A stretch of 64,000 bases of DNA, from contig NZ_AP027080.1 of assembly GCF_030295405.1 (NCBI RefSeq), positions 3,084,001 through 3,148,000 on the forward strand, given 5' to 3'. Source of the DNA: Mesoterricola silvestris (lineage in GTDB: Bacteria; Acidobacteriota; Holophagae; Holophagales; Holophagaceae). Position 1 is the first letter of the stretch, and each line of letters begins with the position of its first letter. Positions 1 through 64,000 of the stretch are shown here, one piece after another. The notes under the pieces were generated by a model that was not told the DNA's origin, did no database searches, and worked only from the letters and a program-made list of their open reading frames with translations. The position numbers were made by a program, and so were the translations under genes.

Positions 1-77
1 GGGTGATCCTGAACCCCGCCATCACGCTCAAGGACGGGGACCGGGTGCAGGCCACGGATTCGCCAGGGCGTCCCTGA
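1..77 (+). CDS. C-terminal end of a protein, possibly an RND/HlyD-family periplasmic adaptor (partial)
   Basis: The window opens inside a plus-strand reading frame that ends at the TGA at 75-77. The visible end reads VILNPAITLKDGDRV followed by a short tail. This VxLNP...LxDGxxV signature resembles the last beta-strand of membrane-fusion (HlyD/RND adaptor) proteins, but only about 25 residues are visible. Its stop lies inside the 3' end of the convergent scaffold gene, giving a tail-to-tail overlap of about 50 bases. The family call is weak and rests on this short tail alone. Confidence 0.35.
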   Translation, partial: VILNPAITLKDGDRVQATDSPGRP

Positions 78-411
78 GGGCATCCACCGCCAGTTCGGCG
101 GAATGGTAGGACGCGTCGTCCCCGTCCCCCAGGGCCTCCAGGACGTCCTCCACGTCCATGGCGGCCGCCTCCTGGAGGGTCCGGCCCCGGACCAGATGGG
201 CCACCAGACTGCCGCAGATGACGAAGGACTCGCAGCCGTCCGTGGTGTAGCTCCCCGCGGCCACCCGGCCATCCTCCACCTTCAGCCACAGATCCAGGGC
301 GTGGCCGCAGCCGCCCTCCTGGGCCCGGCCGTGCAGGTCCGCCCCCTTCATGGGGGAGAAATTGCCGGGGACGAGCCGGAAGCCGATGGAGGAGGGGAGC
401 ACCTTGCGCAT
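28..411 (-). CDS. NifU/IscU-like iron-sulfur cluster scaffold protein (variant lacking the third cysteine)
   Basis: A 127-residue protein matching the NifU N-terminal (IscU-type) fold, which assembles Fe-S clusters in the cytoplasm. Two of the usual cluster ligands are recognisable: Cys35 in GGCGHALD and Cys60 in TDGCESF, with an extra Cys66. The third canonical Cys, normally in an HCSxLA context near the C-terminus, appears as Ser104 in YHSAELAVDAL. The protein therefore looks like one of the divergent NifU-like proteins, possibly with a redox or transfer role rather than a full scaffold role. It is divergent from the CoA-disulfide reductase gene at 544, with about 130 bases between the starts. 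Family membership is fairly sure; function is inferred. Confidence 0.7.
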   Translation of the reverse strand: MRKVLPSSIGFRLVPGNFSPMKGADLHGRAQEGGCGHALDLWLKVEDGRVAAGSYTTDGCESFVICGSLVAHLVRGRTLQEAAAMDVEDVLEALGDGDDASYHSAELAVDALRDALANPWPAPGPRP

Positions 412-543
412 CCCTCAATTGTGGGGGGAAACCGGGAATTTTCAGCAGCAAACCCGCCCGGGGCCCCCGGAATATGCCTATTTGAGCATTCAGTGCTTCC
501 ATGCCAGAATGCCAAGGCCCGTGCATTTCCGTATGAGGATCCC

Positions 544-2193
544 ATGGAACAACCCAAGCGCATTGTCATCGTAGGTGGAGTCGCGGGGGGCGCCTCGGCG
601 GCCGTCCGGGCCCGCCGGCTGTCCGAAGGGGCCGATATCGTCCTTTTCGAGCGGGGCCCCCACGTGTCCTTCGCCAACTGCGGCCTGCCCTACCACATCG
701 GCGGCGTCATCCCCGAACGGGCCAGGCTGCTGGTGCAGACCCCCCAGAGCCTCATGGCCCGGTTCAACCTGGATGTGCGGGTGAATTCCGAGGTGCAGTC
801 CATCGACCCGGGCGCCCGCACGGTGACCGTGCGCAATCTGAAGACGGGCCAGGTGCGGGAACAGCCCTACGACGCCCTGGTGCTGAGCCCCGGCGCCGAG
901 CCCATCCGCCCGCCCCTGCCGGGCATCGGGGATCCGCGGATCCTCTCCCTGCGCAACCTGGACGACATGGACCGCATCCTCGCGGCCATGGCGGGCGCCA
1001 CCCGGGCCCTGGTGGTGGGGGCGGGCTACATCGGCCTGGAGATGGCCGAGGCCTTCCGGGAGCGGGGGCTGGAGGTGGTCCTGGTGGAGAAGCTGGACCA
1101 GGTCATGGCCGTGGCGGACGCGGACATGGTCGCGCCCCTGCACGGGGAGCTCCGGGCCCACGGGGTGGACCTGCGCCTGGGCCTGTCGGTGGAAGGCTTC
1201 GAGCCGGGCCCCGAGGGCCTGACGGCCAAGCTTTCCGACGGCTCCCAGGTGGTGTGCGGCCTGGCCGTGCTGGCCATCGGCGTGCGTCCGGAAACCGCCC
1301 TGGCCCGGGCCGCGGGCCTGGCCCTGGGATCCACGGGGGGCATCCTGGTGGACGAGTACATGCGCACCAGCGACCCCGCCATCTGGGCCGTGGGGGACGC
1401 CGTGGAGGTGAAGGACACGGTCCTGGACGGCCCCGCCCTCATCCCCCTGGCCGGCCCCGCCAACCGCCAGGGCCGCATCGCCGCCGACAACATCCTGGGC
1501 CGGAAGAGCGTCTACAAGGGCACCCAGGGCACGGCCATCTGCAAGGTCTTCGGCCTGGCCTTCGCCATCACCGGCCAGTCCGAGAAGGTCCTCAAGCGCA
1601 AGGGCGTGGCCCACCACAAGATCTACATCCACCCCGCGGACCACGCCACGTACTACCCCGGGGCCCAGCCCCTCACCCTCAAGCTGCTCTTCGACGGCGA
1701 GGGCCACATCCTGGGGGCCCAGGCCGTGGGGGCCGCGGGCGTGGACAAGCGCATCGACGTCATCGCCACCGCCATGCGCGGGGGGCTCACGGTCCACGAC
1801 CTGGAGGACGCGGAGCTCTGCTACGCGCCCCCCTACGGCAGCGCCAAGGACCCCGTGAACATGGCCGGCTTCGTGGCCTCCAACGTCCTGCGCGGGGACA
1901 CCGCCCTGTGGGAGCCCGAGGAACTGGAGGCCCTCCGCCCGGACCAGGTGCTGCTGGACGTGCGCACCCTCCAGGAATTCCAGGCCGGCACCATCCCCGG
2001 CGCCGCCCTGGCCCCCGTGGACGAGCTGCGGGACCGCCTGGACGAGCTGGACCCCGCCAAGGAGCACCTGGTGTTCTGCCAGGTGGGGCTGCGGGGCTAC
2101 CTGGCCAGCCGGATCCTTTCCCAGCTGGGGTACAAGGTGCGCAACCTCTCCGGGGGCTACAAGCGCTACCGCATGTCCGTGGGCGGCGCCTGA
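544..2193 (+). CDS. CoA-disulfide reductase / rhodanese fusion (FAD- and NAD(P)H-dependent)
   Basis: The product has 549 residues. An N-terminal FAD-binding glycine-rich loop (residues 10-20) is followed by the active-site SFANCGLPY motif with Cys46, the single redox cysteine of the CoA-disulfide/persulfide reductase group. A second glycine loop (VVGAGYIG, about residue 160) binds NAD(P)H. The last 100 residues form a rhodanese domain with catalytic Cys512 in VFCQVGLRG. Such CoADR-Rhd fusions reduce CoA disulfide, CoA persulfide or polysulfide. ATG 544 is chosen because it follows a GAGGAT ribosome site and directly starts the FAD loop; the frame is open further upstream but carries no domain there. 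It fits the sulfur theme seen elsewhere in the window. Confidence 0.9.
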   Translation: MEQPKRIVIVGGVAGGASAAVRARRLSEGADIVLFERGPHVSFANCGLPYHIGGVIPERARLLVQTPQSLMARFNLDVRVNSEVQSIDPGARTVTVRNLKTGQVREQPYDALVLSPGAEPIRPPLPGIGDPRILSLRNLDDMDRILAAMAGATRALVVGAGYIGLEMAEAFRERGLEVVLVEKLDQVMAVADADMVAPLHGELRAHGVDLRLGLSVEGFEPGPEGLTAKLSDGSQVVCGLAVLAIGVRPETALARAAGLALGSTGGILVDEYMRTSDPAIWAVGDAVEVKDTVLDGPALIPLAGPANRQGRIAADNILGRKSVYKGTQGTAICKVFGLAFAITGQSEKVLKRKGVAHHKIYIHPADHATYYPGAQPLTLKLLFDGEGHILGAQAVGAAGVDKRIDVIATAMRGGLTVHDLEDAELCYAPPYGSAKDPVNMAGFVASNVLRGDTALWEPEELEALRPDQVLLDVRTLQEFQAGTIPGAALAPVDELRDRLDELDPAKEHLVFCQVGLRGYLASRILSQLGYKVRNLSGGYKRYRMSVGGA

Positions 2194-2218
2194 GGGCCGG
2201 GCCCCCGGAACCGGGACC

Positions 2219-3277
2219 TCAGATCGGCCACCGCGCCACCACGCAGGTCCCGCCCCCCTCCCGGGGCTCCAACTGGATCTGTCCCTTGTGCTTGTCCACC
2301 ACCGTGGCATAGGCGAGGGCCAGGCCCTGCCCCGATCCGCGCCCCACGGGCTTGGTCGTGAAGAACGGCTCGAAGACCCGATCCCGGATCTCCTCGGGGA
2401 TCCCGGTGCCGTTGTCCGCCACCCGCAGTTCGGCCCGGTCCCCGTCGATGCGGGCGGAGACCTCGATCCGCCCCCGGGCCATCCGGCCCCGCTCGATGTT
2501 CTCCCCGATGGCGTGGGCGGCGTTGATCACCAGGTTCATGACCAGCTGCCCGATCTCGTCCCGCAGGCAGGGCACCTGCCCTAGCCCGGGCTGGATGGCC
2601 AGGTCCACGTCGGCCACGGCCTTCCATTCGCTCCGGGAAACGGTGACCGCGGCGCGGATGATCTCCTCCAGGTCCTCCGGTTCCATCACCCCGCTGGAAG
2701 CGTGGGAGAAGTGCTTCATGGCCTTGACGATGCCCGCGATGCGGGACAGGCCCTCCGCGCACTGGGCCAGGGCCAGGGGCGCCTCCTCCCGGATGAAATC
2801 CAGGTCCGCCGCCTCCCGCTTGGAATCGAAATCCGCCAGGTCCTCGGAGAGGCCCTGGGCCTCCCGCATCTTCCCCACCAGGCCCAGGGCGGCATCGATC
2901 AGGGACAGGAGCGGCTCGAAGGTCGCCCGGAAGAAGGTGATGTTGTCCGCCACGAACTGGGTGGGCGTGTTGATCTCGTGGGCGATCCCCGCGGCCAGCT
3001 GGCCGATGGATTCCATCTTCTGCATCTGGAGCATCCGCGCCTGGGTCCGGCGCAGTTCCGCCAGGGTCCGCTGCAGTTCCTCCCGCTCCGAGGCCAGTTC
3101 CCGGGTCTTGCCCTCCACCACCTTCTCGAGGGTGATGTTCTGCTCCAGGAAATGGAGCGTGGAGGTCTCCCGGGCGCGCACATCCAGCTGCCGCTGGATG
3201 AGCACGGCGATGGTCTTGTCCCGGGCCTGGAGCTGGCGCTCCAGTTCCGCGATGCGTTCGGGATCGCCGGCGCTCAT
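2219..3277 (-). CDS. Sensor histidine kinase without its own sensor domain
   Basis: The product has 352 residues. The first 90 are a charged coiled coil with no membrane segment, followed by the H-box [11 protein letters not shown] with phospho-acceptor His100. A long dimerisation helix leads into the HATPase domain, with N-box [11 protein letters not shown]1 box DNGTGIP, F-box FEPFFTTK and G2 box GSGQGLAL. It lacks a PAS, GAF or periplasmic domain, so its input probably comes from a partner. The FIST protein encoded immediately upstream is the obvious candidate: its stop overlaps this start by four bases (ATGA). It is the last gene of a minus-strand set of response regulator, FIST protein and kinase. 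Confidence 0.9.
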
Positions 3278-4395
3278 GGGGCACCCTCCCTTCCCAGCAC
3301 GATGCCCGTGAGGGTCTGGTTCACGTGGATGCCGTTGAACTGTTCCCCGTAGGTGGAGAAACCGAAGACCCCGTTGCGGGCCATCAAGGCGCCCACCTCC
3401 GCGTCGGAGCCGAGGTTCTCGAATTCCAGGCGCCGGAGGATGCAGTCGCACACCAGGACCGCCTGGGGCTCCCCCGCCTGCCGCCGCGCCTCCCCCAGGG
3501 TCCGGTCCAGCAGGGCCAGGGGGTCCACGGATTCCCCGATGCTGATGACGAGGCCGGTGTCGATGGCGCAGTAGAGGGCCAGGGACCCGTCCGGGAGCGC
3601 CTTGGCGATGGAGCGCACGTGGTGCTCCGTCCCGATGGCCATGAGGAAGGGGTGCCGGGAGAACACCTCGGGCCCCAGGGCCTCCACCGGCAGGCCCAGG
3701 GTCCGGGCATAGACCTGCGCGGCCGGCTCGCCGTTGATCTCCCGGATGACGCGGCGGTCCGGGTCCGAATCCGTGATCACGATGTTCTGGTGGCCCGGGA
3801 TGAAATGCTTGAGCATGAAGGGCACGATGGGGCCCCGGGCCCGGACGCTGGCCAGGACCGCGGCGTCGCTCAGGAACCGGCCGTCGAAGTACACGCAGGT
3901 GCGGGCGAAGCGCAGATCGTCGCCGGCCGATCCCCCGATGATCGGAATATTGCCCAGGGCCTGGTAGATGGCCGAGGTCACCCGTTCCTCCATCATGGAC
4001 AGGCCGTCGATCACCAGGAAACCGAAGGCGTGCCCGGGCCCCGGGGCCGGACCGCCGCGGATGGCCTCGGCGATGCGAAGCACCTGGTCCTGGAAGGAAG
4101 CCAGCGGGTGGATCAGGTGGGGAACCGCGGCCAGGTTCCCGCCCCCGAACCCCGTGGCGGCCATCCCCCCCTTCTGGAACCCCCGGGGTCCCAGCTGCCC
4201 GGAGGAGGTGCAGCCGATGATGGGGCATGGGAAGGCACGCTTGAGCTCATCCCCCACCACGTCCAGGTCGTAGCTCGGCGAACAGAAGAAGAAGACCACG
4301 TCCAGGGCCCCGTCCCCCATCCGCGACCGGAGTTCCGCCACCGCCGCACGGGGGTCCGGCTCCTGGGTCATGCCGTGCCAAACCGAACTGTTCAT
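3274..4395 (-). CDS. FIST domain sensory protein
   Basis: The 373-residue product fits the FIST_N plus FIST_C architecture of small-ligand (amino-acid-like) sensors found beside signal transduction genes. Typical features are the early [11 protein letters not shown] strand, GCTSSGQ, the IIGGSAGDD loop in the middle, and the C-terminal ...LVCDC..R...[10 protein letters not shown] segment. There is no signal peptide or transmembrane helix, so it is cytoplasmic. Translational coupling to the downstream sensorless histidine kinase suggests that FIST supplies the stimulus to that kinase. A shorter start at Met9 (about 4371) is possible. Confidence 0.88.
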
Positions 4396-4462
4396 GCAGA
4401 ACGCACCTTATGTCCTTTGTATCGAACCCGGATCCCCGGACATTAGTAATTTCGGCGCCGGA

Positions 4463-5614
4463 TCACCCCTCCACGGGAAAGGGTTCCTTCAGGCCCACCA
4501 GGGCCGCATAGTTCCGGAGGCGCGCCTGGTGGCTCTGGCCGATGACCGTCCCGGCCGGGTAGACCAGGTGCCCCTCCCGGGTGTACACGCCCTCCACCAG
4601 GAGTTCGCCGATCTGGACGGTCTGGTGGGTGGCCAGGTAGGAGGACGCGGCGCCCTGGTCCACGATCTCGTCGGGGACCTCCAGGGCCAGTTCCAGGGCG
4701 TTGATGACCCGTGGGTCATAGAAGACCTGGTTCTGCCGCATCTCCTCCAGGACGAGGCGCGGGTTGGAGCGCCTCTCCATGACGTCCAGGTAGTCGGAAA
4801 CCGCCCGGAGGATCCGGGCGCCCAGGGGGATTCCCTCCCGGTGGACCTGGACGGGCGGGAAGCCGGAGCCGTTGAAGTTCTTGTTCCGGAAGAGGATGAC
4901 CTGGGCGACCTCCTCCATGCGGGGGATGTGGCCGAGGAGCTTCGCCCCGATTTCGGGCAGGCGCAGGAGGGTTTCATGCTCCCTCGGCGTGATGGGGTCC
5001 CCCTTCCGGGCCTTGGCCAGCACGGAGCCGGGGATGGTGAGGACCCCGATGGGGGCGAGCAACGAAGCGACCAAGACGACCCAGTCGGCTTCCATTTCCA
5101 TGACCCGGGCCACCTTCCGGGAAAGGCGACCCAGCCGCTGGCCCTGCCGGAAGGCGATGGGGTCCGCCAGGGACAGGAGCTGCACCAGGAGATCGATGCT
5201 CCCCTTGACGGTGCCTTCCACCAGTTCCTTCTCGGCCAGGACGAGCCGGTACTGCTTGATCCCCGCTTCGATGGAGCTGACGAGGAGCGGCTGGGCGCAG
5301 GGCTTGGTGAGGAACCGGAAGATGTGCCCCCGGTTCACGGCCTGGATCGCCGTGTCCAGGTCGGCGTTGCCCGTGAGCATGATCCGCACGGATTCCGGGG
5401 CCCGGCTCCGGGCTTCGGCCAGGAACTGGACGCCGTCCATGACCGGCATGCGCATGTCCGAAAGGATGACGGCGTAGGGACCCGAGGTCTTCAGGAGGGC
5501 GAGGCCCTCCGTCCCCCCCTGGGCGGTCTGGAGGTCGAAGCGCCGGTGCAGCAGCCGGGTGTAGGCGGAGAGGATGTTCGGGTCATCGTCGACCAGCAGG
5601 ACTTTGGGGTTCAT
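4463..5614 (-). CDS. Response regulator with a degenerate HD-GYP output domain
   Basis: The product has 383 residues. The receiver domain has the acidic pocket D9-D11, phospho-acceptor Asp53 (LSDMRMP), Thr81 and Lys104. The output half aligns with RpfG-type HD-GYP phosphodiesterases by layout, but the catalytic HD pair is gone: the expected LLHDIG appears as LLAPIG (185-190), and the GYP loop is NGSGFPP (249-254). It is therefore unlikely to hydrolyse cyclic-di-GMP and may bind a partner or ligand instead. It lies 67 bases upstream of the FIST gene on the same strand and is divergent from a shorter paralogue at 5779. Confidence 0.85.
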   Translation of the reverse strand: MNPKVLLVDDDPNILSAYTRLLHRRFDLQTAQGGTEGLALLKTSGPYAVILSDMRMPVMDGVQFLAEARSRAPESVRIMLTGNADLDTAIQAVNRGHIFRFLTKPCAQPLLVSSIEAGIKQYRLVLAEKELVEGTVKGSIDLLVQLLSLADPIAFRQGQRLGRLSRKVARVMEMEADWVVLVASLLAPIGVLTIPGSVLAKARKGDPITPREHETLLRLPEIGAKLLGHIPRMEEVAQVILFRNKNFNGSGFPPVQVHREGIPLGARILRAVSDYLDVMERRSNPRLVLEEMRQNQVFYDPRVINALELALEVPDEIVDQGAASSYLATHQTVQIGELLVEGVYTREGHLVYPAGTVIGQSHQARLRNYAALVGLKEPFPVEG

Positions 5615-5778
5615 GCATCAACCTATCGTCAGGATGGGCCGCCGGAAGAAATTCAGGTTGGGGGGCATCGAATCGATACATAGGTTAGCGCCCGGAAGGT
5701 GCGGAGGCCGGAAAACCCGGGGCCTATTCATTGGATATGAGCTACTTGTTTCCACCGGCCCCCTAGGTGAGGTGAACC

Positions 5779-6723
5779 ATGAACGAGAAGGTGCTTTTCG
5801 TGGACGATGACGAGAACCTGCTGGCCTCGGTCCATCGGAATTTCAAGAAGCGCTACGATCTGGACATCGCCGCCGGCGGCCCCCAGGCCCTGAGGGCCAT
5901 GGAGGAGCACGGCCCCTACGCCGTGGTGGTCGCGGACATGGCCATGCCGGGCATGAACGGCATCGAGTTCCTGAAGAAGGCCCAGGTCCTGGCCCCGGAC
6001 ACGATCCGCATCATGTTCACGGGGCATCCGGGCCCCGTGACGCTCCTCGAGGCCATCAACAGCGGCCAGGTCTTCCGGTTCATCCCGAAACCCTGCGACC
6101 TGGAGGAGATCGGCCGGGCCGTGGACGCGGGGATCCGCCAGCATCACCTCATCGCCGGGGAGCGGGACCTCCTGGAAGCCACCCTCACCCGCGGCATCGA
6201 GGCCATGATCGGGATCCTGGAAGTCCTGGATCCGGTGGTGTACCTCTCCGCCCAGACCCTGGCCCACCGGTCCGCCCAGGTGGCCCGGGCCCTGGGGGCC
6301 GCCGATGACTGGTCCATCACCCTCGCCGCGCTCTATTCCCCCCTCTGGCAGCTGTCCCTCACGCCCCAGGAGCGCCTGGCCTGGGCCTCGGGCACCCGGG
6401 ACCCGGGCCCCGGCCCCGACCCCCTCGGGTCGGCCATCGCCAGGGCCGCCAACCTCCTCCAGCCCATCCCGCGCCTGGAGGGCGTCGCCCAGATCGTGCG
6501 CTACCAGGGCAAGAACCTGGACGGCACCGGCTTTCCCGGGGACCCCGTCCGCGGCGAGGCGATCCCCCTGGGGGCCAGGATCCTGCGGGCCCTCCAGGAC
6601 TTCAACGCCATCGAGCAGAAGGTGAAGTCCAGGCCCGTGGCCTGGGAGGAGCTGCGCATGCAGCGGGGCCGCTATGATCCCGTGGTCCTGGCCGCCCTGG
6701 GCGAGGCCATGGAATCGTTCTAG
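5779..6723 (+). CDS. Response regulator with a degenerate HD-GYP output domain (shorter paralogue)
   Basis: The product has 314 residues. The receiver domain (D9-D11, phospho-acceptor Asp53 in VADMAMP, Lys in the FIPKPCD segment) is followed by an output domain collinear with that of the divergent neighbour. Catalytic HD residues are again absent (LAALYSPLWQLSL where LLHDIGK would be expected). The loop LDGTGFPGD corresponds to the GYP region, and the following helix (IPLGARILRALQDF) is well kept. It lacks the extra C-terminal 60-70 residues of the paralogue. The pair probably arose by duplication and is driven from the shared 164-base divergent region. Confidence 0.83.
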   Translation: MNEKVLFVDDDENLLASVHRNFKKRYDLDIAAGGPQALRAMEEHGPYAVVVADMAMPGMNGIEFLKKAQVLAPDTIRIMFTGHPGPVTLLEAINSGQVFRFIPKPCDLEEIGRAVDAGIRQHHLIAGERDLLEATLTRGIEAMIGILEVLDPVVYLSAQTLAHRSAQVARALGAADDWSITLAALYSPLWQLSLTPQERLAWASGTRDPGPGPDPLGSAIARAANLLQPIPRLEGVAQIVRYQGKNLDGTGFPGDPVRGEAIPLGARILRALQDFNAIEQKVKSRPVAWEELRMQRGRYDPVVLAALGEAMESF

Positions 6724-6833
6724 ATCCAGGGTGCCGACCCACCCCAACGATCGCAACCGAAGCCAACAGATCGCCATTCGGTGGAAACCCCCAGTCCGCC
6801 TCCTCAGCCGGGAACGAACGAAGATCGAAGGCT

Positions 6834-6990
6834 GATCCCCTTCATCCCTTTCATCCGTTGTCATCCCTGTTCCCGCAGGGCCAGAGCAGGGATGGGTCGG
6901 CGCCCGCGGATCACCTGCGCGCCACCCCACCCCATCGCTGGCCCTGCGGGAACAGGGATGAAAACGGATGAAAGGGATGGAGGGGATGAA
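6834..6990. repeat. Foldback repeat, family A copy 1
   Basis: Two 47-base arms (6837-6883 and 6939-6985) are inverted copies of each other with only two mismatches, around a 55-base centre that itself contains complementary GC-rich segments. Arm ends carry tandem short units of the form TTCATCC, and the inner ends read GTTCCCGCAGGGCCA. Related elements lie at 24753-24910 and 54518-54665, with partial copies elsewhere. It sits between a plus-strand gene (stop 6723) and a minus-strand gene (stop 7008), so it may also act as a two-way transcription barrier. Confidence 0.85.
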
Positions 6991-7007
6991 AGAGGGGAGC
7001 ACTGGCC

Positions 7008-7538
7008 TCAGCGCTCCGGTTTCCTCCGGCCGGTGCGGGCGTCCTTGCGGCCCTGGAACCAGGTGCCGGTCTCCCTCTGGAATTCCTTCGGGGCCTTGTG
7101 CTCCACCTCGCACACCAGGTCCGCCAGGGTCCTGGACCCCAGGTGGTCCTGGAAGACCTTTTCGGCCTCCCGCATCAGCGCGTGGATGCGGCAGGGGCCC
7201 GCCGTGGCCCATTCCGGGGGCCGGGGCCCGAAGAGGGCGCAGTTGGCCCGGATCTCCGCGCAGGCGAAGAGGCTCCGGCCGGGATCCACGGCCTGGAGCA
7301 CCTCCATCACCGGGATCCGGTCCGCGGGCCGCGCCAGGGCGAACCCGCCGGCGATGCCCTCCTGGCCCGTGACGATCCCGGCCTTCTTGAGCCGCGTGAA
7401 GAGCTTGGCCAGGAAGCGCTCGGGAATGCGCTGGAAGGTGGCCAGGTCCCCGACGCTCACCGGCTCCGGGCGCGTGGCCAGGAGCAGCAGGGAGTGCAGG
7501 GCATATTCCGCGCCCGCGCCGTACAGGGATGTGCTCAA
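7008..7538 (-). CDS. Rrf2-family transcriptional regulator, probably Fe-S binding
   Basis: The product has 176 residues. An N-terminal winged helix (SLYGAGAEYALHSLLLLA, then the recognition region ...IPERFLAKLFTRLKKAGIV) is typical of Rrf2 proteins. Three cysteines, Cys93, Cys100 and Cys116, lie in the region where IscR and NsrR hold a [2Fe-2S] or [4Fe-4S] cluster, though the third is further away than usual (C-x6-C-x15-C). The basic C-terminal tail (KDARTGRRKPER) is unusual. It stands alone, with a repeat downstream and the BtsR gene beyond its promoter, so its regulon cannot be read from context. Redox, iron or nitric oxide sensing is inferred from the cysteines. Confidence 0.85.
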   Translation of the reverse strand: MSTSLYGAGAEYALHSLLLLATRPEPVSVGDLATFQRIPERFLAKLFTRLKKAGIVTGQEGIAGGFALARPADRIPVMEVLQAVDPGRSLFACAEIRANCALFGPRPPEWATAGPCRIHALMREAEKVFQDHLGSRTLADLVCEVEHKAPKEFQRETGTWFQGRKDARTGRRKPER

Positions 7539-7600
7539 ACTTGCACCTCAACGATAGCAGTTTAGGACCGGGGCCCCGGCGCGTCAAAGCGGCGCCGGGG

Positions 7601-8314
7601 TCAGATGCCCAGGCGCTCCTTCAGGTCGGCCAGGTACCGGCGGGTCACCGGCACGGGCTGTCCCGACCGGGTGCGCAGGGTCACGGAGGCCGGCTCCCCC
7701 TTCCCCACCACGTCCACATGATCCAGGTTCACCAGGAACTGCTTGTGGACCCGGACCATGCGGGGGACCTTGGCCTCCAGGAGGCTGAGAGTGAGCTCGG
7801 TGAGGAATTCCCCCCGGGCCGTCACCAGGTGCACCCCGGTCTCGCTGGAGCGCACGAATTCCACGTCCACGGCGGCCACCAGCTTGGTGCCCTGGGCACA
7901 CACGCAGGGGATGCGCTCGATGGCGGGGCTCTGGAAGACCGGCTTCCGGCCCTCGCCCAGGTACCGCCGCACCTTCTCCAGGGTGCGCGCGAGGCGCTCG
8001 GCCTGCACGGGCTTGAGCAGGTAGTCCACGGCGTTCTCCTCGAAGGCCTTGAGGGCGTACTCGTCGTGGGCGGTGACGAAGACCACGCAGGGCATGATCT
8101 CGGGCTCGATCATGGACACCAGCTGGAAGCCGTCCACCTTGGGCATGTGGATGTCCACGAAGATCACGTCGGGGCGCGCGGCCCGGATGGCGCGCACCGC
8201 CTGGATGGCGTTGGCGCAGGCGCCCACCACCGCGATATCCCCCGCTTCGGCCAGCAGCGCCTCCAGCTCCTCCCGGGCATTCTGCTCGTTGTCCACCACC
8301 ACCGCGCGCATCAT
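7601..8314 (-). CDS. btsR: LytTR-type response regulator (BtsR/YehT-like)
   Basis: The product has 237 residues. The receiver domain has phospho-acceptor Asp54 (IFVDIHMP) and Lys in YLLKPV. The C-terminal LytTR DNA-binding domain ends in ...VRVHKQFLVNLDHV and ...RRYLADLKERLGI. The gene overlaps the end of the upstream sensor kinase by four bases (ATGA), the usual arrangement of LytS/LytTR pairs. In E. coli the BtsS-BtsR pair senses pyruvate and induces the CstA-family carrier BtsT. Here a CstA/BtsT-type gene is divergent just beyond the kinase, which supports the same role. Two adjacent ATG codons (8314, 8311) could start it. Confidence 0.87.
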   Translation of the reverse strand: MMRAVVVDNEQNAREELEALLAEAGDIAVVGACANAIQAVRAIRAARPDVIFVDIHMPKVDGFQLVSMIEPEIMPCVVFVTAHDEYALKAFEENAVDYLLKPVQAERLARTLEKVRRYLGEGRKPVFQSPAIERIPCVCAQGTKLVAAVDVEFVRSSETGVHLVTARGEFLTELTLSLLEAKVPRMVRVHKQFLVNLDHVDVVGKGEPASVTLRTRSGQPVPVTRRYLADLKERLGI

Positions 8315-9993
8315 GCGGCACCCGCTTCGGAAGGCACGGCGATGGAGACGCGGGTGAGCCGGTCGGGATCGCAGTGGACGGTGAGGCCCTGGCAGCCCCG
8401 CACCAGGGTGCGCACCCGACGGTCCACGATGCTCATGCCCAGGCCCCCTCCCCCGGGGGCCGCGGCGGCGAAGTTGCCCCCGTCGTCCTCCACGTCGATG
8501 CGCACGCAGGTCCCGTCGGGATACGCGTGGATGCGCACGGTCCCGGGCTCCAGCATCTCGGCGATGCCGTGCTTGATGGCGTTCTCCACCAGGGGCTGGA
8601 GGGTGAAGGTGGGGAGCTTGACCTGGAGGAGCCCCGGATCCACGTCGATGACCACCGTGAGCTGGTCCTCGTAGCGCGCCTTCTCGATCTCCAGGTAGGC
8701 GTTCACGTGGGCCAGTTCCTCCTGGAGCGTGGAGAGGCCGGAATTGCGCTTGAGGTTCATGCGGAAGAAGTCCGCCAGGTGGTCCAGGAGGGCCCGGGCC
8801 CGGGAGGCGTCCCGGCGCATGATGGCCTGGATCGCGGCCAGGGAGTTGAAGAGGAAGTGCGGGTTGATCTGGGCGTGGGCGAGCTTGAGCTCGGCCAGGA
8901 CGAGCAGCTCCTTCTGCTCCTGGTAGTGGGCGCGCACCAGCTGGCTGGCCAGGAGGTTCGCGAGCCCTTCGCCCAGGGTGCGGTTGATGCTGAGGAAGCG
9001 CTTGTGGGCCTTTTCGTAGAGCTTGATGGTGCCGATGACGTCCCGGCCCACCAGGAGCGGCACCACCAGGACCGAACCCAGGGGGCAGTCCTCCTGGATG
9101 CTGCAGTGGTAGGGCTCGCGCACACCGTCCAGGAAGACCACCTCCCCCGCCGCGATGGCCCTGCGGGTGGATTCGGACATGATGGGCGTGCCGGGGCGAT
9201 GGTGGTCCGAGCCGGGACCGGTGAAGGCCAGGACGCTTTCGCGGTCCGTGATGGCCACCGCGCCCACGCCGGTCTCCTCCTGGATGATGGTGGCCAGGCG
9301 CGGGGCCACCTCGGGGCTGAAGCCCTTGGCCAGCAGGTCCAGGGTGCGCTCGGCGATGCGCAGGGTGCGCCGGGTGGAGGCGTTGCCGGCCAGGTCGTAG
9401 ATGTCCCGGCGGTCCCGCAGGATGCTCATGAACAGCGCGGCCCCGCAGGAATTGGCCAGGATCATGGGGAGGCCGATGACCTTCACCAGGGCCCAGGCTT
9501 CGTGGAAGGGCCGGGCCAGCGCCAGGATGATGACCATCTGCAGAACCTCGGCCACCAGCATGGTGATCCCGGCGGTGAGGGGGCTCAGGGCCCGGTCCTG
9601 GAAGCCCGAGCGCGCGCAGTACCGGCCCACGAGGCCCCCGATGAGGCCCTCCATGGTGGTGGAGACGCCGCAGGCCACGGCCGTGAAGCCCCCGAAGGTG
9701 AAGCGGTGCAGGCCGCTCAGGAGCCCCACCGCGGTGCCCAGGAAGGGTCCGCCGATGAGCCCCGCCAGCACGGGGCCGATGGCCCGGGCATTGGCGATGG
9801 CGCCGTGGACCTTGACCCCCATGTAGGTGCCGCCCACGGAGATGAGGGTGAAGAAGATGAACAGCGCCGCCTTCTGCCCGAAGCCCAGGGGCTCGGCCTT
9901 GCGGAGCCGGTAGGCCGGGGACTTGCAGTAGACGTAGGCCACCAGGAGGAAGAAGGACACCACCTGGATGAGCGGGAACAGGAGCTTGATCAC
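8311..9993 (-). CDS. btsS: LytS-type membrane sensor histidine kinase (BtsS/YehU-like)
   Basis: The product has about 560 residues. An N-terminal 5TM_LYT membrane domain has hydrophobic helices over the first 200 residues and a conserved GPVLAGLIGG loop. A GAF-like region follows (about 210-345). The LytS-family H-box is INPHFLFNSL with His379, and the HATPase has N-box LVENAIKHGI. I choose the GTG at 9993 because GGAG lies seven bases upstream; a GTG at 10020 is in frame but has no ribosome site and would add an odd proline-rich start. It is probably the pyruvate sensor for the divergent carrier gene. Confidence 0.87.
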   Translation of the reverse strand: MIKLLFPLIQVVSFFLLVAYVYCKSPAYRLRKAEPLGFGQKAALFIFFTLISVGGTYMGVKVHGAIANARAIGPVLAGLIGGPFLGTAVGLLSGLHRFTFGGFTAVACGVSTTMEGLIGGLVGRYCARSGFQDRALSPLTAGITMLVAEVLQMVIILALARPFHEAWALVKVIGLPMILANSCGAALFMSILRDRRDIYDLAGNASTRRTLRIAERTLDLLAKGFSPEVAPRLATIIQEETGVGAVAITDRESVLAFTGPGSDHHRPGTPIMSESTRRAIAAGEVVFLDGVREPYHCSIQEDCPLGSVLVVPLLVGRDVIGTIKLYEKAHKRFLSINRTLGEGLANLLASQLVRAHYQEQKELLVLAELKLAHAQINPHFLFNSLAAIQAIMRRDASRARALLDHLADFFRMNLKRNSGLSTLQEELAHVNAYLEIEKARYEDQLTVVIDVDPGLLQVKLPTFTLQPLVENAIKHGIAEMLEPGTVRIHAYPDGTCVRIDVEDDGGNFAAAAPGGGGLGMSIVDRRVRTLVRGCQGLTVHCDPDRLTRVSIAVPSEAGAA

Positions 9994-10158
9994 GGGGAGG
10001 CTCCGCGGGGGGGGTGGCACGGATGTCGGTCAGGGCGGAAAAACGACCGGATACCCCCTCCATTTGTCGCCTGGGACCCTTGGGCGATTACCCGGCGGGG
10101 GAGCTATCCATTATGGACTGATCCATCTTCAATTCCATTCCCATAAGGAGGAGCCGAT

Positions 10159-11970
10159 ATGAATGCCTTGACCCTCGTGTTCGTTACGCTGTGCATCTTC
10201 GCACTGGCGTACCGCTATTACGGGATCTTCCTGGCCACCAAGGTCCTGAACGTGGACGCCGAGCGCGTCCCCCCCGCCATCGCCATGGCGGACGGCCACG
10301 ACTACCACAAGACGAACAAGTTCGTCCTTTTCGGCCACCATTTCGCGGCCATCGCGGCCGCTGGACCTCTCCTTGGTCCGGTCCTCGCGGCCCAGTTCGG
10401 CTGGCTCCCCGGTACCCTCTGGATCATCATCGGCTGCGTGCTGGGCGGCGCCGTGCATGACATGGTGGTGCTGTTCGCCTCCGTGCGCTACAAGGGCAAA
10501 AGCCTGGCCCACATCGCCGAAAACGAAATCGGCCGCCGGGCGGGCACCGTGGCGGGCTTCGCCATCCTGTTCATCCTCATCCTCACCCTTGCCGGTCTTT
10601 CCATCGGCGTCGTCAACGCCCTCTTCAACAGCCCCTGGGGCACCTTCACGGTGCTCATGACCATGCCCATCGCCCTCTACATGGGCATCCACATGTACAT
10701 CCTCCGCAAGGGCGACGTGATCGGCGCCAGCGTCATCGGCGTGGTGGCCCTGTTCTTCACCCTGCTGGCCGGCCCCTACGTGGCGGCCAGTCCCACCCTG
10801 TCCCACTGGCTCACCCTCACCAAGAATCAGCTGGGCATCATCATCCCCGCCTACGGCTTCATCGCCTCCGCCCTGCCCGTGTGGCTCCTGCTTTGCCCCC
10901 GGGACTACCTGTCCACCTACCTGAAGCTGGGCGTCATCATCATGCTGGTGGGCGGCATCGCCTGGGTCCACCCGAACCTCGTGAACGCCCCCGTCACGCA
11001 GTACATCCACGGCGGCGGCCCCATCATCCCCGGCACCGTCTACCCCTTCATCTTCATCACCATCGCCTGCGGCGCCCTGAGCGGCTTCCACGCCATCATC
11101 GGCACCGGCACCACCCCCAAGATGATCGCCAGCGAGAAGGACATCCTGTTCGTGGGCTACGGCGCCATGCTGGTGGAAGGCGTGGTGGCCATCATGGCCC
11201 TCATCGCGGCCAGCGTCCTGATGCCCTCCGACTACTTCGCCATCAACGCCCTGCCCAAGGCCTACGCCGCCCTGCACATGACCCCCGTCCATCTGCCCGC
11301 CCTGGGCGCGGCCGTGGGCGAGCAGCTCCAGGGCCGCCCCGGCGGCGCCGTGAGCCTGGCCGTGGGCATGTCCTACATCTTCTCCTCCATCCCCTGGATG
11401 AAGCACCTGGCGGCCTACTGGTACCACTTCGCCATCATGTTCGAGGCGGTCTTCATCCTCACCGCGGTGGACACCGGCACCCGCGTGGGCCGCTACATGC
11501 TCCAGGAGATGCTGGGCAAGGTCTGGCCCCGGTTCGACGAGAAGAAGTGGATGCCCGGCATCATCGTGACCAGCCTCCTGTTCACCGCCGCCTGGGGATA
11601 CCTGGTGTACACCGGCGACATCTCCACCATCTGGCCCCTGTTCGGCATGGCCAACCAGCTCCTGGCCACCTGCGCCCTCATCGTGGGCACCACCATGCTC
11701 ATCCGCCACGGCAAGGCCAAGTACGCCTGGACCACCGCCGTCCCCGGCCTCTTCATGGTCCCCGTCACCTTCATGGCCGGCATCCAGAACATCCTCTACA
11801 ATTACCTCCCCAAGGGCCTCTGGCTCCTGGTGACCTTCTCCGTGGTGCTCATGATCCTCATGGCCATCGTCTTCGTGGAGGCCTTCGTCCGCTGGTTCCA
11901 GCTCCTGAAGGTGCGGGACTACGTCAAGGACCGCCACGGCGTGCTGGTGCTGGCGGAGACCGAGGAATAG
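10159..11970 (+). CDS. btsT: CstA-family carrier, probably BtsT-like pyruvate/peptide symporter
   Basis: The product has 603 residues and many membrane helices. The CstA hallmarks are present: ...YRYYG near the N-terminus, then FGHHFAAIAAAGPLLGP, GAVHDM, GALSGFHAIIGTGTTPK and FGMANQLLA. A strong AAGGAGG site precedes the ATG. CstA proteins take up peptides, and the BtsT branch is a pyruvate/proton symporter. The divergent BtsS/BtsR pair points to the pyruvate branch here, although sequence alone does not separate CstA from BtsT. Transcription is probably controlled from the 165-base region shared with btsS. Confidence 0.88.
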   Translation: MNALTLVFVTLCIFALAYRYYGIFLATKVLNVDAERVPPAIAMADGHDYHKTNKFVLFGHHFAAIAAAGPLLGPVLAAQFGWLPGTLWIIIGCVLGGAVHDMVVLFASVRYKGKSLAHIAENEIGRRAGTVAGFAILFILILTLAGLSIGVVNALFNSPWGTFTVLMTMPIALYMGIHMYILRKGDVIGASVIGVVALFFTLLAGPYVAASPTLSHWLTLTKNQLGIIIPAYGFIASALPVWLLLCPRDYLSTYLKLGVIIMLVGGIAWVHPNLVNAPVTQYIHGGGPIIPGTVYPFIFITIACGALSGFHAIIGTGTTPKMIASEKDILFVGYGAMLVEGVVAIMALIAASVLMPSDYFAINALPKAYAALHMTPVHLPALGAAVGEQLQGRPGGAVSLAVGMSYIFSSIPWMKHLAAYWYHFAIMFEAVFILTAVDTGTRVGRYMLQEMLGKVWPRFDEKKWMPGIIVTSLLFTAAWGYLVYTGDISTIWPLFGMANQLLATCALIVGTTMLIRHGKAKYAWTTAVPGLFMVPVTFMAGIQNILYNYLPKGLWLLVTFSVVLMILMAIVFVEAFVRWFQLLKVRDYVKDRHGVLVLAETEE

Positions 11971-12072
11971 CCCGCACCGGGCGTTCCTGCCGGTGGCCGC
12001 AACGGTGGAGGATCCAGGTTCCCGGCCTGGCTCCGTCACACGGTGTTCCAACAGCATCCGCCGGCCCACCGT

Positions 12073-12104
12073 GAGCGCTCGCAGCAAGCATGCTGCGAGC
12101 GCTC
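12073..12104. repeat. Perfect short hairpin (14-base arms, 4-base loop)
   Basis: The arms GAGCGCTCGCAGCA and TGCTGCGAGCGCTC flank AGCA. There is no T-run on either side, so it is not a classical intrinsic terminator, although it follows the carrier gene by about 100 bases. The hairpin at 16948-16982 has a similar design, with CAGCA/TGCTG closing the loop and GCGC in the stem. The two may belong to one REP-like class. Confidence 0.65.
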
Positions 12105-12186
12105 CGCCGTATCCAGGCGGCGGATCGTGGGCTTCCCCAGGGGCAAGGGACAACGAGCCGAAGCCATGGTGTAAGCTGGGACTCCC

Positions 12187-13125
12187 ATGGACAAGCAACT
12201 ATCAAGCACCTGGAAAGTCAGCCGGAGGGCCTGGTCCCTCAGCCACGAGATGTACCGGGCCAACAAACGCAAATTCAAACGGAACCTCCGCTGGGCCGTC
12301 ACCGCGGCGGTGCGGCAGGCGGTCACGCGGCCCTGGTTCGAATTCCTGGCCACCCCCGCCATGGCCCCCTTCGTGCAGGCCAATCCCCGGCTGGCCTTCC
12401 GGCCCATGAACACCTACATGTCCAAGGCCTGGGGCTGGGAGCGGCGGGTGAAGGTGATCCTGGAGACCTATGAATTCATCAACGCCATGGACGGGATCCT
12501 CCGGGACGCCATGCTCCGGCCCGAGGGCCGGATCCTGGCCTCGGCGGATCTGGGCAAGGGGCTGGAGGCGCGGTTCCGCCTGGGCTTCGACCCCAAGTTC
12601 CGCAAGGAGGGCGAACTGTGCCTGTTCCTGGAACTGTCGGCGTACGAGGGGCCGGTGATGGGCATGGCCCTGGCCCTGGAGCACCGGGCCGACAGCCACT
12701 GGGTGGCCTACGTGGGGGCCATCCAGGGCCGCCTGGGCGGCGGGGAGGAGGTGGTGAAGGTGGCCACCAAGGCCATGCACGGCCTCCGGCCCAAGTTCCT
12801 CATGGTGTTTTTGGCCCAGGAGATGGCCCGGGCCCTGCGGGTGGGCCACCTGCTGGGGGTGGGCAACCGCATCCAGGTGTACCGGGCCAACCCGTTCCGG
12901 ATCCTCCACCCCTCCAAGGACATCCGCTTCGATTACGACGCCCTTTGGAAGGAGGCGGAGGGAGAGGAGGCCGAGGAAGGCTGGTTCCGGCTGCCCCTGC
13001 GCACCCAGCGCCGGGCGGAGGAGGACTTCCCGTCCAACAAGCGGGCCATGTACCGCAAGCGCTACGCCCTCATGGACGATCTGAGCCGCCAGATCAAGAT
13101 CCAGCTGGCGCCCTTCGGGCGGTGA
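12187..13125 (+). CDS. DUF535 (VirK/YbjX family) protein
   Basis: The 312-residue product fits the DUF535/VirK family. Recognisable features are the early ...RPWFEFL segment, the central ...LCLFLELSAYEGP..., the YVGAIQGRLGG loop and the C-terminal ...RFDYDALWKEAEG..., which corresponds to the family's F-x-YD-x-xW block. There is no clear signal peptide or transmembrane helix. Members in enterobacteria affect surface and virulence properties, but the biochemical function is unknown. The gene is monocistronic by spacing: 60 bases separate it from the next, which has its own ribosome site. Confidence 0.8.
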   Translation: MDKQLSSTWKVSRRAWSLSHEMYRANKRKFKRNLRWAVTAAVRQAVTRPWFEFLATPAMAPFVQANPRLAFRPMNTYMSKAWGWERRVKVILETYEFINAMDGILRDAMLRPEGRILASADLGKGLEARFRLGFDPKFRKEGELCLFLELSAYEGPVMGMALALEHRADSHWVAYVGAIQGRLGGGEEVVKVATKAMHGLRPKFLMVFLAQEMARALRVGHLLGVGNRIQVYRANPFRILHPSKDIRFDYDALWKEAEGEEAEEGWFRLPLRTQRRAEEDFPSNKRAMYRKRYALMDDLSRQIKIQLAPFGR

Positions 13126-13184
13126 AGATCCCTGCCCCGGGCGGGCGCGATCCCGGGCATCATGGGAAGTTCCCAAGGACCTCC

Positions 13185-14597
13185 GTGACCCTGAACCCCT
13201 CGACCACCCTCCGCGCGGCCGCCCTGGTGGCACTGGCCGGCGGCGGCGCGGCCGCCCAGGGCGTCCTCTCCCCCATCGGCACGATCCTCACGGAGCAGTC
13301 CCGCACCGCCTTCAGCGTACAGGGGGCGGGGGCCCGGGCCATGGGCCTGGGCGGGGCCTTCATCGGGGTGGCCGACGACGCCACGGCCGTCACCTTCAAC
13401 CCCGCCGGGCTGGCCCAGATGGTGAACCCGGAAATGAGCTTCGTGGGCCAGGGCGTCAACCGGCGCGGGGCCTTCCAGGACGCCCAGACCGTCTCGGGCC
13501 GGCGCACCCTCCTGGTGGACGATTCCCTGGTGTCCAACACCCGCTTCGACCCCCTCCTGCTTTCGGGGACCCTCCCCCTGCGGGTGGGCGGCAGGACCCT
13601 GGCCATCCAGCTCTCCCTGCAGCGCCTGATCCCCCTGCGGGAGGGGAATTCCCGGGACATGCAGGAGCGCCCCGAGGACGGCACGGCCCCCGTGCAGCTT
13701 CACCAGAGCATCAACCAGGCCGGCCAGATCGACCTCTACGCCTTCGCCGCGGCCTACGAAGTCTCCCAGCGGATCCTCCTGGGCGGTTCCGTGAACTACT
13801 GGCGGGGCGACTGGAACCTGGGCTCCCACAGCACCAGCACCACCGCCGGCACCACCCGTTTCGTCCACTACACCCAGGACAACCACCTGGAGGGCGCCAA
13901 CTACACCCTCGGCCTGCTCTGGCGCTGGGAGACCTGGAGCCTCGGGATCAACCGCAGCACGGCCTTCCACGGGGACTACACCTACAGCGCCTCGTACGCG
14001 TCCAGCGCCACCCCCCTCATGAGCGCCCCCCCCTACACCACGGGCCTCCACTGGCCCGCCACCACGGGCGTGGGCCTGGCCTATCGCCCCACCGACCGGT
14101 GGCTCATCGCCCTGGACGTGGTGCGGACCCCCTGGTCCGAGGCCCGGTACATGAGCGGCAGGGAGAACCTCAACGGCCTCAATTTCTTCGATATGTCCAA
14201 GGGGAACCGGACGCCGGACGCCACCCAGTTCCACCTGGGGGTGGAACGGATCCTCCTGGCCTCCTCGGGCAATGTAATCCCCCTGCGCTTCGGTTATTCC
14301 CGGGAACCCCAGCCCGTGACGGACCGCATGACCGGCCAGCAGCGGGTCATGCAGGGCCTGAGCCTCGGGTCCGGCCTGAAGCGGGGGGCCTACGGCTTCG
14401 ACCTGGCCTACCGGTACGCCTGGGGCCGGCGCCGGGCCTCCCAGTTCCTGGACGCCGACCAGCTCCTGACCAGCGTCCACAACCAGTCCCTGGGCACCGA
14501 GGCCATCACCGAACACCGCCTGGCCTTCAGCTTCATCGTCCAGTTCGACCGGCGCCCCGTGCAGGAATTCCTGCACCACCTGTTCGTGGGGGGCTGA
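13185..14597 (+). CDS. FadL/OmpP1-like outer-membrane beta-barrel protein
   Basis: The product has 470 residues from GTG 13185, preceded by AAGGA. A signal peptide (about residues 1-25, ending in GGGAAAQ) leads to the family hallmark GARAMGLGGAFIGVADD with FNPAGLA, as in FadL, TodX and PorV-type transporters of hydrophobic compounds. Alternating strands with aromatic girdles follow, and the C-terminus ends in strand-like AFSFIVQF with a short tail. Its TGA is immediately followed by the GTG of a transmembrane Ser/Thr kinase, so the two are translationally coupled. Substrate unknown. Confidence 0.83.
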   Translation: MTLNPSTTLRAAALVALAGGGAAAQGVLSPIGTILTEQSRTAFSVQGAGARAMGLGGAFIGVADDATAVTFNPAGLAQMVNPEMSFVGQGVNRRGAFQDAQTVSGRRTLLVDDSLVSNTRFDPLLLSGTLPLRVGGRTLAIQLSLQRLIPLREGNSRDMQERPEDGTAPVQLHQSINQAGQIDLYAFAAAYEVSQRILLGGSVNYWRGDWNLGSHSTSTTAGTTRFVHYTQDNHLEGANYTLGLLWRWETWSLGINRSTAFHGDYTYSASYASSATPLMSAPPYTTGLHWPATTGVGLAYRPTDRWLIALDVVRTPWSEARYMSGRENLNGLNFFDMSKGNRTPDATQFHLGVERILLASSGNVIPLRFGYSREPQPVTDRMTGQQRVMQGLSLGSGLKRGAYGFDLAYRYAWGRRRASQFLDADQLLTSVHNQSLGTEAITEHRLAFSFIVQFDRRPVQEFLHHLFVGG

Positions 14598-16109
14598 GTG
14601 CTCGCCGGCCTTATCCTGCCCGCCCTCGTCCTGGTCCAGACCCAGCCCACCTTCTACGCGGCCTGGGAGGATGGCCGGGACGCGGAGACCGCCCGGCACT
14701 TCGAGGCGGCCCTGGGGGCCTACCAACGGGCCGCGGAACTCCATCCCCGTTCGGCCGCCCAGCTCATCATCTACGGCAACAACCTGCTGCGGGGCTACTA
14801 CCCCTACACCCGCATCGCCCGATGCTGCATCGAACTGGGCCGGTGGGACGGGGCCGACCGGGCCCTGGCCCAGGCGGAACGGGAAGGGGAACCCCGGGAG
14901 GAGCGGCTGGCCCTGGCCGCCCGGGTGCACCACCCCCGCCCGGCGGAAGAGCCCCCGCCCGTCAAGGCGCCCCCGGCGACTCCGCCCCCCCGGCCCGCGG
15001 ACCCCGTGCCCGCGCCGCCCCCGGCGGTGGTCCACACCCCCGCCCCCCAGCCCATCCTCCCGGCCACCCCGGCGCCCCCCCGGGCGGAACCGGCCCCGCC
15101 CCGGGCGGAGCCCGCCCGGCCCACCCCGCAGCCCGCGCCCGCACAACCCGCCCCGGTCGCGCCCCGGGCCCCCGAAGCCCCCCCCCGCACCGGCAGCGGC
15201 GCCTACCCATGGGTCCTGGGCGGCCTGGTGGCGGCGATGGCGGCCCTCTGGCTGGCGGGGAGGCGCAAGCGGCCGGCCCTGGACGAGGCCTTCCGCCAGC
15301 CGGGTCAGGTGGGGCCCTATCGCATCGAGCGCCTCCTGGGCCGGGGGGGCTTCGCGTCCACCTATCTGGCGTTCAAGGAGGGTGACAAGCGCCCCGTGGC
15401 CCTCAAGCTCCTCCATCCCTTCCGCCAGGACGATCCGGAATTCCTGGGCCGCTTCCGGCAGGAGGCCCGCCTGGGTTCGCTCCTGGACCACCCCAACATC
15501 GTCCGCCTCCTGGACCCGGGCCCCCAGGAGGGCACCCCCTGGCTGGTCATGGAGTACGTGGAAGGCCAGCGCCTGGACGTCCTCCTAAAGGAACGTGGGC
15601 CCCTGCCCCTGGCCCGGGTGCTGGACCTGGCGCGGCAGGTGGCCTCGGCCATGGCCCACGCCCACGCCCGGGGCGTCACCCACCGGGACCTGAAGCCCGG
15701 CAATATCCTGATGCTGGGCGACCGGGTCAAGGTCATGGATTTCGGCATCGCCCGGATCCTGGATTCCGCCACCCTCACCACCACGTACGCCTTCCTGGGC
15801 ACCCCCTCGTACGCGGCCCCGGAACTGCAGCTCAAGACCCAGGTGGGCCCCGCGGCGGACCGCTACTCCCTGGGCATCATGCTCTTCGAGCTGATCAGCG
15901 GGCGGACGCCCTTCGGCGGGGAGACCCCCTTCGAGATCCTGGACCAGCACCGCAGCGCCGAACTGCCGGACCTGGCCGCCCTGCGCCCCGATGCACCGGG
16001 CCCCCTGGTGGAATTGGTGGTACGGCTCACCCGGAAGGACCCAAACGAACGTCCAAGCGACCAGGACGTGTGCGAAATTCTGGATGCCCTGGCCGGGATC
16101 CACGCTTGA
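14598..16109 (+). CDS. Transmembrane Ser/Thr protein kinase with N-terminal extracytoplasmic TPR-like region
   Basis: The product has 503 residues, starting at a GTG directly after the upstream stop. Residues 1-15 are a signal or anchor, 18-105 a TPR-like helical region, 110-198 a Pro/Ala-rich linker and 203-221 a transmembrane helix. The Hanks-type kinase domain (about 241-500) has GRGGFAS, Lys270 in VALKLL, HRDLKPGN with catalytic Asp364, DFGIAR with Asp381, and GTPSYAAPE. The order is the reverse of PknB-type kinases, where the kinase is N-terminal. The N-terminus may watch the envelope or interact with the coupled FadL-like barrel. A fully active kinase is expected because all key residues are present. 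Confidence 0.9.
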   Translation: MLAGLILPALVLVQTQPTFYAAWEDGRDAETARHFEAALGAYQRAAELHPRSAAQLIIYGNNLLRGYYPYTRIARCCIELGRWDGADRALAQAEREGEPREERLALAARVHHPRPAEEPPPVKAPPATPPPRPADPVPAPPPAVVHTPAPQPILPATPAPPRAEPAPPRAEPARPTPQPAPAQPAPVAPRAPEAPPRTGSGAYPWVLGGLVAAMAALWLAGRRKRPALDEAFRQPGQVGPYRIERLLGRGGFASTYLAFKEGDKRPVALKLLHPFRQDDPEFLGRFRQEARLGSLLDHPNIVRLLDPGPQEGTPWLVMEYVEGQRLDVLLKERGPLPLARVLDLARQVASAMAHAHARGVTHRDLKPGNILMLGDRVKVMDFGIARILDSATLTTTYAFLGTPSYAAPELQLKTQVGPAADRYSLGIMLFELISGRTPFGGETPFEILDQHRSAELPDLAALRPDAPGPLVELVVRLTRKDPNERPSDQDVCEILDALAGIHA

Positions 16110-16126
16110 AGGCGCGAACAAATCCC

Positions 16127-16154
16127 TTGACCCTGTCGGGATCCTGGTTAAATT
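16127..16154 (+). promoter_or_regulatory. Predicted sigma-70 promoter of the XRE regulator gene
   Basis: TTGACC (16127-16132) and TAAATT (16149-16154) are separated by 16 bases in a locally AT-rich stretch that stands out from the GC-rich surroundings. A start of transcription near 16161 would leave a leader of about 160 bases before the ATG at 16321. Confidence 0.5.
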
Positions 16155-16167
16155 ATCCATCGAATTA

Positions 16168-16190
16168 AATTCCGTTTTCGGAACGGAATT
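16168..16190. promoter_or_regulatory. Operator-like palindrome in the XRE leader
   Basis: AATTCCGTT and AACGGAATT flank a five-base centre as a perfect inverted repeat. It lies just downstream of the predicted promoter, where a bound repressor would block transcription, so autoregulation by the XRE protein is plausible. As RNA it would fold as a small hairpin, so an RNA role cannot be excluded. Confidence 0.45.
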
Positions 16191-16236
16191 CCTCATCGGA
16201 CAGGTATCAGACCTGCAAGTTGGAGGCGCAGATCCC

Positions 16237-16254
16237 ATCACCCCCAGGGGTGAT
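16237..16254. promoter_or_regulatory. Second inverted repeat in the XRE leader
   Basis: ATCACCCC and GGGGTGAT form a perfect eight-base stem with a two-base centre, about 65 bases before the start codon. It may be a second operator or part of a structured leader. No riboswitch class was recognised. Confidence 0.35.
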
Positions 16255-16320
16255 AGGTTCCTGCGCCCATTGTGTATTCACGCGAATCCGGATTCCGGTT
16301 CCCAATCCAGGAGGTCAGCC

Positions 16321-16770
16321 ATGACCCTCACCCCCACCGATCCCGTGCGCGACGTTCCCGGCACGATGGGCGATCGCATCAAAACCGTCCGCCGCACCTG
16401 GAAGTGGTCCCAGCAGGAGATGGCCGGGGCCCTCCGGGTGGACCAGGCTTCCATCTCCTTCTGGGAGCGGGACAAGATCCGGCCCTCGGGCTCCGCCCTC
16501 GTCGCCCTGGCCGCCCTGTTCCGCACCAGCGTGGACGCCCTGGAGGGCGGCAGCGAATTCAACATCCCCGACTCCCCGTCCGCCCCCGGCGGCGACAAGG
16601 TGGAGCGGGAATTCCCCCGCAGCGTCTGCCTCCCCATGGGCGACAGGGAAAAAGTGATGGTGGTGGATCTCGCGGACGGCTCCTCCAAGGGCGACCCGGT
16701 TTCCGAGGCCATGATGACCCTCGCCATGGGCGTCAAGGCCAATCGCCGGGTATGGGTCGTCATCGAATAG
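16321..16770 (+). CDS. XRE-family (Cro/CI-type) transcriptional regulator
   Basis: The product has 149 residues from ATG 16321, preceded by AGGAG. Residues 16-70 form a helix-turn-helix of the XRE type (GDRIKTVRRTWKWSQQEMA, then QASISFWERDKIRPSG). The C-terminal half (about 90-149) contains VMVVDLADGSSKGDP and ends in NRRVWVVIE; I recognise no family for it. The gene has its own promoter-like sequence, two palindromes in the leader and a strong terminator hairpin, so it is a single-gene unit. Target genes are unknown; the palindrome suggests self-control. Confidence 0.82.
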   Translation: MTLTPTDPVRDVPGTMGDRIKTVRRTWKWSQQEMAGALRVDQASISFWERDKIRPSGSALVALAALFRTSVDALEGGSEFNIPDSPSAPGGDKVEREFPRSVCLPMGDREKVMVVDLADGSSKGDPVSEAMMTLAMGVKANRRVWVVIE

Positions 16771-16774
16771 AAGC

Positions 16775-16825
16775 CCAAAACGCAGCGAGGGCCCCCGGCT
16801 TCCGGGGGCCCTCGCTGCGTTTTGG
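16775..16825 (+). terminator. Strong intrinsic terminator hairpin
   Basis: The two 24-base arms (16775-16798 and 16802-16825) are perfectly complementary around a three-base loop. Because the arms begin with CCAAAACGC and end with GCGTTTTGG, the structure offers a T-tract in both directions. It begins five bases after the XRE stop codon. Confidence 0.85.
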
Positions 16826-16947
16826 ACACCCCCGCCCGCCCAATCCTGCCCTCCCGATTCCGCCCAATGCAACTCGGGCCTCCCTCCAGCGCCGAGCGAG
16901 AACGAAGCGCACCCCACTCCCCCTCCACCCGCCGTCCATGGATCACG

Positions 16948-16982
16948 GGTAGCGCCAGCAGCAGCTTGCTGCTGGCGCTACC
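16948..16982. repeat. Perfect short hairpin (16-base arms, 3-base loop)
   Basis: GGTAGCGCCAGCAGCA is followed by GCT and its exact complement. Its design resembles the hairpin at 12073-12104 (CAGCA/TGCTG closing pairs, GCGC stem). It stands alone in a 400-base gap, away from any stop codon, so a REP-like repeat is more likely than a terminator. Confidence 0.65.
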
Positions 16983-17131
16983 GATGGGTCGGGGCCTCAG
17001 GTTGGGACCGGTGTGGGTCGCGCCCCCACGTTGGAACCCGGCCGAAGGAGCGGCAGCCCCCGGCAGGGCAAGCCCGGCCCGGCCGACCGGACCCAACCGC
17101 CAAGAGCCCCCCAAAAATTCCCGCAGAGGTG

Positions 17132-17174
17132 TTGACAGCCTCCAGAACTGTATTATTCTATGGTTGTATAGGTA
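17132..17174 (+). promoter_or_regulatory. Promoter and possible operator of the ArsR-RND operon
   Basis: TTGACA (17132-17137) and TATTCT (17154-17159) are spaced by 16 bases, an excellent match for a housekeeping promoter. The overlapping CTATGGTTGTATAG is an imperfect palindrome immediately before the ArsR start, where an autorepressor would bind. The leader of the second ArsR gene at 24353 also contains TTCTATG, a possible shared half-site. Confidence 0.5.
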
Positions 17175-17178
17175 AAGG

Positions 17179-17511
17179 ATGAACAAGTTGACCCTCACCC
17201 AGCCCATGATCAGCGACGTCAGCAGGCTCTTCGCCGCCCTGGGCGACGAGTCCCGGCTCCGGATCCTCAAGGTCCTGCTGGAGGCCGGAAGGCCCCTGAG
17301 CCAGGGCGCGGTGGCCGAGGCGGCGGAGCTTTCCCAGGCCAACGCCAGCAAGCATCTCATCCACCTCACCCGGGTGGGGTTGGTGCACCGGGAGCCCAGC
17401 GGTAATCTGGTGCTCTTCACCCCGGTCTCCCCCCTCGTTCCCGATGTCTGCGACCTGATGTGCGCCCACGTGGCCGCGCGCGTCAAGGCCGCCTATTCAT
17501 CCATCTCCTAG
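17179..17511 (+). CDS. ArsR-family repressor, first of two paralogues flanking the RND operon
   Basis: The product has 110 residues. The winged-helix signature of the ArsR/SmtB family is clear: FAALGDESRLRIL, then the recognition helix LSQANASKHLIHLTRVGLV. The C-terminal helix carries a Cys pair, Cys91 and Cys95 (VCDLMC), also present in the second paralogue, which could bind a soft metal or react with persulfide. It is 12 bases upstream of the TolC gene and probably represses the whole operon. The inducer is not evident from the sequence; linked rhodanese and thioredoxin genes make reactive sulfur a reasonable guess alongside metals. Confidence 0.87.
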   Translation: MNKLTLTQPMISDVSRLFAALGDESRLRILKVLLEAGRPLSQGAVAEAAELSQANASKHLIHLTRVGLVHREPSGNLVLFTPVSPLVPDVCDLMCAHVAARVKAAYSSIS

Positions 17512-17523
17512 GAGTCCCGGTCC

Positions 17524-18825
17524 ATGCCCAGTCTCATGTTGCGGATCGTCCCATCCCTGGTGGCCCTCACGGCGGCCGCCCAGCAGCCCCTCACGGTCCA
17601 GGACGCCATCCGCCGCGCCTGGGCGGGCCAGAGCGGCCTCCAGGCCGGCGAGGCCCTGGTGGAGCGCGCCCGGGGCGAAGCCCAGGCCCTGCGGGCCCTC
17701 AACCTCCCCACCCTCAGCCTGGGGGCGGGCCTCACCCGCACCACCGAGCCCATGCAGGTCTTCGGCATGCACCTGGACCAGGCCCGCATCGCCCAATCGG
17801 ACTTCATGCCCGATCGCCTCAACCACCCCGCCGCCGCCTCCGGGCTGGGCGCCACCCTGACCCTCGCCCAGCCCCTCTATGCCGGCGGACGCCTGGACGC
17901 CGCCGCCCGGGCCGGCGCGGCCCTGGCCGGGAGCGAGGCGGCTTCCCAGGCCCACCGGCGCCAGCAGGTGGCCTACGCGGTGGCCCAGGCCTACTTCGGG
18001 GCCCAGGTGGCCGAGCAGGGCCTGCGCTACGCCGAGGACACCCTCCGGCAGGCCACGGAAACCGAGCGCTTCGTCACGGCCCGGGTGGACCAGGGCCTGC
18101 TGCTCCGCTCCGAGGGGGACCGCGCCCGGGCCTTCCGGGCCCAGAGCGAGGCGGGGGTGGCCGAAGCCCGCAACCGCGTGGCCTCGGCCCGGTCCGGCCT
18201 GGCCCTCCTCATGGGCGCGGACGCCGGCGGCCCTCTCGCCACGCCGGTGGACGCGCCCCTGCCCGCGCCCTCCGGGACCCCCGGACACCGGGGCGATCTG
18301 GAGGCCCTCAAGCTCCAGGGCGAGGCCGCCCGCCAGGGCGTTGCCGCCGCCCGGGGCGCCCTGAAGCCCGAAGTGGGGCTCAGCCTCACGGCCGGCACCG
18401 CCCGGTACCAGGTGGGCGAAGGGGGCAACTGGACCACCGCCTCCCTGGGGGCGAAGTGGACCTTCTCCTTTTCGGATTCCCGGCGCGTCTCCGCCGCCCG
18501 GGCCCAGGTCCGGGCCGCGGAACTGGGCCTGAAGTGGCAAGAACAGCAGGCTTCCCGCGAAGCCGACGAGGCCCGCCGCTTCCTGGACACGGCCCAGGCC
18601 AAGATCGCCTTCGCCAAGGTGGCCCTGGAGGCCTCGGAAAGCGCCCGGGCCATCCGCACCGCCCGGCATCGCGAGGGGCTCCTGCCCCTGGTGGAAGTGC
18701 TGGACGCCGAGGCCGGGCTTTCCGGCGCCCGCACCCTCCTCCTCAACAGCGAACTGGAATGGCGCCTGGGCGGAGCCCAGCTCGCCCTGGCCCTCGGACA
18801 ACCCATTGAAGGCGTCACGGAGTAG
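17524..18825 (+). CDS. TolC-family outer-membrane channel of the RND pump
   Basis: The product has 433 residues. A short signal peptide (cleavage near ALTAAAQQ) is followed by two repeats of long alpha-helical, Ala-rich segments, the OEP fold. Characteristic elements are LTVQDAIRRAW at the mature N-terminus, QPLYAGGRLDAA at the first hairpin and VALEASESARAIRTARHREG in the second repeat. It would form the outer-membrane exit duct for the adaptor and pump encoded next. The ATGATG of the adaptor follows its stop directly. Confidence 0.9.
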   Translation: MPSLMLRIVPSLVALTAAAQQPLTVQDAIRRAWAGQSGLQAGEALVERARGEAQALRALNLPTLSLGAGLTRTTEPMQVFGMHLDQARIAQSDFMPDRLNHPAAASGLGATLTLAQPLYAGGRLDAAARAGAALAGSEAASQAHRRQQVAYAVAQAYFGAQVAEQGLRYAEDTLRQATETERFVTARVDQGLLLRSEGDRARAFRAQSEAGVAEARNRVASARSGLALLMGADAGGPLATPVDAPLPAPSGTPGHRGDLEALKLQGEAARQGVAAARGALKPEVGLSLTAGTARYQVGEGGNWTTASLGAKWTFSFSDSRRVSAARAQVRAAELGLKWQEQQASREADEARRFLDTAQAKIAFAKVALEASESARAIRTARHREGLLPLVEVLDAEAGLSGARTLLLNSELEWRLGGAQLALALGQPIEGVTE

Positions 18826-19830
18826 ATGATGAAAACCCCCCTGATCCTGCCCATCACCGCTCTGATCGCGGGCCTGGCCTGCGGCAGGCACGAAGCGCCC
18901 CAGGCCCCCGCCCTGCCCCCGGCCAAGGTGCGCCTGGTCTCCCCCGGCGCCGCCGGCGACGCCGGCTGGGTCGCGGCCACCCTCACGGCCACGCGCCGGG
19001 CCACCCTCTCCACCCGCATGGCGGCGTCGGTCACGCGCGTGCTGGCCAACGAAGGCCAGCGCGTGGCCCAGGGCGCCCTCCTGGTGAGCCTGGCCGACGG
19101 CGACCTGCAGTCCGGGCTCAAGGCCGCCGAGACCGCCGTGGCCGCGGCCCAGGCCCACCACCGCCGCATCGAGGCCCTCGCGAAGATCAACGCCTCCACC
19201 CCCAGCGAACTGGAGATGGCCGCCACGAACCTCGCCCAGGCCCAGGCCGGCCTCGCCGGCGTGAAGGCCAACCTCGCCTACACCCAGATCCGCGCCCCCT
19301 TCGCGGGCGTGGTCCAGAGCCGCATGGTCAACGAGGGCGCCTTCGTGGGCCCCGGCCAGCCCCTCATCGAGCTGGAGGGCCAGGGCGCCCTGGAGCTGGA
19401 AGGCTCCGTGTCCGAGCAGGAGGCCAAGGCCCTGCGCATGGGCCTCAAGGTGCCCTTCGAGGCCGAAGGCCGGTCCGGTTCCGCGGAAATCACGGCGCTG
19501 TCCACCGGGGGCGACCCCGTGTCCCACCGGGGCACGGTGCGGGCCCGCATCCTGGGCGCCGCCGGGTTCCGCTCGGGCTCCTTCGCCCGCATCAAGGTCC
19601 CGGGCGCCGCGCAGGAAGGCCTGTCGGTGCCCACCTCCGCCCTGGTCGTGCGCGGCGAGCTCTCCGGGGTCTTCGTGGCCCGGGACGGCAAGGCCGAGCT
19701 GCGCTGGCTCTCCCTGGGCGACGCCCGGGGCGGCGCGGTGGCGGTGCGCGCGGGCCTGAAGGCCGGCGAGGCGGTCATCGACGCCCCCGGCGCCCTCGTG
19801 GACGGCCAGCCCATCGAGGTGTCCAAATGA
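18826..19830 (+). CDS. RND efflux periplasmic adaptor lipoprotein (membrane-fusion protein)
   Basis: The product has 334 residues. The lipobox GLAC at residues 16-19 predicts acylation at Cys19 and anchoring in the inner membrane. A lipoyl-like half (ARVL-type NEGQRVAQGALLVSLAD) leads into a helical hairpin, then the second half NLAYTQIRAPFAGVVQSRMVNEG, followed by beta-barrel and membrane-proximal domains, as in AcrA/CusB-like adaptors. No metal-binding Met/His clusters of the CusB type are visible. Its stop overlaps the pump start by four bases. Confidence 0.9.
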   Translation: MMKTPLILPITALIAGLACGRHEAPQAPALPPAKVRLVSPGAAGDAGWVAATLTATRRATLSTRMAASVTRVLANEGQRVAQGALLVSLADGDLQSGLKAAETAVAAAQAHHRRIEALAKINASTPSELEMAATNLAQAQAGLAGVKANLAYTQIRAPFAGVVQSRMVNEGAFVGPGQPLIELEGQGALELEGSVSEQEAKALRMGLKVPFEAEGRSGSAEITALSTGGDPVSHRGTVRARILGAAGFRSGSFARIKVPGAAQEGLSVPTSALVVRGELSGVFVARDGKAELRWLSLGDARGGAVAVRAGLKAGEAVIDAPGALVDGQPIEVSK

Positions 19831-22800
19831 ACGGCGCGCCCCGGCTGGGCCTCGCCGGAAGGATGGCCAAGGGTTTCCTCCGCAGCAAGCTGACCCCCCT
19901 CATCGTCCTCGCCTCGCTCATGCTGGGCGCCATGGCCGTGGTCCTCACCCCCCGCGAGGAGGAGCCGCAGATCATCGTGCCCATGGTGGACCTCTACGTG
20001 CCCTTCCCCGGGGCCAGCCCCCGGGAGGTGGAGGCCCAGGTCACCACGCCCCTGGAAAAGCGCCTCTGGGGCATCCCGGGCGTCGAGTACCTCTACGGCA
20101 CGAGCCGGCCCGGCATGGCGCTGGTCACCGTGCGCTTCAAGGTCAACGAGCCCCAGGAGCCCAGCCTGGTGAAGGTGCACCAGGAGCTGGCGGCCCATCC
20201 CGAGATCCTCCCGGCCGGGGCCATGAAGCCCATCGTGCGCCTCCAGACCATCGACGACGTGCCCTTCCTCACCCTCACCCTCCACGGCGAGGGCCAGACC
20301 CCGGGCCAGCTGAGGCGCGTGGGCGAGGTGCTGGCCCGGGAGCTCTCCGCGGTGCCCGACACCGCCCAGGCCCGGGTCATCGGCGGGGCGCGGCGCATGG
20401 TGCGCATCGAGCCCGACCCCGACCGGCTGCGGGCCCTGGGCATGTCCCTGGCGGAACTGCAGCCCGCCCTCCAGAGCGCCGAGGCCCAGCTGCCCGCGGG
20501 CGCCCTGGTGGACCACAACCGCCGCACCACGCTGGAGGCTTCGGGCTTCGTGCTCGAGGCCCGCGAGCTCAACCGCCTCGTGGTGGGCGTGCGCAACCAG
20601 AAACCGGTGTACCTGGCCGATGTGGCCACGGTTTCCGACGGCCCCGATCCCGAACCTCCGGTGGTGCTCTACGGCGCCCAGGGGACCCTCGAGAACGCCG
20701 TCACCATCGCCCTTTCCAAGCGCGCCGGCTCCAACGCCACGGCCCTGTCCCGCCTGGCCCTGGACAAGGTGGAGGCCCTCCGGGGCTCCGTCCTGCCCCG
20801 CTCCCTCAAGGTGGACGTCACCCGGGACTACGGCGAGACCGCCGGCGACAAGTCCAACGAGCTCATCGAGCACCTCCTCATCGCCACCCTTTCGGTCATC
20901 GCCCTGATCCTGCTCGCCATGGGCTGGCGCTCGGCGGTGGTGGTGGGCGTGGCGGTGCCCGTGACCCTCGCCCTCACGCTGCTGCTCACCTACCTCCTGG
21001 GCTACACCCTGAACCGGGTGACGCTCTTCGCCCTCATCTTCTCCATCGGCATCCTGGTGGACGACGCCATCGTGGTGGTGGAGAACATCCATAGGCACAT
21101 GCACCTGCCCGGGCCGCGGCGATCATTCGCGGCCACGGTGGTGGAGGCCGTGGACGAGGTTGGCAACCCCACCATCCTGGCCACCTTCGCGGTCATCGCC
21201 GCCATCCTGCCCATGGCCTTCGTGCGGGGCCTCATGGGGCCCTACATGCGCCCGATCCCCGTGGGCGCGAGCCTGGCCATGCTCTTCAGCCTCGCCATCG
21301 CCTTCGTCATCAGCCCCTGGGCCGCGCTGAAGATCTTCCGCAAGGAGGCCCACCTCCCCGAGGTGGACGAATCCGGCCTCCACCCGGCCTCGGACGAGAA
21401 GGAACCCCCCGAACCCGACCACGACCACGAAGGCTCCCCGGAGGACCTGGGCACGCGCATCTACCGCAAGGTGATGCGGGCCCTCCTCACCAGCCCCAAG
21501 GTGCGCCTGGGCTTCCTGGCGGCGGTCCTGGCCATGCTGGGCGGCGCCATGGCCCTGGTGGGCACCGGCCTCGTGAAGGTCAAGATGCTGCCCTTCGACA
21601 ACAAGTCCGAATTCATGGTCCAACTGGACCTGCCCGCGGGCACCCCCCGGGAGGACGCCCTGGCCCTGGGCCAGCAGCTGGCAAGGCGCCTCATGGCCGA
21701 GCCCGTCGTGCGCAACGTCCAGGTCTACGCCCAGGAGGCCGCGCCCTACACCTTCGTGGGCATGGTGCGCCACAGCTTCCTCCGCCAGGACGCGAGCCAG
21801 GTGGACATCCAGGTGAACCTGGTGGCCAAGGGCGACCGCAAGGAACAGAGCCACGCCATCGCCACCCGGCTGCGCCCCGAGCTGGAGAAGTTCACCGTCC
21901 CCGCCGGCGCCCGCATGAAGGTCGTGGAGATCCCCCCCGGACCTCCGGTGCTGGATACCGTGGTGGCCGAGATCTACGGCCCCACCCCCGCCGAGCGCGC
22001 CCGGTACGGCGCCGAGGTCCTCAAGGCCTTCCGCTCCGTGGACGGCGTGGTGGACGTGGACTCCACCCTCAATCCCACCGATCCCAAGATCAGCCTCGTG
22101 CTGGACCGGGAGAAAGCCGCCCTGCACGGCGTGGCCCCGGCCCTGGTGGTGCAGTCCCTCTCCATGGCGGGCCAGGGCATGCCCGCGGGCACCTTCCACG
22201 TCCTGGAGGGCTCCTCCCAGGTGCCCGTGGTGGTCCAGCTGGCATCGAACCGCCGGCGCGACCTGCGCGACCTCCTGCAGCTGGCCGTGCCCGGCCCCCG
22301 GGGCATGGTCCCCCTGTCCGAGCTGGTGACGGTGAAGGAGGGCCTGGAGGAGGCCGACATCTTCCACAAGAACCTCATGCCCGTCACCTACGTCTTCGGC
22401 GACCTGGCCGGGAAGATCGAAAGCCCCGTCTACGCCCTGGCCGCCCTGGGCAAGAAGATCGACGCCATTCCCGGCACCCAGGGCCGCGCCGTGGCGCGCC
22501 TGGGCCTCTCCCACCCCTCGTCCACGGAGGACCTGGTCATGAAGTGGGACGGGGAGTGGCACATCACCCTGGAGGTCTTCCGGGACCTGGGCCTGGCCTT
22601 CGCGGCGGTGCTGGTGCTGATCTTCGTGCTGGTGGTGGGGTGGTTCGAGAGCTTCACGATCCCCTTCGTGATCCTGGTGCCCATCCCCCTCTCCCTCATC
22701 GGCATCATCCCCGCCCACGGGATGCTCGGAGCCTTCTTCACGGCCACCAGCATGATCGGCTTCATCGCCGGCGCCGGGATCATCGTGCGCAATTCCATCA

Positions 22801-23102
22801 TCCTGGTGGACTTCATCGAGCTGAAACTCTCCGAGGGCATGGCGCTGGAAAGCGCCGTGGAGGAGGCCGGCGTGGTGCGGTTCAGGCCCATGCTGCTCAC
22901 CGCGGCGGCCGTGATGGTGGGCTCCTCGGTGATGCTGGCGGACCCCATCTTCCAGGGGCTGGCCATCAGCCTCATGTCCGGGGAGGTGGCCGCGACGCTC
23001 CTGTCGCGTCTCGCCGTCCCCGTGCTCTACTACCTCGTCGCACGCCGGGGCCGCGCCGCGGAACTCCAGCGCAAGGCGTCCCATCCCGAGGAGCAATCGT
23101 GA
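19827..23102 (+). CDS. RND efflux transporter permease
   Basis: The product has 1091 residues, the normal size for the family, with the usual 1+5+1+5 membrane helix layout and two large periplasmic loops. The proton-relay motif in TM4, GILVDDAIVVVENI with Asp412 and Asp413, is intact. An acidic, His-rich cytoplasmic linker (about residues 510-545, EPDHDHEGSPEDL) lies between the two halves. Hydrophobe/amphiphile or heavy-metal specificity cannot be assigned with certainty; TM4 looks more like the hydrophobe type. The gene is tightly coupled to the adaptor before it and the thioredoxin after it. Confidence 0.92.
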   Translation: MNGAPRLGLAGRMAKGFLRSKLTPLIVLASLMLGAMAVVLTPREEEPQIIVPMVDLYVPFPGASPREVEAQVTTPLEKRLWGIPGVEYLYGTSRPGMALVTVRFKVNEPQEPSLVKVHQELAAHPEILPAGAMKPIVRLQTIDDVPFLTLTLHGEGQTPGQLRRVGEVLARELSAVPDTAQARVIGGARRMVRIEPDPDRLRALGMSLAELQPALQSAEAQLPAGALVDHNRRTTLEASGFVLEARELNRLVVGVRNQKPVYLADVATVSDGPDPEPPVVLYGAQGTLENAVTIALSKRAGSNATALSRLALDKVEALRGSVLPRSLKVDVTRDYGETAGDKSNELIEHLLIATLSVIALILLAMGWRSAVVVGVAVPVTLALTLLLTYLLGYTLNRVTLFALIFSIGILVDDAIVVVENIHRHMHLPGPRRSFAATVVEAVDEVGNPTILATFAVIAAILPMAFVRGLMGPYMRPIPVGASLAMLFSLAIAFVISPWAALKIFRKEAHLPEVDESGLHPASDEKEPPEPDHDHEGSPEDLGTRIYRKVMRALLTSPKVRLGFLAAVLAMLGGAMALVGTGLVKVKMLPFDNKSEFMVQLDLPAGTPREDALALGQQLARRLMAEPVVRNVQVYAQEAAPYTFVGMVRHSFLRQDASQVDIQVNLVAKGDRKEQSHAIATRLRPELEKFTVPAGARMKVVEIPPGPPVLDTVVAEIYGPTPAERARYGAEVLKAFRSVDGVVDVDSTLNPTDPKISLVLDREKAALHGVAPALVVQSLSMAGQGMPAGTFHVLEGSSQVPVVVQLASNRRRDLRDLLQLAVPGPRGMVPLSELVTVKEGLEEADIFHKNLMPVTYVFGDLAGKIESPVYALAALGKKIDAIPGTQGRAVARLGLSHPSSTEDLVMKWDGEWHITLEVFRDLGLAFAAVLVLIFVLVVGWFESFTIPFVILVPIPLSLIGIIPAHGMLGAFFTATSMIGFIAGAGIIVRNSIILVDFIELKLSEGMALESAVEEAGVVRFRPMLLTAAAVMVGSSVMLADPIFQGLAISLMSGEVAATLLSRLAVPVLYYLVARRGRAAELQRKASHPEEQS

Positions 23103-23500
23103 AACGCACCCTGCCCTTCCTCGCCGCCGCCCTCCTGGGCTGCGGCACCCACCCCCAGGCCGCCTCCCAGGAGCCCACCGTGTCCAAGGTCGTCACCCTC
23201 AACGCCGCCGCCTTCCCCGCCCTCAAGGCCCAGGGCAAGCCCGTCCTCATCGATTTCTGGGCCCCCTGGTGCGGCCCCTGCCGCACCCAGGGCCCCATCG
23301 TGGAGCAGGTCGCTGAACAGCTCGGCGACCGCGCCGTGGTGGCCAAGCTCAACGTGGACGACGAACGGAGCCTCGCCGCGCAGTTCGGGGTCCAGGCCAT
23401 TCCCACCCTCGTCGTCCTGAAGGACGGCAACCTCGTGCAGCGCTTCGTGGGCGTCCAGAGCGCCGAGGTCCTCAAGAACGCCCTCGAATCCGCCAAATAG
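23099..23500 (+). CDS. Thioredoxin-like lipoprotein
   Basis: The product has 133 residues from GTG 23099, preceded by GAGGAG and overlapping the pump stop by four bases. A signal sequence with lipobox LLGC anchors it at Cys15. The thioredoxin fold carries the canonical WCGPC active site (Cys58, Cys61) and the cis-proline loop QAIPTLVV. An exported thioredoxin inside an RND operon is unusual and suggests reduction of a periplasmic thiol, persulfide or metal-thiolate substrate. Export requires the lipobox to be used. Confidence 0.85.
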   Translation: MKRTLPFLAAALLGCGTHPQAASQEPTVSKVVTLNAAAFPALKAQGKPVLIDFWAPWCGPCRTQGPIVEQVAEQLGDRAVVAKLNVDDERSLAAQFGVQAIPTLVVLKDGNLVQRFVGVQSAEVLKNALESAK

Positions 23501-23509
23501 GGAGGTCCC

Positions 23510-23716
23510 ATGAACGTCGACCGCATCGTCCACATCTTCGCCGGCACCGTCATCATGGCCAGCCTGGCCCTGGGCCACTGGGTGAGCCCCTGGTGGTTCC
23601 TGCTCACCCTCTTCGTGGGGGTCAATCTCTTCCAGAGCGGCCTCACCAACTGGTGCCTCCTGTCCCGCATCCTGGCCAAGGCGGGCGTGCCCACCCAGGG
23701 CAGCTGCGGCCTGTGA
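23510..23716 (+). CDS. DUF2892 (YgaP transmembrane-domain-like) small membrane protein
   Basis: The product has 68 residues and two hydrophobic helices. The pattern MNVDRIVHIFAGTVI, then WWFLLTLFVGVNLFQSGLTNWC, is the DUF2892/YgaP-TM signature. This domain is normally fused to, or encoded beside, a rhodanese, as it is here four genes in. Cys49 in the NWC motif and Cys66 near the C-terminus are the only cysteines. It probably anchors or organises the sulfur-transfer partners at the inner membrane. Confidence 0.85.
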   Translation: MNVDRIVHIFAGTVIMASLALGHWVSPWWFLLTLFVGVNLFQSGLTNWCLLSRILAKAGVPTQGSCGL

Positions 23717-23907
23717 TGCTGAACCTCTTCTTCGCCAAACGCCTGGCCCTGGGCCTCCTCGTGGGGGGCGGCCTGGGCCTGGGCTACTGGAAGCTCGTCG
23801 GGTGCAGCACCGGCACCTGCCCCCTCACCGCCACCCCCCTGCGGGCCCTGATCTACGGCGCCGTCCTCGGCACCATCTGGGCCCTGGGCGGCTCTCCCCG
23901 GTCCTGA
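23716..23907 (+). CDS. Small membrane protein (DUF6132-like)
   Basis: The product has 63 residues, starting at the ATG that overlaps the previous TGA by one base. Two hydrophobic segments flank a conserved-looking GCSTGTCPLT loop with a C-x4-C pair. Small proteins with a GCxxGxCPxT loop next to rhodanese and DUF2892 genes are known to me as DUF6132-like; the exact number is from memory and uncertain. The cysteine loop is well placed to carry a persulfide or metal at the membrane face. Function unknown. Confidence 0.72.
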   Translation: MLNLFFAKRLALGLLVGGGLGLGYWKLVGCSTGTCPLTATPLRALIYGAVLGTIWALGGSPRS

Positions 23908-23911
23908 CGCC

Positions 23912-24283
23912 ATGCCCCAGCTTTCCAACGCCGAATTCACCCTCCTGGCCGCGCTCCTGGTGGGCCTGGCCTGGTTCATCCTCCTGCGCAACCGCAACCG
24001 CACCCCCCCACTCACCCAGCAGCAGGTGGCCGAACTGCGCCAGCGGGGCGCCCTCCTCCTGGACGTGCGATCCCCGGGGGAGTTCTCCCAGGGGCACCCC
24101 AAGGGCGCCCGCAACATCCCCCTGCCCGAGCTCCCGCAACGCCTGGGGGACCTGGATCCCAAGAAGCCCGTGCTAACCTGCTGCGCCTCCGGCGTCCGGA
24201 GCGCCTCCGCCCGGCGGCTCCTCCTGAAGGCCGGCTTCCAGGAGGTGCACGACGTGGGCCCCTGGACCGTCCTGAAGCCTTGA
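23912..24283 (+). CDS. Membrane-anchored rhodanese-like sulfurtransferase
   Basis: The product has 123 residues. One transmembrane helix (about 9-26) precedes a single rhodanese domain with LLDVRSPGEFSQGHPKGARNIPL and the active loop CCASGVRS, in which Cys91 is the catalytic residue and Cys90 an unusual neighbour. It would move sulfane sulfur at the membrane and is the last gene of the RND/thioredoxin operon before the second ArsR gene. Single-domain rhodaneses are common, but its place beside DUF2892 supports a real sulfur-relay unit. Confidence 0.87.
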   Translation: MPQLSNAEFTLLAALLVGLAWFILLRNRNRTPPLTQQQVAELRQRGALLLDVRSPGEFSQGHPKGARNIPLPELPQRLGDLDPKKPVLTCCASGVRSASARRLLLKAGFQEVHDVGPWTVLKP

Positions 24284-24352
24284 AAAAGCAGGCACCTCCC
24301 TGGACAGCCCCGGCCCCGGACAGTATGCTTCTATGCGTAAACTGGAGACTGG

Positions 24353-24685
24353 ATGGACCACGCCCCCCTGAGCGACCCCATGATCGAGGAGGTGAGCCGC
24401 CTCTTCCTGGCCCTGGGTGACCCCTCCCGCCTCAAGATCCTCCGCTGCCTCCTGGAGGCCCAGGCCCCCATGAGCCAGGGCGCCATCGCCGAGGCCACCT
24501 CCCTCTCCCAGGCCAACGCCAGCAAGCACCTCGCCTTCCTGGTGCGGGTGGGCCTGGCGAACCGGGAGCCCCAGGGCAACGTCGTGTACTTCTCCCCGGT
24601 GATGCCCCTGGTGGGAGAGGTGTGCGACCTGGTGTGCGGCCATGTCGCCGAGCGCGTGAAAGCCGCCTACCACGCCCTCGGCTAG
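24353..24685 (+). CDS. ArsR-family repressor, second paralogue
   Basis: The product has 110 residues and aligns end to end with the ArsR protein at 17179, including LSQANASKHL in the recognition helix and the VCDLVC pair (Cys91, Cys95). It also has Cys32. It lies 69 bases after the rhodanese gene, with its own leader (TTCTATG at about 24330), so it may be separately controlled. Two near-identical regulators at the two ends of one operon suggest duplication with either divided control or dose effects. Confidence 0.87.
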   Translation: MDHAPLSDPMIEEVSRLFLALGDPSRLKILRCLLEAQAPMSQGAIAEATSLSQANASKHLAFLVRVGLANREPQGNVVYFSPVMPLVGEVCDLVCGHVAERVKAAYHALG

Positions 24686-24752
24686 CCCAACGTTCCGCCC
24701 CACCCCGCCTTATCGAGACCCAAGCCATTCTCGAGAATGGATGGCCCCTCTT

Positions 24753-24910
24753 TCATCCCCTTCATCCTGTTCATCCCATTTCCATCCCTGTTCCCGCAGG
24801 GCCAGCGATGAGGTGGGTCGGCGCGCAGTGAATCCGTTTGCGCCGACCCATCCCTGCTTTGGCCCTGCGGGAACAGGGATGGAAATGGGATGAACAGGAT
24901 GAAGGGGATC
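24753..24910. repeat. Foldback repeat, family A copy 2
   Basis: The two 50-base arms (24755-24804 and 24860-24909) are perfect inverted copies, with a 55-base centre containing a second complementary pair built on GGGTCGGCGC. The inner arm ends GTTCCCGCAGGGCCA match copy 1, but the outer TCATCC-type units differ from copy 1. Between its own two arms they agree exactly. It fills most of the gap between the ArsR gene and the convergent YCII gene. Confidence 0.88.
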
Positions 24911-24965
24911 AGCCCACGAAGCCGGCCTGTGCGACCCATCCGCGAATCCGGCCCACCTGCCCTCC

Positions 24966-25349
24966 CTACTTCCCTCCAGCCCGCCGCCGTTCGCTTTCCT
25001 CGATCATCGGCCCCATATCCTCCACCGCCCGGATCTCCCACCGCCCCATGCGGATGCCGGGGTGGTTCGAAATGAGCTGGATGGCCTGGTTCAAATCCCG
25101 GGCCTCCAGAATCAAAAAGCCGCCCAGCAGTTCCTTCGTCTCGGCGTAGGGGCCGTCCGACACCGTGACCTTGCCCTCCCGGTAGCTGAGGGTGGTGGCG
25201 CCCTGGAGGCCCTCCCCGCCCGCCCAGTGGCCGTTCTTCCGGAGCACGTCGTCGTAGGCGAAGCACCGGTCGATCATGGCGTTCTGCTCACTGGGCGGGA
25301 GCTTTCCCCAGCTCTCCGTGTCCAGGTATCCGAAGCAAACGTATTTCAT
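24966..25349 (-). CDS. YCII/DGPF-domain protein
   Basis: The 127-residue product has the family-defining SDGPYAETKELLGGFLILEA block and the N-terminal MKYVCFGYLD strand of YCII-related (DGPF) proteins, small ferredoxin-like folds. Its partner is the large ECF sigma factor gene 78 bases upstream on the same strand. ECF42-type sigma factors are regularly linked to DGPF proteins, which are thought to be their targets or modulators. No enzymatic activity is established for this group. Confidence 0.88.
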   Translation of the reverse strand: MKYVCFGYLDTESWGKLPPSEQNAMIDRCFAYDDVLRKNGHWAGGEGLQGATTLSYREGKVTVSDGPYAETKELLGGFLILEARDLNQAIQLISNHPGIRMGRWEIRAVEDMGPMIEESERRRAGGK

Positions 25350-25427
25350 GGCTGGTCTCCTTGAAGGGGCTGCCTTCCTGGAATAGTCGATCGGGGGGCG
25401 TCCGGATCGACGGGGGGAGTGAAAAAA

Positions 25428-26684
25428 TCAGCCCAGGGCCTCCAGCCGGCCTTCCAGGAACCGGCGCTCGGGGTCCTGGCGGGCCAGGGAGAGCGCGGTG
25501 CGGTAGGAGGCGCGGGCATCGTCCATCCGCCCCAGTTGCCGGCAGAAATCGGCCCGGGCGGAGTGGGCCAGGTGGTAGGTGGCCAGCTCGCCCCCCTCCA
25601 GGATGCCGTCGACGAGGGCCAGCCCGGCGCCGGGCCCGTCCCGGAAGGCCACGGCCACCGCCCGGTTCAGGCGGATGACCGGAGAGGGATCCAGCCGGAC
25701 CAGCAACTCGTAGAAGCCCACGATGCGGCCCCAGGGGGTGGCCTCGAACCCGGGCGCCCGGGCATGGGCGGCGGCGATGGCCGCCTCCAGGGTGTAGCGC
25801 CCGGCCCGGCGGGACCCCAGGGCCCGGGCCACCTGCCCGGAGCCTTCCTGGATGAGCGCCCGGTTCCAGAGGCTCCGGTCCTGGTCCGCCAGGAGGACCA
25901 GATCCCCGGACGGGGAGGTCCGGGCCGCGCGCCGGGATTCGTGGAACAGCATGAGGGCGAGGAGGCCGTGGACCTCGGGGGCCGGCAGGAGGGCCGCCAG
26001 GAGCCGCCCCAGGCGGATGGCCTCCCCGGAAAGATCCGTGCGGGTCACCGCCTGGCCGGATGAGGCCGAGTAGCCCTCGTTGAACACCAGGTAGATCACC
26101 TGCAGGACGGCCTCCAGCCGCCCGGGAAGTTCCGCCGCCCCCGGCACCTCATAGGGAAGCCCCTCGTTCCGGATCTTCGCCTTGGCCCGCACGATGCGCT
26201 GGGCCATGGTGGAGGGCGCCACCAGGAAGGCCCGGGCGATCTCCTCGGTGGTGAGGCCGCAGACCTCCCGCAGGGTGAGGGCCACGCAGGCCTCGGTCCC
26301 CAGGAGGGGATGGCAGCAGGTGAAGACGAGCCGCAACCGGTCGTCGGGGAGGGTCTCCACCCCGCCGTCGGGTTCCTCGGGTTCGGCGGGAAGCAGCGCT
26401 TCCCCCAGCGCGTCCAGGGGGGCTTCGAATTTCGCCCGCCGCCGCAGGGCATCGATGGCCTTGAACCGCCCCGTGGAAACGAGCCACGCCCGGGGCCTGG
26501 CCGGAACCCCCTCCACCGGCCACTGTTCCAGCGCAGCCCGGAAGGCCTCGTGCATGGCCTCTTCCGCCGCATCGAAATCCCCCAGGAGCCGGATCAGCGT
26601 GGCCAGCACCTGGCGGGATTCGCCGCGGTAGAGTGCGTCCAGGACGAGGGGGATCGGTTCAGGTGAGGCCATCGTGGGGGACAT
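25428..26684 (-). CDS. ECF42-type RNA polymerase sigma factor with large C-terminal extension
   Basis: The product has 418 residues, more than twice the size of a plain ECF sigma factor. Region 2 covers about residues 20-90 (DFDAAEEAMHEAFRAAL, ...RPRAWLVSTGRFKAIDALRRR), and region 4 covers about 120-175 with CGLTTEEIARAFLVAPSTMAQRIVRAK. A long helical, TPR-like extension continues to the end (VIRLNRAVAVAFRDGPGAGLALVD is typical). No anti-sigma gene is present; in ECF42 the extension is thought to replace it. It heads a two-gene unit with the DGPF protein. Confidence 0.9.
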   Translation of the reverse strand: MSPTMASPEPIPLVLDALYRGESRQVLATLIRLLGDFDAAEEAMHEAFRAALEQWPVEGVPARPRAWLVSTGRFKAIDALRRRAKFEAPLDALGEALLPAEPEEPDGGVETLPDDRLRLVFTCCHPLLGTEACVALTLREVCGLTTEEIARAFLVAPSTMAQRIVRAKAKIRNEGLPYEVPGAAELPGRLEAVLQVIYLVFNEGYSASSGQAVTRTDLSGEAIRLGRLLAALLPAPEVHGLLALMLFHESRRAARTSPSGDLVLLADQDRSLWNRALIQEGSGQVARALGSRRAGRYTLEAAIAAAHARAPGFEATPWGRIVGFYELLVRLDPSPVIRLNRAVAVAFRDGPGAGLALVDGILEGGELATYHLAHSARADFCRQLGRMDDARASYRTALSLARQDPERRFLEGRLEALG

Positions 26685-26710
26685 TCTAGGGCGTCCCGGC
26701 CAACTCCGCG

Positions 26711-26780
26711 CTTTCTTTATCCTGCTCCTTCCCTTGAATCCAATTCATCCCCGTTCAAACCCCGCCGGGAGTTACCGCGA
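26711..26780. repeat. Diverged dispersed repeat (similar to 39549-39617)
   Basis: The stretch from TTTATCCTG through CATCCCCGTT to CGCCGGGAGTT is shared, with substitutions, with 39549-39617. The pattern of short TATCC/CATCC units and the CGCCGGGAGTT end suggest a relative of one arm of the family A foldback repeats, but without a matching right arm here. Confidence 0.55.
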
Positions 26781-26821
26781 CCCTGAGGCCCGGGAGGTGC
26801 CCCCCACCGATCCCAGCCCCT

Positions 26822-27790
26822 TCACCTGAACCCGCTGGCCTGCCCCGCGAAGACGAACACGTACCTCAACACGTACCCTCCGAAGATCACCAGCCCCGCC
26901 GCGGTCATGGCCAGGCCGCGGGTGATGTGCAGCGTTCCGCTCCCCATGAGGACCGGCTTGAATTCCCACAGCTCGATGGCCAGGGGCAGCAGCAGCCCCG
27001 CCCCCAGGAAAAGCCCCCAGAAAATGAAGGTGAAGGGCCCGCCCAGGACGAGGGAGAGGGCTTCGCGCACGGCCAGGACCGACAGCTGCCCGTGGATCAG
27101 GTAGGGCAGGACGATGAAGAATTCCAGCAGGATCAGGCAGATGTCCAGGGTGTACAGGAACCGGAACTCCGCCAGGTCCCTGGGACCCTTCTCCACCATC
27201 CGCGCCAGGATCAGCGCGGCGGTGCCGGTGCTCAGGGCGCTGAAGAGGAAGAGCTGGGCCACCAGGTTCGTGTTCCAGAAGGGCCGGGCCTGCACGGCGC
27301 CCAGGAGCACGCCGGTGTAGATGCCCACGCCGATGGCGAAGGGAAAGCCCAGCATCGCCAGCCGCCGCTTCCAACTGCCCAGGTCCCGGTTCAGGGCCAG
27401 GATCCGGGCCCGCCCGGGGGTCCGTGCGGGAATCCGCGCGAAGAGGGCGTTGCGCTCGTCCTCCGTGAGCCAGGCAAAGAGGTTCACCAGGGTGATGCCC
27501 GTGAAGACCAGCAGGAGCCAGGAGCCGATGGACATGGGCGACTCCCAACGGAAGATCACGAAGAGCTTCCAGAACCTCCACCACTTGCCCAGGTCGAATA
27601 TCAGCAGGAAGGAGCCCAGGGCCACGGGCCACGGGGCCAGGAGGGCCCCGGTGCGGGCGATGCGGGGGTAGACGGGCTTTCCGTCGGTCTGCAGCCAGGT
27701 GCAGAAGGCGGACACGAAGAAGATCCCGGCGGACAGGCCGCCCAGGAACAGGTAGTTGACGATGAGGAATTCCCAGACCGGTTCGCGCAT
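26822..27790 (-). CDS. psrC: NrfD/PsrC-type membrane subunit of a molybdopterin oxidoreductase
   Basis: The product has 322 residues with about eight to nine hydrophobic helices. The start, MREPVWEFLIVNYLFLGGLSAG, is characteristic of NrfD/PsrC quinone-interacting anchors, as are the WESPMSIGSW segment and the later helices. It would pass electrons from the menaquinol pool to the FeS subunit encoded just upstream. It is the last gene of the five-gene minus-strand operon. Confidence 0.9.
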   Translation of the reverse strand: MREPVWEFLIVNYLFLGGLSAGIFFVSAFCTWLQTDGKPVYPRIARTGALLAPWPVALGSFLLIFDLGKWWRFWKLFVIFRWESPMSIGSWLLLVFTGITLVNLFAWLTEDERNALFARIPARTPGRARILALNRDLGSWKRRLAMLGFPFAIGVGIYTGVLLGAVQARPFWNTNLVAQLFLFSALSTGTAALILARMVEKGPRDLAEFRFLYTLDICLILLEFFIVLPYLIHGQLSVLAVREALSLVLGGPFTFIFWGLFLGAGLLLPLAIELWEFKPVLMGSGTLHITRGLAMTAAGLVIFGGYVLRYVFVFAGQASGFR

Positions 27791-27799
27791 GGTTGGCTC

Positions 27800-28348
27800 C
27801 TACAGGAGGTAGTACAGCTGGGGGCCGTTGCCCGTCTGGGGTTTCAGGACGCGGTAGCGCCGGCTCTCCAGGAGGGCGTGCAGCGCGCTCCGGGGATCGG
27901 TGAGGTCGCCGAAGGTGCGGACCTTGCTCGGGCAGGTCTCCACGCAGGCCGGGAGCTCGCCCCGGTCCACCCGGTGGGCGCAGAAGGTGCACTTGTCCAC
28001 CACCCGGGTCTCCTCGTTGAAGAACCGCGCGTCGTAGGGGCAGGCGATCATGCAGTACTTGCAGCCGATGCAATCGGCCTCCCGCACCTGGACGATGCCG
28101 TCCTCCCGCTGGAAGCTGGCCCCGGTGGGGCACACCCGCACGCAGCTGGGGTTGTCGCAGTGGTGGCACTGCTCGGGGTCGAAGGAGGCCCGCAGCCGCG
28201 GGAAGGCGCCGCCATGCTCGGCGTTGATGCGGTTGCGGAAGACGCCCGGGGGCACGTCGTTCTCGGCCTTGCAGGCCACGACGCAGGCCTTGCAGTCGAT
28301 GCACTTCCTGGAGTCCAGGACCATCGCGTAGCGTTTGGGATTGGCCAT
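27800..28348 (-). CDS. psrB: Four-cluster ferredoxin subunit (PsrB/NrfC type)
   Basis: The product has 182 residues. Four cysteine groups are visible: CIDCKACVVAC (16-26), CHHCDNPSCVRVC, CIGCKYCMIAC, and a last group CTFCAHR...CVETC, matching the 4x[4Fe-4S] relay of polysulfide, thiosulfate and DMSO-type reductases. It has no signal peptide and would travel with the Tat-exported catalytic subunit. ATG 28348 follows the catalytic gene stop by two bases, implying coupled translation. Confidence 0.93.
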   Translation of the reverse strand: MANPKRYAMVLDSRKCIDCKACVVACKAENDVPPGVFRNRINAEHGGAFPRLRASFDPEQCHHCDNPSCVRVCPTGASFQREDGIVQVREADCIGCKYCMIACPYDARFFNEETRVVDKCTFCAHRVDRGELPACVETCPSKVRTFGDLTDPRSALHALLESRRYRVLKPQTGNGPQLYYLL

Positions 28349-28350
28349 GA

Positions 28351-30519
28351 TCACACCTTCACCACGTTGACGAACGTCTCGTGCATGGCGGCGTTGCCGC
28401 TCACCTTGTCCCATGCGGTCTCCAGCAGCACCGCGTCCGCCGCGCCCACGTTGTACACCCGCTTGAGCCAGGGCGATTTCTTGCCGAAGCCGTGGAGCAT
28501 GAAGACGCAGTCCGGGCGGATCTCCTCCGTGGCCCGGGCCTTGATGCGCACGGTGCCGGCGGTGCTGGTGACCTCCACCAGGTCGCCGGTGCGGATGCCC
28601 ATGCGGGAGGCCTGGTCCTGGTTGATCCAGAGATCGTTCTCGGGGATCTGCTCGTGGAGCCAGGGCAGTCCGGCCAGGGCGGCGTGGGTGATGGTGGCCT
28701 TGCGGCCCAGGATCATGCGGAACCTGCCCGCGGGGGGCTGGGCCGGCGGGGCGTACACCGGCAGCGGGTCGTGGCCCGCCTCGGCCAGGCGCTCCGAGAA
28801 GATCTCGATCTTCCCGCTCTTGGTGACGAAGCGGTAGGCGGCGTTGCGGGTGGTGCCGTACTTGGGTTCGCTGAAGGCCACCACCCCGTGCTTCTTCATG
28901 TACTCCAGGCCGTTCTCCACGGGGAGTTCCTTGGCCTCGGCCTCGATCCACTGGTCGATGGTGTAGTCGAAGTACTCCGAGAGCCCCAGGCGCCGGGCCA
29001 GGCCCTGGGCGATCTCCAGCATGGGGAGGGTGTCGTGGATGGGCTTGATCACCTGCTGGCGCAGCACGGCGGCGGGCCAGATCCCGGGCATCACCTCGAT
29101 GGGGTCGGTGCGCTCCAGGTAGTGGCTTTCGGGGAACACCACGTCGGCGTACCAGGCGGTGTCGCTCATGGCGATGTCCACCACGCCGATGAAGTCCATG
29201 GCCTCCATCATCCGCAGGGTCTTGCCCTGGTCCGGGACGGCGTTGAGGGGGTCCTGCTTGTAGATCATCCAGGCCTTCACCGGGTAGGGCGCGCCCTTGA
29301 GGACGTTCTCCCGGGTCTGGAGGTAGACGCCGTCCTTGGCGGAGGTGAGGGGGAAGTTCTTCTCCACCTCGTCCACCCGGGGAGCCTTGGGGTCGTCCCA
29401 GGGCAGGAACATGAACTCGCCCTTGGCCACCTTGCGGTTGGGCACCATGCCCCCCTCCCGGTCCCAGTTGCCCACGATGGTGTTGAGGATGGCCTGGGCC
29501 CGCCGCATCTGGAAATCGTTCTGGTACCAGCTGGAGCGCCGGCCCGCGTAGAAGACGGCCCGGTGGCCCGCGTCCGCGAACTCCCGGGCGATGCGGGTGA
29601 TCTCCCGGGCGGGGATCCCGGTCTCCGCCTCGGCGAATTCCGGCGTGTAGGGCTTCACGTGCTCCACCAGCTGGTCGAAGCCCAGGGTCCACTGGTCCAG
29701 GAAGGCCTTGTCGCAGCGGTCCTCCCGGATGATCACGTGGATCATGGCCAGGATGAAGGCCATGTCGGTGCCGGGCTTGATGGGGTACCACTCGTCGGCC
29801 TTGGAGGCGGTGACGGTGAAGCGCGGGTCCAGGTACACGAACTTGGCCTTCCGTTCCATGACCCCGCCGATGAGGTCCATGGTGTCGGGGGTGATGATGC
29901 TCTCGAAGCGGTTGGCCCCGGCCATGATCACGTACTTGGCGTTCTGCAGATCGAAGCTGGGCACCGTGCCGAAGGTCATGGAGTAGGCCAGGTTCACGGA
30001 GGCCAGGCAAAGCGAAGGGTGCCGCAGGATATTGGGGCTGCCGAAGGCCAGGCCCAGGTTCTTGAAGAACACTTCCTGGAAGCCCTCGGTGCTGGACCAC
30101 AGGGTGCCCTCGGGGCCGTGCTTGGCCTTGGTCTCGGCGAGCTTTTTGGCCGCGAAATCGAAGGCCTCGTCCCAGGTGGCGGCCTTCCACTTCCCTTCGC
30201 CCCGGGCCCCCACGCGGATCATGGGCTGCTTGAGGCGGTCGGGATCGTACACCTGCTGGATGGCCGCGTTGCCCCGGGCGCAGAGCATGTTGCGGGACTT
30301 GGGGTTCTCGGGGTTGGGGTTGAGCTTGTGGATGCGGCCCCTGCGCACCGTGGCCAGCACCGAGCACTTGTTGGGGCACAGTTCGCAGGTGGTGGGCACC
30401 CCCGGGCCCACGGGGGGCTCGGGCACGCGCTTGGCCCGCGCGAAGAATTTCGGGCAGCCGATGCTCGTGGCGGCGAAGCCGCCGGCGCCAACGAGCTGCA
30501 GGAAAAGACGCCGGTCCAT
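28351..30519 (-). CDS. psrA: Molybdopterin oxidoreductase catalytic subunit (polysulfide/thiosulfate reductase PsrA/PhsA type)
   Basis: The product has 722 residues. A Tat signal with twin arginine (MDRRLFLQLVG) is followed by a [4Fe-4S] motif at Cys45, Cys48, Cys52 and Cys80 (CELCPNKC...LCARG). Cys171 in HPSLCLAS is the likely Mo ligand, as in the Cys-ligated Psr/Phs/Nap branch. The C-terminal MGD-binding domain contains WINQDQASRMGIRTGDLV. A strong GGAGG site precedes ATG. Thiosulfate, polysulfide or a related sulfur oxyanion is the likely substrate; arsenate and other substrates cannot be excluded from sequence alone. Confidence 0.9.
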   Translation of the reverse strand: MDRRLFLQLVGAGGFAATSIGCPKFFARAKRVPEPPVGPGVPTTCELCPNKCSVLATVRRGRIHKLNPNPENPKSRNMLCARGNAAIQQVYDPDRLKQPMIRVGARGEGKWKAATWDEAFDFAAKKLAETKAKHGPEGTLWSSTEGFQEVFFKNLGLAFGSPNILRHPSLCLASVNLAYSMTFGTVPSFDLQNAKYVIMAGANRFESIITPDTMDLIGGVMERKAKFVYLDPRFTVTASKADEWYPIKPGTDMAFILAMIHVIIREDRCDKAFLDQWTLGFDQLVEHVKPYTPEFAEAETGIPAREITRIAREFADAGHRAVFYAGRRSSWYQNDFQMRRAQAILNTIVGNWDREGGMVPNRKVAKGEFMFLPWDDPKAPRVDEVEKNFPLTSAKDGVYLQTRENVLKGAPYPVKAWMIYKQDPLNAVPDQGKTLRMMEAMDFIGVVDIAMSDTAWYADVVFPESHYLERTDPIEVMPGIWPAAVLRQQVIKPIHDTLPMLEIAQGLARRLGLSEYFDYTIDQWIEAEAKELPVENGLEYMKKHGVVAFSEPKYGTTRNAAYRFVTKSGKIEIFSERLAEAGHDPLPVYAPPAQPPAGRFRMILGRKATITHAALAGLPWLHEQIPENDLWINQDQASRMGIRTGDLVEVTSTAGTVRIKARATEEIRPDCVFMLHGFGKKSPWLKRVYNVGAADAVLLETAWDKVSGNAAMHETFVNVVKV

Positions 30520-30538
30520 GGAACCTCCGCGTGGACGG

Positions 30539-30578
30539 CCCTTCCCGGCGGTCCCCCGGGGGGGACCGCCGGAAGGGG
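30539..30578. other. Large GC hairpin between porin and psrA genes
   Basis: Arms of about 18 bases, CCCTTCCCGGCGGTCCCCC against GGGGGACCGCCGGAAGG, pair with a single bulged base. There is no T-run on the minus-strand side, so it is not a clean intrinsic terminator. Between two genes of one operon it could be an RNA processing or stability element that sets the ratio of porin/cytochrome to reductase transcripts. Confidence 0.55.
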
Positions 30579-30583
30579 ACGGA

Positions 30584-32269
30584 TCAGAACTTCACTTCGA
30601 GCGAGACGTAGGTGTTCTTGATGCCCGAGGGGGCCGCGTACTGAAGCATCGGGTTGTTGTCCAGGTTGTACGCGCTCTCCCAGCTCCCGGCCATGGGGGC
30701 CGGGGCGATGTGCCAGCCGCTGAAGGCGTGGGTGTACTTGTAGTCCAGGTAGCCCACGCGCAGGGCCACGTTCTTCACGAACTCCCAGTGCACGTAGGCT
30801 TCCACCACGTCGCCCCGGGTGGAGAGCTTTTCCGTGGCCTCGCCGGTGGCGGGGCTGTAGGTGAACCATTTGGGCGAACCGTGGTTGAACTCCAGGCCGA
30901 AGCCCAGGTTGTCCCGGGCGTCCCAGCGCAGACCCACGTAGTAGGCCGTGGCGGTCTGGCTCTTGTTGGCGTCGCCCAGGAGACCGCCGAAGCCCGTGAG
31001 CTGGACGTTGGGGCCGCCCATGGCCGCGGGCATGTCCCAGTAGGCGCCGTACTGGCTGGTCTTCCCGTTGGGGCGGCTCTTGATGCTGCCGAAGCTGGCG
31101 AAGTAGGTGAAGCTGTCGCCCACCTTGTGCTTCCAGGTGGCGGTGATCTGGTCCATGTCGCCCAGGTTGTTCGTGGCGGTCACGTACTGGATGCTGGGCA
31201 TGCCGCCCATGCCGGGCTGGGCGGGCACCGGGAAGTTGTTGAGCTGGCCGAAGGGGATGTCCGTCATGTTCCCGAACCGGTTGAAGCCCAGGTAGACGTT
31301 GGCGCTGTGGACGGTGCCGAAGCCCTCGAAGAGGAGGGGGACGTCCAGCATCGCGCCCAGGACGGTGCTGTCCTTGAGGTTGCCGATCTGGTTCACCTGC
31401 ATGGTGGCGCCGGCGGGATTGGCCATGGTGGCCTTGGAGAAGTTGAAGCCCACGGGGGCGTACGTGGATTTCACCAGCCCGCCGCCGCCGAAGCCGCTCT
31501 CGTAGCCCACGCCGTAGCAGAAGCCCAGGAGGGAGTGCTCCGGGAAGCCCAGCTTGTCCAGGTGGAACTTCCAGCCGATGCCGTCCACCATGGCGTTCAC
31601 GGCCAGGGCCTGGGGCGTGGCCTGGCGTTCGCCGCCCTCCCGCACTTCGAAGGGAGGCCCGTCGGAGGTGTTCTGGCGCCCGATGGAAAGCACGCCCAGG
31701 GAGGGCCAGTCGTACACGAAGCTGGCGCGCTCCACCCGCAGCGTGTCGTTGCCGGGCACCTTGCCGCTGTTGAAGGAATTCGCCACGGTGTTGGGCGAGC
31801 CGTTGAAGATGGGCACGTCGGCGCCGCCGTGGATCTTGTACATGGTGAGCCGGCCGAAGATCTTGCCGTGTTCGCCGATGGCCATGCCCATGCGCAGCCG
31901 CAGGCGCGTGGACCACTGGGTGGAATTGTCGTAGTCCTGTTCACCCACCTGCTGGGTGACGGGCATGAAGGGGTACGGGTTGGAGGCCGACGGCGAGGGG
32001 TTCTGCACGAAGCCCAGGAACTGCTGGTAGGGCTTGAAGTGCCACTGGGCGCTGTCGAAGCGCGTGCGGAGGTCGCCGCCCCAGGAGATGTTGTCCTGGG
32101 CGACCTTGGTCTCCACCTTGGTGAGGGTCTTCTCCTGGTCCTTGGCCTTCTCTTCCAGGACGGCCACCTGTTTCTTGAGTTCGTCGAGCTGCTTGCGGAC
32201 GTCCTCCTGGGCGCGGAGGCCCATGGGTGCCAGGACGGCCAGGGTGAGGGCGATGCGGGAAATGCGCAT
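30584..32269 (-). CDS. DUF3373-family outer-membrane porin-like protein
   Basis: The product has 561 residues from ATG 32269, with GGAGCC as ribosome site. A signal peptide (1-20) is followed by a coiled coil (about 24-60) that begins EDVRKQLDELKKQ, then a beta-barrel with repeated aromatic-capped strands, ending in VSLEVKF, which is a classical outer-membrane C-terminus (final Phe). The layout matches DUF3373 proteins found beside respiratory cytochromes in Geobacter-like bacteria. It is the second gene of the reductase operon, so passage of the electron acceptor or product across the outer membrane is a sensible inference. Confidence 0.85.
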   Translation of the reverse strand: MRISRIALTLAVLAPMGLRAQEDVRKQLDELKKQVAVLEEKAKDQEKTLTKVETKVAQDNISWGGDLRTRFDSAQWHFKPYQQFLGFVQNPSPSASNPYPFMPVTQQVGEQDYDNSTQWSTRLRLRMGMAIGEHGKIFGRLTMYKIHGGADVPIFNGSPNTVANSFNSGKVPGNDTLRVERASFVYDWPSLGVLSIGRQNTSDGPPFEVREGGERQATPQALAVNAMVDGIGWKFHLDKLGFPEHSLLGFCYGVGYESGFGGGGLVKSTYAPVGFNFSKATMANPAGATMQVNQIGNLKDSTVLGAMLDVPLLFEGFGTVHSANVYLGFNRFGNMTDIPFGQLNNFPVPAQPGMGGMPSIQYVTATNNLGDMDQITATWKHKVGDSFTYFASFGSIKSRPNGKTSQYGAYWDMPAAMGGPNVQLTGFGGLLGDANKSQTATAYYVGLRWDARDNLGFGLEFNHGSPKWFTYSPATGEATEKLSTRGDVVEAYVHWEFVKNVALRVGYLDYKYTHAFSGWHIAPAPMAGSWESAYNLDNNPMLQYAAPSGIKNTYVSLEVKF

Positions 32270-32293
32270 GGGTTGGCTCCAGGGCAAGGGGGA

Positions 32294-32617
32294 TCAGCCG
32301 CCGCAGGTTTCGGGCTGGGGCGAATCGGAGGCGTGGTTGATCAGGAAGGTCTTGATATCGAGGATCTGTTCGGCGGTGCCGTACTTGGGGGTGAAGCCCT
32401 CCCCCGACTTGCCGTGCTTGCCGGCGTCGAAGACCTTGCGCCACTGGCCCTGGGTCTTGGAAAGGGGCGTGAGCACCGCGGCCTTGCCGTGCTCCACGTG
32501 GCAGGTCTTGCAGCTCTTCTTGAAGTAGAACTTCCCCTTGGTGTCGCTGCCCTTGGGCTCCGCGGCGAGGGGGGCCGCCAGCAGGGCGGCCAGGGTGAGG
32601 AGGGAGAGGAGTTTCAT
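32294..32617 (-). CDS. Periplasmic monohaem cytochrome c
   Basis: The product has 107 residues from ATG 32617. The signal peptide (1-19, ending PLAAE) is followed by one haem motif, CKTCH (36-40). The likely distal ligand is a Met or His in the later part; no Met follows the haem site, so a His ligand (for instance in GKHGKSGEGF) is more likely. It is the first gene of the minus-strand operon and would shuttle electrons in the periplasm for the molybdoenzyme or the outer-membrane side. Confidence 0.87.
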   Translation of the reverse strand: MKLLSLLTLAALLAAPLAAEPKGSDTKGKFYFKKSCKTCHVEHGKAAVLTPLSKTQGQWRKVFDAGKHGKSGEGFTPKYGTAEQILDIKTFLINHASDSPQPETCGG

Positions 32618-32947
32618 GCGGTTTCCTTTCGTCCAGGCGCCGGAGCGCGTTTTTGGGTAGAGGTGTCCCAGGGCCTCCCGGGGGGCCCCGTGGTGAAGGT
32701 CGCCGGCGGTCCCCGTGGGCCCCGGCCATTCGATAAAAATTACTCGACTGAGAGGATTCAAGCCTGCTGCGGGAAGGCTCGCACCTTCCGGAATAGAAGA
32801 TGCCCTCATCCCATTTACAGTGCAAGAATATTTTTTTATTAAATTGTATAACTAGTTAGTTATGTAAATCCAGGAGACGGCCTCCCCCACGGGGGGATCG
32901 GGGTAATCTGATCGCATGGGGCCCCGGACGGCCCTCGCGGAGACGCC
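32618..32947. other. Divergent intergenic region of the reductase operon
   Basis: No gene is supported. The right half is strongly AT-rich compared with the window (long A/T stretch about 32828-32870). It contains the inverted repeat ATAACTA-GT-TAGTTAT at 32848-32863, a possible operator, between the minus-strand reductase operon and the plus-strand hydrolase gene. Promoter boxes for either side could not be fixed with confidence. Confidence 0.5.
32848..32863. promoter_or_regulatory. Palindrome in the AT-rich divergent region
   Basis: Seven-base arms ATAACTA and TAGTTAT flank a two-base centre. The site lies about 230 bases from the cytochrome start and 85 bases from the hydrolase start. It does not match the FNR or CRP consensus that I know. 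It may bind a regulator of the respiratory operon. Confidence 0.35.
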
Positions 32948-33571
32948 GTGCACAAGCTCGAATCCTTCCCCGTTGGCCCCCTGGGCTGCAACTGCTCCCT
33001 GCTCTGGGATCCCCAGTCGGCCCGGGGCGTGGTGGTGGACCCCGGCGGCGAGGGGGCCCGCATCGCCCTCCGGGTCAAGGAACTGGGCTTCCAGGTGGTC
33101 GCCCTCCTGCACACCCACGCCCACTTCGATCACGTGGGGGCCACCAAGGAACTGCAGGACCTCTGGCAGTGCCCCGCCCTGCTCCACCCCGCGGATCTCT
33201 TCCTCCTGGACGCCCTGGACATGCAGACGGGGATCTTCGGCATGGACGCCATCCCCCGGCCCGACACCGCGCCCCTGGCGGAGGGGGAGGTGCACGGCGG
33301 CCTCGCCACGCTCCACACTCCCGGCCATACGCCCGGCTCCTGCTGCTTCCGGGGCGAATTCGAGCGGGGGGGCGTCCTGCTGGCGGGCGACACGCTCTTC
33401 CAGGGCGGCGTGGGCCGCACCGATCTGTGGGGGGGCAGCTGGGACCACCTGGAGCAGAGCATCCAGCGGGATCTGTACACCCTGCCCGACGCCACCCTGG
33501 TGATCCCCGGGCACGGGCCGGCCACCACCATCGGGGCGGAGGCGGCGGGCAACCCCTACGTCCGGCGATGA
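32948..33571 (+). CDS. Metallo-beta-lactamase-fold hydrolase (glyoxalase II-like)
   Basis: The product has 207 residues from GTG 32948. The zinc-binding motif HTHAHFDHVG (55-64), a second His in HTPGHTPGS, the bridging Asp in LAGDTLF and a final His in IPGHGP fit the YcbL/glyoxalase II-like group. There is no signal peptide, so it is cytoplasmic. Typical substrates are thioesters such as hydroxyacylglutathione, but persulfide dioxygenases share the same fold, so the substrate is open. Confidence 0.85.
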   Translation: MHKLESFPVGPLGCNCSLLWDPQSARGVVVDPGGEGARIALRVKELGFQVVALLHTHAHFDHVGATKELQDLWQCPALLHPADLFLLDALDMQTGIFGMDAIPRPDTAPLAEGEVHGGLATLHTPGHTPGSCCFRGEFERGGVLLAGDTLFQGGVGRTDLWGGSWDHLEQSIQRDLYTLPDATLVIPGHGPATTIGAEAAGNPYVRR

Positions 33572-33627
33572 AATAGGCGCCGGGTTCCCCGGGCCCTGCG
33601 AGAATGGGGGATACCAAGGAGGATTCC

Positions 33628-34398
33628 ATGCCCGTGCCCTTCGCCGGTCTCGGCTGTACGTTCCCCATCATTCTCGGCCTCATCCTCTGGCTCGCGTCCT
33701 GCATCCGGGTCATCAACGAGTACGAGCGGGCCGTGATCTTCACCCTGGGCAAGGTGGGCCCCGTGCCCAAGGGGCCGGGCCTGATCTTCGTGCTGCGGCC
33801 CTTCCAGCGCGCGGTGGTGGTGAGCCTGCGCACGGTGGTGCTGGACGTGCCCAGCCAGGACATCATCACCCGCGACAACGTGAGCCTGAAGGTGAGCGCC
33901 GTCGTGTACTTCAAGGTCCTGGACTCCAAGCAGGCCATCATCGGCGTGGAGAACTACTACTACGCCACCAGCCAGATCGCCCAGACCACCCTGCGCTCCG
34001 TGCTGGGCGAGGTGAGCCTGGACGAGCTGCTCGCGGACCGCGAGAAGCTCAGCGTGCGCCTGCGGGAGATCATCGACCGTTCCACGGAGCCCTGGGGCGT
34101 GGAGGTCACCAGCGTGGAGCTGAAGTCCGTGGACCTGCCCGAGCAGATCCAGCGGGCCATGGGCAAGCAGGCCGAGGCCGAGCGCGAGAAGCGCGCCAAG
34201 GTCATCGCCGCCGAGGGCGAGCTCATGGCCTCCACCCAGCTCCTGGAGGCCGCCGACAAGATCAGCCAGAACCCCGTGGCCATCCAGATGCGCTACCTCC
34301 AGACCCTCACGGAGATCGCCGTGGAGAAGAACAGCACCATCGTCTTCCCCCTGCCCATGGAGCTCATGAAGGCCCTGGAGAAGTTCTCCTCCAAGTGA
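33628..34398 (+). CDS. SPFH/band-7 protein (slipin, stomatin-like)
   Basis: The product has 256 residues. ATG 33628 is chosen because AAGGAGG lies seven bases before it; an upstream in-frame ATG at 33604 lacks one. A single N-terminal membrane helix (about 10-27) precedes the SPFH domain ([14 protein letters not shown], ...[18 protein letters not shown]) and a coiled coil rich in Ala, Glu and Arg. The partner NfeD gene usually found beside slipins is absent here. It probably scaffolds membrane microdomains. Confidence 0.9.
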
Positions 34399-34404
34399 AT
34401 CCGG

Positions 34405-35856
34405 CTACCGTTCCGTGACCAGCTGGCCCGCGTCCCGGGGATCGAAATCGATCTCCGCGCGCTGGCAGGCCGCGATGAAGGACTCCCGGTCGTGGCAGCG
34501 GAGGTAGGCCTCCATGGGGTCCACCCTGCCCGACAGGATGAGGTCCACCAGGGCCTCGTTGTGGGAGGTCTGGCCGTAGCGGCTCTGCTTCATGGCGTCG
34601 GGGAGGCTGGAAAGGCGGTCGGCGCGGATCAGGGCGGCGATGCCCGGGTTGTTGAAGAGCGTCTCCAGGGCCACCACCTGGCCCCCTCCCACCTTGGGAA
34701 GCAGGGTGTGGCCCAGGATGGCGGTGAGGGTCTCGGAAAGACGGGCCAGGACGCGCCGGCGCTGGTCCTGGGGGAAGAGGCCCGCCAGGGTGGACAGGGT
34801 CTCCTCCTGGGTGGCGGTGGGAAGGGTCGCCAGGACCATGCGCCCGGTCTGGGCGGCCTGGAGGCAGAGGTCCAGGATCTGGGCGTCCCGGATCTCGCCC
34901 GCGGCCAGGATATCGGGGGCCTGTCGCAGGGCGGCGCGCAGGGCCTGCTTCTGGCGCACGGGATCGCAGCCCACCTCCCGCTGGCGGATGAGGCAGGTGC
35001 CGGTGGGGAACTCGAATTCGATGGAATCCTGGATGGTGACGGCGAAGCCCTTGCGGCCCGCGTTGGCCAGGGCCAGGAGGCAGGCCAGGGTGGTGGACTT
35101 GCCGCTGCCCATGGGGCCCGTGAGGAGCACCAGGCCCCGGTTGAGCCCCGCCAGGCGCCGCACGGTGTCGGGCAGCCCCAGGCTGTCGGCGTCGGGCACC
35201 TCCCGCGGAACCACCCGCACGGCGATGCTGGGCCCGGCGTGGCCGTGGAAGAGGCTCACCCGCAGCCGGCAGGGGAGGCCCGGATCGGTGCGGGCGAATT
35301 CCGTGTCCTGGCCGGCCAGGAAGGATTCCCAGATCTTGGGGGGGACCCAGGTCTGCACCAGCTCCTGGAGCCGCTTGGCCGATAGCCTTCCGTAGTCGCC
35401 CAGGGAGGTCACTTCGCCGCCCATCCTCACCAGGGGGGGCTCGTCGGCGCCCAGGTAGAGGTCTGAGCCGCCGCCGGTGAGCAGGGTCATGATCAGCGGA
35501 TCGAGGCTGTCCAGGGCCGTGGTCACCGCGCCGGTGTCGGCGGCGGTGCGGAACCGCGCCACCACGATGCGGGTGCCCAGGCTGGTGCGGCACAGGAGCA
35601 CCTGGAACCGGACGCCTTCCATGACGTAGTCGAAGGTCACGTTCTCGCCCCGCAGGTAGGCGGTGCCGCTGGCCTCGGGCAGGATCTCCTTGGCCAGCCC
35701 GTCCAGCACCGTCCCCAGGAGCTCCTGGGCGCTCAGGGCGATGCGGTGGCCCCCCGCCACCTCCACCACCGGGGAATCCCCGGGGTCCAGGCGCAGGACC
35801 GCCGCGCCCTTGTTGACCATCTGCTGGAGGAACTTGTCGATTTTTGCCATGGCCAC
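34405..35856 (-). CDS. PilT/PilU-like ATPase with a duplicated N-terminal domain and altered motifs
   Basis: The product has 483 residues, about 120 longer than PilT. Residues 119-480 align with PilT: N-domain (GGGSDLYLGADEPPLVRMGG), Walker A GPMGSGKST (247-255) and VTIQDSIEFEF in place of the usual VTIEDPIE. Walker B is ILAAGEIRD instead of VGE-M-RD. The His of the usual LHTNSA motif is missing (LATLPTATQ). Residues 5-103 look like a second, weaker copy of the same N-domain. It may be a regulatory or degenerate pilus retraction ATPase. No pilus gene is adjacent. Confidence 0.85.
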   Translation of the reverse strand: MAMAKIDKFLQQMVNKGAAVLRLDPGDSPVVEVAGGHRIALSAQELLGTVLDGLAKEILPEASGTAYLRGENVTFDYVMEGVRFQVLLCRTSLGTRIVVARFRTAADTGAVTTALDSLDPLIMTLLTGGGSDLYLGADEPPLVRMGGEVTSLGDYGRLSAKRLQELVQTWVPPKIWESFLAGQDTEFARTDPGLPCRLRVSLFHGHAGPSIAVRVVPREVPDADSLGLPDTVRRLAGLNRGLVLLTGPMGSGKSTTLACLLALANAGRKGFAVTIQDSIEFEFPTGTCLIRQREVGCDPVRQKQALRAALRQAPDILAAGEIRDAQILDLCLQAAQTGRMVLATLPTATQEETLSTLAGLFPQDQRRRVLARLSETLTAILGHTLLPKVGGGQVVALETLFNNPGIAALIRADRLSSLPDAMKQSRYGQTSHNEALVDLILSGRVDPMEAYLRCHDRESFIAACQRAEIDFDPRDAGQLVTER

Positions 35857-35889
35857 CGCCGGAAACCATGAAAAGGTGCGCCCATGCTA

Positions 35890-38172
35890 TCAGTTTTCAG
35901 GGCCTTCCGCCCGGGGGATCTTCACGGCCTCCACGGTGCCGCAGGGGGCGCAGCGGCGGAAGTACTGGCCCCGGGTGGTGGAGGGGATGAGCCGCATGGG
36001 CTGGCCGCAGCCGGGGCAGGTCCCGGGCTCGGGCAGGCCTTCGGGCTGGTCCGCGGCCCAGGCGCCGCACAGCACGCACACCTTGGAGCCGGCCTTGGTG
36101 GTGCGCAGGGGGCCCTGGCACAGGCGGCAAAGCTCCACGGGCTTCCCGTCGGGGCCGGTCTCGAAGGCCACGCGGCATTCCGGATCCCTGGCCGCGGCGC
36201 ACTTGACGTAGTGGCGGCCCTCCCATTCCCGCAGGTGGAGCGGCGATCCGCACCGGGGGCAGTCGCCCACCACCGGCCCCGAGGGGGGCCGCGCCGCAGC
36301 CGCGGGGGCCGAGGCCTTGATCTGCCCCACCACGTCCTTCACGAAGCCGCGGATACCTTCCATGAAGGCGTCCCGGCTGGCCTCGCCCCGGCGGATGCGC
36401 TCCATCTGCGCCTCCCATTCCCCGGTGAGCTGGGGGCTGCGCAGGGGCTCGGCCCGGATGCCGCGGATGAGGTCGATGCCCTTGGGCGTGGGGGCGAGGA
36501 TGTTGCGCTTGCGCTCCAGATAGGCGCGCTTGAGGAGGGTCTCGATGATGTTGGCGCGGGTGGCGGGGGTGCCCAGGCCGCAGTCCTTCATGGCGCCCTT
36601 GAGCTCGTCGTCGTCCAGTTCCTTGCCGGCGCTCTGCATGGCGCCCAGCAGATCGGCCTCGCTCATGCGCTTGGGGGGCGAGGTCTTGCCGGCCTTGGGG
36701 AAGAGGTCCTTCGTGTCCACGGCCTCGTCCTTGGCCACGGCGGGCAGGGTCCCGGCCTCCTCCTCCTCCTCGGGCTCCTCCCCCTCCTCGGCCTTGGCTT
36801 CCTTCTTCGGCCGGGAATGGGGCGGATCCACCTCGGACCAGCCCAGGGCCTTGACCACGGTGCCGGTGGTCTTGAAGGCCTCCTTCTCGATCTTCGTGAC
36901 GATCGTCGTCTTGGCCTCCACCCGGTCCGGCCAGAAGGCCGCCAGGAAGCGCCGGGCGATGAGTTCGTAGATGCGCAGCTTGTCGCCCGAGAGATTCTTG
37001 GCGGGGTTCTCCGTGGGCACCAGGGCGGTGTGGTCCTCCACTTCCTTGTCGTTGACGAAGCGCTTGTCCAGCTTCTGGGGCCAGCGGGTGCGCAGCTCGT
37101 CCACGAAGGGGCGAAGGGCCTCCAGCTGCCCCGTGGCCAGGGAGCGGATCCAGGCGGGGATCTTCACCGTGTCGGCCTCGGTGAGGCAGCGGGAATTGGT
37201 GCGGGGATAGCTGATGAGCTTGGCCTCGTAGAGCTCCTGGGCCACGGCCAGGGTGTGCTCGGCGGTGAGGCCGAAGCGCTTGTTGGCCTCCTTCTGGAGG
37301 TTGGTGAGGTCGTAGAGCAGCTCGGGCTTCTTCTTCTCGGTGCGCGCCGTCACCGACGCCACGCGCCCGGGCTTGCCCTTGAGGGCCTCGGCCAGGCCCC
37401 GGGCGGCCTCCTCCGTGTCGAAGCGGTCCTGGTCCCGGCCGTCCTCCTTGCGGAACCACTTGCCCTTGTAGGCGCCGGCCTCGGCCTGGAACACGGCCCA
37501 CAGGGTCCAGAAATCCTTGGGCACGAAGTTCTGGATCTCCAGCTCCCGGTTCACCAGCAGGGCCAGGGTCGGCGTCTGCACCCGCCCGATGGAGTAGACC
37601 CCCTCGCCGCCGGCCTTCTGCTGCACCAGCGTCTGGGCGCGGGTGCAATTGATGCCCACGAGCCAGTCCGCCTCCTGCCGGCACCGGGCCGCGTCCCGCA
37701 GGCCCGCGTAGGCGTCGCCGGGCTTCATCTTCCCGTAGGCCTCGCGGATGGCCTCGTCGGTGAGACTGGAGGTCCAGAAGCGGTGCACGGGCTTGGTGGC
37801 CTTGGCCAGGCGGTACACCAGGTCGAAGATGAGCTCCCCTTCCCTCCCGGCGTCGGTGGCGTTCACGATGTCGCCGACGTCCTCGCGGTTCATGAGCCGC
37901 TGCACCACGTCGTACTGGTCCCGGGTGGAGGCGATGGGCGCGTAGCGGAATTCCGGGGGGAAGAAGGGGACGCTGTCCATGCGCCAGCGCTTGAGGGCGG
38001 GGTCGTAGCCCTCGGGGTCCAGGGCCTCCACCAGGTGGCCCACGCACCAGGTGACGATGACGCCGTCGCCCTGGATGAAGCTCCGGCCCGTGCCCTGGAT
38101 GCCCAGGGCCGCCGCGATGGCGCGGCCCATGCTGGGTTTTTCACTGACGATGAGGCGGATCGGATTGGCCAT
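35890..38172 (-). CDS. topB: DNA topoisomerase III
   Basis: The product has 760 residues. The Toprim domain starts LIVSEKPSMGRAIA with acidic residues in ATDAGREGE. The type IA active site is SYPRTNSR with catalytic Tyr322. A low-complexity acidic stretch (about 460-495, run of Glu) lies within the C-terminal part. Two or three zinc-finger-like Cys clusters follow at the end (CPRCGSPL..., CRLCQGPL...CVLCGAW, CPGCGQPM...CAPCG), more like topoisomerase I C-terminal fingers than E. coli TopB. It relaxes and decatenates DNA; the gene is monocistronic. Confidence 0.92.
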   Translation of the reverse strand: MANPIRLIVSEKPSMGRAIAAALGIQGTGRSFIQGDGVIVTWCVGHLVEALDPEGYDPALKRWRMDSVPFFPPEFRYAPIASTRDQYDVVQRLMNREDVGDIVNATDAGREGELIFDLVYRLAKATKPVHRFWTSSLTDEAIREAYGKMKPGDAYAGLRDAARCRQEADWLVGINCTRAQTLVQQKAGGEGVYSIGRVQTPTLALLVNRELEIQNFVPKDFWTLWAVFQAEAGAYKGKWFRKEDGRDQDRFDTEEAARGLAEALKGKPGRVASVTARTEKKKPELLYDLTNLQKEANKRFGLTAEHTLAVAQELYEAKLISYPRTNSRCLTEADTVKIPAWIRSLATGQLEALRPFVDELRTRWPQKLDKRFVNDKEVEDHTALVPTENPAKNLSGDKLRIYELIARRFLAAFWPDRVEAKTTIVTKIEKEAFKTTGTVVKALGWSEVDPPHSRPKKEAKAEEGEEPEEEEEAGTLPAVAKDEAVDTKDLFPKAGKTSPPKRMSEADLLGAMQSAGKELDDDELKGAMKDCGLGTPATRANIIETLLKRAYLERKRNILAPTPKGIDLIRGIRAEPLRSPQLTGEWEAQMERIRRGEASRDAFMEGIRGFVKDVVGQIKASAPAAAARPPSGPVVGDCPRCGSPLHLREWEGRHYVKCAAARDPECRVAFETGPDGKPVELCRLCQGPLRTTKAGSKVCVLCGAWAADQPEGLPEPGTCPGCGQPMRLIPSTTRGQYFRRCAPCGTVEAVKIPRAEGPEN

Positions 38173-38222
38173 GACCTACCATTCTATGTCGAAGGTGTAG
38201 ACTGGTGCAGAGGTAAGGGCGA

Positions 38223-38657
38223 ATGGCATTCACTCCCGGTTCCAAGCGTGGCCAGATGGCCGATATCAACATGACGCCGATGATCGACGTGATGCTGGTG
38301 CTCCTCATCATCTTCATGGTGGCCGCGCCCATGCTCACGACGGGGGTGGACGTGAACCTCCCCGAAAGCCGAACGGGCAAGAACCTGGAGTCCGAGGCCC
38401 TGGTGGTGACCCTGGCCCGGGACGGCCGCATCGAATTCGAGAAGCGCTTCGTGCAGGAGGGCGTCCTCAAGGCCCAGCTGCGCCAGCGGGCCGCAGAGAA
38501 CCGCAAGCGCCCCGTGATGGTCCGTGCGGATCTCAACATCCCCTACGGGCGCGTCATCACGGTGGTGGACGCGATCCGCGAGGCGGGCTTCACCCAGGTG
38601 GGTTTCGTCACCTCGGCCTCCACCGCCCCGGCGGAATCCGAGCCCGTGGCTCGCTGA
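38223..38657 (+). CDS. ExbD/TolR-family proton-channel subunit
   Basis: The product has 144 residues: a short cytoplasmic tail, one transmembrane helix with the essential Asp22 ([19 protein letters not shown]), then a periplasmic domain ending in the ...[22 protein letters not shown] fold of ExbD/TolR. It energises TonB- or TolA-type proteins together with ExbB/TolQ, which is not encoded on either side here. The next gene encodes a TonB-like protein eight bases later, so the pair forms one unit. Confidence 0.92.
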
Positions 38658-38664
38658 GGCGCCG

Positions 38665-39477
38665 GTGAGCCAGGAACTCTACGCCTACCTCCGCGAACGG
38701 GCCCTCCTGGGCAGGCAGGGCCTCACCCTGGGCATCGCCGTGAGCGTCGTCTTCCACGCGGTGGCCCTGGGGGCGATCCTCTTCACGCCCAAGGGCTCCG
38801 ATGCTCCCGAGGAGACCAAGGTCACCTGGGTGCGCCTCCCGGCATCGGGCGTGGAGGGCGTGGCCGGGGGCGAGGGCCCCATGGAGGAGGGCAAGCAGGG
38901 CGAACGCCAGCGCCGGGTGGAGGAGGTGGCCCCCAAGGTCAGCGAACCCACCGGCCACGTCGCCTCCCCCAACGCCTTCGGCACCAAGGCCACCAAGCCC
39001 CTCCAGGGCACCAGCACCAATCCCAACAGCATGGGCAAGGCCCCCGTGGCCTCCAAGGGCAAGAACCCCAGCCCCAACCCCGCCATCGGCGCCGCGGGCT
39101 CCGGCGGCGGGGGCGGCATCGGAGCCGCCACCGGCATCCCCGGCCTCAAGGCCACCAACGGCGTGGCCGGCGGCACCGGCCTCATCGGCGAACTGGACGG
39201 CAACTTCCCCTTCATGTGGTACCTCCAGCAGGTCCAGAGCCGCATCACCGGCAACTGGAACCGCGTCACCTCCAGCCCCGGCCGGGTCCAGATCTACTTC
39301 CGCATCCGCCGCGACGGCGGCATCGACGGCGCCCGGATCGAGATCCCCAGCGGAAACGCCAACATGGACCAGAGCGCCCTGATGGCCGTCCGACGGTCTG
39401 ACCCTCTGGCGCGCCTCCCGGACGGGTTCGAGGGGAGCTCGCTGGGGGTGAGGTTCTGGTTCACGTACCTCAACTAG
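38665..39477 (+). CDS. TonB-family energy-transducer protein
   Basis: The product has 270 residues from GTG 38665. One N-terminal membrane helix (about 20-40) is followed by a long Gly/Pro/Lys-rich linker with GSGGGGGIG repeats. The TonB_C-like domain follows (about 180-270, ...QIYFRIRRDGGIDGARIEIPSG... and final FWFTYLN). It lacks the Glu-Pro/Lys-Pro repeats of E. coli TonB and could also be read as TolA-like. Expected to pass proton-motive force from ExbD to outer-membrane receptors. Confidence 0.85.
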   Translation: MSQELYAYLRERALLGRQGLTLGIAVSVVFHAVALGAILFTPKGSDAPEETKVTWVRLPASGVEGVAGGEGPMEEGKQGERQRRVEEVAPKVSEPTGHVASPNAFGTKATKPLQGTSTNPNSMGKAPVASKGKNPSPNPAIGAAGSGGGGGIGAATGIPGLKATNGVAGGTGLIGELDGNFPFMWYLQQVQSRITGNWNRVTSSPGRVQIYFRIRRDGGIDGARIEIPSGNANMDQSALMAVRRSDPLARLPDGFEGSSLGVRFWFTYLN

Positions 39478-39548
39478 CGTGTGGCGGCAAACCCGAGGTC
39501 TTGAATCGATAGGTTGTTCCCGGTGATCTGGCTCCACCTTGGACCTGA

Positions 39549-39720
39549 CGTTCCTTATCCTGCCTTTTCCCCTGGATCCCGTTTATCCCCGTTGAACTTC
39601 GCCGGGAGTTGTCGCCGGGCTAGGGTCAAGGACGTCGAGTAACATGCGCTCCGACCCACCTCTGCGGCAGCCCTGCGGAAACCGGGATGAACGCCGATCC
39701 ATGGGATGAACAGGGACCAA
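39549..39720. repeat. Decayed foldback repeat, family A relative
   Basis: The left part (39549-39617) is related to 26711-26780. The right part (39668-39720, CCTGCGGAAACCGGGATGAAC and following GGGATGAACAGGG) resembles the right arms of family A copies. The two parts are weakly complementary, with the same ATCC/GGAT units, so this appears to be an old copy. Apart from it, the gap between 39478 and 39774 shows nothing. Confidence 0.5.
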
Positions 39721-39774
39721 GTTCCTTGCTACGCACAGTTCATGACGTTCCCATCCTGGGTTTGCCCTGCCCCC

Positions 39775-40206
39775 CTACCTGTTCGGCCCCAACGTTTCCT
39801 CCAGGAGCCCGCAGGCCAGGTCCGCCGTCCCGGCGATCACCTTGGCGCATGCGCAGCTGTACGCAGTGCCGCCGAAAGGCGTGGGCGTCGTCGGGCACAG
39901 GACGGACCCGAAGCCCTCCTCGAATCGCCGTTTGAGTTCCAGGGCCAGGGCCCCGGGCACGTCGAGGCTTTCGTCCGGGTAGGTGCGGCCGGTGGCGCAT
40001 CCCAGGGCCATCAGGCCCCCGGATAGGGCGCCGCACCGGCCGTCCAGAACCGGGCCCAGGCGCCCTCCGAAGCAGGAGGCGGCCCGGGGCACCAGTTCCG
40101 AGGCCACCCCAAGCTCGTCGGTGACCGCCTTAAGCACCGCCTCCGCGCAATTGAATCCGCTGGCATGGAGGGCTTGCGCCCGCATCGCCGCGCCGTTCCG
40201 GGTCAT
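39775..40206 (-). CDS. C_GCAxxG_C_C-family putative redox protein
   Basis: The product has 143 residues with eight cysteines (20, 45, 58, 70, 104, 118, 120, 132). The arrangement fits the C_GCAxxG_C_C family: SGFNCAEAVL at the start, ASCFGGRLGP, RCGALSGGLMALGCATGR, then the later Cys group. These proteins are believed to bind Fe-S clusters or perform redox reactions, often in anaerobes, but the role is not established. It follows the TetR gene by 12 bases and is probably its target. Confidence 0.85.
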   Translation of the reverse strand: MTRNGAAMRAQALHASGFNCAEAVLKAVTDELGVASELVPRAASCFGGRLGPVLDGRCGALSGGLMALGCATGRTYPDESLDVPGALALELKRRFEEGFGSVLCPTTPTPFGGTAYSCACAKVIAGTADLACGLLEETLGPNR

Positions 40207-40218
40207 GGGTTCTCCTTT

Positions 40219-40818
40219 CTATGAAGGTGTCTGGAGCATCAGATCCGCGAGCAGGTCCCCGATCCGCCGGGCATCGAAGGCCGGGTCCACCAGGTGCTGG
40301 ATCCGCGCCCCCTCGAACACCGCCACGATGAGCCTCAGCAGGAGACCCGGGGCCAGGTCGCTCCGCAGCACCCCCTCCCGCTGACCCCGCTCGATGATGA
40401 AGCCGAAGGTTCCCTCCACCTCGCGGTAGAGCGCGGCAAGGGCCGCGGCCGTTTCCGGGCTGCGCATGGCCTCGCCCTGCACTACCACGCCGAAGCGCAT
40501 GGATCGCTCCTCGGAGGACTCCCCGAGCATCGCGAAGGCCGAGGTCAGGACGGCCCGCATGGCCGCGACCGGTTCAGCGATCGCGGCGACGGGCCTGGCC
40601 CAATCCAGGTTCTCCCGCAGGCTTTCCCGGAAAGCCGCCTGGATGAGCTCTTGCTTGTTCGGGAAATACTGGTAGACGGCGCCAATGCTCACCTTTGCTG
40701 CACGACTGATCTGCTGCATCGTCGTGGGGTGGACCCCGGAGGTGGCGAAGCACTCCATGGCGGCCGCGAGGATTTTCCGCCGCTGGGCGTCGAGGTGTTC
40801 CTGGCTGACGAGGGGCAT
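40219..40818 (-). CDS. TetR-family regulator
   Basis: The product has 199 residues from ATG 40818; an upstream TTG extension is less likely. The helix-turn-helix covers residues 10-55 (RRKILAAAMECFATSGVHPTTM, then ISRAAKVSIGAVYQYFPNKQEL, the TetR recognition hallmark). The C-terminal domain is a ligand-binding helix bundle with no recognised ligand type. It is co-transcribed with the C_GCAxxG protein. The inverted repeat AACGA-ATCC-TCGTT (40835-40848), 17 bases before the start, may be its operator. Confidence 0.88.
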   Translation of the reverse strand: MPLVSQEHLDAQRRKILAAAMECFATSGVHPTTMQQISRAAKVSIGAVYQYFPNKQELIQAAFRESLRENLDWARPVAAIAEPVAAMRAVLTSAFAMLGESSEERSMRFGVVVQGEAMRSPETAAALAALYREVEGTFGFIIERGQREGVLRSDLAPGLLLRLIVAVFEGARIQHLVDPAFDARRIGDLLADLMLQTPS

Positions 40819-40834
40819 GGGCGCTCTCAAAAAA

Positions 40835-40848
40835 AACGAATCCTCGTT
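40835..40848. promoter_or_regulatory. Possible TetR operator
   Basis: AACGA and TCGTT flank a four-base centre in front of the TetR gene, next to a run of A residues. Position and symmetry suit autorepression, but 14 bases is short for a TetR site, and chance occurrence is possible. Confidence 0.35.
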
Positions 40849-40947
40849 CACTTTGAGACCACGCGGAGGCCGTGTCAAGGCCCTGGGACCTTGCCCGTCC
40901 CGCGGCCGAGGGTCAGGAACCCTTCCGTCCGCCCGTGGGGGGGTTCT

Positions 40948-41403
40948 TCAGACGCCTTCCGCCACGTGTTCGGCCCCGCGCCGCTGCTTCACCAGCAGGA
41001 GCGTGCTGCCGCTTTCGTCGGTTTCCATCACCACCTGGTCCATCACCTGCTTCATGAAGAAGACGCCCCGGCCGCAGGGCTTCAGGAGGTTCTCGGGCAG
41101 GTTGGGGTTGGGCAGGGTGTCCAGGTTCACGCCCTTTCCGTTGTCGTGGATGCGGATCTCCAGGCGGTTGGCCTGGGGGGTGAAGGTCACCTGGATATTC
41201 TTGCGCTTGTCCAGCTTGTTCCCGTGGCGCATGGCGTTGCCGATGCCCTCCTGGATGGCGAGCCAGACGCGCTCCCCGTCCTCGTGGGAGAAATTCATGT
41301 GCTTGAGCAGTTCCGAGCCCACCACCTGGATCAGGTCGATGAACCTCAGATCCGTGTTGCAGGTGAGGGAGACTGGAAGCAGGGGAGCAGCGGTCATGTA
41401 CAA
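40948..41403 (-). CDS. RsbW/SpoIIAB-like serine kinase or anti-sigma ATPase
   Basis: The product has 151 residues forming one GHKL ATPase domain: N-box AIQEGIGNAMRHGNK, G1 box HDNGKGV and G2 region GRGVFFMKQV. This is the HATPase_c_2 type of RsbW-like switch proteins, which phosphorylate an antagonist or hold a sigma factor. No sigma factor or STAS partner is next to it, so the target is unknown. ATG 41403 or 41397 could start it. Confidence 0.85.
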   Translation of the reverse strand: MYMTAAPLLPVSLTCNTDLRFIDLIQVVGSELLKHMNFSHEDGERVWLAIQEGIGNAMRHGNKLDKRKNIQVTFTPQANRLEIRIHDNGKGVNLDTLPNPNLPENLLKPCGRGVFFMKQVMDQVVMETDESGSTLLLVKQRRGAEHVAEGV

Positions 41404-41543
41404 ATATCCTTGGGTATCAGGAACCCTTCCTCCACGTTAATTGGAAAACCCATGGGAATGCCAGGAAATAACACCTGACCCCCGGGGCCGGGGAACGGTA
41501 GACTGTATCCCTGACCGGATCGGTCTGGATTGGAGCGGGGCAG

Positions 41544-43262
41544 ATGAAGGTGATCGTGGCCAAGACGGCGGGGTTCTGCTGGGGCGTGCGCAGGGCCATG
41601 GACGCCGTGCTGGACGCGTCCACGCGGAGCGGATCGGGTCCCGTGCAGACCCTCGGCCCCCTCATCCACAACCCCCAGGCCCTGGAGCTCATCGGCCGCC
41701 GGGGGGTGTCCGTGGCCCCGGCCCCGGAGGCGGTGGCCTCGGGCACGGTGGTCATCCGCGCCCACGGCATCCCCATCCAGTCCCTGCGGGGGCTCAAGGA
41801 CCGCCAGCAGCGGGGGGAGCTCTCCATCGTCAACGCCACCTGCCCCGAGGTGGCCAAGGTCCACAGCAAGATCAAGAAATGGAGCCCCAAGGGCTACTTC
41901 ACCGTCATCCTGGGCACCCACGGGCACGCCGAGAGCGTGGCCCACCAGAGCTTCGCCGAAAGCGGCAGCGCCATCGTGGCCAACCTGGACGAGGCCCGGG
42001 CCCTCCCGGACGATGTGCTGCGCAAGGTCCTGGTGGTGGCCCAGACCACCTTCACCATGAAGGACTTCCAGGAGATCAGCGAGTACATCCGGGGCCGGGC
42101 CAAGGAGTGCATCTCGGAGAACACCATCTGCGAGGACACCTGGACCCGCCAGGAGGAGGCCCGGAACCTGGCCCGCACCGTGGACTACGTCATCGTCGTG
42201 GGCGGCAGGGCCTCCTCCAACACCAAGCACCTGGCGGAACTGGCCGTGCACTACGGCAAGCCGGTGCAGTACGTGGAGACCGCCGCGGAACTGGACCTGA
42301 CCCGCTTCGAGGGGGTGGGCACCGTGGGCGTCATGGCCGGCGCCTCCACTCCCACCTGGCTGGTGGAGGAGGTGGTGGACATCCTCGAGCAGCACGGCAA
42401 GGGCCCGGAGCGCTACACCCGGATCTTCAACGCGGCCTTCGGCACCCCCCTGAAGCTGGCCGTGGGCGCCGGCGCCCTCACCCTGGGCGTCCACGCCTGG
42501 ACGGGGCTGCCCCCCTCCTGGAAGTACGCGGCCATCACCGCCCTCTACGTGCTGACCATGTTCCTCCTGGCCCCCTTCCTGAACCCCCTGGGCCTGGGTT
42601 CCAAGGGCCCGGCCCGGGCCCGCATCCTGGAGCGGAACCGCACCCTCATGGTGGGCACGGCCCTGGCGTCCCTGGCGGCGGCCCTGACTCTTTCGGCCAC
42701 CCTGGGCCTGGGCTCCCTGCTGGTGGTGGCCGCGGCCTCGGTGTTCGGCATGGTCTACAAGCGCAAGCTGCAGGTGGGCGGCACGACCCTGAGCATCCAG
42801 TCCATCCCCGGGTCCAAGGACATCCTCGTCCCCGCCGCCCTGGCCGTGGTGGCGCTGGCGCTGCCGCTGTGGCACCACGGCCTGGCCTGGGGCCCCCGGG
42901 TGTGGGCCGGGATCCTCCTGGTGGCGGTCCTGGGCTTCGCCCGCACCACGCTCTTCAATCTCAAGGACATGCAGAACGACCAGATCCTGGGCAAGGAGAC
43001 CCTGCCCATCGTCTTCGGGCGCCGCACCACCAAGATCCTCCTCCTGGCCTCCCTGGCCCTGGCCGGCGCCGCCATCCTGGCCGCCACCATGCGGGTCCCC
43101 TCGCGCCACGGCTGGATCCAGGCGGGAATCATCCTGGCGTGCCTGGTGTACCCGGTGGTCCACCTGTGGCTCTTCCAGGAGCGGTTCTCCGCCGGCAAGG
43201 CCCGGTTCGAGCCCTGGGTGGAGCTGAGCTTCTACGCGGCCGGACTTCTGGCGCTGTTCTAG
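41544..43262 (+). CDS. ispH: IspH (HMBPP reductase) fused to a UbiA-like membrane domain
   Basis: The product has 572 residues. Residues 1-285 are IspH, the last enzyme of the MEP isoprenoid pathway. The three cluster cysteines are present (Cys12 in GFCWGVRRA, Cys100 in NATCPEV, Cys196 in NTICEDT), as are His42, His74, the HAE motif (128-130; usually HPE) and QTTF (168-171). Residues about 300-572 are a membrane domain of seven to nine helices like UbiA prenyltransferases. Its second Asp motif is FNLKDMQNDQILGKETLP (Asp475, Asp479), but the first NDxxDxxxD motif is not recognisable near Asn347. IspH is well supported; activity of the second half is uncertain. Confidence 0.88.
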   Translation: MKVIVAKTAGFCWGVRRAMDAVLDASTRSGSGPVQTLGPLIHNPQALELIGRRGVSVAPAPEAVASGTVVIRAHGIPIQSLRGLKDRQQRGELSIVNATCPEVAKVHSKIKKWSPKGYFTVILGTHGHAESVAHQSFAESGSAIVANLDEARALPDDVLRKVLVVAQTTFTMKDFQEISEYIRGRAKECISENTICEDTWTRQEEARNLARTVDYVIVVGGRASSNTKHLAELAVHYGKPVQYVETAAELDLTRFEGVGTVGVMAGASTPTWLVEEVVDILEQHGKGPERYTRIFNAAFGTPLKLAVGAGALTLGVHAWTGLPPSWKYAAITALYVLTMFLLAPFLNPLGLGSKGPARARILERNRTLMVGTALASLAAALTLSATLGLGSLLVVAAASVFGMVYKRKLQVGGTTLSIQSIPGSKDILVPAALAVVALALPLWHHGLAWGPRVWAGILLVAVLGFARTTLFNLKDMQNDQILGKETLPIVFGRRTTKILLLASLALAGAAILAATMRVPSRHGWIQAGIILACLVYPVVHLWLFQERFSAGKARFEPWVELSFYAAGLLALF

Positions 43263-43837
43263 TGCTCAGGCGGATCCTTACCTCCGTGGCCGGCGCGGCG
43301 GCGCAGCTGGCGCTCCTGGCGGCCCTTGCCGCGGGCGGCATCCGGGACGGGCTGGGGTTCTGGATCCTGGTGGCGGCCCTCCTCGTGTGCACCCTCGCCG
43401 TCGCCTGGACGCGGCGCCCCTACGACCGGGCCCGCCTGGGCTTCCTCCTCGCCCACCTGGGGCCGGCGCTGCTCCTGGCGGGGCTGTGGGGTCCGGCCTG
43501 GGCCGTGATTCCCGGCCTGGCCTGCCTGGCCATCGGCATCCCCTGGATGTTCTGGATCAAGCCCCTCCTCAAGGCCCGCAAGGACAAGGCGGCCCCGCCC
43601 GCCTGGGAGCGCCTCACCCTCCAGGGAACGCGGGTGCTCTTCCTGGCCAGCGGGGCCGGCCTGGCCCTCCCCGCCCTGCGCCGGGAAGCCCCGGCGCCGT
43701 GGCTCCTGGCCTCCTGGCTCGTCCTGGCCGTGGCCCTGCACCTGCACCACGTCAAGGCGCTGAAGGGCCCCCGGGCCCAGGCGGCGGGGCTGGTGTCCTG
43801 GGCCCTGTGCCTAGCTGCTTTTCTCGCCCTGCGGTAG
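43262..43837 (+). CDS. Polytopic membrane protein of unknown function
   Basis: The product has 191 residues from a GTG whose first base is the last base of the upstream TAG, so translation is coupled to the IspH-UbiA fusion. It has about five to six hydrophobic helices, with a basic loop (RRPYDRARLGF) and a Lys-rich loop (KPLLKARKDKAAPP). LLAHLGPALLLAGLWG is reminiscent of ResB-like or other small membrane proteins, but not enough to assign. It ends 86 bases inside the convergent methyltransferase gene. A role in quinone or isoprenoid metabolism is only an inference from the coupling. Confidence 0.65.
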   Translation: MLRRILTSVAGAAAQLALLAALAAGGIRDGLGFWILVAALLVCTLAVAWTRRPYDRARLGFLLAHLGPALLLAGLWGPAWAVIPGLACLAIGIPWMFWIKPLLKARKDKAAPPAWERLTLQGTRVLFLASGAGLALPALRREAPAPWLLASWLVLAVALHLHHVKALKGPRAQAAGLVSWALCLAAFLALR

Positions 43838-44570
43838 CGCCCGCCCGGCGCCAGGGGAGAGGGAAGAAGCGCGGCACCTCCCGGCGGTAGGCCGCGTACC
43901 GGGAGCCCAGGTTCCGCATCAGGTCCCCCTCCTCCAGGGCCGTCCCCACGAGGATGTAGGCGGTCATGGCCAGGGTGAAGACCAGGTGGCCCACCGTCAT
44001 GCGGGGCGCCGCCCAGAAGACGACCAGGAAGCCCAGCATCAGGGGGTGGCGCACCCGGGCATAGAAGGCCGTGAGGCGGAACGGCGCCTCCCGGTACGGG
44101 GTTCCCCGGACGTTCGCCCACACCTGGCGCAGGCCGAAGAGATCCCAGTGGCTCACCATGAAGGTGCTCGTCACCACGAGGGCCGCGCCCGCCCAGAACC
44201 CGGCCTGGATCCCCAGGCGCGCGAGGGGCTGGCGAACATTCCAGACCTCCCCGGCCAGGGGCCGCCACAGGAGGAACAGCAGGGCCAGGGCGGTGGAGGA
44301 CAGGAGGACGTAGGTGCTGCGCTCCAGGTGCGCCGGCACGAACCGCTGCCAGGCCCGCTTGAAGGCCGGGCGGGCCATGAGGCTGTGCTGGATCCCGAAG
44401 AGCGCAACCAGGCCAAGGTCCACCGCCAGGGCCGGCCCGGCGGCCCCCACGGGCCCCACGGAAACGGACCGGGCCAGGCCCAGGTCTCCCACGAAGGCCA
44501 GCAGGTAGAAGAAGGAAGCCAGGAAAGACAGGTAACAGAAAAGACCGTAAAAAAGACTCAAAATAGGCAT
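43752..44570 (-). CDS. Methanethiol S-methyltransferase-like membrane protein (MddA type)
   Basis: The product has 272 residues and about six helices. The N-terminal SLFYGLFCYLSFLASFFYLLAF pattern, FGIQHSLMARPAFKR and the C-terminal ...FYARVRHPLMLGF... with EEGDLMRNLGSRYAAYRREVP are the MddA/NnrU-isoprenylcysteine methyltransferase signature. MddA methylates methanethiol to dimethyl sulfide with S-adenosylmethionine. GAGGA precedes the ATG. About 25 residues after the conserved part are Pro/Gly-rich and come from the 86-base overlap with the convergent gene. Substrate assignment is by family only. Confidence 0.82.
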   Translation of the reverse strand: MPILSLFYGLFCYLSFLASFFYLLAFVGDLGLARSVSVGPVGAAGPALAVDLGLVALFGIQHSLMARPAFKRAWQRFVPAHLERSTYVLLSSTALALLFLLWRPLAGEVWNVRQPLARLGIQAGFWAGAALVVTSTFMVSHWDLFGLRQVWANVRGTPYREAPFRLTAFYARVRHPLMLGFLVVFWAAPRMTVGHLVFTLAMTAYILVGTALEEGDLMRNLGSRYAAYRREVPRFFPLPWRRAGATAGREKQLGTGPRTPAPPPGPGGPSAP

Positions 44571-45049
44571 CGGATCCTCGACAGATCGAAATTCTAATTC
44601 TTTTTGGACAAATCTCCTAAAACGTTATATTTATGATTCAAAAAAAGATTAATAATATTTCCTAAATGAACGAATCCACATGGCCTGACCTTCTTCGCGG
44701 GCAGGACAAGGTTGTCCAGCGGAAGGGAGTGCCGGGCTTTGGCCGAACCCATGGCTCCGGGTAACTCCGGCGAAAAAATGAAACGCTGAGACGCAGAGGA
44801 CTCGCTGGGGCGCTGGGGGGGATTTTCATCTGCGGGTTTGGACGGTCAGACCCATCCCACCCGCCTTTTCTTTCTTTTCCCAGCGCCCCAGCGAGTCCTC
44901 TGCGTCTCAGCGTTTATTTTTTTCCCCGGTTTCTCCGACCCCCCTCGTACGGGCCGTCCAGGACCCCATCCATGCCATGCCCTTCGTTCAACCCAAGCGG
45001 ATTCCCCCGGGATCTGCGCTACCCTGGCCGCATTCCCTGGGAGGTTCCA
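44571..45049. other. Intergenic gap: AT-rich segment plus long inverted repeat
   Basis: No gene is supported. Bases 44580-44670 are strongly AT-rich and probably hold the promoter of the minus-strand methyltransferase. A 37-base perfect inverted repeat occupies 44781-44915. The last 130 bases lead to the SDR gene, whose start at 45050 is set by GGGAGG. Confidence 0.6.
44773..44923. repeat. Long inverted repeat (37-base perfect arms)
   Basis: The arms at 44781-44817 and 44879-44915 are exactly complementary around a 61-base spacer. Both are flanked on the outside by A-rich and T-rich runs respectively, so the pairing nearly continues. The arm contains GCTGAGACGCAGAGGACTCG, like the GCAGAGACGCTGAG-type intergenic repeats I recall from many bacterial genomes. 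It differs from family A. Confidence 0.85.
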
Positions 45050-45883
45050 ATGCGGCGCTGGGTTCTGATCACAGGTTGCTCCACGGGCATCGGGCGCGCC
45101 CTGGTGGGGGCCTGCCGGAAGGAAGGGTGGAGCGTGGTGGCCACCGCCCGGAACCTGGAGAGCCTCGCGGACCTGCCCGGGGGCGAGGACCTGGTGCGCC
45201 TTTCCCTGGACGTCACGGACCCGGCCAGCCTCGCCGCGGCGGTGGAGGCCTGCCGGCCCCTGGGGCTCGTGGGGCTCATCAACAACGCGGGCTACGGCCA
45301 GATGGGGCCCCTGGAACTCCTCCGGCCCGAGGAGCTGCGCGCCCAGTTCGAAACGAACGTCGTGGGGCTCCACGCGGCCACCTGCGCCTTCCTGCCCCTG
45401 ATCCGGGCCGCGGCGGCGCCGGGGGAGGGGCGCATCGTCCAGGTGGCCTCCATCCTGGGGCGCATGAGCGTGCCCATGGCGGGGGCCTACACCGCCTCCA
45501 AGCACGCGGTGGTGGCCCTGGCGGAGACCCTGAGGCTGGAGGTGGCTCCGGCGGTGAAGGTGATCCTGGTGGAGCCGGGGGCGGTGCGGTCCGAGTTCCG
45601 GGAGACCCTGGCCCGGGCCCTGGGGGATCTCCCCGGGCGCATCCGGGGGACCCCCTTCGCGCCGGCGATGCAGGCCTACCTGGACCGCCAGCGCACCCAC
45701 GCCGCCGTCCAGGGCCTCAGCGCCGAAGCCTGCGCCGCGCGCATCGCCGGGGCCCTCTCCCGGGCCAACCCGCCCCGCCGGATCCTCATCGGCAGGGACG
45801 CCTTCTGGGCCAGCCTGGGCAAGGCGCTCCTGCCCGGCCCGGCCTGGGACTGTGCCGTGCGCAAGGCCTTCGGCCTTTCCTGA
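45050..45883 (+). CDS. Short-chain dehydrogenase/reductase
   Basis: The product has 277 residues from ATG 45050. An upstream in-frame ATG at 44972 has no ribosome site and no fold. Cofactor loop TGCSTGIG (residues 8-15), NNAGYG, catalytic Ser in QVASILGRMS and YTASK with catalytic Tyr and Lys define a classical SDR. The GCSTGIG loop and the C-terminal region resemble retinol-dehydrogenase-like SDRs acting on lipophilic substrates. It stands 45 bases before polA, so the two may be co-transcribed. Confidence 0.88.
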   Translation: MRRWVLITGCSTGIGRALVGACRKEGWSVVATARNLESLADLPGGEDLVRLSLDVTDPASLAAAVEACRPLGLVGLINNAGYGQMGPLELLRPEELRAQFETNVVGLHAATCAFLPLIRAAAAPGEGRIVQVASILGRMSVPMAGAYTASKHAVVALAETLRLEVAPAVKVILVEPGAVRSEFRETLARALGDLPGRIRGTPFAPAMQAYLDRQRTHAAVQGLSAEACAARIAGALSRANPPRRILIGRDAFWASLGKALLPGPAWDCAVRKAFGLS

Positions 45884-45928
45884 CCAATCCCTGGTGACAG
45901 GGCGGAGCGGCGCGACCACACTATCCCC

Positions 45929-48733
45929 ATGTCCGAAGACCGCCTCTACCTGATCGACGCCTTCGCCCTGATCTTCCGTGCGTACTACGGCAACCTCCGC
46001 ATGAAGAACGGCGCGGCCCTCACCATGGCCCGCATGCTCCTGGCCCTGGTGGCCCAGCACAAGCCCACCCACATCGCCGCCGTGTTCGACCGGCCCGAAC
46101 CCACCTTCCGCCACGAGATCTACCCCGAGTACAAGGCCAACCGGGCCGAGATGCCCGAGGACCTGCGGCCCCAGGTGCCGCTCATCCGGGACCTCATCCG
46201 CGCCCTGAACATCCCCATCGTGGAGCTCGCGGGCTTCGAGGCCGACGACGTCATGGGCACCCTGGCCCGCCAGGCCTGCGCCGCGGGGCTGCCGTCGGTG
46301 ATCGTGAGCCCGGACAAGGACCTCCTCCAGCTGGTTTCCGACGAGGGCCGGATCCAGGTGCTCAACAACCGCGACGGCGAGGTGTGGATCGACCGCGCCG
46401 GGGTGAAGGAGCGCTTCGGCGTGTGGCCCGAGCAGGTGGTGGACGTGCTGTCCCTCATGGGCGACGCCTCCGACAACGTCAAGGGCGTGGAGGGCATCGG
46501 GGAGAAGGGCGCCCGGGACCTGGTGGAGCAGTTCGGGAACCTGGACGCCATCGTGGCCCACCGCGCCGAGCTCAAGCGCAAGGCCCACCGGGAGGGCCTG
46601 GAGGCCGCCCTGCCCCGCCTGGAGCTGGTGCGCCGCCTGGTCACGGTGGTCACGGACCTGGAGCTGCCCGTGACCCTGGAGGACCTGGCCTACAAGGGCG
46701 TGGACCAGGCCCAGGCCCGGGCCGCCTTCAAGGCCCTGGGCTTCGAGCAGCTCACCAAGGAGTTCACGGAGGTGGGCAGCGCCGCGGCGCCGTCGGCGGC
46801 CCGGGCCTACCGGGCCGCGGCCACCCGGGCCGACCTGGTGGAGGCCGTGGCCCGGTGCCGGGAAGCCGGCCTTTTCGGGCTGGACACCGAGACGACCTCC
46901 ATCGACCCCACCCGGGGCCACATCGTGGGCCTGAGCCTGGCCTGGAAGCCCAACGAGGGGCTGTACGTGCCCCTGGCCCACCTGCGGCCCGGCTCCGAGG
47001 ACACGGCGGGGTCCCTGCCGGGGCTCCTGCCGGATTCCGGCCTCCCCGAAGGCCTCCTGGACCTGCGGGGCGAGCCCGGGGCCTTCTTCCGGGAACTGGC
47101 CCCCTACCTGGATCCCCGCAACATCCCCTTCGACGAGGCCCGGGAGGTGCTGGGGCCCCTGTTCCTGGACGCGGCGGTGGGCAAGGCCGGCCAGAACCTG
47201 AAGTACGACCTCCAGGTGCTCAAGCGCCACGGCATGCCCGTGCGGGGCCTGGCGGAGGACAGCATGGTGCTGAGCTTCCTGGTGGACTCCCGCCTGCGCC
47301 ACAACCTGGACGACCTCTCCTCCCGCCACCTGGACCTGCGGCCCATCCCCTTCGAGGCGGTGGTGGGCAAGGGCAAGGCCGCCAAGCGCTTCGACGAGGC
47401 GGAATTCGAGAAGGCGGTGCAGTACGCCGCGGAGGACGCGGACCTGGCCCTGCAGCTCTGCGGCAAGCTCCAGCCGCTGCTCCCCCCCGACCTGCGCAGG
47501 CTCTACGCCCAGGTGGACCTGCCCCTGGTGGAGGCCCTGGCGGACCTGGAACTGGAAGGGGTGCGCCTGGATGTGGACGTCCTGGAGCACCTGGCCAAGG
47601 CCATGCGGGTGACCCGCGACGGCGCCGCGGACCGCGCCTTCGAGCTCGCGGGGGAGGCCTTCAACCTCAACAGCCCGGCCCAGCTGGGCAGGATCCTCTA
47701 CGAGAAGCTGAACCTGCCCGTCCTCAAGCGCACCGACAAGACCAAGGCCCCGGCCACGGACGAGGACGTGCTCACGGAGCTGGCCCAGCGCGAGGACGGG
47801 GAGATCGCCCGGGTCCTCCTGCGCCACCGGCAGATGCAGAAGCTCCTCAGCACCTACGTGGAGGCCCTTCCCGCCATGGTCAGCCCGGTGACGGGCCGGC
47901 TCCACACGCGGCTCCACCAGGCCGCGGTGGCCACGGGGCGCCTGGCCTCCTCCGACCCCAACCTCCAGAACATCCCCGTGCGCACCGAGGACGGCCGGGC
48001 CATCCGCGGGGCCTTCGTGCCCCGGGAGGGCTGGGTTTTCCTGGACGCCGACTACAGCCAGATCGAACTGCGGGTGGTGGCCGCGCTGGCCGGGGACCCG
48101 GTCCTCCTGGGCGCCTTCGGCCGGGGCGAGGACATCCACCGGCGCACGGCCTCCGAGGTGCTGGGCGTGGACATGGAAGCCGTCACCGGGGAGCAGCGCA
48201 GCGCCGCCAAGGCCGTGAACTTCGGCCTCCTCTACGGCCAGGGCGCCTACGCCCTGTCGGCGAGCCTGGGCATCAGCTTCAAGGAGGCCAAGGCCTTCAT
48301 CGAACGGTACTTCGAGCGCATGCCCAAGGTCGCGGAGTGGATCGAGGCCACCAAGGCCCGGGCCGTGGAGGAGGGCCTGGTGCGCACCCTGTGGGGCCGC
48401 GTGCGGCGCATCCCGGACCTGCAGTCCCCCAACCAGGGCCTCAAGGCCCAGGCGCTTCGGGAGGCCGTGAACACCGTCGTGCAGGGCACCGCCGCCGACC
48501 TCATGCGCCGGGCCATGGTGCGCCTGCACCGGTCCCTGGAGGCCGGGGGGTTCCAGTCCCGGCTCCTGCTGCAGGTGCACGACGAACTCCTGGTGGAGGC
48601 CCCCCCGGCGGAAGCCGAGGCCGTCGCGGCCCTCCTCAAGGACGCCATGGAGGGCGCCGACGATCTGGGGCCCCTGGGCGTCAAGCTCGCCGCCGAGGTG
48701 CGGCGGGGGAACAGTTGGCTGGAGTGCAAGTGA
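45929..48733 (+). CDS. polA: DNA polymerase I
   Basis: The product has 934 residues, full length. Residues 1-270 form the 5'-3' flap nuclease (YLIDAFALIFRAYYG, GFEADDVMG, SPDKDLLQLV, LMGDASDNVKGVEGIG). The 3'-5' proofreading domain is intact, with Asp319 and Glu321 in LDTETTS, NLKYDLQ and YAAEDADLAL. The polymerase domain has motif A (DADYSQIELRVVA), motif B (RSAAKAVNFGLLYGQGAYAL) and motif C (QVHDELLVE). It functions in repair and Okazaki fragment processing. Many relatives lose proofreading; this one has not. Confidence 0.97.
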   Translation: MSEDRLYLIDAFALIFRAYYGNLRMKNGAALTMARMLLALVAQHKPTHIAAVFDRPEPTFRHEIYPEYKANRAEMPEDLRPQVPLIRDLIRALNIPIVELAGFEADDVMGTLARQACAAGLPSVIVSPDKDLLQLVSDEGRIQVLNNRDGEVWIDRAGVKERFGVWPEQVVDVLSLMGDASDNVKGVEGIGEKGARDLVEQFGNLDAIVAHRAELKRKAHREGLEAALPRLELVRRLVTVVTDLELPVTLEDLAYKGVDQAQARAAFKALGFEQLTKEFTEVGSAAAPSAARAYRAAATRADLVEAVARCREAGLFGLDTETTSIDPTRGHIVGLSLAWKPNEGLYVPLAHLRPGSEDTAGSLPGLLPDSGLPEGLLDLRGEPGAFFRELAPYLDPRNIPFDEAREVLGPLFLDAAVGKAGQNLKYDLQVLKRHGMPVRGLAEDSMVLSFLVDSRLRHNLDDLSSRHLDLRPIPFEAVVGKGKAAKRFDEAEFEKAVQYAAEDADLALQLCGKLQPLLPPDLRRLYAQVDLPLVEALADLELEGVRLDVDVLEHLAKAMRVTRDGAADRAFELAGEAFNLNSPAQLGRILYEKLNLPVLKRTDKTKAPATDEDVLTELAQREDGEIARVLLRHRQMQKLLSTYVEALPAMVSPVTGRLHTRLHQAAVATGRLASSDPNLQNIPVRTEDGRAIRGAFVPREGWVFLDADYSQIELRVVAALAGDPVLLGAFGRGEDIHRRTASEVLGVDMEAVTGEQRSAAKAVNFGLLYGQGAYALSASLGISFKEAKAFIERYFERMPKVAEWIEATKARAVEEGLVRTLWGRVRRIPDLQSPNQGLKAQALREAVNTVVQGTAADLMRRAMVRLHRSLEAGGFQSRLLLQVHDELLVEAPPAEAEAVAALLKDAMEGADDLGPLGVKLAAEVRRGNSWLECK

Positions 48734-48758
48734 ACCGTTGATCCATTAGCGAGGCACC

Positions 48759-49913
48759 ATGCAGAACTTCACGTTCCACAATCCCACCCGCATCCTCTTC
48801 GGGGCCGGCCAGATCGGCTCCCTGCGCCGGGAAGTGCCCCAGGGCGCCCGGGTCCTCCTCACCTACGGGGGCGGCAGCATCAAGGCCAACGGGGTCTACG
48901 ACCAGGTGCGCAAGGCCCTGGAGGGCTTCGAGCTGCTGGAGTTCGGCGGCATCGAGCCCAACCCCACCTTCGAGCACCTCATGAAGGGCGTGGAGCTGGC
49001 CCGGGCGGAACAGGCGGATTTCCTGCTGGCCGTGGGCGGCGGCTCCGTCATCGATGGGACCAAGTTCATGGCCGCGGCCATTCCCTGGCACGGCAACGAG
49101 TGGGACATCGTCAGCCGGCACATGGCGCCCCGCGCGGCCCTGCCCATGGGCACCGTGCTGACCCTCCCGGCCACCGGCAGCGAATCCAACTGCTTCGCCG
49201 TGGTCACCCGGGCCGCCACCCAGGACAAGATCGCCTTCTCCTCCCCCCTGATCTTCCCCCGGTTCTCCATCCTGGACCCGGAGACCACCTACACCCTCTC
49301 CCCGCGCCAGATCGCCAACGGGGTGGTGGACGCCTTCGTGCACACGGTGGAGCAGTACCTCACGTACCCCGCCGACGCCCCGCTCCAGGACCGCTTCGCC
49401 GAAGCCATCCTGCGCACCCTCATCGAGGAGGGCCCCCGGACCTTGGCGGACCCCACGGACTACGCGGCCCGCTCCAACGTGATGTGGTGCGCCACCATGG
49501 CGCTCAACGGCCTCATCGGCGCGGGGGTGCCCCAGGACTGGGCCACCCATACCATCGGGCACGAGCTCACGGCCCTCCACGGCCTGGACCACGCCCAGAC
49601 CCTGGCCATCGTCCTGCCCAACCTCCTGTGGGTCCAGCGCACCGACAAGCGGGAAAAGCTCGTGCAGTACGCCACCCGGGTCTGGGACTGCCAGGACGGC
49701 AACGAGGCCGTCCGCCTGGAGAAGGGCATCATCGCCACCCGCACCTTCTTCGAGGCCATGGGCAACCCGACCCACCTCAACGCCTATGCCGTGGGGGAGG
49801 ACCGGTTCGGGGAGATCGTCGATCGCCTGCAGGCTCGCAAGTCCCTCCCCCTGGGCGAGCGCAAGGACATCACCAGCGAGAAGGTCCTGGAGATCCTGGC
49901 CCTGGCGCGATAG
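48759..49913 (+). CDS. Iron-containing alcohol dehydrogenase (YqhD/BDH type)
   Basis: The product has 384 residues, matching YqhD in length. The start QNFTFHNPTRILFGAGQI, the cofactor loop GGGSVIDGTK, and metal ligands Asp and His in VVDAFVHTVEQYL, with two more His in HTIGHELTALHGLDHAQTLA, are all present. YqhD enzymes reduce short aldehydes with NADPH and serve in aldehyde detoxification or fermentation. It lies 25 bases after polA. Confidence 0.93.
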   Translation: MQNFTFHNPTRILFGAGQIGSLRREVPQGARVLLTYGGGSIKANGVYDQVRKALEGFELLEFGGIEPNPTFEHLMKGVELARAEQADFLLAVGGGSVIDGTKFMAAAIPWHGNEWDIVSRHMAPRAALPMGTVLTLPATGSESNCFAVVTRAATQDKIAFSSPLIFPRFSILDPETTYTLSPRQIANGVVDAFVHTVEQYLTYPADAPLQDRFAEAILRTLIEEGPRTLADPTDYAARSNVMWCATMALNGLIGAGVPQDWATHTIGHELTALHGLDHAQTLAIVLPNLLWVQRTDKREKLVQYATRVWDCQDGNEAVRLEKGIIATRTFFEAMGNPTHLNAYAVGEDRFGEIVDRLQARKSLPLGERKDITSEKVLEILALAR

Positions 49914-49995
49914 GCCCCTTGAACCCCCCGTGCGGGGCAAGTATGTTATTCGTTAGCAACATCACTCATCTCCTCCCGCCAAGCATCTGACTCCC

Positions 49996-50002
49996 AAGGA
50001 GG
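49996..50002 (+). promoter_or_regulatory. Ribosome binding site pointing to a non-canonical start
   Basis: AAGGAGG is a perfect Shine-Dalgarno core, yet no ATG, GTG or TTG occurs within 30 bases after it in any frame. The codon at ideal distance is ATC at 50009, in frame with the diguanylate cyclase gene. The first ATG is 50042, 39 bases after the site. Confidence 0.6.
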
Positions 50003-50041
50003 TTTTCCATCCGTACAGTCCTGGGCCGCGCCGCCGCGGGA

Positions 50042-53000
50042 ATGATCTTCCTGATGCCCCTCCTCGGCGCACCCGCCGCCAGCCGCAGGGTCCCGCCGGG
50101 AGTCTTCTCGTTCCAGAGCTTCGGCGTGGAGGAGGGCCTGACCAACCTGGGGGTCTACGGGTTCGCCCAGGATGCCGAAGGGTACCTGTGGGCCGGCACC
50201 GAGGATGGCCTCTACCGCTACGACGGGCACCGCTTCCAGCTGTGGGGGCAGAGCCTGAAATCCAGCGTGATCTGGGAGATCGCCGCCTCCCCCACCGGAG
50301 GCCTGTGGGTCGGCACCGACGACGGCATCTTCCGCCTGGAAGGCCGGGAGCTGAGGCCCGAGGAGGGCCTGCCCCGCCAGCGCGCGGCCTTCCTGGCCCT
50401 GGGCCCCGACGGGAAGGCCCTGGCCGCCCAGGGCAACGTCCTCTACGGCCGCGACGCCAAGGGGCCCATGGAGCCGGTCCGGAACTTCCCCGAGCCCATC
50501 CTGGCGGGGTGGGCCTCCCGCGACCTGAAGTCCCTCCTCCTCATGACCGAGACGCGGCTCTGGCGCCGCCTCAAGGGCCAATGGACGGCCCTGGAACTGC
50601 CGCCCACCTTCCACGGCACCGGGGGCAAGCTCCTCCAGGACCGGTCGGGGCGGATCTTCCTGCGGGACCGCAAGAGCCTCTGGCGCGGGGACGCCTGGGG
50701 CGCCCCCTGGGTGGACCTCTCCACCAATCTGCCCAGCAACGCCTACAACACCTATGCCCCCGCCGAGGACAGCGCGGGCCGGATCTGGGTGGGCACCTCC
50801 AAGGGGCTGGTGTGCTTCGACGGGGATTCGGCCTGGACCCTGGGCGAATCCAAGGGCCTGCCCGGAGGCTGGGCCTCCCTGGCCTTCCTGGACCGGGAGG
50901 GCAACCTCTGGGTGACCAGCGAAGGGATCCACAAGCTCAAGGGCCGGTCCCTCTGGACGAACTTCGGCCCCCACCAGGGCCTGCCGTCCCCCTCGGTCTG
51001 GGACATCGGCCACAGCGTCGACGGGCGGGTCTTCGCGTGCACCGACAGCGGCGTGGCGGTCCTCAAGGGAGAGACCTGGACGGTGCTGCCGGGCACCGAG
51101 GGCCGCACCCTCCTGTCCGGGGGCGGCAATGGGCGCGACGCCCTCTGGTTCGGAGGCTCCGGCAAGAACGAGGCCTTCAATACCGTCTTCCGCCTGGACC
51201 TGAAGACGAACCGCGTGGAGAAGATCTCCATCAAGCCCTGCAAGACCAGCAACCTGATCCTCACCATCACCAGCGCCCCGGAGGGCGGGGCCTACCTGGG
51301 CTCGCGCACCGACGGCGTCTTCCAGGTCTCCCGGGAGAAGGGGGGCTGGAAGACGGAGCCCCTGCCCTTCCCGAACCGCCAGGCCGAAGAGCGCGTGAAC
51401 GCCCTCCGCAAGGCCCAGGACGGGGGCCTCTGGGCCGCCGGGGAGCACGGGCTCTTCTTCCTGGAGAACCGCACCTGGACGCGGGTGGGCCGGGAGCAGG
51501 GCCTGCTGGGCACCAACTGCGCCAGCCTGGCCCGGGATCCCAGGGGCCACATGTGGGTGTCGTACCTGGACGCCAAGGGCATCAGCCGCCTGGACCGGGT
51601 GAACGGGGCCTGGAGGGTCGTGGAATCCCGCACCCAGCCCGAAGCCCTGTTCAAGGACAGCATCCTGAGCATGGGCTTCGACCCCAAGGGCGTCCTCTGG
51701 CTGGGCACCAGCGGCGGCATGAAGCGCTGGGACGGCAAGGCCCTGGACGTCTTCAACAAGAGCGACGGCCTCATCAGCCAGGATCCCATGGCCAACGGCC
51801 TCGCCATCGAGCCCGACGGGGGCCTCTGGCAGGGCTTCGCCAACGGGATCTCGTACTTCCAGCCCCGCACCTACCAGGGCCCGCCCCCGCCCCCCGTGGC
51901 CAAGATCCAGGACATCACGGATCTGCAGGGCGAACATCCCGTGGACGAAGTGAATCCGCGCATCCCCTACGCCGCGCGTACCCTCTCCTTCCACTTCTCG
52001 GGCCTGTCCTTCCTGAACGAGAGCCGCATGGTCCACGAGGTGCGCCTGGTGGGCCTCGAGAACGAATGGCGCGAGACCCGGGTCTACGAGGCCCGCTACC
52101 CGGCCCTGCCCGCGGGCTCGTACCGCTTCGAGGTGCGCAGCCGGTTCGCGGAGGGCCAGCCCGGGCCGGTGGCGGGGTTCTCCTTCCAGATCCTTCCCCC
52201 CTGGTGGGGCACCTGGTGGTTCCGGACCCTTTCGGCCCTGGCCGCCGGGGGCCTGGTGCTGCTGGGCTTCCGCCGGCGCACCGCCCACCTCCACCGCCGC
52301 AACGCCGCCCTGGAGGCCATGGTGGCCACCCGCACCCGGGCCCTGGAATCCTCCAAGCGGGACCTGGAAAAGGCCAACCTGGCCCTGGAGGAAGCCTCCC
52401 TGGTGGACCCCCTCACGGGCCTCCACAATCGGCGCTTCCTGGACCTCTCCCTGCCCTCCGACGCGCTCCAGGCCCAGCGGGCCTTCCGGGAGCACCTGGA
52501 CGCCGGCGCCGACCCCCTGCTCCACAAGGAGGACATCCTCCTGTTCCTGCTGGACATCGACCACTTCAAGACCGTCAACGACACCCACGGCCACTTGGCC
52601 GGAGACCAGGTGCTCAAGCAGCTTTCCGGGATCCTCAGGGCCAACACCCGCGCCACGGATTCCCTGGTGCGCTGGGGCGGCGAGGAATTCCTCCTGGTGG
52701 CCCGCCGCACCCGGCGCGCCGGCGCCTCCGCCATCGCCAACGGCCTCCTGGAGGCCATCCGCGCCTACACCTTCGTGCTCAGCGGCGGCGTGGAATTCCA
52801 GAAGACCTGGTCCATCGGCTTCACCCCCCTCCCCGTCCACCCCCGCTTCCCCGAAATGGCCGACTGGCAGCAGGCCCTCAAGCTTGCCGACCAGTGCCTC
52901 TACGCCGCCAAGAACACCGGCCGCGACCGCTGGGTGGGCGCCCTCATGCCCCCCGAAGCCGACGCGGCGCCCCTGGAGGGCATGAAGACCTGGGACCTGG

Positions 53001-53068
53001 ACTGGGCCGCATCCAAGGGCCTCATGGACATCACCAGCTCGGAGCCGGGCTTCCGCTGGCCGGAGTGA
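50042..53068 (+). CDS. Periplasmic-propeller diguanylate cyclase (Reg_prop, Y_Y_Y, GGDEF)
   Basis: The product has 1008 residues from ATG 50042, or 1019 if an ATC at 50009 is used, which would give a proper signal peptide (RTVLGRAAAG...). About 650 residues of two-component-regulator propeller repeats (DAEGYLWAGTEDGLYRYDG, ...GRIWVGTSKGL..., ...GVLWLGTSGGMKRWDG) precede a Y_Y_Y domain and one transmembrane helix (about 720-740). A short coiled coil then leads to a GGDEF domain. The active site is GGEEF (879-883), and the I-site RATD (870-873) sits exactly five residues before it. The enzyme should make cyclic-di-GMP in response to a periplasmic signal. Confidence 0.92.
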   Translation: MIFLMPLLGAPAASRRVPPGVFSFQSFGVEEGLTNLGVYGFAQDAEGYLWAGTEDGLYRYDGHRFQLWGQSLKSSVIWEIAASPTGGLWVGTDDGIFRLEGRELRPEEGLPRQRAAFLALGPDGKALAAQGNVLYGRDAKGPMEPVRNFPEPILAGWASRDLKSLLLMTETRLWRRLKGQWTALELPPTFHGTGGKLLQDRSGRIFLRDRKSLWRGDAWGAPWVDLSTNLPSNAYNTYAPAEDSAGRIWVGTSKGLVCFDGDSAWTLGESKGLPGGWASLAFLDREGNLWVTSEGIHKLKGRSLWTNFGPHQGLPSPSVWDIGHSVDGRVFACTDSGVAVLKGETWTVLPGTEGRTLLSGGGNGRDALWFGGSGKNEAFNTVFRLDLKTNRVEKISIKPCKTSNLILTITSAPEGGAYLGSRTDGVFQVSREKGGWKTEPLPFPNRQAEERVNALRKAQDGGLWAAGEHGLFFLENRTWTRVGREQGLLGTNCASLARDPRGHMWVSYLDAKGISRLDRVNGAWRVVESRTQPEALFKDSILSMGFDPKGVLWLGTSGGMKRWDGKALDVFNKSDGLISQDPMANGLAIEPDGGLWQGFANGISYFQPRTYQGPPPPPVAKIQDITDLQGEHPVDEVNPRIPYAARTLSFHFSGLSFLNESRMVHEVRLVGLENEWRETRVYEARYPALPAGSYRFEVRSRFAEGQPGPVAGFSFQILPPWWGTWWFRTLSALAAGGLVLLGFRRRTAHLHRRNAALEAMVATRTRALESSKRDLEKANLALEEASLVDPLTGLHNRRFLDLSLPSDALQAQRAFREHLDAGADPLLHKEDILLFLLDIDHFKTVNDTHGHLAGDQVLKQLSGILRANTRATDSLVRWGGEEFLLVARRTRRAGASAIANGLLEAIRAYTFVLSGGVEFQKTWSIGFTPLPVHPRFPEMADWQQALKLADQCLYAAKNTGRDRWVGALMPPEADAAPLEGMKTWDLDWAASKGLMDITSSEPGFRWPE

Positions 53069-54275
53069 AGGGACCCAGGGCGAGGTTGCGAAGGTCCACG
53101 CCGTTCCCGTCCGGATCGATCCAGAGGGCGGAGGGAGGTAAGGAGAGGATGGACGCCAGCGGTTTCGGTCCCGGAAAAGGGCGGATCGTCCGTTTCCGGA
53201 GATCCAGCACATACAGGCGGAAGGACTCCCCCCGGGCCACGTCCTCGTCGGTGAATTCCCGGGGAACGGGCATGAACCGGTTTCCCCGCTTTCTCGCCTC
53301 CATGTCCAATTCCAGGCTCTGTCCCGGCTTGTAATAGTCATTCAGGCTCACCAGGAGGGTGGCCGTGAAGCTGTCCTGCGGGTAGAAGGTGATGGAGTAG
53401 GGAAACGAAGCACTCGAAATAATCGTCCTGGATCGATGATCCCGGGTCGGGATCAACCCCATCCCCTCCCGCAGGAAGGATTCGGTCATGGAACACCAGG
53501 GGGTGTCGATCCTTGAAAGTCCCTTTGACTTCGTGTCGAACAGGTAGACCAGCCCCAGATGAGTATTCAGGAGGACGATCTGATCGTTGAAAGGAATCGT
53601 GCGGTCGAAGACCGGAAGGTCCTCCACCATCCTGCACAGCCCCGAGAGCTCGGGCGGGAGGCCCATGGCAAAGGCAGGTCGTCCCTTGGTCTCGTCGCGC
53701 TTGAAGATTTCTAGGAAGTGAAACGTATCGGCAAGATGCCGTTGGAAGGTCATGTCCCTCCCCGGGCGCGGCGGAGCCGCGGGGTCCGGAGTGCCCACGC
53801 AAAGGAGGAGAATGTCGCCGTTGGAAAGCACTTCGAACTGGGAGAAGGCCTTGTCCGTCCTGAGGACTCGATTCCAGCGCCTGGTCCTCGGATCCCGTTC
53901 AAGAACAGCGCGCTCGGTCCTCTTGTAGAAGGTCCCCCACCTCATCTTCAGGTTGTAATGCTGGCTTGAACCTCCATCCTCGGAATCCATGACGGCGATC
54001 CCATCCAGGGAGGGCCGGCTCAGTCCGAATCCCGAGGGCATCGTGTGGAAGTGGCCTCCACGGGAGAAGGAAACCCGGTCGCCGGTGACCCAGGTGTCCA
54101 GGTAATTCGGGCCAGGACTAGTGTCCCCGTAATAGAAACAATCCGAAAGCACAAAAGGCTGGCCGTCAGACCAACCCTTGCCTGAATCCTTGGCCCAAAG
54201 TCCCTGAAAGGAGGCCATGATAATTGAAAAAATGAGAGGCATCAGTATAGCTCGCACGTCCTTCTCTCTGTCCAT
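53031..54275 (-). CDS. Secreted hypothetical protein
   Basis: The product has 414 residues. An N-terminal hydrophobic segment (about 9-27, ending GLWAK) looks like a signal peptide. Repeating short beta-rich blocks (LSNGDILLLCVG, QIVLLNTHLGLVYLFDTKSKG, RLYVLDLRKRTIRPF) suggest a propeller-like structure. No family was recognised. Base composition is visibly less GC-rich than the neighbours, and its last 38 bases overlap the convergent cyclase gene. It may be of recent or lineage-specific origin. No good ribosome site precedes the start; Met12 is an alternative. Confidence 0.72.
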   Translation of the reverse strand: MDREKDVRAILMPLIFSIIMASFQGLWAKDSGKGWSDGQPFVLSDCFYYGDTSPGPNYLDTWVTGDRVSFSRGGHFHTMPSGFGLSRPSLDGIAVMDSEDGGSSQHYNLKMRWGTFYKRTERAVLERDPRTRRWNRVLRTDKAFSQFEVLSNGDILLLCVGTPDPAAPPRPGRDMTFQRHLADTFHFLEIFKRDETKGRPAFAMGLPPELSGLCRMVEDLPVFDRTIPFNDQIVLLNTHLGLVYLFDTKSKGLSRIDTPWCSMTESFLREGMGLIPTRDHRSRTIISSASFPYSITFYPQDSFTATLLVSLNDYYKPGQSLELDMEARKRGNRFMPVPREFTDEDVARGESFRLYVLDLRKRTIRPFPGPKPLASILSLPPSALWIDPDGNGVDLRNLALGPFTPASGSPAPSW

Positions 54276-54293
54276 TGGTATCGGGGTGAATCC

Positions 54294-54322
54294 GATTTAA
54301 TGAAGATGCAAAGATTTGACAA
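54294..54322 (-). promoter_or_regulatory. Possible promoter of the secreted hypothetical gene
   Basis: On the minus strand TTGTCA (54317-54322) and TAAATC (54294-54299) are 17 bases apart in AT-rich sequence. The -10 match is poor, but the spacing and position, about 20-25 bases before the start codon, fit. Confidence 0.35.
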
Positions 54323-54517
54323 CATGTTACAAAAATAGTTTTTTAATTCTTAATATCCCATAATGAAAATAGTTACTTTCACCCTGGGTCCGGATACGCT
54401 CCGAGCGGCGCCAGGGTTGGATCCAGCCGCGCCTCCGGCCAGACCCTGGGAAGGTGGTCCTGGCGGCTTAGAAGGATCAATAAACCCCGTTTTGTCACCG
54501 GGATGGGCGGGCCTTAT

Positions 54518-54665
54518 CTCCTTCATCCCAGACATCGGCGTTCATCCCTGTTGCGCAGGGCCAAGGCTTGTGTGGGTAGGCGCATGCGGGTAATGCGCGC
54601 GCCGACTCCAACCATCGCTGGCCCTGCGCAACAGGGATGAACGCCGATGGGGGGGATGAACAGGG
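54518..54665. repeat. Foldback repeat, family A copy 3
   Basis: Arms around 54518-54563 and 54620-54665 pair over most of their length. The inner end is GTTGCGCAGGGCCA with matching TGGCCCTGCGCAAC on the other side, whereas copies 1 and 2 have GTTCCCGCAGGG with CCCTGCGGGAAC. The change is therefore mirrored in both arms. The centre again carries GGGTxGGCGC-like complementary blocks. Confidence 0.82.
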
Positions 54666-54752
54666 ATGCGTTCCGATGGCCCTTGCGCCACGCCTTTTAC
54701 CGGATCAATACCGAGAAACAGATTGTTACCAGGCACAAGGCCCGCGCCCGGC

Positions 54753-55850
54753 CTAGAGGGCCTTGATCGCGGCCAGCTCCTGGGGATTCAGGAACCTCCA
54801 CTCCCCCGGCTTCAGCGCGGGATCATCCAGGGGCCCGAACTGGACCCGGCGCAGCTTGGAAACGGGGTGGCCCACCGCGGCGAACATCTTGCGGATCTGC
54901 TGGTTCTTGCCTTCGATGAGGGTGACCCGCAACCAGGGATTGTCCGCCTTCTCGGCGATCTCGATGCCGCAGGGCTTCAGGCGGCGTCCGTCCAGGCGGA
55001 AGCCTTCCCGGAATTCGTCCAGGGTCTCCGGCCGGGGCATGCGGTGGACCTTCACCAGGTAGACCTTGGGCACGTGGAATTCCGGCGCCATGAGGCGCTG
55101 GGCCAGGGCCCCGTCGTTGGTGAGCAGGAGCAGGCCCTCGGAATTGAAATCCAGGCGCCCGACGGGGTACACCCGGGCATCCACGCCGTGGATGAGCGCC
55201 ATGACCGTGGGCCGGCCCTGGTCGTCCTTGACGCTGGTGACGTAGCCCTTGGGCTTGTTCAGGAGGATGTAGACGAGGCTCTCCCGGGCGATGGGCTGCA
55301 GGTCCACGGTGATCTCGTCCCGGCGGGCATCGGCCCGGGAGCCCAGTTCCGTGACCGTGACCCCGTTCACCTGCACGCGCCCCTCCAGGATGATCTGCTC
55401 GCAGGCCCGCCGGGAATCCACCCCCGCCGCGGCGAGGATCTTCTGAAGGCGTTCGCCGGATTGGACGGTCTTGGGCTTGACGGCCGGGCGGGGCTTGGCG
55501 CCGGTGCGGGGCTTGGCGGGGCCGCCCGGACGGGAGGTCTTTCGCTCGCCCGTCTTGGGGGCGGGCCGTTCACTCGTCCTACGGACGGGGCGCTCGCCAG
55601 CCTTTTGAGCCGTTCGTTCGTTTGACCGGGAGGAGGGCCTGTCCGGGGTGCGGGGGGCCGGGACCTCGTCCGGCCATTGGGCCGGATTCACCTCGTTCCG
55701 GAAATCGGGCCTCGCGGCCGTCCTCGAAGCGGTCCGGGGCGCGGCCTTCGCACCGGCGCGGGACGGGGCCTTGGCGCCCGTACGGGCCGGACCTCCCGGT
55801 TTCCTGGCGCTCACACGCTTCCTGGGGTCCTTGCGGGGGGGGGTGGCCAT
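54753..55850 (-). CDS. rluB: Ribosomal large-subunit pseudouridine synthase (RluB type) with long basic N-terminal tail
   Basis: The product has 365 residues from ATG 55850, which has GGAGGA seven bases upstream; the ATG at 55892 is weaker. Residues 1-130 are low-complexity, rich in Arg, Lys, Pro, Ala and Thr. Then come an S4 RNA-binding domain (ERLQKILAAAGVDSRRACEQ) and the RsuA/RluB catalytic domain with GRLDFNSEGLLLLTND containing the catalytic Asp, and GKNQQIRKMF. It modifies 23S rRNA. Long basic tails like this occur in several phyla and probably strengthen RNA binding. Confidence 0.9.
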   Translation of the reverse strand: MATPPRKDPRKRVSARKPGGPARTGAKAPSRAGAKAAPRTASRTAARPDFRNEVNPAQWPDEVPAPRTPDRPSSRSNERTAQKAGERPVRRTSERPAPKTGERKTSRPGGPAKPRTGAKPRPAVKPKTVQSGERLQKILAAAGVDSRRACEQIILEGRVQVNGVTVTELGSRADARRDEITVDLQPIARESLVYILLNKPKGYVTSVKDDQGRPTVMALIHGVDARVYPVGRLDFNSEGLLLLTNDGALAQRLMAPEFHVPKVYLVKVHRMPRPETLDEFREGFRLDGRRLKPCGIEIAEKADNPWLRVTLIEGKNQQIRKMFAAVGHPVSKLRRVQFGPLDDPALKPGEWRFLNPQELAAIKAL

Positions 55851-56046
55851 GGGTGTTCCTCCAGCGTCATCCCGACGCGAATCGATCATCATCTCACATC
55901 CGGCGCCCGTCTCAAAGCCTTATTTGCCAAGCTAAACCCCATGGCGGGAGCACTTATGACGACTGCCCGGTCCGGAATTAACGCAGGACTTTTCCCGGCA
56001 GTCGGATAGACTGGAGCCTAATTTGGTTTTTTTCTCCGAGGAGCCT

Positions 56047-58770
<2,724 letters not shown>

Positions 58771-58792
58771 CACCCACGGCACGAGCATGAAG

Positions 58793-58817
58793 AAGGGGCG
58801 CGAAAGCGCCCCTTTTT
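58793..58817 (+). terminator. Intrinsic terminator after ppdK
   Basis: AAGGGGCGC and GCGCCCCTT enclose a GAAA tetraloop, followed by TTT. It begins 22 bases after the ppdK stop and ends at the stop of the convergent secreted protein gene, so it may serve both. Confidence 0.88.
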
Positions 58818-59860
58818 CATGGGGTGGAGCCGGAGCGCCCGCCGCCCGTGACCTTCAGGCGCCCGTCCATGTCGAAGGTGAAGCTGAAGGGCCGCTGCGG
58901 GTCCAGTTCATCCGGGGCGCCCTCCAGGAGCCCCGGGTCCGGCTCCTCCACCCGGCCCGGAACCGGGTCCACCACTTTCCAAACGATTCCGGGGTCCGGA
59001 CGGGGATTCGGCTCGTGGATGGCCTTCTCGGTGCGCAGGGCCACCAGGACGCGCCCGTCGCGCATGGGCTGGAGATCCAGGATCACCGGCGGGTGCTTCC
59101 GCGTGCCCGCGAGTTCCTCGTCCGTCAGCCCCATCAGCTTGACCACCCGCCCCGGCGAATGGGTGTCCTCGGGCACGATCCACAGGATCCCCGCGTTCAT
59201 GGACACCACCAGGAAGGCCTCCCGGGCCCGCACCGGAAACGCCAGGAAGGGCTCCAGGCCCCCGTACTTCCCCTTGAGCTTCGGCCACGGGACAAGGCCC
59301 GGCCTTCCCTCCGGCTCAAACACGGGTCCATCCAGCTCCATGGGGATCAGCCCCTCGGGTTCGACCACCCCCTGGACCCCCTGCACCCACCAGGAGCACA
59401 GGGACATCTCCCGCCCCTTGGCGAAGCCCGGCAGCGCGAACATCACGAAGAACCGCTTTCCCGCCTGCGTTTCCAGCATGGAAAACGGGATTCCCCGCAC
59501 CCCGTGACCGTAACAATCGCTTTCCCAGGAAATGTGGTAATCCTGCCAGGTCTCGCCGGGCGGCATCCGGGAGTAGAGAAGTGCGTCGTCCACCCTGCGG
59601 ATGGCGGAAAAGGTTTTGTTAAGGACGCTTATGCTCACGCTATCGGAGGGGCCCTCAACCCTCGTGGAGGTTCCCAGGAGCGGGTTCCAGTAGACCAGCC
59701 CAGGGGACAGGAAATCCATCTCCACGAGGCTGTCTCCGTCCCACATGACGCTCGACCCCTTGGTCTTGGACGCAGCGGGCGGGGGATCCTCCGCCCTGAG
59801 GGATGGGTGGGCTAGGCCATGGAGGATGAGCAACAAGGAAAGGGTTCGAAGATATCTCAT
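58817..59860 (-). CDS. Secreted hypothetical protein
   Basis: The product has 347 residues with a signal peptide (1-23, ...HGLAHPSLRAED). No domain was recognised. Mature segments such as VEMDFLSPGLVYWNPLLG, VILDLQPMRDGRVLVALRTE and FTFDMDGRLKV alternate short beta strands with loops, in the style of the secreted protein at 53031, but I could not show homology between them. Cysteines are few. GGTGATAA precedes the ATG. Confidence 0.72.
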   Translation of the reverse strand: MRYLRTLSLLLILHGLAHPSLRAEDPPPAASKTKGSSVMWDGDSLVEMDFLSPGLVYWNPLLGTSTRVEGPSDSVSISVLNKTFSAIRRVDDALLYSRMPPGETWQDYHISWESDCYGHGVRGIPFSMLETQAGKRFFVMFALPGFAKGREMSLCSWWVQGVQGVVEPEGLIPMELDGPVFEPEGRPGLVPWPKLKGKYGGLEPFLAFPVRAREAFLVVSMNAGILWIVPEDTHSPGRVVKLMGLTDEELAGTRKHPPVILDLQPMRDGRVLVALRTEKAIHEPNPRPDPGIVWKVVDPVPGRVEEPDPGLLEGAPDELDPQRPFSFTFDMDGRLKVTGGGRSGSTP

Positions 59861-59885
59861 TTATCACCAATAGATCCTTAAAGGC

Positions 59886-60242
59886 TTATTTGCCATGACA
59901 GCGATTCAGGCACAAAGACCTATTGAAAATGGCTCTGACGGCACATTCACCTTCCTTTGTTGATGATTTGCAACTTTTTAAATCATTTACATAGGCAATG
60001 CGACATAAATCTTCACATTGTTGCAATCTAGAAGATGAGCCACTTCCAGAATTATCGTTTGGTTTCTTCGTCCTTGATTCATAGAGGTCATCAAAATCAA
60101 TAATCCCTCCTTCCCTGTACTGAATCCCTGATGGATCGAATACAACAAATCGGCCGTCATTTAGAGTAGCTGAAGCAGCGGCATCCAAAAAAGCGACAGA
60201 GCAAGCACCAATAAAAATAATAAAACGCCTGGGACAGATCAT
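59886..60242 (-). CDS. AT-rich, Cys-rich small secreted protein (orphan)
   Basis: The product has 118 residues from ATG 60242, with GAGGA just before it. An upstream in-frame ATG at 60335 would bury the signal peptide, so I reject it. Signal peptide about 1-24 (RRFIIFIGACSVAFL...ASA). The mature C-terminal part has six cysteines spaced C-x3-C-x10-C-x8-C-x10-C-x3-C, a symmetric pattern suggesting a disulfide-locked helical hairpin. Composition is strikingly AT-rich against the GC-rich window, a sign of recent transfer. No family recognised. Confidence 0.68.
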   Translation of the reverse strand: MICPRRFIIFIGACSVAFLDAAASATLNDGRFVVFDPSGIQYREGGIIDFDDLYESRTKKPNDNSGSGSSSRLQQCEDLCRIAYVNDLKSCKSSTKEGECAVRAIFNRSLCLNRCHGK

Positions 60243-60609
60243 AATATCCTCATAAATCGTCTTGTTATAAAGCTTCAAAGTCCGTATAAAACAGAAATCA
60301 GATGCGCATCTTGACCTCAAAACAATATTAAACATGTTTTGCTAAACTTAAAAGCACTTTTAATCCTATTAATTCTCAATTCATCCTCCACTGGAAGTGC
60401 CCCACCCCATCCAAACTTCACGAATCCAGTCATTCCCCAGCCTTTCGGGGAACCTTGGGTTGGCCCTGCGGGAACAGGGATGGTTCGGATGGACAGGATG
60501 CGGGGGATGGGAAGGGACCTTGGCGACCCTTCCGGGCCATCGGTGCAGGATCCGGCTTAGGCCGGGAGGCGGGGCCGACGGGGGGGGTTCTGGCCTACCA
60601 TGGAAGCCC
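60243..60609. other. Intergenic gap with AT-rich promoter side and half repeat
   Basis: No gene is supported. The left 140 bases are AT-rich like the neighbouring orphan gene and probably contain its promoter. Bases 60461-60510 are one arm of the family A foldback repeat. The right 90 bases are GC-rich and lead to the phosphorylase start. Confidence 0.55.
60461..60510. repeat. Family A foldback repeat, single arm
   Basis: TGGCCCTGCGGGAACAGGGA followed by GGATGGACAGGATG units matches the right arms of copies 1 and 2. A decayed left arm may be present at about 60400-60450 but pairs poorly, so this is a broken or degenerating copy. Confidence 0.7.
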
Positions 60610-63507
60610 ATGGACACCCATCCCTCCCTCCTCCTCGCCGCCTTCCCCCCGGAGCTTGCCGGGAGGGATGCCACGCCTCCGGAGGGGTGGCGGGTGGCGT
60701 GCACGGGCATCGGCGCGCTGACGGCCGGCGTCGCCACGGCCCGGCTCCTGGCGGAGCTGAGGCCGGCGCGGGTGCTGTTCGTGGGCACCTGCGGGAGCTA
60801 TGACGGGCGCCTGCGGACGGGGGACGCGGTGTGGGCCGCGGAGGCCCTGGCCGTTAGCCTGGATGAGCTGGAGGGGCGGGCCTACAGGCCGGACATCGAA
60901 ACCGTGAGGTGGGCCGCGACCCTCGAGCCGGCCCTGCCCTTCCCGGCCCATGCCGTGGCCGTGCCGCCGGGGATCACCCGCACGGAGGAGGGGGCGCGGC
61001 GCCTGGGGGGGCTGGCGGCGGTGGAGCACCTGGAACTCACGGGGGTCTTCGCGGCCTGCGCCCAGGCGGGGGTGCCCTGCGGCGCGGTGCTGGCGGTGGC
61101 CAACCGGGTGGGGCCCGACGCGCACCGGGAGTGGCGGGAAAACCACGCGCGGGTGAGCCGGGACCTCCTGGCCGCCCTGCAGGGCCTGGGGGTCTTCGGG
61201 GGTCGGTGAGGCCAGGAGGAGGGCGAGGCCCCTTCCCGTCTCCACCAGCCAGCCTTCGGGGACGGCCTCGGCCCGGATGCCCAGGCAGTCCCCGGTGACC
61301 CAGGCCTGGGCCGCGCCCAGGGCCTCCAGGGCCTCGGCATGGGGATGGCCGAAGGGGTTGTCCCGGCCCGCGCACAGGAGGGCGATGCGGGGGTCCAGGG
61401 CCGCGGTCCAGGCGGGGTGGGAGGCGCTGCGGCTGCCGTGGTGGCCGGCCTTCAGGATGCGGCCGGGGCGGGGCGGACCGGGGTCCCCCAGGTCCAGGAG
61501 GTCCCGTTCCTGGGTGGACAGGGCGTCCCCCATGAGCCAGAGCTCCCGGCCGCGCCAGGTGACGCGCAGGACGAGGGAATTCATGTTCACGTCCCGCAGG
61601 GCCATGGGGCCCGGGGGCCAGCGCACGGAAAAGGCGGCCCCGCCCCGGGTCCAGGCGTCGCCCCGGCGAAGCTGCGCGGCGCGGCGCCGGGAGGACGGCG
61701 CCCCGAAGGGCTCCCACCGGGACGCGGCCATGGCGGGGCGCCCCACGGTGGCCAGGGGCCACAGCCCCTCCAGGGCCTCCCACCCCCCGGCGTGGTCCTG
61801 GTGGGGGTGGGTGAGCAGGAGGTGGACGGGCTCCCGGACCCCGCGCCGGCTGAGGACCCGCGCGATCCTCCGCGCGGCCCAGGCGTCGGGCCCGGTGTCC
61901 ACCAGGGTGGCGTCGCCCCCCGGGACGCGGACCAGGAGGGCGTCGCCCTGGCCGATGTCCAGGGCCTCGATGCTCAAGGCCCGGGGGGGCGCGCCGGTGC
62001 CCCGGGAGGCCATCAGGCCCAGGGACCCCGCCACCAGGGCCGCGGTGAGCCAGCGGGTGCGGCGGAAGCCCGCGTGGAGCTGGGCCAGCAGGATCCAGCC
62101 CAGGGCCAGGGCGGCCCAGGGCCACAGGATTCCCGTGCCCAGGGGGACCACCCGGGCGAAGAGGGGCACCAGGGTTCCGCCCACCCAGGCCAGGAGGCGC
62201 CCGATGGGCGCCACGGCCCAGGGCGCAGGCAGGAAGACCAGGGCCAGGCACAGGGGCGCCAGCACGGCCACCAGGGGCAGGAGGACCAGGTTGGCGGCGG
62301 CGGACCACAGGGGCGCGCCCCCGTGGAACAGGGCCAGCAGAGGCAGGGTCGTCAGCCAGGGCGCCAGGACCCGCGCCAGGGCCCCGGCGAAGCGCCCCGC
62401 CAGGGGCGCCACAAGCCCGGCCAGGGGCCGGCTCCCCCACAGGAGGCCCGTGAGGGCGAGCCAAGAAAGGAGGAAGCCCGGGTCGCACCCGGCGGCGGGA
62501 TGGGCCAGGAGCCACGCGGCGAGGGCCCCGTGGAGGGTCACCACCTGGGGCGCCTTCCAGCCGGTGCCCCGGGCCGCGGCCCAGGCGACGCCCATGAGGA
62601 AGCCCCGCCAAACCGGGGCCGTGAAGCCCACCAGGGCGCAATAGGCGAGGCCCCCCGCCATGGCGGCCCCGGCGCTGCCCCGGCCCAGGGCGCGCCGCCA
62701 CAGGGCCTCCAGGCCCGCCATGACCAGCGACACCTGGAGCCCCGAGACCACCAGGGTGTGGATGGTCCCGCTCTGCACGAAGGGGCTGAAGGTCTCCCCG
62801 TGGGCGGGGGGGATGCCCAGGGTCAGGGCGCCCCACAGGTCCCGGGCCGCGTCGGGAATGGGCAGGGCCGCGAACCGCGCGCGGACCCGGGCGCGCACCG
62901 CCAGGAGCGGGGAGGGCCGGGGCGGGCCCAGCACCTCCATCACGAGGGCCGAGGGCAAGTGGATCCGCCGCGGGGCCCCCTCGTCCCGGGCCCGCCACAG
63001 GGGCCGGGCCGCGAGGAATGCGGGGCCCATGTCCACCCGCAGGAGATCGGCGCCGAAGGCCACGGGGGAGCCCGGCGGAGGCGGCGGGGCGCCGGAAGCG
63101 GGGAGGCTCAGGGGAAGCGTCAGGCCCCGCAGGGCCTCGGGGGCCTCCACGCGCAGGGCTCCGGCCCGGGCCCGGCCCCGCAGCGTCCAGGGCTCGGCCA
63201 GGACGCCCCGGACCCGCGCGGGGCCCGAGGGCAGCGCGCCCTCCCACCGGGCCAGGCGCCCCAGGGCGCCCAGGGTGCCCCAGGCCAGGGCGATGGCCAG
63301 GGGCAGCCCCATCCAGCGGCGGCTCACCGCCAGGGGCAGGGTGAGCGCCACGGCGGCCCACCCCCCCAGGCGGGCCCCGGGGGGAAGCGTGCCGTCCCAG
63401 GCCTCCGGCAGGACCCAGGGGACGGCGCAGGCCCCCGCCAGGGCCCAGGGGAGGGCCCAGAATCCGTCGCCGCTGAGACGCTGCCAGAGTTCATCCCGGG
63501 AAAGCAT
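60595..63507 (-). CDS. comEC: ComEC/Rec2-family DNA uptake channel with a long antisense-overlapping 3' end
   Basis: The product has 970 residues from ATG 63507, or 985 from 63552. A DUF4131-like N-terminus precedes the Competence domain with many helices (FVQSGTIHTLVVSGLQVSLV, then the GFTAPVWRGFLMG segment). A C-terminal metallo-beta-lactamase domain follows (DIGQGDALLVRVPGGDATLVDTG, LLLTHPHQDHAGGW, GHHGSRSAS). Recognisable homology ends near 61200. The frame has no stop until the TAG at 60595, so the last 200 residues are read antisense to the phosphorylase gene. Imports single-stranded DNA across the inner membrane. Confidence 0.88.
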   Translation of the reverse strand: MLSRDELWQRLSGDGFWALPWALAGACAVPWVLPEAWDGTLPPGARLGGWAAVALTLPLAVSRRWMGLPLAIALAWGTLGALGRLARWEGALPSGPARVRGVLAEPWTLRGRARAGALRVEAPEALRGLTLPLSLPASGAPPPPPGSPVAFGADLLRVDMGPAFLAARPLWRARDEGAPRRIHLPSALVMEVLGPPRPSPLLAVRARVRARFAALPIPDAARDLWGALTLGIPPAHGETFSPFVQSGTIHTLVVSGLQVSLVMAGLEALWRRALGRGSAGAAMAGGLAYCALVGFTAPVWRGFLMGVAWAAARGTGWKAPQVVTLHGALAAWLLAHPAAGCDPGFLLSWLALTGLLWGSRPLAGLVAPLAGRFAGALARVLAPWLTTLPLLALFHGGAPLWSAAANLVLLPLVAVLAPLCLALVFLPAPWAVAPIGRLLAWVGGTLVPLFARVVPLGTGILWPWAALALGWILLAQLHAGFRRTRWLTAALVAGSLGLMASRGTGAPPRALSIEALDIGQGDALLVRVPGGDATLVDTGPDAWAARRIARVLSRRGVREPVHLLLTHPHQDHAGGWEALEGLWPLATVGRPAMAASRWEPFGAPSSRRRAAQLRRGDAWTRGGAAFSVRWPPGPMALRDVNMNSLVLRVTWRGRELWLMGDALSTQERDLLDLGDPGPPRPGRILKAGHHGSRSASHPAWTAALDPRIALLCAGRDNPFGHPHAEALEALGAAQAWVTGDCLGIRAEAVPEGWLVETGRGLALLLASPTPEDPQALQGGQEVPAHPRVVFPPLPVRVGPHPVGHRQHRAAGHPRLGAGREDPREFQVLHRRQPPQAPRPLLRAGDPRRHGHGMGREGQGRLEGRGPPHGFDVRPVGPPLQLIQANGQGLRGPHRVPRPQAPVIAPAGAHEQHPRRPQLRQEPGRGDAGRQRADARARHPPPLRRRGIPPGKLRGEGGEEEGGMGVHGLPW
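60610..61209 (+). CDS. Nucleoside phosphorylase/nucleosidase (MTA/SAH nucleosidase or futalosine hydrolase-like)
   Basis: The product has 199 residues. VACTGIGALTAGVATARLL and VGTCGSYDGRLRTGDAVWA are the central motifs of the PNP_UDP_1 family, and VANRVGPDAHREWRENH is the typical C-terminal block. The family splits purine or related glycosidic bonds; futalosine hydrolase (menaquinone pathway) and adenosylhomocysteine nucleosidase are the nearest guesses, and sequence alone does not decide. The whole gene lies opposite the 3' part of the comEC reading frame, which does not stop before it. Confidence 0.78.
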   Translation: MDTHPSLLLAAFPPELAGRDATPPEGWRVACTGIGALTAGVATARLLAELRPARVLFVGTCGSYDGRLRTGDAVWAAEALAVSLDELEGRAYRPDIETVRWAATLEPALPFPAHAVAVPPGITRTEEGARRLGGLAAVEHLELTGVFAACAQAGVPCGAVLAVANRVGPDAHREWRENHARVSRDLLAALQGLGVFGGR

Positions 63508-63571
63508 GGGGCCGAGTCTACGCGAAGGGCCGAAACGTGGGAAAATGGCCATTCATGCGGGATTCCAACTG

Positions 63572-64000
63572 ATGCGAAACCACCTGTTCCACCTTGCCGC
63601 ACCTCTGGCCCTGGCGGCGGCCCCCCTTGGCGCCTGGAGCCCGGCCTTCCACGAGGTGCAGACGGCCCGGGCGGCGAAGCTCCTTCCCAAACGCATGGCG
63701 GCCTTCCTCGCCACCCATTCCCGCGACCTGGCCACCGGCGCAAGGGGCCAAGCCAATGACCAGGTGCCCACCGTAGAGGACGTGGAGGAGCAGTTCCGGC
63801 GGGTGGTGGTCTTCACGGAGGAGCGCAAGCGCCCGGAACGCATCGCCCGGGAGCTGGGCGTCCTGGCCCACCAGGTCCAGCTCCTCCTGGACCCCTCGGC
63901 GGTGGTGGGCGTTTCCTCCCTGCGGGAGTCCTTCCAGGCCTACGGGGACGAAAAGCTGGCGAAACTGGTCCTGAGCCGGGAACCCTTCTGGGCGGTCACG
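63572..64000 (+). CDS. Secreted protein, possibly zinc-dependent phospholipase C/S1-P1 nuclease-like (partial)
   Basis: The open frame starts at ATG 63572 and runs off the window after 143 codons. A signal peptide (1-21, ...LALAAAPLGAW) is followed by WSPAFHEVQTARAAKLLPKRM and, later, ELGVLAHQVQLLLDP. A Trp plus His at the mature start and an LGxLAHxxQ motif further on recall zinc-dependent phospholipase C and S1/P1 nucleases, in which the mature N-terminal Trp and these His residues bind zinc. Only part is visible, so the call is tentative. Divergent from comEC. Confidence 0.55.
   Translation, partial: MRNHLFHLAAPLALAAAPLGAWSPAFHEVQTARAAKLLPKRMAAFLATHSRDLATGARGQANDQVPTVEDVEEQFRRVVVFTEERKRPERIARELGVLAHQVQLLLDPSAVVGVSSLRESFQAYGDEKLAKLVLSREPFWAVT

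Follow-up and report, generated by a model that had tools for sequence, protein, structure and literature searches.

The gene at positions 41544–43262 of the window (the 64,000-nucleotide stretch of the Mesoterricola silvestris genome analyzed here) encodes a fusion of IspH with a membrane domain of predicted UbiA fold. The reading that we favor, at a probability of roughly 0.6, is that this domain tethers the sole IspH of the organism at the membrane and carries a ligand site that has been rebuilt into a noncanonical, likely nontransferring form. IspH catalyzes the final step in the bacterial pathway to isoprenoid precursors; it is an essential protein and drug target that is usually regarded as soluble. 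The fusion itself is already known in kind (Rao et al. 2015); new relative to the published work are a wider range, the lack of the first Asp motif (motif 1) throughout the examined family, with another sequence in its place in Holophagaceae, and the erosion of the second (motif 2) in lineages that keep the membrane tail. The features of the locus are as follows.

41544–43262, + strand: IspH–UbiA fusion gene (ATG start, 572 aa; Pfam and locus comparison)
41544–42392, + strand: IspH (HMBPP reductase) domain, residues 1–283, with [4Fe-4S] ligands Cys12, Cys100, and Cys196 (Pfam, NCBIfam, alignment, foldseek)
42411–43256, + strand: UbiA-fold membrane domain, residues 290–571, nine predicted helices (AlphaFold, foldseek, profile–profile comparison)
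42570–42617, + strand: replaced motif 1, residues 343–358 (APFLNPLGLGSKGPAR; alignment)
42756–42758, + strand: Tyr405, counterpart of the near-universal UbiA tyrosine, Y139 in AfUbiA (alignment; PMC4106721)
42807–42818, + strand: family signature P422-G-S-K425 (K425 in 152/155 members)
42966–42980, + strand: motif 2, D475-M-Q-N-D479 (alignment)
43262–43837, + strand: gene downstream of the fusion (191 aa), probably for a shortened membrane protein of the ResB-like kind (overlap, patchy similarity)

A single reading frame joins IspH to a membrane domain

The initial annotation had described an IspH and a UbiA-like domain in one polypeptide, and its coordinates proved exact: 41544–43262 on the + strand form a single intact frame of 572 codons. 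It had also named a frameshift as a possible pitfall, that is, a sequencing or assembly error that merges ispH with a separate membrane gene. We found no evidence supporting such an artefact. The IspH and membrane domains lie in one continuous frame at 142 of the 142 loci with the domain (from the scan described below and earlier searches), GC3 is 0.97 on either side of the junction, and the fused IspH domains form a single supported clade. An arrangement kept across several phyla is far beyond chance, and we discarded the artefact, whose probability is practically negligible.

The IspH half is complete. Pfam LYTB matches residues 3–281 above its cut-off (E 7e-79), NCBIfam ispH_lytB (TIGR00216) is likewise over cut-off for the N-terminal half, and foldseek matches this half of the predicted model to the IspH structures 3ke8 and 3szu. 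The three cluster cysteines and the catalytic Glu, His, and Thr/Ser/Asn set are all present. That the catalytic residues of HMBPP reductase are kept, as first noted for the window protein, extends to 59 aligned fusions, none of which varies at C12, C100, C196, H42, H74, E130, T168/T169, S224, N226, or S268. This half should therefore be functional. Since the fusion protein is the sole IspH of the source genome (one contig, 4.99 Mb), it would be expected to act as HMBPP reductase and to produce IPP and DMAPP.

A check for other ispH and ubiA genes revealed no second ispH and three further UbiA-family genes in the source genome. Away from the fusion, the genome carries genes for a canonical MenA and for a UbiA/MqnP-like enzyme, which makes quinone synthesis independent of the fused domain; the idea that the fusion stands in for a missing MenA/UbiA was therefore rejected. 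The third stand-alone UbiA-like gene (L003, G000:C1:2339628–2340335) has NSAFDQDEGD where NDxxDxxxD is expected and matched no named NCBIfam family above cut-off.

The membrane half is predicted to have the UbiA fold

Using the family alignment, AlphaFold predicts nine long helices over residues 290–571 (mean pLDDT 84.6; 85.6 for the membrane domain alone), in line with the seven to nine helices first counted. With foldseek, the C-terminal half of the model matches 4tq3/4tq4 at E values of 2e-5 to 7e-5. The predicted membrane domain gives TM-scores of 0.66–0.68 against 4od4 and 0.58 against 4tq3, which are moderate values within an overall range of 0.5–0.68 for known UbiA structures, and the UBIAD1–HMG-CoA reductase structure 8djk is also among its fold matches. 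Profile–profile comparison with stand-alone UbiAs from the compared genomes yields a probability of 96.6%. The Pfam UbiA match (residues 366–550, E 3.5e-7) scores 30.2 bits, below the curated gathering cut-off of 34.2, and stops short of the first-motif region. Based on the predicted model, the fold of the membrane domain is UbiA-like, with moderate TM-scores, and an unrelated membrane fold, which the initial annotation had raised as a counter-possibility, was rejected on the match to 4od4.

Motif 1 is absent across the family and replaced in Holophagaceae

Residue conservation was assessed in 155 distinct family sequences, comprising 50 of the Holophagaceae type and 105 others. Neither NDxxDxxxD nor NQxxDxxxD occurs in any of the 155, hence the window protein, for which the absence of NDxxDxxxD was first recorded, is no exception in the family; a relaxed N-x3-D-x3-[DE] is found in five. 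The aligned stretch of the window protein is A343-P-F-L-N347-P-L-G-L351-G-S-K354-G-P356-A-R358, where A343 and N347 align with N68 and D72 of AfUbiA. The equivalents of these two residues are lost, and those of D198, D202, and Y139 are kept. Compared with catalytic UbiAs, the protein thus has the DxxxD of motif 2, with D475 and D479 exactly where they had been placed, and the conserved Tyr, and lacks NDxxDxxxD. A second DXXXD of the kind counted by Rao et al. is absent from its membrane domain, where D475-MQN-D479 is the only one and residues 343–358 hold none.

The replacement follows two patterns. Of the 50 sequences of the Holophagaceae type, 46 have S, T, or A at position 1 and 44 have D at position 5, where four (including the window protein) have N; every one has P at position 2 and K or R at position 12, with G after it. 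The Asn matching AfUbiA N68 is gone, and a strongly conserved D-P-x-G-x-G-x-K-G-P-x-R stands instead. In the 105 others, position 1 is Asn in 98 and position 5 Asp in 32, usually followed by N-[D/E]-P-x-R. The Desulfobacterales version reads NNLxGxxADRYNDPxR, and its DRYND, which lies off the canonical place, is likely what Rao et al. counted as their first DXXXD. The motif-1 register is backed by two MAFFT alignments that include canonical UbiAs from the compared genomes (for example, L166, NRLADKPSERFNQPGR, against L001, NRLADEDLDAENPR); local hhalign places motif 1 about three residues from the MAFFT register, and from these alignments the register used here is likely, not certain.

Within Holophagaceae, conservation is 0.88 for residues 340–359 and 0.88 for motif 2 (residues 470–489), compared with a mean of 0.72 for the membrane domain. 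In eight pairs, dN/dS of the membrane half ranged from 0.02 to 0.65, always above the IspH value and below 1, and the membrane half is thus under purifying selection. Motif 1 being as conserved as motif 2, with dN/dS below 1, indicates a site that has been replaced and maintained rather than one that is decaying. The comparative data favor the changed or noncatalytic membrane role proposed in the initial annotation, with the correction that in Holophagaceae the site was not simply lost.

These data bear on the idea put forward by Rao et al. (2015) that the membrane half is an active prenyltransferase fed by IspH, which here would require a noncanonical first site. Either N-x3-D-x6-N-[D/E]-P-x-R or, in Holophagaceae, D-P-x-G-x-G-x-K-G-P-x-R could replace NDxxDxxxD, and the high conservation of motif 2, Tyr405, K425, and the replaced motif 1 would suit an enzyme, as would purifying selection on the domain. 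Rao et al. also count a second DXXXD, in Desulfobacterales probably the shifted DRYND. Members such as L166 retain the motif-1 Asn and Asp, and in some lineages the domain could conceivably be active. However, alanine substitution of N68, D72, R22, or K146 in AfUbiA abolishes GPP binding in each case, and the D198A and D202A variants bind GPP 45- and 21-fold more weakly (PMC4106721). With Ala343 and Asn347 in place of N68 and D72, the membrane half of the window protein would not be expected to use the canonical two-Mg mechanism of prenyl transfer, and an active transferase leaves the loss of these residues unexplained. Moreover, IspH yields C5 units only, whereas UbiA enzymes generally take longer chains, and motif 2 erodes in several lineages that retain the fusion. 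Taken together, we consider transferase activity of the window protein doubtful.

Motif 2 is near-invariant in most lineages and eroded in some

Most lineages show hardly any variation at D475, Q477, D479, and G483, and for D475, D479, K425, and R358 near-invariance extends over several phyla. Motif 2 is eroded in L147–L151, L181, L183, L186, and L188, all of which retain the membrane tail, and Glu replaces D475 in L009. In L248 (G452), IspH is followed by seven hydrophobic helices in which both Asp motifs are gone and no match to the membrane-domain profile was detectable. Second, diverged IspH–UbiA copies of 517 and 525 aa, with shortened C termini and altered motifs, occur beside a normal copy in two genomes (L146 in G013 and L147 in G312, respectively). 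Several motif-eroded members also have long-branched IspH domains, and general fast evolution may therefore be the cause of the erosion.

The persistence of the tail in the lineages with eroded motif 2 and in L248 fits a tether role. Taken further, the domain could be nothing but an anchor that positions IspH at the membrane, its residue conservation being structural. The degraded-motif lineages L147–L151 and L248, which keep a multihelix tail, agree with this, as does the complete loss of the domain in L244 and L249. On the other hand, the near-invariance of the charged, active-site-like residues D475, D479, K425, and R358 over several phyla and the equal conservation of motifs 1 and 2 in Holophagaceae argue against a pure anchor, which we regard as unlikely. 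The near-invariance of D475, Q477, D479, and G483 exceeds the needs of a mere anchor and also counts against the reading that we favor.

Distribution and evolution of the fusion

A survey for further fusions, as the initial annotation had advised, uncovered them in several phyla. A membrane-domain scan of one genome per species returned 284 relatives, of which 80 were kept, from Acidobacteriota, Desulfobacterales, Nitrospinota, Zixibacteria, and Planctomycetota including Brocadia. The family ranges over all sampled Holophagaceae, a sister Holophagae family, other Acidobacteriota, Brocadiales, Nitrospinota, Zixibacteria, and Desulfobacterota. The membrane domain is present in 50 of 396 Acidobacteriota genomes (15 of 210 genera) and in 111 of 297 genomes of the phylum of Desulfonema, whose complete genome has the fusion as its sole IspH. 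Within Holophagae, all 50 genomes of family f1, with which Geothrix campi and other Holophagaceae group, and all six of family f2 have IspH as a fusion only (in f1, 49 full and one truncated at 123 aa), and two of these 56 genomes carry two fused copies. All seven genomes of a third family of the class, f3, have a stand-alone IspH.

In a maximum-likelihood tree of 109 IspH domains, all 64 fused ones fall into one group of 67 rows (support 100/91), which also contains three nested unfused rows; the f3 IspHs are placed far off, among other unfused IspHs. The window protein thus shares with the family both the single frame and the ancestry of the IspH domain. One of the unfused rows, L232, is a split frame in a genome that has the membrane domain behind stop codons. 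In the other two, L244 (G439) and L249 (G445), the membrane domain is absent, an apparent secondary loss. The tree topology fits one gain of the fusion and a few losses. A deltaproteobacterial genome that carries the fusion (G424) also has a partial second IspH in a 200-aa frame (G424:C1:4038495–4038968, profile positions 1–152).

Gene neighborhood

The GTG start of the downstream gene at 43262 overlaps the TAG stop of the fusion by one base, which makes translational coupling, as suggested in the initial annotation, plausible. The product had been taken for a membrane protein of unknown function, which is no longer entirely the case. Among its relatives at the equivalent position in other Holophagaceae is a ResB-like protein of 686 aa (Pfam ResB, E 2e-26), which the 43262–43837 product resembles in two short stretches flanking a large loop; the product alone gives no significant match in Pfam. 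We read it as a shortened remnant of a ResB-like cytochrome c biogenesis protein, with its loop deleted and possibly with a CcsA-like tail. A full ResB-like gene occupies the same place in L085, and intermediate short or split forms occur in L008 and L010; in the source genus, a pair of cytochrome c maturation genes may have been lost step by step. Another ResB-like gene lies elsewhere in the source genome. A gene for the methanethiol S-methyltransferase MddA (43752–44570, – strand; NF045656, 289 bits, cut-off 270) converges on the ResB-like gene and overlaps its 3′ end by 86 bases. Also near the fusion, beside a TetR-type regulator, is a gene for a putative redox protein of the C_GCAxxG_C_C family (39775–40206, – strand).

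None of the compared neighborhoods contains a partner gene conserved across phyla beside the fusion. Neighbors differ by lineage, being parA/parB/NYN/plsY/Smr-like genes in Desulfobacterales (named by eye from sequence), a conserved small membrane gene in Brocadiales, and variable genes in Holophagaceae, and a shared operon as a clue to the pathway was thus not found.

Proposed role of the membrane half

In the tether reading, the nine-helix UbiA-fold domain would hold IspH covalently at the membrane. The Holophagaceae domain would most likely still bind a ligand, either a prenyl diphosphate or some other anionic molecule linked to a lipid, with D475/D479, K425, and the newly conserved K354/R358 as candidate contacts. 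Such binding would allow product hand-over or sensing at the membrane, which makes channeling or ligand sensing possible. Reduction of IspH by quinol via the membrane domain was set aside as well, for the general redox reason that menaquinol is too weak a reductant.

A large set of lineages would make IspH solely in membrane-bound form. With the canonical site absent in every examined lineage and rebuilt in one, what had been seen as two enzymes of one pathway becomes a question of tether, channel, or sensor. Since a cultured and sequenced Geothrix strain carries the fusion and the sampled Holophagaceae have no other IspH, this question can be addressed in a living organism.

Comparison with known systems

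Rao et al. (2015) described 47 IspH–UbiA proteins, all from sulfate reducers, reported two DXXXD repeats in the membrane domain, and proposed that the attached domain receives its precursors from IspH; a full-length active protein was not obtained (PMC4746011). The suggestion of the initial annotation that the fusion would put precursor synthesis at the site of use is thus the published idea. A text search of the available literature collection found no later study of an IspH–UbiA fusion. These “Rosetta stone” fusions (PT_UbiA_5) and the window protein have in common the IspH-then-UbiA order, length, a single IspH clade, and motif 2; unlike them, the window protein comes from Acidobacteriota, bears the K-G-P-x-R signature, and has no DXXXD in motif 1. 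With the UbiA superfamily (AfUbiA, 4TQ3-6; ApUbiA, 4OD4/5; MenA; UbiA/MqnP), it shares the predicted nine-helix fold, motif 2, and the Tyr, and it differs in its replaced first Asp motif, a Pfam score below gathering, and a doubtful transfer role. The IspH–RPS1 fusions of Clostridia also extend IspH at the C terminus; in these soluble proteins, the extension consists of S1 RNA-binding repeats and is unrelated to the membrane domain.

The closest functional parallel considered is UBIAD1, which senses GGPP and acts on HMG-CoA reductase (PMC9314443). As in the fusion, a UbiA-fold membrane protein is physically joined to a precursor-supply enzyme; unlike the fusion, the pair is noncovalent and eukaryotic, belongs to the mevalonate pathway, and acts on protein degradation (PMC9314443). 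By this analogy only, the UbiA-fold half could be a built-in sensor of prenyl diphosphate or polyprenyl lipid that tunes IspH, the first metal site having turned into a Lys/Arg anion site. We regard this as quite unlikely; if true, the fusion would be a covalent bacterial counterpart of the GGPP-sensing UBIAD1–HMG-CoA reductase pair.
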